A DNA stretch of 34,108 nt from an uncultured Bacteroidota bacterium (GTDB lineage: Bacteria; Bacteroidota; Bacteroidia; 2-12-FULL-35-15): positions 1-34,108 of the forward strand of contig CAIRRW010000506.1 of the NCBI GenBank assembly GCA_903881065.1, written 5' to 3'. Position 1 is the first letter of the stretch. Each line of letters begins with the position of its first letter. A program made the position numbers and the translations under genes. Positions 1 to 34,108 of the stretch are shown here, piece by piece. Below the pieces are notes generated by a model. It searched no databases. It was not told where the DNA came from and was given only the letters and a program-made list of their open reading frames with translations.

Positions 1-2
1 AG

Positions 3-119
3 CAGCTAAGAAAGCAATTATTGCAAATTAACAAGTCCTTAGCTACTGAATACCTTAATGATATCCGTATCAATTATAAACGAAGGCGCAACCTGATTGC
101 ACTATTATTAAAATTATAG
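3..119 (+). CDS. C-terminal fragment of an unidentified protein, cut by the window edge
   Basis: One reading frame is open from the window edge for 38 codons and stops with TAG at 117-119. The visible end is basic and leucine-rich, finishing NYKRRRNLIALLLKL. It does not resemble the C-terminus of NusG, the usual gene upstream of rplK in many bacteria. Too little remains to assign a family. The evidence for coding is only the open frame and the terminator-like hairpin that follows at 301-332, so it may be chance. Confidence 0.35.
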   Translation, partial: QLRKQLLQINKSLATEYLNDIRINYKRRRNLIALLLKL

Positions 120-234
120 TTTTACTCTGGAAGATATGGAAGGGGTTTTCTGTATATAAGATTTATCCTCAAACAGGAATGTCCATTTGTTTATATCAGG
201 AAACTTAAAAGACAACTCAAAGAAAATAGGATAA

Positions 235-296
235 ATTGCGGATTGCGGATTTTTGATTGCGGAGAAATCCGAAATTGAAATCCAAAATCCGAAATC
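235..296. repeat. Heptamer repeat cluster forming an imperfect hairpin
   Basis: ATTGCGG occurs at 235, 242 and 256, all in a 7-bp register. It is followed by AAATCCG/AAATCCA copies at 265, 278 and 285. The two halves are roughly complementary (GGATT...GCGGA against TCCGAAATT...ATCC), so the segment can fold back around a GAAA turn. Short intergenic elements of this ATTGCGG/AATCCG style are familiar in Bacteroidota genomes. The 65-codon minus-strand frame across it looks like a by-product of the repeat. Confidence 0.6.
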
Positions 297-300
297 AACA

Positions 301-332
301 AAATCCTGCTCTTGAAAAAGGGCAGGATTTTT
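301..332 (+). terminator. Rho-independent terminator upstream of the rplK promoter
   Basis: Arms AAATCCTGCTC (301-311) and GGGCAGGATTT (320-330) pair over 11 bp with one G-U, around an 8-nt loop, and end in a run of five T (328-332). It should end transcription arriving from the left and insulate the ribosomal protein operon. The other strand is also T-rich past the stem (TTTTGTTGATTT), so it may work in both directions. Confidence 0.7.
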
Positions 333-375
333 ATGTTTTCCTTTTCAGTAAATAAAAATTTATTTTGAACAGGAT

Positions 376-406
376 GTTGTTTATACAAATAAATTTCCTA
401 CTTTTG
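376..406 (+). promoter_or_regulatory. Bacteroidota-type promoter for the rplK operon
   Basis: The sequence GTTG (376-379), 19 nt, then TACTTTTG (399-406) fits the Bacteroides primary sigma factor consensus TTTG / TAnnTTTG. Transcription would start near 413, leaving a leader of about 165 nt before rplK. It lies directly after the terminator at 301-332. No other TAnnTTTG box was seen between it and rpoC, so it may drive the whole cluster. Confidence 0.6.
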
Positions 407-412
407 CCCTCC

Positions 413-578
413 CTAAAAAAATCGGTAGGGGATATTATAGTAAAAATTACAAACGATAACAGGCAGAAAATAATAAGCTTCCATTAGTATTTACGCAGGT
501 TACAAGGGAATAGAGAAATAAAAAAAGATAGTGCCAAAAAGGTACTTTAATCATACTACAAAATATTAAAATAAGCAA
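413..578 (+). promoter_or_regulatory. Long 5' leader of rplK
   Basis: About 165 nt lie between the predicted start of transcription and the rplK ATG. A small hairpin sits at 530-546 (AGTGCC, AAAAA loop, GGTACT), 32 nt before the start codon. In Escherichia coli the L11-L1 message is repressed by L1 binding its leader. A similar role here is an inference from position; I could not match a known L1 recognition structure. No open frame of note was seen in the leader. Confidence 0.35.
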
Positions 579-1025
579 ATGGCAAAAGAAGTAAGTGCAA
601 TGATTAAGTTGCAAATTAAAGGAGGAGCAGCAAATCCTTCACCTCCAATTGGACCTGCATTAGGTGCAAAAGGTGTTAATATCATGGAGTTCTGCAAGCA
701 GTTTAATGCAAGAACACAGGATAAAGCAGGAAAAGTAATTCCGGTAATTATTACTGTATATAACGATAAATCATTTGAATTTATTACTAAAAATCCACCG
801 GTAGCAGTTTCGTTATTGGAGATTACAAAAGTAAAACAAGGTTCAAAAGAATCAAATCGTTTGAAAGTAGGTAACGTATCATGGGCACAGATACGTGAAG
901 TGGCAGAAGCAAAAATGCCCGATTTAAATTGTTTTACAATTGAATCGGCAATGAGCATGGTAGCTGGTACTGCCCGCAGTATGGGATTAACCGTAACAGG
1001 TGAATCTCCGTTGGAAAAAAAGTAA
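579..1025 (+). CDS. rplK: 50S ribosomal protein L11
   Basis: The 148-residue protein is full length for L11. L11 binds 23S rRNA at the GTPase-associated centre together with L10 and L12 and takes part in factor binding. The N-terminal domain carries the typical [20 protein letters not shown] segment with its paired prolines, followed by [12 protein letters not shown]. The C-terminal RNA-binding domain ends [13 protein letters not shown]. The ATG at 579 gives the expected start [13 protein letters not shown]; no Shine-Dalgarno sequence is visible, as usual in this phylum. It is the first gene of the rplK-rplA-rplJ-rplL-rpoB-rpoC series. nusG and secE, often just upstream, are not present in the visible 578 bases. 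Confidence 0.98.
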
Positions 1026-1084
1026 GAGTTTAACAGGTGGAGTCTGAACAAAGTAAGACGCTCGAACACCATAAATTAATAAAA

Positions 1085-1777
1085 ATGAAAATTTCAAAGA
1101 AAAGAAAAGCTGCCTTGGCAAAATATGATTCAACAAAATCATACTCTTTGGCAGAAGCATCAAAAATTGTAAAAGACATCACTTCTACAAAATTCGATTC
1201 CTCAGTAGAAATAAGCGTTCGCTTAGGAGTTGATCCTCGGAAAGCAAATCAAATGGTTCGTGGTTCAGTATCTTTACCACACGGAACCGGAAAAACATTA
1301 AAAGTATTAGCCTTGGTTACTCCTGATAAAGAAGCAGAAGCAAAAGCTGCAGGTGCTGATTTTGTTGGTTTGGATGAGTATATCGAAAAAATTAAAGGTG
1401 GCTGGACAGATGTTGATGTTATCATCACAATGCCTTCAGTAATGGGTAAAGTAGGTGCTTTAGGGCGTGTACTTGGACCTCGTGGTTTAATGCCGAATCC
1501 AAAAACAGGAACTGTAACAATGGATATTGGAAAAGCTGTTACTGATTCAAAAGGAGGTAAAATAGATTTTAAAGTTGACAAAGCAGGAATTGTTCAGGCT
1601 TTGGTAGCTAAAGCATCGTTCGATAGCAATAAAATTGCTGATAATGCAAATGAATTATTACAAACGATAATGAAATTAAAACCATCGTCAGCAAAAGGAA
1701 CATATGTAAGAAGCATTTTTATGTCATCTACAATGAGTCCAAGTATCGAAATCGATTCAAAATTTTTAGGGCAATAA
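1085..1777 (+). CDS. rplA: 50S ribosomal protein L1
   Basis: The 230-residue protein matches the normal L1 length. L1 forms the mobile stalk at the E site and in many bacteria also represses its own message. Recognisable segments are the basic N-terminus [11 protein letters not shown], the [13 protein letters not shown] stretch, and the signature [21 protein letters not shown]. The open frame extends upstream to a GTG at 1037, but that adds 16 residues with no family counterpart; ATG 1085 gives the usual start. The 59-nt gap after rplK can form nested short stems (GGTG/CACC around GTCT/AGAC), possibly part of translational control. Confidence 0.97.
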
Positions 1778-1831
1778 TTCTGCAGTATTTGCAGAAAAAA
1801 TCACATTTGCACTGGCTTCCACTGGGCAAAT
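1778..1831 (+). promoter_or_regulatory. Two-hairpin leader before rplJ (candidate L10 leader)
   Basis: A perfect 7-bp hairpin TTCTGCA/TGCAGAA (1778-1784 with 1790-1796) starts directly after the rplA stop. A second stem ATTTGC/GCAAAT (1805-1810 with 1826-1831) follows, with an inner TGG/CCA pairing and a direct repeat CACTGG. Neither has a T-run, so they do not look like terminators. L10 or the L10-L12 complex represses its own message through such leaders in other phyla; that role here is inferred from position only. Confidence 0.4.
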
Positions 1832-1848
1832 AAATTAACTTAATAGAA

Positions 1849-2373
1849 ATGAAAAAAGAAGAAAAAACAGAAGTAATAGACTCGTTGGTAAAGCAATTAG
1901 CAGACAACAGTCATTTCTATTTAACCGATGTTGCTTCTTTAACTGCTGAAAAAACATCACAGTTGAGAAGATTATGTTTTAAAAAGAACATCAAAATGCT
2001 GGTAGTTAAAAATTCTTTGCTTCAAAAAGCAATGGAACGTAGCGAAGGCAAAGATTATCAACCGTTGTTCGGCTCATTAAAAGGCTCAACAGCAATTATG
2101 TTTTCGGAAGTAGGAAGTGATCCTGCAAAGCTTATCAAAGAATTCAGAGTGAAAAATGATAAGCCGGTTTTGAAAGCAGCATTTGTTGAAGAGTGTGCTT
2201 ATATAGGCGATAATCAATTAGAAGTTCTTGCTAGTATCAAATCTAAAAATGAGCTTATTGGCGACATTGTTGGATTGTTACAATCACCTGCTAAAAATGT
2301 TATTTCTGCACTTAAATCAAGTGGTGGTAAATTGGCAGGTATAGTTAAAACATTATCGGAAAAAGAGAATTAA
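1849..2373 (+). CDS. rplJ: 50S ribosomal protein L10
   Basis: The 174-residue protein has the normal L10 length. L10 anchors L12 dimers to 23S rRNA and forms the base of the stalk. The N-terminal domain shows the typical pattern: a KKEEKTEVIDSL helix, FYLTDVASLTAEKTSQLRRLC, then NIKMLVVKNSLLQKAM. The C-terminal helix that binds L12 dimers is represented by the end of the protein (LLQSPAKNVISALKSSGGKLAGIVKTL). It starts with ATG 71 nt after rplA, behind two small hairpins, and is followed by rplL after 57 nt, the standard order. Confidence 0.97.
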   Translation: MKKEEKTEVIDSLVKQLADNSHFYLTDVASLTAEKTSQLRRLCFKKNIKMLVVKNSLLQKAMERSEGKDYQPLFGSLKGSTAIMFSEVGSDPAKLIKEFRVKNDKPVLKAAFVEECAYIGDNQLEVLASIKSKNELIGDIVGLLQSPAKNVISALKSSGGKLAGIVKTLSEKEN

Positions 2374-2430
2374 AATAGTAATAGTAAAATCAATAAAAAA
2401 GTAATTAACAATTAAAAACAATAAATAAAA

Positions 2431-2805
2431 ATGGCAGATTTAAAATCATTCGCAGAGCAATTAGTAAACTTAACTGTAAAAGAAGTTAATGAGTTAGCTC
2501 AAATTTTAAAAGATGAGTATGGTATCGAACCAGCAGCAGCAGCAGTAGCAGTAGCAGTAGGTGGTGGTGCAGGAGCAGCAGCAGTTGCTGAAAAAACTAC
2601 TTTTGATGTAATCCTTGTTGAAGCAGGAGCAGCAAAATTAGGTGTTGTTAAAATCGTTAAAGATTTAACAGGTCTTGGATTAAAAGAAGCAAAAGACTTA
2701 GTTGACGGAGCACCAAAACCATTGAAAGAAGGCATCTCTAAAGAAGAAGCTGAAACAATGAAGAAACAATTAGAAGAAGCAGGAGCAAAGGTTGAGATTA
2801 AATAA
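2431..2805 (+). CDS. rplL: 50S ribosomal protein L7/L12
   Basis: The 124-residue protein is full length for L12, the multicopy stalk protein that recruits translational GTPases. The N-terminal dimerisation domain (residues 1-33) is followed by a flexible hinge of alanine, valine and glycine, encoded by an almost pure GCA/GTA/GGT tract near 2527-2590. The C-terminal domain (about 53-124) contains the conserved [20 protein letters not shown] and the [21 protein letters not shown] factor-binding surface. Strong structured sequence follows the gene before rpoB, as expected where L12 is needed in excess over polymerase. Confidence 0.98.
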
Positions 2806-2830
2806 GCTTTTCGCTGATACACAATATTAA

Positions 2831-2886
2831 GGTTTAGACCTTGGTCTGTCAATTTGATGGACAAGGTCTATACCGTTTTGTTGTTT
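2831..2886 (+). terminator. Attenuator-like hairpin between rplL and rpoB
   Basis: A long stem runs from GGT...TAGACCTTG (2831-2843) to CAAGGTCTA.ACC (2862-2874), with inner TC/TCAA pairings, and is followed by GTTTTGTTGTTT (2875-2886). The T-rich tail is interrupted by G, so read-through is likely. In E. coli a partial terminator and an RNase III site lie in this same gap and reduce rpoB relative to rplL; the structure here has the right place and shape for that role. Confidence 0.6.
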
Positions 2887-2953
2887 ATAGTTGTTTTATC
2901 TTATTAACCAGTTTGCTACTTAAAAAATAGTAACAAACATAAATCTTAACAAA

Positions 2954-5900
2954 TTGGCTCAAACAAAAAAATCTCAAAGAATAAGTTTCGCATCTATAAA
3001 AAGTCAAATTGATTACCCTGACTTTTTAGATATTCAACTTAAATCGTTTCAAGACTTTTTTCAGTTGGAAACAACTTCCGAAAATCGTCAAAACGAAGGA
3101 TTGTATAAAGTTTTCGCAGAAAATTTTCCAATCTCAGATGCACGAAATAATTTCGTGTTAGAATTCCTAGACTATTTTATCGATCCTCCACGTTATGCTC
3201 TTGAAGAGTGTATTGAAAGAGGATTGACATACAGCGTTCCGCTAAAAGCGAAGGTACGTTTGTATTGTACTGACCCTGAACATGAGGATTTCGAAACCAT
3301 TGTTCAGGATGTTTATTTAGGTACAATACCTTATATGACTCCTAAAGGAACGTTTGTAATAAATGGAGCAGAACGTGTTATCGTTTCTCAGTTACATCGT
3401 TCTCCTGGTGTGTTCTTTGGTCAGAGCCGCCATGCAAACGGAACAAAACTTTATTCTGCCCGTGTTATTCCTTTCAAAGGATCATGGATAGAATTTGCTA
3501 CGGATATCAATAGCGTTATGTACGCTTATATTGACCGTAAGAAAAAATTACCTGTTACAACACTTCTTAGAGCTATCGGCTTTGAAAGCGATAAACAAAT
3601 TCTTGAAATATTTGGTTTAGCTGACGAAGTAAAAGTAAGTAAACCGAATTTAAAAGGAGCACTAGGTCGTAAGTTGGCTGCAAGGGTATTAAAGACATGG
3701 ATAGAAGATTTCGTGGATGAGGATACCGGTGAGGTGGTTTCAATCGAACGTAATGAGGTAATCATTGACCGTGAAACTATACTAGATGAAAGCCATATTG
3801 AATTGATTATTGATGCAAACGTAAAATCTGTAATTCTTCATAAGCAAGATGTGAATGCAGGTGATTACGCCATTATATATAATACATTACAGAAAGATAC
3901 TTCCAACTCTGAGAAAGAGGCTGTGGAGCATATCTATCGTCAATTGCGTAATGCAGAACCACCTGATGAAGAGACAGCTCGTGGTATTATTGACAAATTA
4001 TTTTTCTCTGATAAACGTTATGATTTAGGAGAAGTTGGCCGTTACAGAATCAACAAAAAGTTGAATCTTACTACTCCGATGGATCATAAAACATTGACTA
4101 AAGAAGATATTATCTGTATCATCAAATATTTGATTGAACTTATCAATTCAAAAGCTGATGTGGATGATATTGACCACTTGAGTAACAGACGTGTGCGTAC
4201 AGTTGGAGAACAATTGTATTCTCAGTTTGGTGTTGGTTTGGCTCGTATGGCTCGTACAATCCGTGAGCGTATGAACGTTCGTGATAACGAGGTATTCACT
4301 CCAACTGATTTGATTAATGCTAAAACATTATCTTCAGTTATCAACTCATTCTTTGGAACAAATCAGTTGTCTCAATTTATGGATCAAACAAATCCATTGG
4401 CTGAAATAACTCATAAGAGAAGGTTATCTGCCCTAGGGCCAGGTGGTTTATCCCGTGAGCGTGCTGGTTTTGAAGTTCGTGACGTTCACTATACTCACTA
4501 CGGACGTTTATGTACAATTGAAACTCCTGAAGGTCCGAATATCGGTTTGATTTCTTCACTTTGTGTATTCGCAAAAATAAATAAATTAGGCTTTATCGAA
4601 ACTCCATATATGACTGTTACAGACGGTAAGGTGGATATTGAAAAGAGTGTTACTTATTTAAGTGCTGAAGAAGAAGATTCAAAAACTATAGCACAAGCAA
4701 ATGCGCCAATTGATGCGAAAGGAAACTTTGTAGAAGCAAAAGTGAAAGCTCGTTACGAAGGAGATTTCCCCGTTGTAGAGCCTGAAAAATTACAATTGAT
4801 GGACGTTGCTCCTAATCAAATCGCATCTATTGCAGCTTCATTAATTCCATTTTTGGAACATGATGATGCTAACCGTGCATTGATGGGATCAAACATGCAA
4901 CGTCAAGCTGTACCCTTATTACGCCCAGAGGCTCCAATTGTTGGAACTGGATTAGAGCCATTAGTTGCTCGCGATTCTCGTGTGTTAATTAATGCTGTTG
5001 GTGAAGGTGTAGTAGAATATGTAGATTCAAACGAAATTGTAATCCGTTACAATCGCACGGAAGATGAAAAACTTATTAGTTTTGATGAAGATGTAGTTCG
5101 TTATAAACTAACTAAATTCCGTAAAACCAACCAAAGTACCTGTATCAACTTAAAACCAATTGTAAAGAAAGGTGAAAAAGTTTCTAAAGGTCAGGTATTA
5201 TGTGATGGTTATGCAACACAGAATGGAGAATTGGCATTAGGTCGAAACATGAAAGTGGCATTCATGCCATGGAAGGGTTACAACTTTGAGGATGCTATTG
5301 TTATTTCTGAACGTGTTGCTCGTGAAGATATTTTCACTTCAGTACATATTGATGAATATTCATTGGAAGTACGTGATACAAAACGTGGTTTAGAGGAATT
5401 AACTGCTGATATTCCAAATGTTTCGGAAGAAGCAACAAAAGATCTTGATGAAAACGGATTGATACGAATCGGTGCTGAAGTAAAAGAAGGTGATATTTTA
5501 ATAGGTAAGATTACTCCAAAAGGTGAAACCGATCCTTCTCCTGAAGAAAAACTTTTACGTGCTATTTTTGGTGACAAAGCTGGTGATGTGAAAGATGCAT
5601 CTTTAAAAGCACCTCCATCATTACGTGGTGTTGTTATTGAGAAAAAATTGTTTTCAAAAATTATTAAAGATAAGAAAGCAAAACAAGAAGAAAAACCTTT
5701 GTTAGAAAAAATTGACAAAGAACATAATGTTGAAGTGGCAGCATTGAAAAACAAGTTAGTTGATAAACTTACTAGTTTAGTTAATGGAAAAACTTCGCAA
5801 GGTGTTTATAATCTTCTAAAAGAGGAAGTTGTTCCAAAAAGCACTAAATTTACTCAGAAACTTCTTGAGAAAATTGATTTTAGCTCAGTGAATCCAGGTA

Positions 5901-6763
5901 AATGGACAACTGATAAAGAAACCAATGAGAAAATAAAAACATTGCTTCATAACTATTCAATACGTTTCAACGACTTACTTGGCGCTTATAAACGCAAAAA
6001 ATTTGCTGTAACTATTGGAGATGAGCTGCCATCTGGAATTGTACAACTTGCGAAAATTTATATAGCTAAAAAGCGTAAATTAAAAGTAGGGGATAAAATG
6101 GCTGGTCGTCACGGTAACAAAGGTATTGTTGCGAGAATCGTTCGTGATGAAGATATGCCATTCCTTGATGATGGAACGCCTGTTGACATTGTGTTGAATC
6201 CACTTGGTGTGCCTTCACGTATGAACTTAGGTCAGATTTATGAAACTGTACTTGGTTGGGCAGGACAAAAATTAGGTGAGAAATTCTTTACCCCTATTTT
6301 TGACGGTGCAACTACTGAACAATTGAATGAATGGACAGATAAAGCCGGCTTACCTCGTTTTGGTCGTACCTTCTTAACAGATGGCGGAACAGGTGAGAAA
6401 TTTGATCAACCAGCAACTGTAGGTGTTATCTATATGTTGAAACTTGGTCACATGGTGGATGATAAAATGCACTCTCGTTCAATAGGACCTTATTCATTAA
6501 TTACGCAACAACCTTTAGGAGGTAAAGCACAGTTCGGTGGACAGCGTTTTGGTGAGATGGAGGTTTGGGCATTGGAAGCATTTGGTGCTGCGAACATTCT
6601 ACAGGAAATCCTTACTATTAAGTCGGATGACGTAATAGGAAGAGCAAAAGCCTACGAGGCAATTGTAAAAGGTGAAAATATGCCAACTCCAGGAATCCCT
6701 GAATCGTTCAATGTATTATTGCACGAATTAAGAGGACTGGGATTGAATATCACTCTTGACTAA
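2954..6763 (+). CDS. rpoB: DNA-directed RNA polymerase subunit beta
   Basis: The 1269-residue protein has the normal Bacteroidota length. It forms one pincer of RNA polymerase and holds the rifampicin pocket. That region reads [27 protein letters not shown], with Q474, D477, H487 and S492 at the E. coli Q513, D516, H526 and S531 positions, so the site is of the sensitive type. Near the C-terminus are [14 protein letters not shown] and [21 protein letters not shown]. The start is TTG at 2954 ([14 protein letters not shown]): an in-frame TAA lies at 2921, no ATG falls between, and the next ATGs are inside conserved sequence. The N-terminal motif [19 protein letters not shown] fits the phylum. 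A 99-nt gap with a strong hairpin leads to rpoC. Confidence 0.98.
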
Positions 6764-6777
6764 CAACTGGTATAAAG

Positions 6778-6818
6778 TTTCAGGTTTTAAGCTAACTTAT
6801 GTTTCTTAAAACCTGAAA
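6778..6818 (+). other. Perfect 14-bp intercistronic hairpin between rpoB and rpoC
   Basis: TTTCAGGTTTTAAG (6778-6791) and its exact reverse complement (6805-6818) flank a 13-nt loop. The downstream sequence is A/T mixed without a clean T-run, so termination is unlikely. A message-stabilising or processing stem between two long essential cistrons is a reasonable inference. Confidence 0.6.
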
Positions 6819-6862
6819 TTTAAAATTTCAAAAAATAACTTTAAACTATAAATTAATAATAA

Positions 6863-9800
6863 ATGGCTTTCAACAGAAGAGATCAAAAACTTAAAAGCAA
6901 TTTCTCGAAAATTACTATAAGCCTGGCGTCACCTGAAGCAATTCTGGAACGTTCAAGTGGTGAGGTAGTAAAGCCCGAAACCATCAATTACAGAACTTAC
7001 AAACCAGAAATGGGCGGATTGTTCTGTGAACGAATTTTTGGTCCGGTAAAAGATTGGGAATGTGCCTGTGGAAAATATAAACGTATTCGTTACAAAGGTA
7101 TTGTTTGTGACCGTTGTGGGGTAGAGGTAACGGAAAAGAAGGTTCGTAGAGAGCGTATGGGGCACATTGGTTTAGTTGTTCCTGTTGCACATATTTGGTA
7201 TTTCAAATCTTTGCCAAATAAAATAGGATATCTATTAGGTTTACCAACAAAAAAATTGGATACTATCATTTACTATGAGCGCTATGTAGTAGTAAATGCT
7301 GGTGTAAAAGCATCTGATGGTGTAAACTATCTTGACTTTTTATCTGAAGAAGAATATTTGAATATTCTTGAAACATTACCAAAAGATAATCAGCATTTGG
7401 ATGATGAAGACCCTAATAAGTTTATCGCTAAAATGGGTGCTGAGGCATTGCAGGAATTATTGAAGCGCGTAGATTTAGATGCTTTATCTTTCGACTTGCG
7501 AATAAAAGCAAATACAGAAACATCTCAACAACGTAAAAACGAAGCATTGAAACGTTTGCAAGTGGTTGAAAGTTTCCGTCATGCAAATGATCATGTTGAA
7601 AATCGTCCTGAGTGGATGATTGTAAAAATTGTACCTGTAATTCCACCGGAATTACGTCCGTTAGTTCCATTGGATGGCGGTCGTTTTGCGACATCTGACT
7701 TAAATGACTTATACAGACGTGTTATTATCCGTAACAACCGTTTGAAACGATTAATAGAAATTAAAGCTCCGGAAGTAATCTTACGTAACGAAAAACGTAT
7801 GTTACAGGAGTCTGTGGATTCATTATTTGATAACTCACGTAAATCGAATGCTGTGAAAACAGAATCGAACCGTGCTTTGAAATCACTTTCTGATTCATTG
7901 AAAGGTAAACAAGGTCGTTTCCGTCAGAACTTACTTGGTAAACGTGTAGATTATTCAGCACGTTCGGTAATTGTTGTAGGACCTGAATTGAAATTACACG
8001 AATGCGGATTGCCGAAAGATATGGCAGCAGAGTTATTCAAGCCATTCATCATTCGTAAAATGATTGAGCGAGGTATTGTTAAAACTGTTAAATCAGCAAA
8101 GAAAATAGTTGACAAGAAGGAGCCTGTAGTTTGGGATATTTTGGAAAACGTATTGAAAGGACATCCAGTTCTTTTGAATCGTGCTCCGACATTGCATAGA
8201 TTAGGTATCCAGGCTTTCCAACCAAAATTAATTGAAGGAAAAGCGATTCAGTTGCATCCTTTGACTTGTACTGCGTTTAACGCGGATTTTGACGGGGATC
8301 AAATGGCAGTTCACGTTCCATTGGGACATGCTGCAATATTGGAAGCTCAGTTATTAATGCTTGCTTCGCATAACATTTTGAACCCAGCTAACGGTGCTCC
8401 GGTAGCGGTACCTTCTCAGGACATGGTGCTTGGTCTGTATTACATGACCAAAGGAAAAAAATCTACTAAAGAAGAAAAAGTAAAAGGCGAAGGTCTTGTA
8501 TTTTATTCTGCAGAAGAAACTATTATTGCTTACAACGAAAAGAAAGTTGATTTGCATGCTTTTGTTAAGGTTCGTTTGCAAGTAAAAGAAGGCGGCAAAA
8601 TTGTTAATAAATTAATGGAAACTACTGTTGGTCGTATCTTGTTTAATCAAGTGGTACCGGTAGAAGTAGGTTACATTAATGAGCTATTGACTAAAAAATC
8701 TTTAAGAGATATTATCGGAACTATTGTTAAGGAAACAGGTATGGCTAAAACAGCTAAATTCCTTGATGATATTAAAGGCTTAGGTTATATGAGTGCATTC
8801 CGTGGCGGTTTATCATTTAACTTGGGAGACGTAATGATTCCTGAAGATAAACCGAAAATGATTGCAGATGCAAATGCTCAGGTGGAAGAAGTGGTAGGAA
8901 ACTATAACATGGGTTTCATCACTAATAATGAGCGTTACAATCAGATTATCGATATCTGGACACATACTAACTCACGTATTACTAAAAAAGTATTGGATAC
9001 ATTGACGAGCGATCGTCAAGGATTTAATCCGGTATTTATGATGTTGGATTCTGGTGCGAGAGGTTCAAAAGAACAGATTCGTCAGTTGGGCGGTATGCGT
9101 GGATTGATGGCGAAACCTCAAAAAGGTGCCGGCGGCGGTGAGATTATCGAAAACCCAATCCTTTCTAACTTTAAAGAAGGATTATCCATCCTTGAGTATT
9201 TTATTTCTACTCACGGTGCACGTAAAGGGCTTGCGGATACGGCGTTGAAAACAGCGGATGCAGGTTACTTAACCCGTCGTTTAGTGGATGTGGCTCAGGA
9301 TGTTATAATCACAATAGAAGATTGCGGTACATTACGTGGATTGATTGCTACTCCATTGAAGAAAAATGATGAAGTGGTTGAATCGTTATACGATAGAATA
9401 CTTGGAAGAACTGCAGTTCATGATGTTTATAATCCATTAACAGGTAAAAAGATTATTGCTTCAGGAGAAGAAATTACTGAAGATTATGCAAAACAAATTT
9501 CTGATTCTCCAATTGAGCAAGTAGAGATTCGTTCCGTATTGACCTGCGAAAGCAAAAACGGTGTTTGCGGTAAATGTTACGGACGTAACCTTGCTACAGG
9601 CAGAATGGTTCAGCGAGGTGAAGCAGTAGGTGTTATTGCTGCACAATCAATCGGTGAGCCGGGAACACAGTTGACATTACGTACATTCCACGTTGGAGGT
9701 GTTGCGGGTGGCTCTGTTGCTTCTTCTAAAATAGAAGCTAAATACGATGGTATCCTTGAAATAGATGAGTTGAAAACAGTAAAACGTAAATCAGGAAAAG

Positions 9801-11158
9801 AAATGGTTGACGTTGTTATCGGCCGTTCTGCTGAGATGCGCATTATTGATGCTACTACTAAAATTGTATTGACTACAGGAAATATTCCTTACGGTTCACA
9901 GGTTTATGTGACTGGAAATACAAAAATCAAAAAAGGTACTTTGATTTGTGACTGGGATCCATACAATGCTGTAATTGTGTCTGAATTCGGTGGTAAACTT
10001 GAATTTGATAATATCGAAGAAGGCATTACTTTCCGTGAAGAATCGGATGAACAGACAGGATTTAAGGAAAAAGTGATTGTTGAAAGTCGTGATAAATCCA
10101 AGAACCCTGCAATCAGAATTATTGCAAACAAAGAGGTTTTACGTACCTATAACATTCCGGTGAGTGCACACGTTATTGTAAATGACGGAGCGAAAATAGA
10201 GCCGGGACAAATACTTGTTAAGATTCCTCGTTCGTCAGGTAAATCAGGCGATATTACAGGTGGTTTACCACGTGTAACTGAGTTGTTCGAAGCACGTAAC
10301 CCAAGTAACCCAGCTGTGGTTTCTGAAATTGACGGTATTGTTTCTTTCGGAAAAATCAAACGTGGTAACCGTGAGGTATACGTAGAATCGAGAACTGGTG
10401 AGCGTAAAACATATCTTGTACAGTTGAGTAAACACATACTTGTTCAGGAAAACGACTTTATCAAAGCCGGTGAGCCGCTTTGCGACGGTGCAATTACTCC
10501 TAGCGATATACTTGCGATAAAAGGACCTACTGCGGTTCAGGAATATTTAGTGAATGAGGTGCAGGAAGTTTACCGTTTGCAAGGTGTGAAAATCAATGAT
10601 AAACATTTCGAAGTAATTGTTCGTCAGATGATGAGAAAAGTGGATATCAGCGAAGCTGGAGATTCTACTTTCCTTGAAAAACAATTGATAAACAAAGCAA
10701 CGTTTATGGAAGAAAACGATAACCTGTATGCTAAAGTAGTGATACTTGATGCAGGCGAATCGACTCTTTATAAAGCAGGCCAGATTATCAGTGCGCGTAA
10801 ATTAAGAGATGAAAATGGCTCGTTGAAACGCAGAGATATGAAACTTATTGAAGCTCGCGAAGCTATGCCGGCTACATCCAATGCGGTGTTGCAGGGTATT
10901 ACACGTGCTTCGTTGCAAACCAACAGCTTTATGAGTGCTGCATCGTTCCAGGAAACTACAAAAGTATTGAACGAGGCTGCTGTGAGCGGAAAAGTGGATC
11001 ATTTGCTTGGATTGAAAGAAAACGTAATTGTTGGACATTTAATACCTGCAGGTACCGGCTTGAGAGCTTATGATAAGATGATTGTTGGATCTCAAGAAGA
11101 GATGGATAAATTGATGGCTTCGAAAAAAGAAGCTATGGAAGTGGAAGATGATGAATAG
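6863..11158 (+). CDS. rpoC: DNA-directed RNA polymerase subunit beta'
   Basis: The 1431-residue protein is full length for the phylum. It carries the catalytic centre of RNA polymerase: the invariant NADFDGDQ motif is at residues 473-480, with the three Mg-binding aspartates D475, D477 and D479. The N-terminal zinc site is C67-x-C69 and C82-x-x-C85; a second zinc cluster lies in [16 protein letters not shown]. The bridge helix and trigger-loop part includes [28 protein letters not shown]. The start at ATG 6863 ([25 protein letters not shown]) agrees with relatives. It is the last gene of the operon and is followed by a strong terminator at 11204-11240. Confidence 0.98.
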
Positions 11159-11203
11159 TTCATTGGTTCATAAGTTGATTGGTTAACTAGTCAATAGAAG
11201 TAT

Positions 11204-11240
11204 AAAAAGAGGGATGACGAAAGTTGTCCCTCTTTTTTTT
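11204..11240 (+). terminator. Strong Rho-independent terminator of the rpoBC operon
   Basis: AAAAAGAGGGATGAC (11204-11218), a GAAA tetraloop, then GTTGTCCCTCTTTTT pair over about 15 bp with two G-U pairs. Eight T follow directly (11233-11240). This is a textbook terminator 46 nt after the rpoC stop. Confidence 0.9.
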
Positions 11241-11296
11241 ATTCGTTTAAGTATTACTCATTTTTCTCAATTTTTTTCTTTACAGAAATGAAAACC

Positions 11297-11485
11297 GGAC
11301 GTTCCAGTCGCACAGCCGGAACTTCGGGAAGTTCAGCCCGATTGTTCAGCCGCCCAGCCGGAACATCGGGCAGCTCAGCCGGACTATCCAGACACCCAGC
11401 CGGACAATCCAGACGCCCAGCCAGAACATCGGGCAGCTCAGCCGAACCGTCCAGACGCCCAGCCGGAACATTCGGCAGGAAGAAT
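11297..11485. repeat. Array A: nine GC-rich 21-bp repeats
   Basis: CAGCC recurs at 11313, 11334, 11355, 11376, 11397, 11418, 11439 and 11460, exactly 21 bp apart; a ninth, degenerate unit ends near 11485. Two variants alternate loosely (order b a b a b b a b a). Variant a begins GGAACATCGGGCAGCT, variant b begins GGACnnTCCAGACGCC, and both end CAGCC. The tract is much richer in G and C than the surrounding AT-rich DNA. Because 21 is a multiple of 3, both strands stay open (79 codons from 11288 on plus, 85 on minus) and translate into heptapeptide repeats; I regard these as artefacts. Between here and the promoter at 11673 (11486-11672) I see only AT-rich sequence without features. Confidence 0.85.
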
Positions 11486-11672
11486 AATAGCACGAACTTG
11501 CTTAAAATCAAGTCCTTGTTCGAGTAACGCGATACTTCGAGGCTCTGCTTCAGGGTTATTCTTTTTTTCTCTTTTATTCATTCTCTCTTTATTTTGACAT
11601 AAGCAAAATAGAATAAATAATAAAAAAGTACTTTCCGTAATTGCCCGTTATTTCCGTCATTCAACTTATTTT

Positions 11673-11704
11673 TTTGTATATAATAATTTAATGAACTAAC
11701 TTTG
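11673..11704 (+). promoter_or_regulatory. Promoter of the secreted SBBP/PKD protein gene
   Basis: TTTG (11673-11676), 20 nt, then TAACTTTG (11697-11704) matches the TTTG / TAnnTTTG consensus of the Bacteroidota primary sigma factor. Transcription would begin near 11711, about 35 nt before the ATG at 11745. Confidence 0.65.
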
Positions 11705-11744
11705 AGAGTTATTAATAGTGCAAAGGCTTTTGTTATATACAAGA

Positions 11745-14700
11745 ATGAAGATATATTACTTTACATATTTTTTACTGGTTATCTTCCTTTCTAGTATTGA
11801 TAAAGGTTATGCCATCGGCATAAAATCTCCGCATCTGGAGTCTGCAATTAAATTTACCGAAAATAAAAAACAATGGGATAAACAAATTCTCTATCGTGCT
11901 CAATTGGATGGTGGGGTTCTTTTCCTCGAAAAGAATTGTTTCACCTATAGTTTCTATGATAAGGAAACGCTCCGCGAAAATCATATAGGAAATTATAAAA
12001 AGGCATCAACAAAAAAGAATGCACCTATACATTCACATGCTTTCAGAATGACTTTTATTAATGCTGAGAAATCTCCAAAAGTGTCGTCAACAAAGGTAAC
12101 AACTGATTACTGCAATTATTATATAGGTAATGATGAGAAGAAGTGGGCAGGTAATGTAAAAAATTATCGTGAGGTAAATTATAAAGGTTTGTATCGTGGC
12201 ATTGATATGCAAATTGAGGGCATGGAGAACACTGTGAAATATAATTTCATAGTGGCTCCTCATGCAAATACCAACGAAATTATATTGTTATATGAAGGAC
12301 TTGAAAAAATTTATCTTGATAAAGGAGCTTTAAATTTTGTTACTTCTGTAAACCAAATGCAGGAGCAGCCGCCTGTTACGTATCAAATTATTGAAGGAAA
12401 AAAGGTAATGGTGAATTGCGAATTTGTTTTAGAAAACAATACAGTACATTTTAATTTTCCGGAAGGGTATGATAAAAATAAAGAACTGATAATAGATCCA
12501 GTGCTTGTGATGGCTTGTTCTTCCGGTTCATTTGCAGATAATTTTGGAATGACTGCTACTTATGATTCACGCGGAAATTTATATTCGGGTGGTACTTGTT
12601 TCGGACAGGGATTTCCTACTACGCTTGGAGCGTATGATACTGTATATAATGGATTGGTGCAGCAAGGAAGAACGGATGTGGTGATAACAAAATATGATTC
12701 GGCAGGTACAGCTTTAGTTTACTCTACCTACTTAGGTGGTGCTACCGGAACAGAAATAGTAACAAGTCTGGTAGTTGACTACCAAAATAATTTACTGCTA
12801 TACGGAGCCACCGGTTCGTCTGATTTTCCTACCAGTACCACTGCTTACGACCAAACATTTAATGGCGGAACTTATTTAAGTTTTGTTGCAAATGGAACTA
12901 GATTTAATGGCGGAACAGATATTTATATTGCTAAATTTAATGCGACAGGCACTTCCTTATTAGCATCTACTTATATTGGCGGTAGTGGCAATGATGGTGT
13001 AAATAATAATAACGATACACTTTATATTCCTTCGTGGGGGGTGTATGAATATCCGCTGGACTCGCTGCAATACAACTATGGCGACCAATACAGAGGAGAG
13101 ATAAATGTGGATGCTTCGGGCAACGTTTATATTGCGAGTTCAACACGGTCAGCAGATTTTCCTATTGTAAATGGTTTTGATAATTCACTAGGCGGAAAAC
13201 AGGATGCGGTGGTTTTTAAAATGAACAGTAATTTATCTCAGCTAATATGGAGTACTTATCTTGGCGGAACGGATAATGATGCAGGGTATGCTTTGGTGCT
13301 GGATGATTCGCTTAATTTATATGTAACAGGAGGGACAAGGAGCAATAATTTTCCGACTACAGCAGGAGTTTTAAAGCCTAATTACTGTGGAGGGAAAGCA
13401 GATGGATATATTACGAAGATAAAAAAGGATGGTTCGGCAATTCTGAATTCTACCTATTGGGGTACTGCCAGCTACGACCAGAGTTACTTTGTACAACTGG
13501 ATCAGAATTCAAATGTATATGTTGTTGGTCAGTCGGAGGGCGCAATGCCAATAACACCGGGTGTTTACAATAATCCAAATAGTGGACAGTTTATTACAAA
13601 AATGAACAGCACCTTGAGTACACTTGTGTTTTCAACTGTTTTCGGAAATGGAAATGGTTTGCCAACTATTTCTCCTGCTGCATTTTTAGTTGATGATTGT
13701 GGTAATATTTATATGACAGGGTGGGGTGGAAATATTATTACCGGTGCTCCTACTTATAATATGCCGCTAACGCCGAATGCTATTCAGCCAACAAATCCAG
13801 ATGGTTTTAACTTTTATTTATTTGTGCTTACTACCAATGCAGCTTCATTGAATTATGCAACTTATTTTGGAGGAGCGCAAAGTAGAGAGCACGTTGATGG
13901 TGGCACGAGCAGGTTTGATAGAAAGGGAGTAGTGTACCAATCGGTATGTGCAGGTTGTCAGGGACATGATGATTTTCCTGTGAAGCCTGGTTGCTGGCCG
14001 TATACAAGTCCAAATTATACTGCTACCACAGGAATCAATTTTGCAAGTAATTGTAATAACGGAACATTCAAATTTGATTTTCAAGTTCCACCTATTACTG
14101 CTGTTTTCAGCGCAGATAGTCTGAAAGGCTGTGCGCCATTCTCCGTTACTTTTCATAATCAAAGTACTTCATGGGGAAATTATTTATGGAACTTTGGAAA
14201 TGGCGATACTACTTCAACAATATTCAATCCAACTCATGTGTTTAATACAGCAGGTACCTATCCCGTAACTTTATTTGTAAATAACGGAACTTGTTCCTCT
14301 AAAGATACAGCTATACATACTGTGATAGTTTATCCGCCAATCACCAGTGATTTTAATTTTGTAAATCCGCCTTGCACCAATACTGTTGTTTTTAAAGATT
14401 CATCTTATGCTTCACCTGCTGTGTGGCAATGGAATTTTGGTGATGGCAGTTCTACATCAACGCTTCAAAATCCTACACATATATATGCTACATCTGGAAA
14501 TTATAATGTAACACTTATAACAGCAAATGCTTTTGGTTGCAAGGATACAACAGTAATTAATTTTGATAATCTTTCAGGAGTAAGTGTCAATCCTTCTACA
14601 AGTATATGTACGGATAACAGTACGCAGTTATCTGCATTAGGCGGAATAGCTTATCATTGGTCGCCTTCGGCAGGTTTGAGCAATACTGCTATTCCCAATC

Positions 14701-15341
14701 CTACTGCTAATCCTGCAGTAACTACCAGTTACAGTGTAAATGTAACGTATGTTACAGCGCATCATGATACTTGTTCGCAGATATTGACTACAACAGTTTC
14801 AGTGTTTACACCCAGTACTTTCCCTCTTTCGGCAACCACCAATAAAGACACTATCACTCAGGGACACTCAACAATAATACATGCTGTTACAGATACGACG
14901 CTTTCAATACAATGGAGTCCGGCTAACGGGTTGAGTAGTGCAACGTCGTTTAATCCTGTTGCATCACCTTCTGTTACCACTACTTATACTGTTACAATTA
15001 CTGATTCATCAGGTTGTCCGAAAAATGCATTTATAACAATTTATGTTATCTCCATGAAATGTAATTCCGATGACGTGTTTGTTCCTAATACGTTTACACC
15101 CAATGGTGATGGGAAGAATGATATATTATACGTAAGGAGTAATAGTGTACAGGAAATTTATTTTGCCGTTTATAATCGTTGGGGAGAAATGGTATTTGAA
15201 ACCAATGATATTCATAAAGGATGGGATGGCATTTACAAGGGAGAGTTGGCGAATACTGATGTTTATGCATGGTATGTAACTGCAAAATGTTACAATGGCG
15301 ATGAGGTGAAGAAGAAAGGAAATGTAACATTAGTTAGGTGA
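11745..15341 (+). CDS. Secreted SBBP/PKD-repeat protein with gliding-motility type IX secretion C-terminal domain
   Basis: The ATG at 11745 gives 1198 residues beginning with a clear signal peptide (MKIYYFTYFLLVIFLSSI...); the longer GTG frame from 11718 would bury it. An N-terminal domain (about 30-255, including CNYYIGNDEKKW and YRGIDMQIEG) resembles the domain commonly placed before SBBP repeats. Beta-propeller/SBBP repeats follow (about 260-770, recurring STYLGG and DFPT motifs), then two PKD domains (WNFGNGDTTS and WNFGDGSSTS) and two shorter Ig-like repeats (PxxTTxYxVxVT). The last ~90 residues (VFVPNTFTPNGDGKND...YNRWGEMVFET...GWDG) are the gliding-motility-associated C-terminal domain, a type B type IX secretion signal. 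The product is probably a large surface or secreted adhesin-like protein. A PorP/SprF gene follows after 9 nt, as in SprB-SprF pairs. The binding target is unknown. Confidence 0.88.
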   Translation: MKIYYFTYFLLVIFLSSIDKGYAIGIKSPHLESAIKFTENKKQWDKQILYRAQLDGGVLFLEKNCFTYSFYDKETLRENHIGNYKKASTKKNAPIHSHAFRMTFINAEKSPKVSSTKVTTDYCNYYIGNDEKKWAGNVKNYREVNYKGLYRGIDMQIEGMENTVKYNFIVAPHANTNEIILLYEGLEKIYLDKGALNFVTSVNQMQEQPPVTYQIIEGKKVMVNCEFVLENNTVHFNFPEGYDKNKELIIDPVLVMACSSGSFADNFGMTATYDSRGNLYSGGTCFGQGFPTTLGAYDTVYNGLVQQGRTDVVITKYDSAGTALVYSTYLGGATGTEIVTSLVVDYQNNLLLYGATGSSDFPTSTTAYDQTFNGGTYLSFVANGTRFNGGTDIYIAKFNATGTSLLASTYIGGSGNDGVNNNNDTLYIPSWGVYEYPLDSLQYNYGDQYRGEINVDASGNVYIASSTRSADFPIVNGFDNSLGGKQDAVVFKMNSNLSQLIWSTYLGGTDNDAGYALVLDDSLNLYVTGGTRSNNFPTTAGVLKPNYCGGKADGYITKIKKDGSAILNSTYWGTASYDQSYFVQLDQNSNVYVVGQSEGAMPITPGVYNNPNSGQFITKMNSTLSTLVFSTVFGNGNGLPTISPAAFLVDDCGNIYMTGWGGNIITGAPTYNMPLTPNAIQPTNPDGFNFYLFVLTTNAASLNYATYFGGAQSREHVDGGTSRFDRKGVVYQSVCAGCQGHDDFPVKPGCWPYTSPNYTATTGINFASNCNNGTFKFDFQVPPITAVFSADSLKGCAPFSVTFHNQSTSWGNYLWNFGNGDTTSTIFNPTHVFNTAGTYPVTLFVNNGTCSSKDTAIHTVIVYPPITSDFNFVNPPCTNTVVFKDSSYASPAVWQWNFGDGSSTSTLQNPTHIYATSGNYNVTLITANAFGCKDTTVINFDNLSGVSVNPSTSICTDNSTQLSALGGIAYHWSPSAGLSNTAIPNPTANPAVTTSYSVNVTYVTAHHDTCSQILTTTVSVFTPSTFPLSATTNKDTITQGHSTIIHAVTDTTLSIQWSPANGLSSATSFNPVASPSVTTTYTVTITDSSGCPKNAFITIYVISMKCNSDDVFVPNTFTPNGDGKNDILYVRSNSVQEIYFAVYNRWGEMVFETNDIHKGWDGIYKGELANTDVYAWYVTAKCYNGDEVKKKGNVTLVR

Positions 15342-15350
15342 AATTGAAAG

Positions 15351-16385
15351 ATGAAAAGAGTAGTGATAATATTATTTATTTGTTTTTCTTCTCTTTTCTG
15401 GAGCGGAGCAGGAGGTGATTTGTCTGCACAGGATATTCATTTTTCTCAGTTTAATGCTTCTCCTCAAAATTTAAATCCTGCACAAACAGGTTTATTTAAT
15501 GGTGATTGGCGATTTGTTGGAAACATTAGAAGTCAATGGGCTGCTGTGCCTGTGCCCTACCGAACGCTTTCTGTTTCTGCAGATAATCGATTGAAAAAAG
15601 ACTTTGCGGGAGGAACCATTGCGGTGGGATTAATTGTAAATACTGATAAGTCCGGCGATTCCAAATTAAGTACAACCAATGTTTATCTCTCACTATCATA
15701 TATAAAAAAGTTGACAAAGGACTCTACACACTTTATTTCCATTGGAGTACAACCTGGCGCTACAACAAAAAATTTCAATCCTTCGGCTTTAACATTTGAT
15801 AGTCAGTATGACGGCGATAGTTTTAATCCTGCATTACCTACTGGTGAAAACTTTACAAATTATAGAATAACTTATTTTGATATTGGGGCAGGATTGGCTT
15901 ATTTATATAGAAAAAATAACAGGTTGTTTGCAAATATTGGTGTTTCGGCATTGCATCTTACTCAGCCTAAAGAATTATTTTTCGGCAGTAGCAGCAGCCA
16001 ATTGGATATTAAAACTGCCGTAAGCAGTATTGTTGAATTCCCTGTTTCGGAGAAGCTGGATGTGGTGCCAACTGTCTTATATCAACATCAAGGAACGTAT
16101 AACGAAACAGTAGCTGGAGGATTTGCAAAATATTATTTAGCCCATGAAGATGGCATGACATCAGCGATTGCCTTGGGAGGTTTCTATCGTATTAAAGATG
16201 GTTTTATTGTTGCTGCGAATATGGATTATCGGAATTTCAATATAGGAATAAGTTATGATGTGAATACTTCTAAACTTATTGCGGCAACAAATCATAGAGG
16301 AGGATTTGAAGTTTCAGTGATTTATATCTTCAGAAAAATTGTTCCTTTTGTTGCGAAAAAAAGAGTCTGTCCTATTTATATGTAG
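15351..16385 (+). CDS. PorP/SprF family type IX secretion outer-membrane protein
   Basis: The 344-residue protein has a signal peptide (to about residue 26, ending LSAQ) and then the family hallmark QDIHFSQFNASPQNLNPAQTGLFNGDWR. The remainder is a beta-barrel-like pattern with GGFYRIKDGFIVAANMDYRNFNIGISYDVN and a family-typical end CPIYM. PorP/SprF proteins sit in the outer membrane and help export or anchor proteins that carry type B C-terminal domains. The gene lies 9 nt after such a protein and shares its promoter, so it is likely the dedicated partner. Many Bacteroidota encode numerous paralogues; this need not be PorP of the core machinery. Confidence 0.92.
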   Translation: MKRVVIILFICFSSLFWSGAGGDLSAQDIHFSQFNASPQNLNPAQTGLFNGDWRFVGNIRSQWAAVPVPYRTLSVSADNRLKKDFAGGTIAVGLIVNTDKSGDSKLSTTNVYLSLSYIKKLTKDSTHFISIGVQPGATTKNFNPSALTFDSQYDGDSFNPALPTGENFTNYRITYFDIGAGLAYLYRKNNRLFANIGVSALHLTQPKELFFGSSSSQLDIKTAVSSIVEFPVSEKLDVVPTVLYQHQGTYNETVAGGFAKYYLAHEDGMTSAIALGGFYRIKDGFIVAANMDYRNFNIGISYDVNTSKLIAATNHRGGFEVSVIYIFRKIVPFVAKKRVCPIYM

Positions 16386-16410
16386 GTAACTGGTCACGAT
16401 TTAATTTAAC

Positions 16411-16450
16411 TTATCCTCCACTTATAATTTTTATGTGGATAATTTATTTT
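16411..16450. terminator. Possible bidirectional terminator between convergent genes
   Basis: TTATCC-TC-CAC (16411-16421) can pair with GTGGATAA (16435-16442), leaving a 2-nt bulge, and T-rich sequence flanks both sides. It sits in the 77-nt gap between the PorP/SprF gene and the convergent TPR glycosyltransferase gene. Confidence 0.35.
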
Positions 16451-16462
16451 ACAGAAAATAGA

Positions 16463-18364
16463 TTATTTCCCTGCAATAGCATCCAATCCTTTTTTAGCGT
16501 CTTCTTTATTAGGATTTAACTGAAGGGAATTATTCCATGCGTTTCTTGCCTTCTGATAATCATTAATTGTGTAATAGGCACCTCCTAGATTATACCAGTA
16601 GTCAGCATTTTCAGGATCCAACTGAACGGCTTGTTCAAGAAATTTAATAGCTTCTAATGGTTCCTTACCACCTTTTTCCATTCCTCTGTTATAATAAACT
16701 GAGGCAAGCACAGCGTAATTTCGCTTTAGAAAAGGATTGCTAGGATACAGTTCATTTACCTTATCCCACTCCACACGGGCACTGTCATAGTTTTTTAATT
16801 TATAATATGCTACGCCCATATTCAAGTAGCCATTTACATATTCTTTATGAACATTTACAGCACGGTTGAAATGAACAATTGCTTTACGAATCAATTCTGT
16901 TTCCTGTGATTTATTTTCCGGCTTTTCCGACAAATCTAGATATGCTTTTCCGGCATTTCCATTAACCAGTGCACTGTTGGGTGCCGTTTCAGCATCAGCA
17001 ATAAACAGGCTTGTATCATTCTTCCACTCGGCATTCCTAGGGATTACTTTTGCCGCGCAAAATATTGTAATTAAACTAAGAACAGAGATTGTAGTTATCT
17101 TTTTTACTTGAGGAGAATTGATTTTCTCAACCAACCAATTAATGAAAATAGCAATGATTAATAAGAACCCGAATGATGAATGATAGATTAATCGTTCACC
17201 CATTGTTGCGCCAATATCCATTATTAAGTTACTTACCAAAAATAGATGAAGCAAATAAAAGGCTAGAGCGAAAGCAATAATATTTCTTCTTACAAATAAA
17301 ACAATGGTTGCTGCAATAGCTGATAGATGAAAGAGAATGGCAAACCAAACCATCGGGTTTCCGAAGTTAGTGTAGGCAATGGTACTGTACGAATAATCAC
17401 TGGAAAGCGGGTGTGGGAAAAATAATAATCGCAAATAGTGATTCAGAATTTCAATTTTGGTAGCCCACTTTTCCGGCTGAGTAGCAAACTTATATGGGTT
17501 ATTTAAAACATCAGGATTTTCCATTGTTGCTCCCTTTCCTACAATAGAAAAACGAATTATTAAATATATTGCGGCTATAAATACATATGGCAACACACCT
17601 ATAATTGCATCTTTCATTGAATCGCCTTTTGCAATATACAATAACATTGGAATAAGAATTAGTAAGGTTACTGCATATTCTTTTGAAAGTAATGCACAGA
17701 AATAAAATACTAAAGCAGCTAATAACTGTCCCGTTTTCTTCGATTCTCTATATCTAAATACTTTTATAAACGTGAGAATGATAAATAAAAAAGATAAAAT
17801 TTCGTCCCTGCTTTTTACGTTTGAAATAACTTCGGTATGTAAAGGATGTATTAAAAATAATAAGCAAGTAATAAAAGCAACTAGCGGAGTGTCTTTAAAT
17901 ATAAAGGTTTGGAGAAAATATAACAGTACAATAACAGACAATATATAATACACAACATTTAATACATGCCTGATAAAAGCGACGTCGGCAGCAGGTTTTA
18001 CTTTTTCATTACTTCCAAATAATTGCTGTTCGATTGCAAAAGTAATAACAGATAGCGGACGGTAACGGCCACCTGAAAGCTGTTGTTTTGCATTCATCGA
18101 TCTGTAAAAGCTATCATAAGCATCTGTTTTTAATATTTTCGGAATACCTTTAAACCCTTGCTGTACATAATCATTCTTTTCAATTACAATTCCATCATCT
18201 AAGGCGTATTCATTTAAAAATGAATTTCCATAAATAATAAGTCCAATAATAGCCAACACAATTACTTGAATTTTGAATTCGGGGAAGAGGTTGATTTTAT
18301 TGAGATTAGAAGAAATATTAACTTCTTTGATCTTATTCTTTTTATTTATTGCCTGTTTTCCCAT
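16463..18364 (-). CDS. TMTC-like GT-C membrane glycosyltransferase with C-terminal TPRs
   Basis: The 633-residue protein has a lysine/asparagine-rich cytoplasmic start, a first membrane segment at about 32-50, and then the motif NSFLNEYALDDGIV with a DD pair (D56-D57) in the first external loop, the usual catalytic position of GT-C lipid-linked sugar transferases. About ten hydrophobic segments follow up to residue 430. From about 450 to the end are TPRs (NAGKAYLDL, YLNMGVAYYKLKNYDSARVEW, YWYNLGGAYYTINDYQKARNAW). This combination resembles animal TMTC O-mannosyltransferases and their bacterial relatives. Donor and acceptor are unknown; secreted or periplasmic proteins are plausible targets. 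It is transcribed alone and divergently from the histidine kinase gene. Confidence 0.72.
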   Translation of the reverse strand: MGKQAINKKNKIKEVNISSNLNKINLFPEFKIQVIVLAIIGLIIYGNSFLNEYALDDGIVIEKNDYVQQGFKGIPKILKTDAYDSFYRSMNAKQQLSGGRYRPLSVITFAIEQQLFGSNEKVKPAADVAFIRHVLNVVYYILSVIVLLYFLQTFIFKDTPLVAFITCLLFLIHPLHTEVISNVKSRDEILSFLFIILTFIKVFRYRESKKTGQLLAALVFYFCALLSKEYAVTLLILIPMLLYIAKGDSMKDAIIGVLPYVFIAAIYLIIRFSIVGKGATMENPDVLNNPYKFATQPEKWATKIEILNHYLRLLFFPHPLSSDYSYSTIAYTNFGNPMVWFAILFHLSAIAATIVLFVRRNIIAFALAFYLLHLFLVSNLIMDIGATMGERLIYHSSFGFLLIIAIFINWLVEKINSPQVKKITTISVLSLITIFCAAKVIPRNAEWKNDTSLFIADAETAPNSALVNGNAGKAYLDLSEKPENKSQETELIRKAIVHFNRAVNVHKEYVNGYLNMGVAYYKLKNYDSARVEWDKVNELYPSNPFLKRNYAVLASVYYNRGMEKGGKEPLEAIKFLEQAVQLDPENADYWYNLGGAYYTINDYQKARNAWNNSLQLNPNKEDAKKGLDAIAGK

Positions 18365-18417
18365 GTTAAGTTTGGTATAATTTATGAGGTTTTAAAAACG
18401 TCCCCAATATATTTCTT

Positions 18418-18425
18418 TACTTTTG
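18418..18425 (+). promoter_or_regulatory. -7 promoter box for the sensor histidine kinase gene
   Basis: TACTTTTG is an exact TAnnTTTG box on the plus strand. No good TTTG was seen 19-20 nt upstream, so the -33 element is weak or absent. The leader would be about 55 nt. No matching box was found for the divergent minus-strand gene in the same gap. Confidence 0.45.
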
Positions 18426-18486
18426 TTAAGAATGTAAAAATAAAATTCAGTTCTAAAAGTAATTAATAGTTCGCAATTATAATAAA

Positions 18487-21400
18487 TTGAAAACAATTTT
18501 TAAAAATAAAATCTATTTGATTTTTTTCGCTTTCCTGTTATTTGGGATTGCTTATTTTTTGCATCACTCTTTTGACAACAATTCCTCCACATCTGTTTCC
18601 AGATTTGAAACTACGCTGCATTTAAAAGAAAAACGGTTAAATGATGAAATGGCTTTGCTTGCAGCACAAGCAGTAACTAAAAATTACAATCAACTTTTTA
18701 CCGAAAAGCCCGCTTATTATAATGAAATGCTTGAAGAAGATGGCTTGGCATTGTTAATTTATGAGAATGATACATTAAAATTTTGGAGTGATAATTCCAT
18801 TGCGGTTGAAAACTGGATAAAGGAAGTTTGTCTGGATACAAAGATGGCAAAGCTCCATAATGGCTGGTTCGAAGTGATGCACCCAAATACTAATGCCACA
18901 ACCACTAAAACAATTGTAGGGCTAATTTTAATTAAAAATGTTTATCCATATCAGAATAAATATTTGGTAAATGAGTTCCAGAAAGATTTTGATGTTTCTA
19001 CAGAAACTAAATTGCATACAGATCGTCCTAAAAGTAATTATAGCATTAAGAATTCGAAAGGGGAATATTTATTTTCACTTGAGTTTAATCCGGCAGGTTA
19101 TTCCAATAACACATCTGTATTATCGGCATTGCTCAATGTATTAGCATGTCTTTTACTGTTGGTTTTTATGAAGGTGTCTTTCCAAGAGCTAAGTGGAAAA
19201 ATTGGGAAAAACGTATCAGTATTCCTTTTTGTGATAAGCATAGCTATACTTCGTTTTATATCAATTAAGTTTTCCTTACCTGAAAGCTTTTATTCTTTTG
19301 AAATGTTTTCTCCAAAAATATTCGCTGATGCTAATTCAATTTGGCTTTCATCACTAGGTGATTTGTTTGTAAATGTTGTTTTGCTTTTCTATTTGGTATT
19401 TTATGTTTTAAATGAGATAGATTTTAAACTAATTATCTTTCGTATAAAAGGTGCAAGCAGAGTTGTTATTTCTCTAATTCTACTTCTTCTCTTATTCTTG
19501 TTCTCTTGGATAATTACAGAACTATTTACCGGCTTAATTAAAAATTCAAACATTGTTTTCAGTATTAATAATTTATTTAGTCTCAATAGATATAGTTACA
19601 CTGGTATTGTAATCATCGGCCTTTTATTATTCGTTTATTTTTTAATAGTAGACAAAATCGTCGGAATATTAATTGATCTGAAGTTACAAATAATGCAGTA
19701 TTTAATTATTTTCCTTATTTCGTGTTGTTTTCATTTAGTCATTTCGCTTTTTCTTGGCGCATTTGATATAATGGTAGTTGGATTACCTATTATTATAATT
19801 ATATCGATTGCCATTTTAAAAAGAAAACAAACTGTTTATTCTTTTTCAGGTATTGTTTTACTTGTATTTATTTTTTCGCTGTATTCTGTTCATGTTTTTA
19901 TTAAGTATTCGGGAATCAAAGAAAATGAAGCAAGAAAGATTTATGCAGAAAAATTAGCTGCAGAACAGGACCCTGTGGCTGAGCTTTTATTTCAGGATCT
20001 AGATGATGACATTCAAAACGATGTTTTGTTGATGTCATATATTTATCGAATTGATAAACAACCTGCAAATTTTGAAAAACGAATTAAACAGCAATATTTC
20101 AGTGGTTTTTGGGATAAATATGATTTGCACATTGCTCTGTTTGATACCATGTGTCTTCCTGTTTTTAAGTCTCGAAATCCGATCTTTGACAATATCTTTT
20201 ATTTCGATGATTTAATTGAAAGAAAGGGAAAGCCTACATCTTGCGAACATTTTAATTTCATAAAAAACGAATCCGGTAAAATTAGTTATTTAGCGAAGCT
20301 GGATTTTTATAGAAACCAGCAAACGAAGCAAAAGTTTGGAACATTATATTTAGAACTTGATTCGAAATTTATTTCGGATGAAATAGGGTTTCCTGAATTA
20401 TTGCTAGATAAAAATATCGGTTTGTCAGAAGAAATATCCAACTATTCTTATGCTAAATATAAACATCATCAACTTATTAATCAGTACGGAAAACTCACCT
20501 ATGGTTTAACAAGTAAAAATTTTGATGAGAAAAAAAGTAAAAATGAATTTCAGTTTGTAAATTATGAAGACTACAATCATCTTTTGTTTCAGCCAAATCC
20601 GGAAACATTGATTGTATTGAGTAAGCGCACCGAAGGTTTTATAGGGCATGTAACCACATTCTCCTATCTGTTTGCTTTTTTTAGCTTGTTGTTGTTGTTA
20701 GTTTTATTTCTTCGGCAACTTTCATTAGGAGTTTTATTTGAGAATATTTCTTTTAAATATCGAATACAAGCGGTGTTGGTATTAATTGTTTTAATCTCCC
20801 TTGCATTGTTTGGCGGAGGTACCATTTATTATATTAAACAACAGTTCGAAACACAAAATCAGGAAAGCATAAGTGAAAAAATTCATTCTGTTTTAATTGA
20901 CGTTGAAAGTAAATTGGCTGCTGAAGATAATCTGAATAAAAGTCTTACTGATTATGTTTCGTTTATTTTAAAGAAATCTTCGACCGTTTTTTTTACTGAT
21001 ATAAGTTTATACGATGCAAAGGGAAATCTTTATGCATCATCTCGTTCGCAAGTATTTGATGAGGGATTAACTTCAAAGAAAATGAATCCGGAAGCATTTC
21101 TTCAAATTGCTGTTTTAGGGAAAACAGAATTTGTGCATGAGGAACGAATTGGTAAATTAAATTATGTTTCAGCTTATATTCCATTCAAAAATAAAGATGG
21201 AAAATTGCTTGCTTATCTTAATCTGCCTTACTTCGCGAAGCAAAGCAAACTTGAAAAAGAGATTTCTGAATTTCTTGTAGCATTGATAAATATTTATGTT
21301 CTGCTGTTTGCATTATCTATTATTACGGCCATTTTAATTTCTAATTATATTACAAAACCACTTAAGTTAATTCAGGATAAATTAAGTAAAATTAAACTTG

Positions 21401-22194
21401 GCAAAACAAATGAACCTATTGAATGGAGGGAAAAAGATGAGATTGGAAATCTGGTGAGTGAATATAACAGAATGATTGCCGAGTTGGCAAATAGTGCTGA
21501 TTTACTTGCGCGGTCGGAACGTGAAAGTGCATGGCGGGAAATGGCGAAACAAGTGGCGCATGAAATTAAAAATCCATTAACACCGATGAAATTAAGTGTT
21601 CAGCATTTACAGCGTACTTGGAACGACCATGCACCGGACATGAATGAAAAGATGGAACGTTTGACAAAGATTATTATTGAGCAAATTGATACGCTTTCTA
21701 CCATTGCTACTGAGTTTTCCAACTTTGCAAAGATGCCGAAGTCAAATCATGAGAAAATAAATGTGAAAGAGTTGCTACTAAATTGTATTGGGTTATATAA
21801 TGGAATGCAACATATTCACTTCAATTTTTCGTGCGCTGAAAATGAATTGTATTATGTAAATGCGGATAAAGAACAGTTGCTGCGGGTGTTTAATAATCTT
21901 ATAAAAAATGCGATGCAGGCAATCCCTGAACAGCAACAGGGAATTATTAACGTAGCGATAAATATAGAAAACCAACAGATTATTATAAGTATCGCTGATA
22001 ATGGAACTGGAGTGGATGCAGCGCTGACAGATAAAATATTTTCACCGAACTTTACTACAAAAACAGGCGGTATGGGACTTGGTTTGGCGATTGTGAAAAG
22101 CATCCTCGAAGATATTAATGGGGAAATAGGGTTTACCACTAAAAAGGGAGAAGGAAGTGTGTTTTATATCACCTTGCCATGTTTTAAAGGTTGA
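18487..22194 (+). CDS. Very large NtrY-like membrane sensor histidine kinase
   Basis: The 1235-residue protein senses through a long membrane part and should phosphorylate a response regulator. Order: one membrane helix (about 10-27), an external region to about 205, a block of hydrophobic helices (about 210-475), a soluble region (475-710), two more helices (about 710-790), a second external sensor-like region (790-915), a last helix, and a HAMP domain (about 935-1010). The kinase core follows: H-box MAKQVAHEIKNPLTPMKLS with H1025, N-box FNNLIKNAMQAI (N1136), G1 ADNGTGV, F-box FSPNFTTK and G2 GGMGLGLAIVKS. NPLTPMKLS is typical of NtrY kinases. The start is TTG 18487; an in-frame TAA at 18460 and no intervening ATG support it. 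No response regulator gene is adjacent. Confidence 0.9.
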   Translation: MKTIFKNKIYLIFFAFLLFGIAYFLHHSFDNNSSTSVSRFETTLHLKEKRLNDEMALLAAQAVTKNYNQLFTEKPAYYNEMLEEDGLALLIYENDTLKFWSDNSIAVENWIKEVCLDTKMAKLHNGWFEVMHPNTNATTTKTIVGLILIKNVYPYQNKYLVNEFQKDFDVSTETKLHTDRPKSNYSIKNSKGEYLFSLEFNPAGYSNNTSVLSALLNVLACLLLLVFMKVSFQELSGKIGKNVSVFLFVISIAILRFISIKFSLPESFYSFEMFSPKIFADANSIWLSSLGDLFVNVVLLFYLVFYVLNEIDFKLIIFRIKGASRVVISLILLLLLFLFSWIITELFTGLIKNSNIVFSINNLFSLNRYSYTGIVIIGLLLFVYFLIVDKIVGILIDLKLQIMQYLIIFLISCCFHLVISLFLGAFDIMVVGLPIIIIISIAILKRKQTVYSFSGIVLLVFIFSLYSVHVFIKYSGIKENEARKIYAEKLAAEQDPVAELLFQDLDDDIQNDVLLMSYIYRIDKQPANFEKRIKQQYFSGFWDKYDLHIALFDTMCLPVFKSRNPIFDNIFYFDDLIERKGKPTSCEHFNFIKNESGKISYLAKLDFYRNQQTKQKFGTLYLELDSKFISDEIGFPELLLDKNIGLSEEISNYSYAKYKHHQLINQYGKLTYGLTSKNFDEKKSKNEFQFVNYEDYNHLLFQPNPETLIVLSKRTEGFIGHVTTFSYLFAFFSLLLLLVLFLRQLSLGVLFENISFKYRIQAVLVLIVLISLALFGGGTIYYIKQQFETQNQESISEKIHSVLIDVESKLAAEDNLNKSLTDYVSFILKKSSTVFFTDISLYDAKGNLYASSRSQVFDEGLTSKKMNPEAFLQIAVLGKTEFVHEERIGKLNYVSAYIPFKNKDGKLLAYLNLPYFAKQSKLEKEISEFLVALINIYVLLFALSIITAILISNYITKPLKLIQDKLSKIKLGKTNEPIEWREKDEIGNLVSEYNRMIAELANSADLLARSERESAWREMAKQVAHEIKNPLTPMKLSVQHLQRTWNDHAPDMNEKMERLTKIIIEQIDTLSTIATEFSNFAKMPKSNHEKINVKELLLNCIGLYNGMQHIHFNFSCAENELYYVNADKEQLLRVFNNLIKNAMQAIPEQQQGIINVAINIENQQIIISIADNGTGVDAALTDKIFSPNFTTKTGGMGLGLAIVKSILEDINGEIGFTTKKGEGSVFYITLPCFKG

Positions 22195-22308
22195 TTTCTT
22201 TCAAGACGGAATCAATTTTTATACCTTCTTCAACCTCATAATTGCCTTATTACTATAAGGATATAAGTTAATTAGTCAGTTTAGTATTTGTTTTCCTTGA
22301 TAAAAAAC

Positions 22309-22517
22309 TAAGTTCCTTTATTTTATTCGGGGACTCCTTTATTTTAAAAAGGAGTTCCTGTATTTTAAAAGGGAGTTCCTGTATTTAAAACAGGAGCTCC
22401 TGTTTTTAAAAGGGAGTTCCTGTTTTTTATAAGGGAGTTCCTGTTTCTAATAATTGGCTTCCTTTATTTAAAAAGGGAACTCCTGTTTTTTTTAAAGGAA
22501 CTCCTTTATTTTTACTT
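22309..22517. repeat. Array B: ten 21-bp repeats with a GGAGTTCC-type core
   Basis: The CC of each core lies at 22315, 22336, 22357, 22378, 22399, 22419, 22440, 22461, 22482 and 22503: a 21-bp period with a single 20-bp step. Each unit is a core of about 10 bp plus an A/T spacer such as TATTTTAAAA. Units 3, 4, 6 and 7 carry GGAGTTCC. Units 9 and 10 carry its reverse complement GGAACTCC. Unit 5 is the perfect palindrome CAGGAGCTCCTG; units 1, 2 and 8 are degenerate. The array fills most of the 439-bp gap between the convergent histidine kinase and GT39 genes. The rest of the gap holds only two short hairpins, CCTTAT/ATAAGG (22245-22260) and GAAATAG/CTATTTC (22535-22554). Confidence 0.88.
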
Positions 22518-22633
22518 TGAAAAGGTAAAATGAAGAAATAGCCTAAACTATTTCTAATTCCTGTTGTTTTTGAAAGTAGTTTTTTGGTTGAATATCTTAC
22601 TAGTTATATATTAAATGGTCAAGCGCCGAACAA

Positions 22634-24316
22634 TTAATAATTTATCTCGTACAGATAAGCAGGTTCGTCAGTTCCTTCCGTTTTCAGAAGTTTCAATTTT
22701 TCAGGATATTTCTGAACTACAGGTCCAAGCATTCGTTGAATAGTATTAATAATTCGTCCGTTGTTTTTCTTTGGATTCTGACGCAGGTTAGGCATTATAA
22801 CGTATTTCACATTTTCTTTTTTCCAATCCATCAGCACCGTATCTGCATTCTCGGAATTTACAATATACTGACCAACAAACTTTTTGCCCTTACCATATAT
22901 AAAACTCATGTTAGGTTTGCGCGATAATACCTGTGCATCTTTCGGCAAGCTGTCGGCACAGTACTTACTAAGTTTAAGGAAATTTTCCCAATCAGGAGTG
23001 TATCCATAATACATATCTCCACTCATATTTTTCTTTAATGCAACGAAATTTTGTTTCGCATTAATACTTGATTTACCTAAGGAAATAACCAGCATAACGA
23101 TTGAAAACGCGATGAAGAAAAATTGTAATGTCGAATTTCGTTTTGCAAATTCATACATTCCATAAAATAGTACCAGAAAAATAAGGGGAATGGCAATTAT
23201 AATTAATCGCGACTGCATGTTGTTTGCCTGAACACCAAAAAATACGCCACCTACAAGAGCAATCAGATAAATGCTAGAGAAGAAAATAAATTTATTTTTC
23301 TTGTAACTAAAGAATGTAAATACCGCAAGAATTATTGTAGATACAAATGAAAGTGCAGGTAAAGGAGTAATTGTTTCACCATCTAGAACCTCTATGCTGC
23401 CAATCAACCGGAGGTTAAAAATTCGATACATATGATAGGAAACGTACGTATTAAAATTAGCGAAGAAGCGGTCTATCATTCCACCCATATCTTCATGTCC
23501 ACCTTCTGGTTTATACAAGTCTTTTCGTAACATTAGTTCCAGTTGATTTGAATCATTGGCTCCATACATTGAAGTGGTAATTAACTGGTAGATGCCACGG
23601 AATACAAGGTAAGCGGCGAGTGCATAAACGATTTGCTTATAGTTTTTATTTAATAAGAAGTAGAGTAAAACCCCTGCAATGGTAACAAAAGCAATACTCT
23701 TGGAAATAGTTAATACAACAAACATCAATCCGAACAGCAGCCATAATTTATAGTTCTCCTTGAAACCTTCTGCCCATCCTGCTTTCTCGTTGATGTTGTC
23801 AATAATATTAAAGGTGATGTACAAACAGATAGATTGAACAAATAGAAAAAATGTTTCGGTATAGGTCTGACTGGCATAATACTGAACGAAATTATTCACA
23901 GAAATAAATGCAATCAACGCGAAAAGAACAGTATATGGTATGCGTTTGCGGAAAGTGAGATACGTTACCCATACAAAACCGAACTGACAAAGAACAGATA
24001 GAAATTTAAGAGCAACAATATTTAATCCGAATATTCTCATGAAAAAAGAAAGTATCACAGGATAACCTGGCCCTTGAAAATAAGGGAACTTGCCTTCGTT
24101 TATCAACGACCATGCTCGTTCAATATAACTGGAATCATCCCCACCTAATGACACTTTGGAATCGAACAAAAGCAAAGTAAATAATGTAGAAAGAAATAAT
24201 ATTGAGTAAAATACTTTCTTGTCCCTGGCTTCTAGCCATTTATTTAAATTGTCCAGCATACCTGTCTTAACTGGTTGCGAATTTTTCTTATTTGCGGGTT
24301 GATTCTTTTTAGACAT
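22634..24316 (-). CDS. GT39/ArnT-like membrane glycosyltransferase
   Basis: The 560-residue protein has a hydrophilic N-terminus, a membrane helix at about 36-52, and then the loop LGGDDSSYIERAWSLINEGKFPY with a DD pair (D60-D61), followed by GPGYPVILSFFMRIFG. This layout is typical of GT-C enzymes of the dolichyl-phosphate-mannose/ArnT type, which move sugars from polyprenyl carriers on the outer face of the inner membrane. About ten further hydrophobic segments run to residue 420. The final ~130 residues form a soluble domain (YCADSLPKDAQVLSRKPNMSFIYG, KYVIMPNL) of the kind often seen in this superfamily. Donor and acceptor cannot be told. It lies downstream of the six-gene operon but beyond a strong hairpin, so it is probably transcribed separately. 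Confidence 0.8.
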   Translation of the reverse strand: MSKKNQPANKKNSQPVKTGMLDNLNKWLEARDKKVFYSILFLSTLFTLLLFDSKVSLGGDDSSYIERAWSLINEGKFPYFQGPGYPVILSFFMRIFGLNIVALKFLSVLCQFGFVWVTYLTFRKRIPYTVLFALIAFISVNNFVQYYASQTYTETFFLFVQSICLYITFNIIDNINEKAGWAEGFKENYKLWLLFGLMFVVLTISKSIAFVTIAGVLLYFLLNKNYKQIVYALAAYLVFRGIYQLITTSMYGANDSNQLELMLRKDLYKPEGGHEDMGGMIDRFFANFNTYVSYHMYRIFNLRLIGSIEVLDGETITPLPALSFVSTIILAVFTFFSYKKNKFIFFSSIYLIALVGGVFFGVQANNMQSRLIIIAIPLIFLVLFYGMYEFAKRNSTLQFFFIAFSIVMLVISLGKSSINAKQNFVALKKNMSGDMYYGYTPDWENFLKLSKYCADSLPKDAQVLSRKPNMSFIYGKGKKFVGQYIVNSENADTVLMDWKKENVKYVIMPNLRQNPKKNNGRIINTIQRMLGPVVQKYPEKLKLLKTEGTDEPAYLYEINY

Positions 24317-24383
24317 AATTAATTTGTTTGATGGTTTAAAATTAGAGAAAAAAAGGATAGTGGGAAATATTAAAGTAAAATAG

Positions 24384-24439
24384 AACCTCTCACTTTTATT
24401 CTGCTGTCATAAATTATTGCAGAATGAAAATGAGAGGTT
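24384..24439 (-). terminator. 21-bp-stem hairpin ending the six-gene operon
   Basis: Arms at 24384-24404 and 24419-24439 are inverted repeats (AACCTCTC...TTCTGC) with one C-A mismatch and one G-U across 21 positions and a 14-nt loop. On the minus strand the stem is followed by TTCTATTTTACTTTAATATTT, a T-rich but interrupted tail. It lies about 145 nt after the stop of the last TPR gene and before the GT39 gene, a fitting place for a terminator. I saw no TAnnTTTG box on the minus strand in the 268-nt gap. Confidence 0.6.
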
Positions 24440-24584
24440 TAAATAAAGTGTTCTGAAAATATAATTGGCTATTATATTCTGAAGAAATACTATGTGGTGT
24501 TTAACTAAATTCTATAATACTTATATTTTTAAAAAGTACTTTATTTAAAACCTTATCAGGAATGAATAATTAAATATCGATTTT

Positions 24585-25667
24585 CTATTTTATCAATGCC
24601 AATCCTTGCAATGCTGATGTATCACCAGGAGCAAGCATTAATACTTTATTAAACAAGAGTTTAGCTTCTGCTGTTTTGCCTGTTTTGAAATTTGCCCATG
24701 CGTATAATATTAAACCATCGTAACTAAAAGGATATAGATTTACTACTTTCTCGAGATATTGATAAGCAGCGGAATAATCGTTTTTTGAATAATAATAAGA
24801 TCCAAGACCATAATTCGCAAAACTATTTTGAGGATTTATTTCAACAATTTTCTTGTTTTGTTTGCTTATTTCATCATAGTTACCTAATGCACCTAGCGGA
24901 TAATTGATGCCAAAGCGAGGTTCAATAGAATTTGGCTTTAAGTCAATTGCTATCTGATAATATTTAATCGCCTCCTTATTAAGCCCTGAAAGGTAATTTA
25001 ACCATCCCATACGCAAGTTAACATCATAATATTTAAGATCGTAAATGTCTTTTATTGAAGTTATAGCGGAAGCATAATCTTTTTTATATTCAAAATCATA
25101 ACTTTTCGCAAATGCAGCAATTACTTTATCGCTTTGCTTCTCCGACTTGTTTATCTGTTGCCAGGTGTCTCTTAAATAAGGCTCATAACCGGAAGGATAT
25201 AAACTAATTATCTTCTCGAATTGTTTTTTGGCTAGGTCATAGTTCTTTTTGTTGTAATAAATATAGCCTAACTGATAGTTGGAATTAACATCAAGCGGAT
25301 CAACTTCCAATATTTTTTTATAAACTACTTCTAATTCATCCATTTGATTTTGTGCATAAACAGGATAAATGAGTCCAGTTTTTGCTTCAATGGAATAAGG
25401 CATTAATTTAACAGCATTTTGGTAATAAGTAGCAGACTCCTTATTCTTTCCTGCTTTATAGTACAACCAGCCCAACCGAAGATTCTCTTCGTAAGAAGTA
25501 GTTTCATAACTATCCATAAGCGCTTTTATTGCGCCATCATAATCTTTATTTTTTTCAGCTGCATAACTTTTAGAAAAAGCACTTGCCAACTTAACATTTT
25601 GAGCAAACGAATTGTTGATACTCAATAAGAGGATACCTCCGATAATAATTTGTTTGATTTTTTTCAT
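24585..25667 (-). CDS. Exported tetratricopeptide-repeat protein with internal duplication
   Basis: The 360-residue protein starts with a signal peptide (MKKIKQIIIGGILLLSINNSFAQ). The rest is TPR-like helical repeats in two homologous halves of about 155 residues: AFSKSYAAEKNKDYDGAIK...LRLGWLYY at about 29-75 corresponds to AFAKSYDFEYKKDYASAIT...LRMGWLNY at about 185-230, and both continue into KKNYDLAKKQFEKIISLYP / KNDYSAAYQYLEKVVNLYP. No catalytic motif is visible. It probably acts as a periplasmic scaffold or partner protein. It is the last gene of the six-gene minus-strand operon, 17 nt after the TPR/outer-membrane gene, whose N-terminus is also TPR-like, so the two products may work together. 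Confidence 0.75.
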   Translation of the reverse strand: MKKIKQIIIGGILLLSINNSFAQNVKLASAFSKSYAAEKNKDYDGAIKALMDSYETTSYEENLRLGWLYYKAGKNKESATYYQNAVKLMPYSIEAKTGLIYPVYAQNQMDELEVVYKKILEVDPLDVNSNYQLGYIYYNKKNYDLAKKQFEKIISLYPSGYEPYLRDTWQQINKSEKQSDKVIAAFAKSYDFEYKKDYASAITSIKDIYDLKYYDVNLRMGWLNYLSGLNKEAIKYYQIAIDLKPNSIEPRFGINYPLGALGNYDEISKQNKKIVEINPQNSFANYGLGSYYYSKNDYSAAYQYLEKVVNLYPFSYDGLILYAWANFKTGKTAEAKLLFNKVLMLAPGDTSALQGLALIK

Positions 25668-25684
25668 GATTCTAATTGAAGGGT

Positions 25685-27217
25685 TTATTTATTTGTAAAT
25701 TTATTAAAGTTTTTAATTCGTATTCCAATAAAAAAACTGTTGTAATAATAATTAAGTGTTACAGGTAAATTTGTTCGTTTATCTGCAGGAACGGGCAAAG
25801 TAGTTAAATTGTTTTCATAGGTGTAAATTGCAAAAAAGTCAAGATGCTTTCCTGCAGGAATATTGCCAATAATTGAAAGTCGAGAAAGTGTTTTATCTGA
25901 TGAATTATTTATGAAAAGTCCGTTCCCTTCAATAATATTATTATTTGTATCGTCTTTTTGTTTATCATTAAAATCAACCAAATAGTTTAATGTAAACGAA
26001 ATCTTACTAGTAGGCATAAATGTAATATAAGGTGATATTGCTGCCCTTCCTTCAGCCGAATCAATAGTATAAACATAGTGTGCATCACATCCAATTACAA
26101 GTCGGTTATTACCAAATGGGGCATAGGATATAGAAAGAGTACTCTGTACCCTCTTAGTGTTGTTAATATTTGAAAAAGTATTTCCAAGAGCTAAAGATAG
26201 ATTGGAAATGTATTTCGAGACAGTAAATGCCTCAACAAAATAACTACTATGTGAGGTTGATTGTGAACTTAGTAATTTTGGGTTGAATGGTACTTCTACA
26301 ACTGTAGGAGGACCCATAGGAGGATGACCAATAATAGTACCAAATACAGTATTTTCTGTTTTGTGAAGAATATTACTACTAATATAATGTACTGCTGGTG
26401 ATATACTCCAATTTTTTTTTAAAGGAATATTTGCTCCCAGATAATATTGATATTGATTGGTAATATCGTCATTATTATTTATTATTGGTGCAGAAAAATG
26501 GTTGGTTGAATTCACTGGAAAAGGAGGAGGGTCGTGTAAATCAAAAGTTTTAAAGCCATGATTATAATGCGAACTTTCCTGATTAAAATAGGTAAAGGCA
26601 TGAAATAAATAAATCCTATTCTTTACGTAATGCCCCAAAGCAACCTGAAAATACTTGGCGGTGGAATAATGGATTGAATCAGTTTTATTTACAGTAATTG
26701 AATCATTATTGCGAATATTATTTAATTGTTCAGGATGTGGGTTTTCTAAATAAGATGAACTTGGCTGTTTAACACCACCACTCATCTGTATTAAAGCTAG
26801 TGATGATATTTTATCTATTCCTGTTTTAGCTATCAACTCGGTATCAAATGACTTACTTAGAACTCGCGCATCAACATATCTGCCTGAATAAATATAACAA
26901 TAGTATAGATATTCTTTCGAAAGATTATCACCTGAATAAAACGTTAAAGCCTTCTGAAATTGTTTAGTGGCAAACAGATATTTTTTTTTCTCATAATAAG
27001 CAATCCCGAGTCTCAAACGCAAATAGTAATAATCAAAATCCTTTTTTATTGCTTTGTTAGAGAAGGTAATAAGTTCGTTCCAATTCTTGTCAATATAAAG
27101 CTGATAAGATTTTTTTTCAACAAAGGCCGTATTTAGTGTGTCTTGGGCATAAGTTTTCCCTAAAGTAAAAATGAAAAGTAAGATAATTATTCTCCGATAT
27201 TTTCCGCTGAAATCCAT
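25685..27217 (-). CDS. Outer-membrane beta-barrel protein with N-terminal TPR region
   Basis: The 510-residue protein has a signal peptide (cleavage near GKTYAQD, residue 24), a TPR-like segment (about 28-130: LRLRLGIAYYEKKKYLFATKQFQKAL), a linker, and from about 185 a long series of alternating polar/hydrophobic strands with many aromatic residues, ending in strands LNYYYNSFFIGIRIKNF. This suggests a periplasmic TPR domain on an outer-membrane barrel, a general layout also known from YaiO-type proteins; I see no specific family signature. The start codon overlaps the end of the upstream urea-transporter/M23 gene by 31 nt, which points to translational coupling. A role as outer-membrane channel or receptor for the operon's substrate is inference. 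Confidence 0.65.
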   Translation of the reverse strand: MDFSGKYRRIIILLFIFTLGKTYAQDTLNTAFVEKKSYQLYIDKNWNELITFSNKAIKKDFDYYYLRLRLGIAYYEKKKYLFATKQFQKALTFYSGDNLSKEYLYYCYIYSGRYVDARVLSKSFDTELIAKTGIDKISSLALIQMSGGVKQPSSSYLENPHPEQLNNIRNNDSITVNKTDSIHYSTAKYFQVALGHYVKNRIYLFHAFTYFNQESSHYNHGFKTFDLHDPPPFPVNSTNHFSAPIINNNDDITNQYQYYLGANIPLKKNWSISPAVHYISSNILHKTENTVFGTIIGHPPMGPPTVVEVPFNPKLLSSQSTSHSSYFVEAFTVSKYISNLSLALGNTFSNINNTKRVQSTLSISYAPFGNNRLVIGCDAHYVYTIDSAEGRAAISPYITFMPTSKISFTLNYLVDFNDKQKDDTNNNIIEGNGLFINNSSDKTLSRLSIIGNIPAGKHLDFFAIYTYENNLTTLPVPADKRTNLPVTLNYYYNSFFIGIRIKNFNKFTNK

Positions 27218-29385
27218 TTATCTTTTTCCTTAATTGTAAACTTTGATATTCTATTGTTAGATAATTCCAACTCGAAATTAATTTCTCTGTTATTTCCTCC
27301 TACAGCTTTGGCAATAGCGTTAGAAGCAATCTTTATTTTTGTAGGGTGTTGATAGTCGTCAATTTCTTTAAATGTGGATGAGTATTTTGCTTTTAGGAAT
27401 ATAGAGAATGGTGCAATAAAATCCTGCAGTGTTTTTATAATGCCAGGATAGAATCCGCTTATCGGTAAAGCATCAGTTACCTTCATTTCGTGGAAATAGC
27501 TCAATAAAACTTTATGTGTTCCCAAGTAGAAATAATAAAGTAAAGAGTCAGTATCACCTTTAAATGAAGTAAAATAATGCAGTGTTTCATTATTCACAAA
27601 ATAAGCAATTGATTTTGTTTGGTGACAATACATATAAGTTAGGTTTGCCGAATCGACAAATACTTCCCATTTCACTTTTGATTTCTTATCACCATTCGTC
27701 ACTTCAAACTCCATAACCATTCCTGGTGTAAAATGAAATGCTTGAGTCAATAATGGAGTAGGAGTAGTCCTGAATATTTGCTGACCCTCCAAAGGATAAT
27801 CGAAGGAATGAAATTCGTATTTATTATTTTGTTTTGATACATAATATGCAATAGGATATTTCAATGTCTTCGCCCCAACAAACTCAGTTGACTGAAGTTG
27901 GAAATGAATATGCGGTTCAGGCGAACGGCCTGAATTACCACAATTAGCAAGGATATCACCTTTCTTTACATAATCTCCAATTTTAACTTTAAAACTATTT
28001 GCTTTAATATGACTTATCTTGCTGAAAAAATAATCACCATGTTTTATTACTATTGAATTGCCCCAGTTTTCTCCAAGATTCACATCTCCAATAGCATTAT
28101 CTTCTATTCCATCCACAAGGTTAATAATGTAACCTGCACAAGGAGCGAGGATCGGCAATGAATAACAAAAGAAATCTGAAACTTCTTTTCCTGGAAGTTT
28201 AAATGTTTTTTGTGTTTCATCTGTTACTACAAAGTCCCAAGCGTAGCGATAATCTTCCTTGTGAGTTATTTCTCCTTCATGCGCCTGCGATACAAACCAT
28301 TGTCCATAAAAAGGAAGATGAATATGAAAATAAGTGTCATTTTTAAATCGCTCCAAACTATTAGTATAGGCATATAAATTCTTTTCAGGGGAAAACTGCT
28401 GGTATTGAACAAGGTTAAGTTTGTGCACGAAATACCTATTGTTCAATGTGAATATTATTAAAATAACTACTAGTGAAAAAGGAAGAGAATATAATGGCAA
28501 TTGAAAAACTCCAATCATATTTCCTAACGCACTTATCATTAACCCTACCAAAGGAACAGATATTAATGCCCATAAATAGGAGCGAGTAGAAGCAATTAAA
28601 AAATATCCACCGATGGCAATTGCAGATAAAATATAATTAAAACCTATATAACTATATTCCAGTTCAGATAAATTCCCTTTGACAAAATAGCAAAACAGAT
28701 AACCGGTAAAGAAGCCTACAATAGAAAGTGAAAATGCAATGCGCGAGTATATAAATAATCCAATCATTATTAATAACCCTGATATAATATTGTATTGAAA
28801 GAAGATTGCTCCTAATGATTTTAGATATACTTCAGCAAGTAATGGGAATTTCCAAGAGTTTGTTTTTTCATAAATATTAACGAGTGTCGCTCCTCCAATA
28901 TTCCATAATTCATTGAAAGAATAAATGCTTCTTTCACTTAATTGTAATGCTCCAAAACTTCGTGAACACAGAAGAATCATCCAAATGCCTATTATGAAAG
29001 GCAAACTTAAAAATGGAACTTTATAAGCTGAAAATACGGATGCAATTGAAACAGTAAGAATAAGTGTTAGGAAAGAAGCGATTAGTAGCATCACGAAAAA
29101 TGGTATGGTACAATGGAAAAATATTCCCATCGCAAGACCAGTAAGTAATGAATTGTAGCTGTATGTTCCACTTCGGATTATAATTGGATTAAGACCTAAT
29201 AGTTTTGCGAAAAAGATAGAAGAAAGTGCACAGATAATCCCGCTTAATCCGGTAAAAGGATCAATAAAAGAGGCAGCAATAACAAAAAGTGCAAGCCAAA
29301 TGTTGTTCGAAAACAACATTTGGCTGTAACTATTTGTTATACTATCTCTATAAAACTTTACCTGCTCTTTTACGCTACCCTGCAC
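27187..29385 (-). CDS. Urea-transporter-family protein fused to an M23 metallopeptidase domain
   Basis: The 732-residue protein has two parts. Residues about 25-315 are a urea-transporter-like membrane domain with the family's internal twofold repeat: IDPFTGLSG, YSYNSLLTGLAMG and VPFLSLPFIIGIWMIL in the first half; YIGFNYILSAIAIGGYF and LPLYSLPFSLVVILII in the second. Residues about 365-500 are an M23/LytM domain: a histidine near 369/375 with YAWDF (D384), SHI (H459) and GNSGRSPEPHIHF (H492, H494), so the zinc ligands look intact. Residues 500-732 are unassigned. M23 enzymes usually cut peptidoglycan or glycine-rich peptides. The start is GTG 29385, 3 nt after the stop of the PLP-enzyme gene. 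No urease or urea-cycle gene is nearby, so the transported solute may not be urea. Confidence 0.82.
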   Translation of the reverse strand: MQGSVKEQVKFYRDSITNSYSQMLFSNNIWLALFVIAASFIDPFTGLSGIICALSSIFFAKLLGLNPIIIRSGTYSYNSLLTGLAMGIFFHCTIPFFVMLLIASFLTLILTVSIASVFSAYKVPFLSLPFIIGIWMILLCSRSFGALQLSERSIYSFNELWNIGGATLVNIYEKTNSWKFPLLAEVYLKSLGAIFFQYNIISGLLIMIGLFIYSRIAFSLSIVGFFTGYLFCYFVKGNLSELEYSYIGFNYILSAIAIGGYFLIASTRSYLWALISVPLVGLMISALGNMIGVFQLPLYSLPFSLVVILIIFTLNNRYFVHKLNLVQYQQFSPEKNLYAYTNSLERFKNDTYFHIHLPFYGQWFVSQAHEGEITHKEDYRYAWDFVVTDETQKTFKLPGKEVSDFFCYSLPILAPCAGYIINLVDGIEDNAIGDVNLGENWGNSIVIKHGDYFFSKISHIKANSFKVKIGDYVKKGDILANCGNSGRSPEPHIHFQLQSTEFVGAKTLKYPIAYYVSKQNNKYEFHSFDYPLEGQQIFRTTPTPLLTQAFHFTPGMVMEFEVTNGDKKSKVKWEVFVDSANLTYMYCHQTKSIAYFVNNETLHYFTSFKGDTDSLLYYFYLGTHKVLLSYFHEMKVTDALPISGFYPGIIKTLQDFIAPFSIFLKAKYSSTFKEIDDYQHPTKIKIASNAIAKAVGGNNREINFELELSNNRISKFTIKEKDKWISAENIGE

Positions 29386-29388
29386 AAT

Positions 29389-30747
29389 TTATAATTTGAA
29401 ATCTTTTAAATATTTTGGCGTTACTTCGTCTCCCTGAATACTATTTAATGTTTCTCGGTTCCTTATAATATGAGCTTTTTCTTCCATATCAATCATTATA
29501 ATTGCCGGTCGCAATGCAATAAACTGCATCCATTGTGTCATATTATACGCTCCCACTGTATGCACTACCACATGGTCATCTCGTTTTAATGGTGGCAAGG
29601 TAATGTTTTCACGAATAACATCAATATTCATACACAATGGGCCATACAATACAGCGTCTTCGGTATATTGGCTAAACTCCTGTGCCGGACTAACTTTATG
29701 GTCATACCAGAAAGAAGTGAATAAAATATTTACTCCGAAATCCATAATTGTTGCACGTCTTCCATCTGCTAATCGTTTGTTCGAGATAACTGTTCCTAAC
29801 AATGATCCTGCTTCATCTATTAACGCCCGTCCTGTTTCAAGTATTAATAAAGGTAACTCGTTCTCAACAAAACCTGCATTTAAAATCGCTGTAGTTATTG
29901 CTTCAGCAAACTGATCAAAGGATGGAGAAGAGTCCGCACCTTGTAAATACGAGCCTTTTAGCGTGTTTTTAGATGCAAAACCTCCACCCATATCAATGTA
30001 TTCAACATTCTTTTTATATTTCTTTTTGATGCTTAAAGCAAGTTCCGAAAGTTTGGAAGCTGCCACACCGTAAGCACTAGGAGCCAACATAAATGTTCCT
30101 ATATGTGAATGCAAGCCTACTAAATCCATAGTGTCATTCAACATTATTTTGTTGATGGCATCCCAAGCCTGTCCATTCTCATAGTTGAAACCAAATCTGT
30201 CCCACATCGGATATACTCCAGTGTCCATATTCACTCGTATTGCTACTCTAGGTCGCTTTTTGGCATTTGTTGCCAACTCTTTTATCAAATATAATTCATC
30301 TAAATGATCAATATGAATCAATGAATTATTCTCAATAGCAAGTTTTAATTCTGCTTCTGTTTTATCTGGACCGTTAAAAATAATCTTATTTCCCGGTACC
30401 CCATTATGTAAAGCTTTGTTGTATTCAAAACCCGATACAACCTCCGCCCACGAACCTTCTTGGTGAAATACATTACAAACTGCATTGTTGTAATTCGTTT
30501 TGTACGACCAGGCAAACTGCACTTTAGGATAACGTGTTTTAAACGCTCTATTCGCATCTCTTAAAGTCCTGCGGATGGTCTTTTCGGAGATTACAAATAA
30601 TGGTGAACCATATTTATTTATAAGTTCTTCTACCGAATTCCCATCAATATGAGTTACCGGTGCGTATTCAGTTTTCTTTCCGAATTTGTTCATTACCCCA
30701 ACGTTCAAACGTTGTATTACGGGGCGTTCATACTGTAGTCTTTTCAT
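29389..30747 (-). CDS. Fold-type III PLP enzyme, DAP/ornithine decarboxylase family
   Basis: From ATG 30747 the protein has 452 residues; the frame extends to a TTG at 30771 (8 more residues), which is less likely. The N-terminal TIM-barrel holds the PLP lysine K83 in FAWSYKTNYN, HSHIG (213-217), DMGGGF (252-257) and ETGRALIDEAG (304-314), which bind PLP phosphate. The C-terminal beta domain shows GPLCMNID with C372 and D376 at the catalytic cysteine and substrate-aspartate positions, and GAYNMTQW (Y401). It therefore should decarboxylate, or possibly racemise, an amino acid or amino-acid conjugate. The ETGR and LCMNID sequences differ from lysA and speC types, so the substrate is open. It lies 83 nt after the ATP-grasp gene and 3 nt before the transporter gene. 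Confidence 0.85.
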   Translation of the reverse strand: MKRLQYERPVIQRLNVGVMNKFGKKTEYAPVTHIDGNSVEELINKYGSPLFVISEKTIRRTLRDANRAFKTRYPKVQFAWSYKTNYNNAVCNVFHQEGSWAEVVSGFEYNKALHNGVPGNKIIFNGPDKTEAELKLAIENNSLIHIDHLDELYLIKELATNAKKRPRVAIRVNMDTGVYPMWDRFGFNYENGQAWDAINKIMLNDTMDLVGLHSHIGTFMLAPSAYGVAASKLSELALSIKKKYKKNVEYIDMGGGFASKNTLKGSYLQGADSSPSFDQFAEAITTAILNAGFVENELPLLILETGRALIDEAGSLLGTVISNKRLADGRRATIMDFGVNILFTSFWYDHKVSPAQEFSQYTEDAVLYGPLCMNIDVIRENITLPPLKRDDHVVVHTVGAYNMTQWMQFIALRPAIIMIDMEEKAHIIRNRETLNSIQGDEVTPKYLKDFKL

Positions 30748-30830
30748 ATTCTGTATTGTTATATTGTTCAATGGTTATATTGTTGTTGTGTCACTTGATT
30801 TTCAAATTAGCACATTCAAAAATTTAATCT

Positions 30831-31880
30831 CTATAATTCTCCTAAAGTTGAAATCTTTTCAAACTCTTCTAACTCTACAATTAAATCGTATGAATATCTA
30901 ACAAATAATTTACCCACATCATACTTTTTAAAAGGTTTTACATCTTCACCTAATGCCAGACTTACCAATGCTTCCGGATGGTTTTGTCCACAACCTACTG
31001 CCAGGTAAACCCATGCTGGGAAACGAGGATTAATCTCCAACAAATAATAATCACCTTCATTGGTTTTAATAATCTCTAGTTCCATACCACCTCTCCATTT
31101 ACAGCCTTTAAAAAGCTTTTTCGTCATATCCAGCAAGTTTTTATCATCCAGTGATATACCTGACCATGCTTTCCCTTTGTCTGTAATGTACTGTTTACGC
31201 ATCGGTACAGCACCTATCACATTTCCTTTGCCGTCTCCTATGGCTGTTACATTTACTTCCTGGCCATATACCATTTCCTGAATGATAATTGGCAAGCCCC
31301 ATTTAGCGCTTATCTTATTGAAATAAGTGGCAGCTTGTTCAGGTGTATAAGCAATCGAAGCATCATAAAATTTACCTTTAACAACTAATGGATAAGTAAA
31401 TTCATCTTTAAGTGCAGGTATTTCAGCAGTACTGAAAATCATTTTTCCATACGGAACTTTAATGCCGTGTTTCCTTCCATACTCCGAAAGATTTGCTTTG
31501 TGACGCTCCTCAAACTGTTCCAAAGTAGGTAGAAATGTTTTTATCTTCATTTCCTTTTTTAACGTATCCGCCAACGTGATAAAATTATAAAGCTCAGCAT
31601 CAAAGTTTGGAATCAATACATCAATCTTTTCTTTTTCATGTATATATTTCAATCGTGTAAGCAATGCAGCCTTTCCTGTCGATGGAAATGGAATCTGGTA
31701 TGTTTTGTCAACAAGATCATGCATATAAATACCCGGCTCCAATGTCTCATACGAAAGCCCAATGATGCGTACATCATATAGTTTACTTTCTTTCAATGCA
31801 CGTATTACCGGCACTCCCGGGCCGGGACTGTCAATGGCATTTAAGCCGGTAACAGCTACATTAATCTTTTTTCTTTTCAT
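30831..31880 (-). CDS. ATP-grasp carboxylate-amine ligase-like protein
   Basis: The 349-residue protein has an N-terminal Rossmann-like domain (INVAVTGLNAIDSPGPGVPVIRALKES) and an ATP-grasp domain of the carbamoyl-phosphate-synthetase-like type: YPLVVKGKFYDA with K168, IIIQEMVYGQEVNV with E202 and E209, a GAVPMRKQYITDKGKAWSGI loop, and MELEIIKTNEGDYYLLEINPRFPAW with the metal-binding E282-x-N284-x-R286. Such enzymes activate a carboxylate as acyl phosphate and join it to an amine or other nucleophile. The start overlaps the end of the PqqD-like gene by 20 nt, a strong hint of joint synthesis and function. The substrates are unknown; the pairing suggests a peptide or an amino acid presented by the small protein. 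Confidence 0.86.
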   Translation of the reverse strand: MKRKKINVAVTGLNAIDSPGPGVPVIRALKESKLYDVRIIGLSYETLEPGIYMHDLVDKTYQIPFPSTGKAALLTRLKYIHEKEKIDVLIPNFDAELYNFITLADTLKKEMKIKTFLPTLEQFEERHKANLSEYGRKHGIKVPYGKMIFSTAEIPALKDEFTYPLVVKGKFYDASIAYTPEQAATYFNKISAKWGLPIIIQEMVYGQEVNVTAIGDGKGNVIGAVPMRKQYITDKGKAWSGISLDDKNLLDMTKKLFKGCKWRGGMELEIIKTNEGDYYLLEINPRFPAWVYLAVGCGQNHPEALVSLALGEDVKPFKKYDVGKLFVRYSYDLIVELEEFEKISTLGEL

Positions 31881-32121
31881 CGTTTTCTGTAAGTTTTATT
31901 TTACTTAACATCTCCACAAAGTCGAAATAATCTTTTTCAAAACTTACCTCATCTATCATGTATAGTTTTACAATGGCAGCTTTTATTTCCTGAGGAGTTT
32001 TCTCTTCCTTAAGCATTTTTATTATCTCCAACCCTATCGGATTAGTTGAATAGGAGTCGCCTGTTGATGGATCAAATACAAATCCCGAATCGCTTAATGC
32101 TACGTTTCTTTTTATTTTCAT
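31861..32121 (-). CDS. PqqD-like small protein (RiPP recognition element type)
   Basis: The 86-residue protein begins MKIKRNVALSDSGFVFDPSTGDSYSTNPIGLEIIKMLKEEKTPQE, the usual PqqD pattern: a beta hairpin (SGFVFDPSTGDSYSTN) followed by helices (GLEIIKMLKE, QEIKAAIVKLY) and an aspartate/glutamate-rich third helix (FEKDYFDFVEML). PqqD-like domains bind leader peptides of ribosomally made, modified peptides and hand them to enzymes. A charged tail (KLTENDEKKKD) ends the protein and overlaps the ATP-grasp start by 20 nt. It is the first gene of the six-gene operon, with its own promoter box. No precursor peptide gene is evident next to it, so it may also act as a carrier or partner subunit. Confidence 0.75.
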   Translation of the reverse strand: MKIKRNVALSDSGFVFDPSTGDSYSTNPIGLEIIKMLKEEKTPQEIKAAIVKLYMIDEVSFEKDYFDFVEMLSKIKLTENDEKKKD

Positions 32122-32153
32122 TGATATTATTATTTGTAAGTCTATATTAATGT

Positions 32154-32161
32154 CAAAAGTA
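32154..32161 (-). promoter_or_regulatory. -7 promoter box of the PqqD/ATP-grasp operon
   Basis: On the minus strand the sequence reads TACTTTTG, an exact TAnnTTTG box, 32 nt before the PqqD-like ATG; transcription would begin near 32147. The -33 region (about 32181-32185) lacks a clear TTTG, which fits a promoter that depends on an activator. Confidence 0.55.
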
Positions 32162-32191
32162 ATAATTTATTTTCCCCTTAATCTATTTACT

Positions 32192-32218
32192 GCTAAATTG
32201 GAACTGTTCCTAATTAGC
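32192..32218. promoter_or_regulatory. 27-bp near-palindrome upstream of the PqqD operon promoter
   Basis: Arms GCTAAATTGGAAC (32192-32204) and GTTCCTAATTAGC (32206-32218) surround one central T and match at 11 of 13 positions. It straddles the stop codon of the LytTR regulator gene and lies at about -45 to -71 of the predicted start near 32147, a usual place for an activator site. No T-run follows on the minus strand, so a terminator is less likely. Confidence 0.45.
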
Positions 32219-32905
32219 TAAATGGCGCATTGCATCCTTCCTGTATTTATTACCAATCGGAATCTCTCGTCCGGCAATTGAAATGATTCTGCTTTTTACA
32301 TTTTCGATTCTATTCAGAGGAATAATATATTTACGATGAACACGTATAAATTCATTCGTGTTTAATTTCGATAGCATCATTTTCATAGTAAGTCGGGTAG
32401 TTATCCGCTTCTGATTCTGCAGGTAAATATTAATATAATCTCCCAGTGATTCAATATAAAGTATATCCGAAAGTATAAACTTCCTCAATCCATAATCAGC
32501 ACGCAGAAACATATTTGGTTTTTCTTCTGCATTATTGCTATTCAATTTAATGTTGTAATTTAAAATAGCTTTATTCAACGCTACAGATAATCTGTCTTCC
32601 GAATAAGGTTTTAGCAGAAAGTCAATAGCATTCATGTTATATGCATCCACAGCAAGGTCTTTTGTTTCCGAAACAAAAATAACCATGGTGTTTAGCTCCG
32701 ATAATAATCTGAAATCAACCCCCGAACCTTTTGCCATCTCAATATCTATAAACAGCAAGTCAACTGGCGATTTGTGCAAATATTTCAGTCCTTCATTAAT
32801 AGTAGTAAATAGCTTTTTGAGTTGAAACCTTTGCGAATCAATACACCCTTTTTCTATAATTTCTTTAAACAAAGGTTCTTTATCTATAATTATGGCTTGT
32901 AACAT
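32210..32905 (-). CDS. LytTR-family response regulator
   Basis: The 231-residue protein has a receiver domain (1-115) and a LytTR DNA-binding domain (about 130-230). The receiver has the phospho-acceptor in LLFIDIEMAKGSGVDF (D54), the switch segment VSETKDLAVDAY and the lysine in DFLLKP. The first loop reads IIDKEPLF instead of the usual DDEPL, so one acidic magnesium ligand is replaced by lysine. LytTR shows FILSDILYIESLGDYINIYL, VHRKYIIPLNRIENVK and IPIGNKYR. No sensor kinase is adjacent. It may control the operon that starts 88 nt downstream on the same strand, or its own gene; target sites were not identified. Confidence 0.9.
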   Translation of the reverse strand: MLQAIIIDKEPLFKEIIEKGCIDSQRFQLKKLFTTINEGLKYLHKSPVDLLFIDIEMAKGSGVDFRLLSELNTMVIFVSETKDLAVDAYNMNAIDFLLKPYSEDRLSVALNKAILNYNIKLNSNNAEEKPNMFLRADYGLRKFILSDILYIESLGDYINIYLQNQKRITTRLTMKMMLSKLNTNEFIRVHRKYIIPLNRIENVKSRIISIAGREIPIGNKYRKDAMRHLAN

Positions 32906-32942
32906 CTCTAAAATAATTAAAATGAACTCCCTTTTAACGACA

Positions 32943-32950
32943 CAAAGATA
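32943..32950 (-). promoter_or_regulatory. -7 promoter box of the LytTR regulator gene
   Basis: The minus strand reads TATCTTTG, an exact TAnnTTTG box, 37 nt upstream of the ATG at 32905. A -33 TTTG is not evident at the expected distance. Confidence 0.45.
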
Positions 32951-33047
32951 TGCCGACTAAAAAATAGCCACGTTACAGTATTATAAAAAAATGTAATGAA
33001 ATTTAGTTCGACCTTGACTCTATTGATCAAAAAAACGCTGATGACGC

Positions 33048-33650
33048 TTAATCCAACAGCGAATTCAGAGATTTTCTGTCCTTTTTACCCAGATTTTTAT
33101 AGTCGCTTACCGTATAGCCTGTAATCTGTTTAAACTGATTGCTCAAGTATTGAACACTGCTGTATCCCATAAAATAAGCTATTTCACTAAGCGTATATTC
33201 ATCATAGCTTATCATCTCCTTTATTTTCTCCGCTTTTATAAGTATAATATATTTCTCCAAAGTCATTCCGGTAGTTTCCGAAAACACCTTGCTCAAATGC
33301 TGATACGATTGTTGCAGCTTCTCACTCAAATAATCCGAATTCTTGATCAGCGAAGTATTATTATTACCATAAAAAACAAACTGAATCACTGTAGTCTTTA
33401 TCTTTTCCACCAGCTTTTTATTCGTATCCCGCAACAGTTCGAAACCATTTTTTTTCAGAATCTCATTCACCACATCCAAATTAAATACCTGCGTATCCAG
33501 CTGAATCTCCGCTTCACCCAAGCTCACATTTATCACTTCTATAAACCCCGTCCGTTCCAGTTCCTGCCGCACTAGTTTAATGCAACTATCACTCACCATA
33601 TTTTTAATATAGATAATCGTTCGTGTAGTATTGAAGTTATGTTTTTGCAT
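33048..33650 (-). CDS. AraC-family regulator with an HMA-like N-terminal domain
   Basis: The 200-residue protein has a ferredoxin-like N-terminal domain (about 11-73: IIYIKNMVSDSCIKLVRQELERTG...GEAEIQL...ILKKNGFELL) that resembles heavy-metal-associated domains, and a C-terminal AraC DNA-binding domain (about 105-195: YLSEKLQQSYQHLSKVFSETTGMTLEKYI, TLSEIAYFMGYSSVQYLSNQFKQITGYT). This layout is common among Bacteroidota regulators, whose N-terminal motif usually reads MVCxxC. Here it is MVSDSC (S20, C23), so the first metal-binding cysteine is replaced by serine. No metal transporter gene is in view. A good promoter lies directly upstream. Direct control of neighbouring genes is possible but not shown. 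Confidence 0.88.
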   Translation of the reverse strand: MQKHNFNTTRTIIYIKNMVSDSCIKLVRQELERTGFIEVINVSLGEAEIQLDTQVFNLDVVNEILKKNGFELLRDTNKKLVEKIKTTVIQFVFYGNNNTSLIKNSDYLSEKLQQSYQHLSKVFSETTGMTLEKYIILIKAEKIKEMISYDEYTLSEIAYFMGYSSVQYLSNQFKQITGYTVSDYKNLGKKDRKSLNSLLD

Positions 33651-33671
33651 TTTCCTATTTCAAATCCACAT

Positions 33672-33703
33672 CAAAGGTATAAAAAGTTAGAGTATAACTC
33701 AAT
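33672..33703 (-). promoter_or_regulatory. Promoter of the HMA-AraC regulator gene
   Basis: On the minus strand ATTG (33703-33700), 20 nt, then TACCTTTG (33679-33672) fits the Bacteroidota consensus. Transcription would begin near 33665, about 15 nt before the ATG at 33650. Confidence 0.6.
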
Positions 33704-33858
33704 TCGTCTCGCAGGTCGGAAGTTTCAATATTTACAGAAACAAAAACCGCTTTACATTATTAAATTGGAAGAAACATCAACTGAAGTTCAAATCTATAAA
33801 ATCATCCTTCTCAAATTTCTTTACACATCTTTCCTCTCGAAACTCGAAATTATGTCCA

Positions 33859-33942
33859 CGCGACATCAAATTAAACACTCGCGATGTCAAATTAAACACT
33901 AGCGACATCAAATTAAACACTCGCGATGTCAAATTAAATGCT
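33859..33942. repeat. Array C: four 21-bp repeats with alternating inverted cores
   Basis: Four units of exactly 21 bp lie at 33859-33879, 33880-33900, 33901-33921 and 33922-33942. Each is CGCGAnnTC-like (first base A in unit 3) followed by AAATTAAACACT (AAATTAAATGCT in unit 4). Units 1 and 3 carry GACATC, units 2 and 4 its reverse complement GATGTC, in strict alternation. The array lies about 160 bp upstream of the AraC-gene promoter. The minus frame across it translates as FNLTSRV/FNLMSRV heptads and is judged an artefact. In the rest of the 458-bp end region (33704-33858 and 33943-34108) I see no gene I can support. Confidence 0.85.
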
Positions 33943-34108
33943 ATTTTATTTGAAAAAAACACCCTCAGAAAAATGTTTCCCCCTTTTTGTGCCCGCCAGT
34001 CCGCTTCCTATCCTAAAAACCTCTTTTCTCGTTTTCTAAAGAAATCCTTCATTTTGAGCGATTTTCGAAAAGCGCAATTATTTCTGAAAACAAAGAACGA
34101 GTTTCCAG

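Follow-up and report, generated by a model that had tools for sequence, protein, structure and literature searches.

The locus examined here raises the question of why a domain of the urea transporter (UT) family should be joined in a single chain to a peptidase domain of the M23 family, and of what such a protein might transport or cleave. The gene lies in a window of 34,108 nucleotides, the whole stretch of DNA analysed, from an uncultured Bacteroidota bacterium, and its product is organized as follows:

27187..29385, minus strand: UT::M23::C-terminal-domain fusion, GTG start, 732 aa (Pfam, AF2, Foldseek)
28447..29346, minus strand: UT domain, residues 14-313, with an altered selectivity filter (Pfam PF03253, pore comparison)
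27853..28317, minus strand: M23 peptidase domain, residues about 357-511, with H375, D384, H459, H492 and H494 (Pfam PF01551, invariance, Foldseek to LytM/M23)
27190..27852, minus strand: C-terminal beta-rich domain, residues 512-732 (AF2 pLDDT 93; LolA/RseB- or lipocalin-like, at low confidence)

Domain architecture of the fusion protein

Residues 14-313 match the Pfam UT profile (PF03253) with an E-value of 8.2e-60 and a score of 203 bits, the cut-off being 25 bits, and the match spans profile positions 2-290 of 292, that is, a full-length domain with its two homologous halves. An AlphaFold2 model of the whole protein, built on 32 homologues, reaches a pLDDT of 90 and a pTM of 0.83, and a Foldseek search with this model retrieves dvUT (3K3F/3ME1) first, with a TM-score of up to 0.87 on the target, followed by LytM/M23 structures. 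The solved relatives of the protein are dvUT and animal UTs for the UT part and LytM-type peptidases for the M23 part. The initial annotation had proposed a UT-like domain with both halves, to be withdrawn should the family profile fail on it; the profile matches, the fold is that of dvUT, and the UT assignment stands. The NCBIfam 'yut' match, at 131 bits, falls far below its cut-off of 275, and the domain is hence better described as a relative of UT than as a standard Yut.

The Pfam Peptidase_M23 profile matches residues 431-499 (E 9.7e-13, 48.6 bits; cut-off 28.7 bits), and the M23 fold begins upstream of this match, near residue 355. The zinc-binding and catalytic residues H375, D384, H459, H492 and H494 are the same in all 38 aligned homologues, in agreement with the earlier claim that the domain keeps the HxH and aspartate ligands. 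The fusion thus shares with M23/LytM endopeptidases (LytM, lysostaphin, LasA, Csd/Pgp3) the HxH motif, the catalytic histidine, the aspartate and the upstream histidine, as well as the LytM fold by Foldseek, but it differs from them in that its M23 domain follows a 10-TM channel and is predicted to be cytoplasmic, and in that the first histidine stands nine residues ahead of the aspartate instead of four (H-x8-D, the HxxxD spacing being absent). LasA offers a precedent for a long spacing in the first M23 motif.

The 221 C-terminal residues, modelled alone, adopt a confident fold (pLDDT 93) that returns only weak Foldseek matches, the best of them to LolA (E 7e-4, TM 0.31) and others lipocalin-like, so that the initial annotation was right to leave this region of about 220 residues without an assignment. 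A natural variant of 532 aa (locus L067, 1810-3408) does without the C-terminal beta domain, which indicates that the domain is dispensable in one lineage.

Distribution and genomic context

A survey of 396 genomes, all from the Bacteroidota, identified a UT above the cut-off in 44 of them: 34 carry the fusion, in one case as a split copy, and about 10 a stand-alone UT of 280-332 aa. The phylum-wide search returned full-length homologues of the fusion at 31-42% identity in many families, so that it is not an assembly artefact, and a scan of species genomes added closer ones at 51-86% identity. In the resulting tree, the fused UTs form a single clade (support 100/99) apart from the stand-alone UTs plus dvUT. 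A search of plasmids yielded plain UTs and plain M23 proteins only; the UT::M23 fusion was not found among them.

The fusion gene belongs to a Bacteroidota cassette of five to six genes, arranged in the order PqqD/RRE, ATP-grasp, fold-III PLP decarboxylase, UT::M23, (outer-membrane barrel) and periplasmic TPR protein. In the window, the remaining members are:

31861..32121, minus strand: PqqD-like protein (RRE fold), 86 aa, first cassette gene (Pfam PF05402 E 5e-7, above cut-off)
30831..31880, minus strand: ATP-grasp ligase, 349 aa (Pfam ATPgrasp_Ter E 5e-10; NCBIfam PRK12767-type)
29389..30771, minus strand: fold-III PLP decarboxylase, 460 aa (Pfam Orn_Arg_deC_N E 2e-29; PDB 7KH2 E 5e-58)
25685..27217, minus strand: 510-aa secreted protein, probably an outer-membrane barrel, with a weak TPR region (signal peptide and TPR region both read from the sequence)
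24585..25667, minus strand: periplasmic TPR protein with signal peptide, 360 aa (Pfam TPR; conserved last cassette gene)

This order is kept in 38 loci and in 7 further ones, gaps being confined to contig ends and to the outer genes, and both the PLP enzyme and the ATP-grasp adjoin the fused UT at every locus where contigs allow. Close homologues of the ATP-grasp (E below 1e-40) occur in 34 of the 396 genomes, exactly the 34 with a fused UT, and none of the cassette genes is present at any of the 10 stand-alone UT loci. The initial annotation had seen the fusion and its PLP partner and had proposed a functional link between the two; their constant adjacency supports that link more strongly than before, but the 86-aa PqqD gene and the conserved cassette had escaped notice.

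The PqqD gene overlaps the ATP-grasp gene by 20 nt; PF05402 is matched by 33 of 33 members of its family, establishing the presence of a discrete RRE/PqqD protein, and the cassette copy is the only PqqD in the host genome. In the ATP-grasp enzyme, the E-I-N-P-R metal/ATP motif and K168 fall within the set of residues conserved at 95% among 37 homologues. The gene for the 510-aa secreted protein, a probable outer-membrane barrel, shares 31 nt with the fusion gene; homologues of this protein are found in about half of the loci, and a barrel-like protein of ~280 aa takes its place in others.

Some loci present peculiarities of their own. Upstream of the cassette, the window encodes a LytTR response regulator (32210-32905) and an AraC-type regulator (33048-33650); of these, the AraC-type gene is also present in the close relatives L033, L034, L038, L039, L041 and L064, and the LytTR gene in L033. 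At the window end, at approximately 33850-33960, several short and nearly identical units (CATCAAATTAAACACTCGCGATGT...) are arranged in tandem. In one subclade (L051, L054-L058, L060, L061), a secreted protein of ~280 aa whose C-terminus bears a type IX secretion signal is encoded directly upstream of PqqD and is a possible client. One genome carries, at contig ends (L068 and L065), a second cassette copy with a broken fusion frame at the opposite end of the contig, which may be a contig-end overlap or a duplicate. In locus L064, whose genome is a single contig, the fusion gene is split into two frames around 9500-9530, at an A-rich run within the conserved linker, through error, slippage or a programmed frameshift. 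Both frames join inside the linker, and L064 was hence rejected as a separate cytoplasmic M23 gene; being a frameshift or slippage site, the split was not used as evidence on topology.

The L064 split is also the one observation in favour of the idea that UT and M23 came together by chance fusion or faulty annotation and share no function. Since about 45 loci have a single reading frame, the fusions form one old clade and their co-occurrence with the ATP-grasp is perfect, this idea is already refuted by conservation and commands practically no credence.

Selectivity filter and association with urease

The Sm threonines and leucines are identical in dvUT, UT-A2 and UT-B (PMC4357013). The fused UTs depart from the urea filter of Sm threonines (T130/T294) and E or Q at So position 187: in 32 of 32 sequences E187 is replaced by A, L, S, I, F or Y, never by E or Q, and T130 by Ser, while position 294 is occupied by S, V, T or A. 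All nine stand-alone Bacteroidota UTs examined retain T130, T294 and E/Q at 187. The fused proteins do keep F27, L84, L247 and the invariant Asn, and mostly F190, F243 and Q24, so that the pore does not appear obviously closed and may still conduct something, although its sequence makes urea an unlikely substrate. The comparison with dvUT pore residues suggested in the initial annotation has hence a divided outcome, the slot phenylalanines and Q24 being largely kept and E187 and T130 lost, with T294 variable.

The genomic data point in the same direction. Urease was not found in the window or in the host genome, extending to the whole genome the earlier remark that none lies near the fusion. 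Of the 22 fusion genomes, a single one has a genuine urease, which lies on a different contig, the remaining matches being weak (E about 1e-4 to 1e-5), and urease linkage of the fused UT was consequently rejected. Among genomes with a stand-alone UT, urease occurs in 6 of 10, in five of them no more than about 7 kb away from the UT. Overall, the fused UTs resemble UT/SLC14 proteins (dvUT 3K3F, Yut, UT-B) in their whole-domain profile match, in a TM-score of 0.85-0.87 on dvUT and in their largely kept slot aromatics, but depart from them in their fusion to M23, their missing urease link, their altered filter, their separate clade and their score under the Yut cut-off.

Loss of the conserved filter residues E187, T130 and T294 would also be expected if the UT fold had become a non-conducting membrane anchor or receptor, serving to hold the M23 domain and the beta domain beneath the membrane. 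This is the most likely alternative to the explanation that we favour below, but we regard it as unlikely: the complete UT fold recovered by Foldseek and the retention of F27, L84, L247, the Asn and most of F190, F243 and Q24 go beyond what a bare anchor needs.

Topology of the peptidase domain

In UT proteins, the N- and C-terminus are both cytoplasmic. The fused UTs are predicted to share this arrangement: predicted inner segments contain 15.2 K+R per 100 residues, versus 3.2 in outer segments, the asymmetry holds in 32 of 32 sequences, and residues 322-404, between the channel and the M23 fold, contain no further hydrophobic segment. Together, UT homology, the positive-inside signal and the lack of an added segment strongly suggest, from sequence, that both chain ends are cytoplasmic, in which case the M23 and C-terminal domains would hang beneath the inner mouth of the pore. 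The initial annotation had not chosen a side of the membrane for the M23 domain; the prediction favours the cytoplasmic one.

The main argument against this topology is that M23 and LolA-like domains otherwise occur outside the cytoplasm. The C-terminal half might be periplasmic if the UT clade were inverted or crossed the membrane an odd number of times, M23 then acting there to trim the cell wall or a product already exported. Besides the usual periplasmic location of both folds, the signal peptides of the TPR and barrel partners and the existence of secreted M23 relatives speak for this arrangement; the uniform positive-inside asymmetry and the uninterrupted 322-404 stretch make it improbable. 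The nearest stand-alone M23 relatives do have signal peptides. Membrane-anchored M23 proteins of the same subfamily, with a histidine-to-aspartate spacing of about 12, are encoded on Thermus and Thermomicrobium plasmids (L086, 4782-5741; L087, 4653-5696); a clear topology was not obtained for these relatives.

A cytoplasmic M23 domain would also suit an uptake role, in which the channel would bring in a solute, a small amide or a urea-like compound, for use by the M23 domain or by cytoplasmic enzymes, the more so as UT channels are passive and bidirectional. We nonetheless consider uptake improbable, given the absence of urease from the host genome and from 21 of the 22 fusion genomes searched, the altered filter and the biosynthetic character of the cassette genes (ligase, decarboxylase).

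The PLP decarboxylase and the cell wall

The nearest solved relative of the PLP enzyme is the N-citrylornithine decarboxylase FslC (7KH2, E 5e-58), followed by DapDC and BtrK. Its catalytic residues are kept, K91, C380 and Y409 being conserved in at least 95% of 37 homologues, and GPLCM stands where DapDC has its C-E-S motif. The enzyme has in common with FslC a GPxCM motif and, as also with BtrK (2J66/7RU7) and DapDC, the fold-III decarboxylase architecture; unlike that of FslC, its setting contains no siderophore synthetase, and an ATP-grasp is its partner. Its NCBIfam lysA (TIGR01048) score is 218 bits against a cut-off of 298, the cassette homologues score 213-244 bits, below the cut-off in every copy scored, and a separate lysA above the cut-off is present in 19 of 21 cassette genomes; the enzyme was hence rejected as a housekeeping LysA. 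In the window's own draft genome, a lysA above the cut-off was not found.

The same lysA match lends some appeal to a role in the cell wall, with the M23 domain, the DapDC-like decarboxylase and the D-Ala-D-Ala-ligase-like ATP-grasp all acting on wall peptides, since diaminopimelate peptides are central both to M23 enzymes and to the chemistry of DapDC. The sub-threshold scores, the separate lysA genes, the replacement of the DapDC motif residues and the predicted cytoplasmic location of M23 render such a role very unlikely.

A putative biosynthetic and export pathway

Taken together, these observations suggest that the cassette probably does not handle urea but produces a peptide or small molecule destined to cross the cell envelope. 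Our leading explanation, which we advance tentatively, is that the fusion constitutes the membrane component of a pathway in which a ligase and a decarboxylase work in the cytoplasm and M23 processes their product, which then passes through the UT-derived pore. The PqqD protein would recruit a substrate on which the ATP-grasp enzyme would form an amide, and the PLP enzyme would decarboxylate the conjugate, as FslC does with N-citrylornithine and BtrK with carrier-bound glutamate. The M23 domain might then cleave a peptide or amide bond to trim the product or set it free at the mouth of the channel, from where it would exit through the pore to be handed to the TPR and outer-membrane partners. 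This chain (recruit, ligate, decarboxylate, cleave, pass, hand on) is drawn from the chemistry of the domains and from a gene content that, like the linkage, residue conservation and fold of the cassette and its fusion protein, is directly observed. Transport of the decarboxylase product through the fused UT is plausible; a charged amine, on the other hand, would cross a UT pore poorly, which counts against an export role. Accepting the fusion as a new export machine, with a UT-fold pore for a substrate other than urea, a cytoplasmic M23 domain, hand-over to TPR and barrel proteins and no ABC pump, is a further step that we hold to be possible but doubtful.

The scheme recalls other systems only in part. 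A discrete PqqD protein adjoining an ATP-grasp ligase is also seen in RRE/PqqD-plus-ATP-grasp RiPP-type pathways, but the cassette has a PLP decarboxylase and a UT-peptidase instead of an ABC exporter, and a small precursor ORF shared across families was not found within 3 kb of it, leaving a RiPP reading unproven. As a system, it would resemble a peptidase-containing exporter in which a passive channel replaces the ABC pump; the likeness to C39-ABC exporters lies in the idea alone, a cytoplasmic-side peptidase and membrane passage in one chain, given that the fusion combines an M23 metallopeptidase and a UT channel with no ATPase and that there is no homology between the two.

The domain families involved are known, but their combination and setting are apparently new, as no description of the fusion or of the cassette was found in the open-access literature searched. 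The cassette, present in about 9% of the sampled Bacteroidota genomes (34/396), hence offers a tangible starting point for finding a new metabolite or modified peptide, and its fusion proteins should not be annotated as urea transporters. If the proposed pathway is correct, a fold known as a passive urea pore would have been put to use in biosynthesis and secretion, in combination with a peptidase that probably lies on the cytoplasmic face of the membrane, where M23 enzymes are unexpected.
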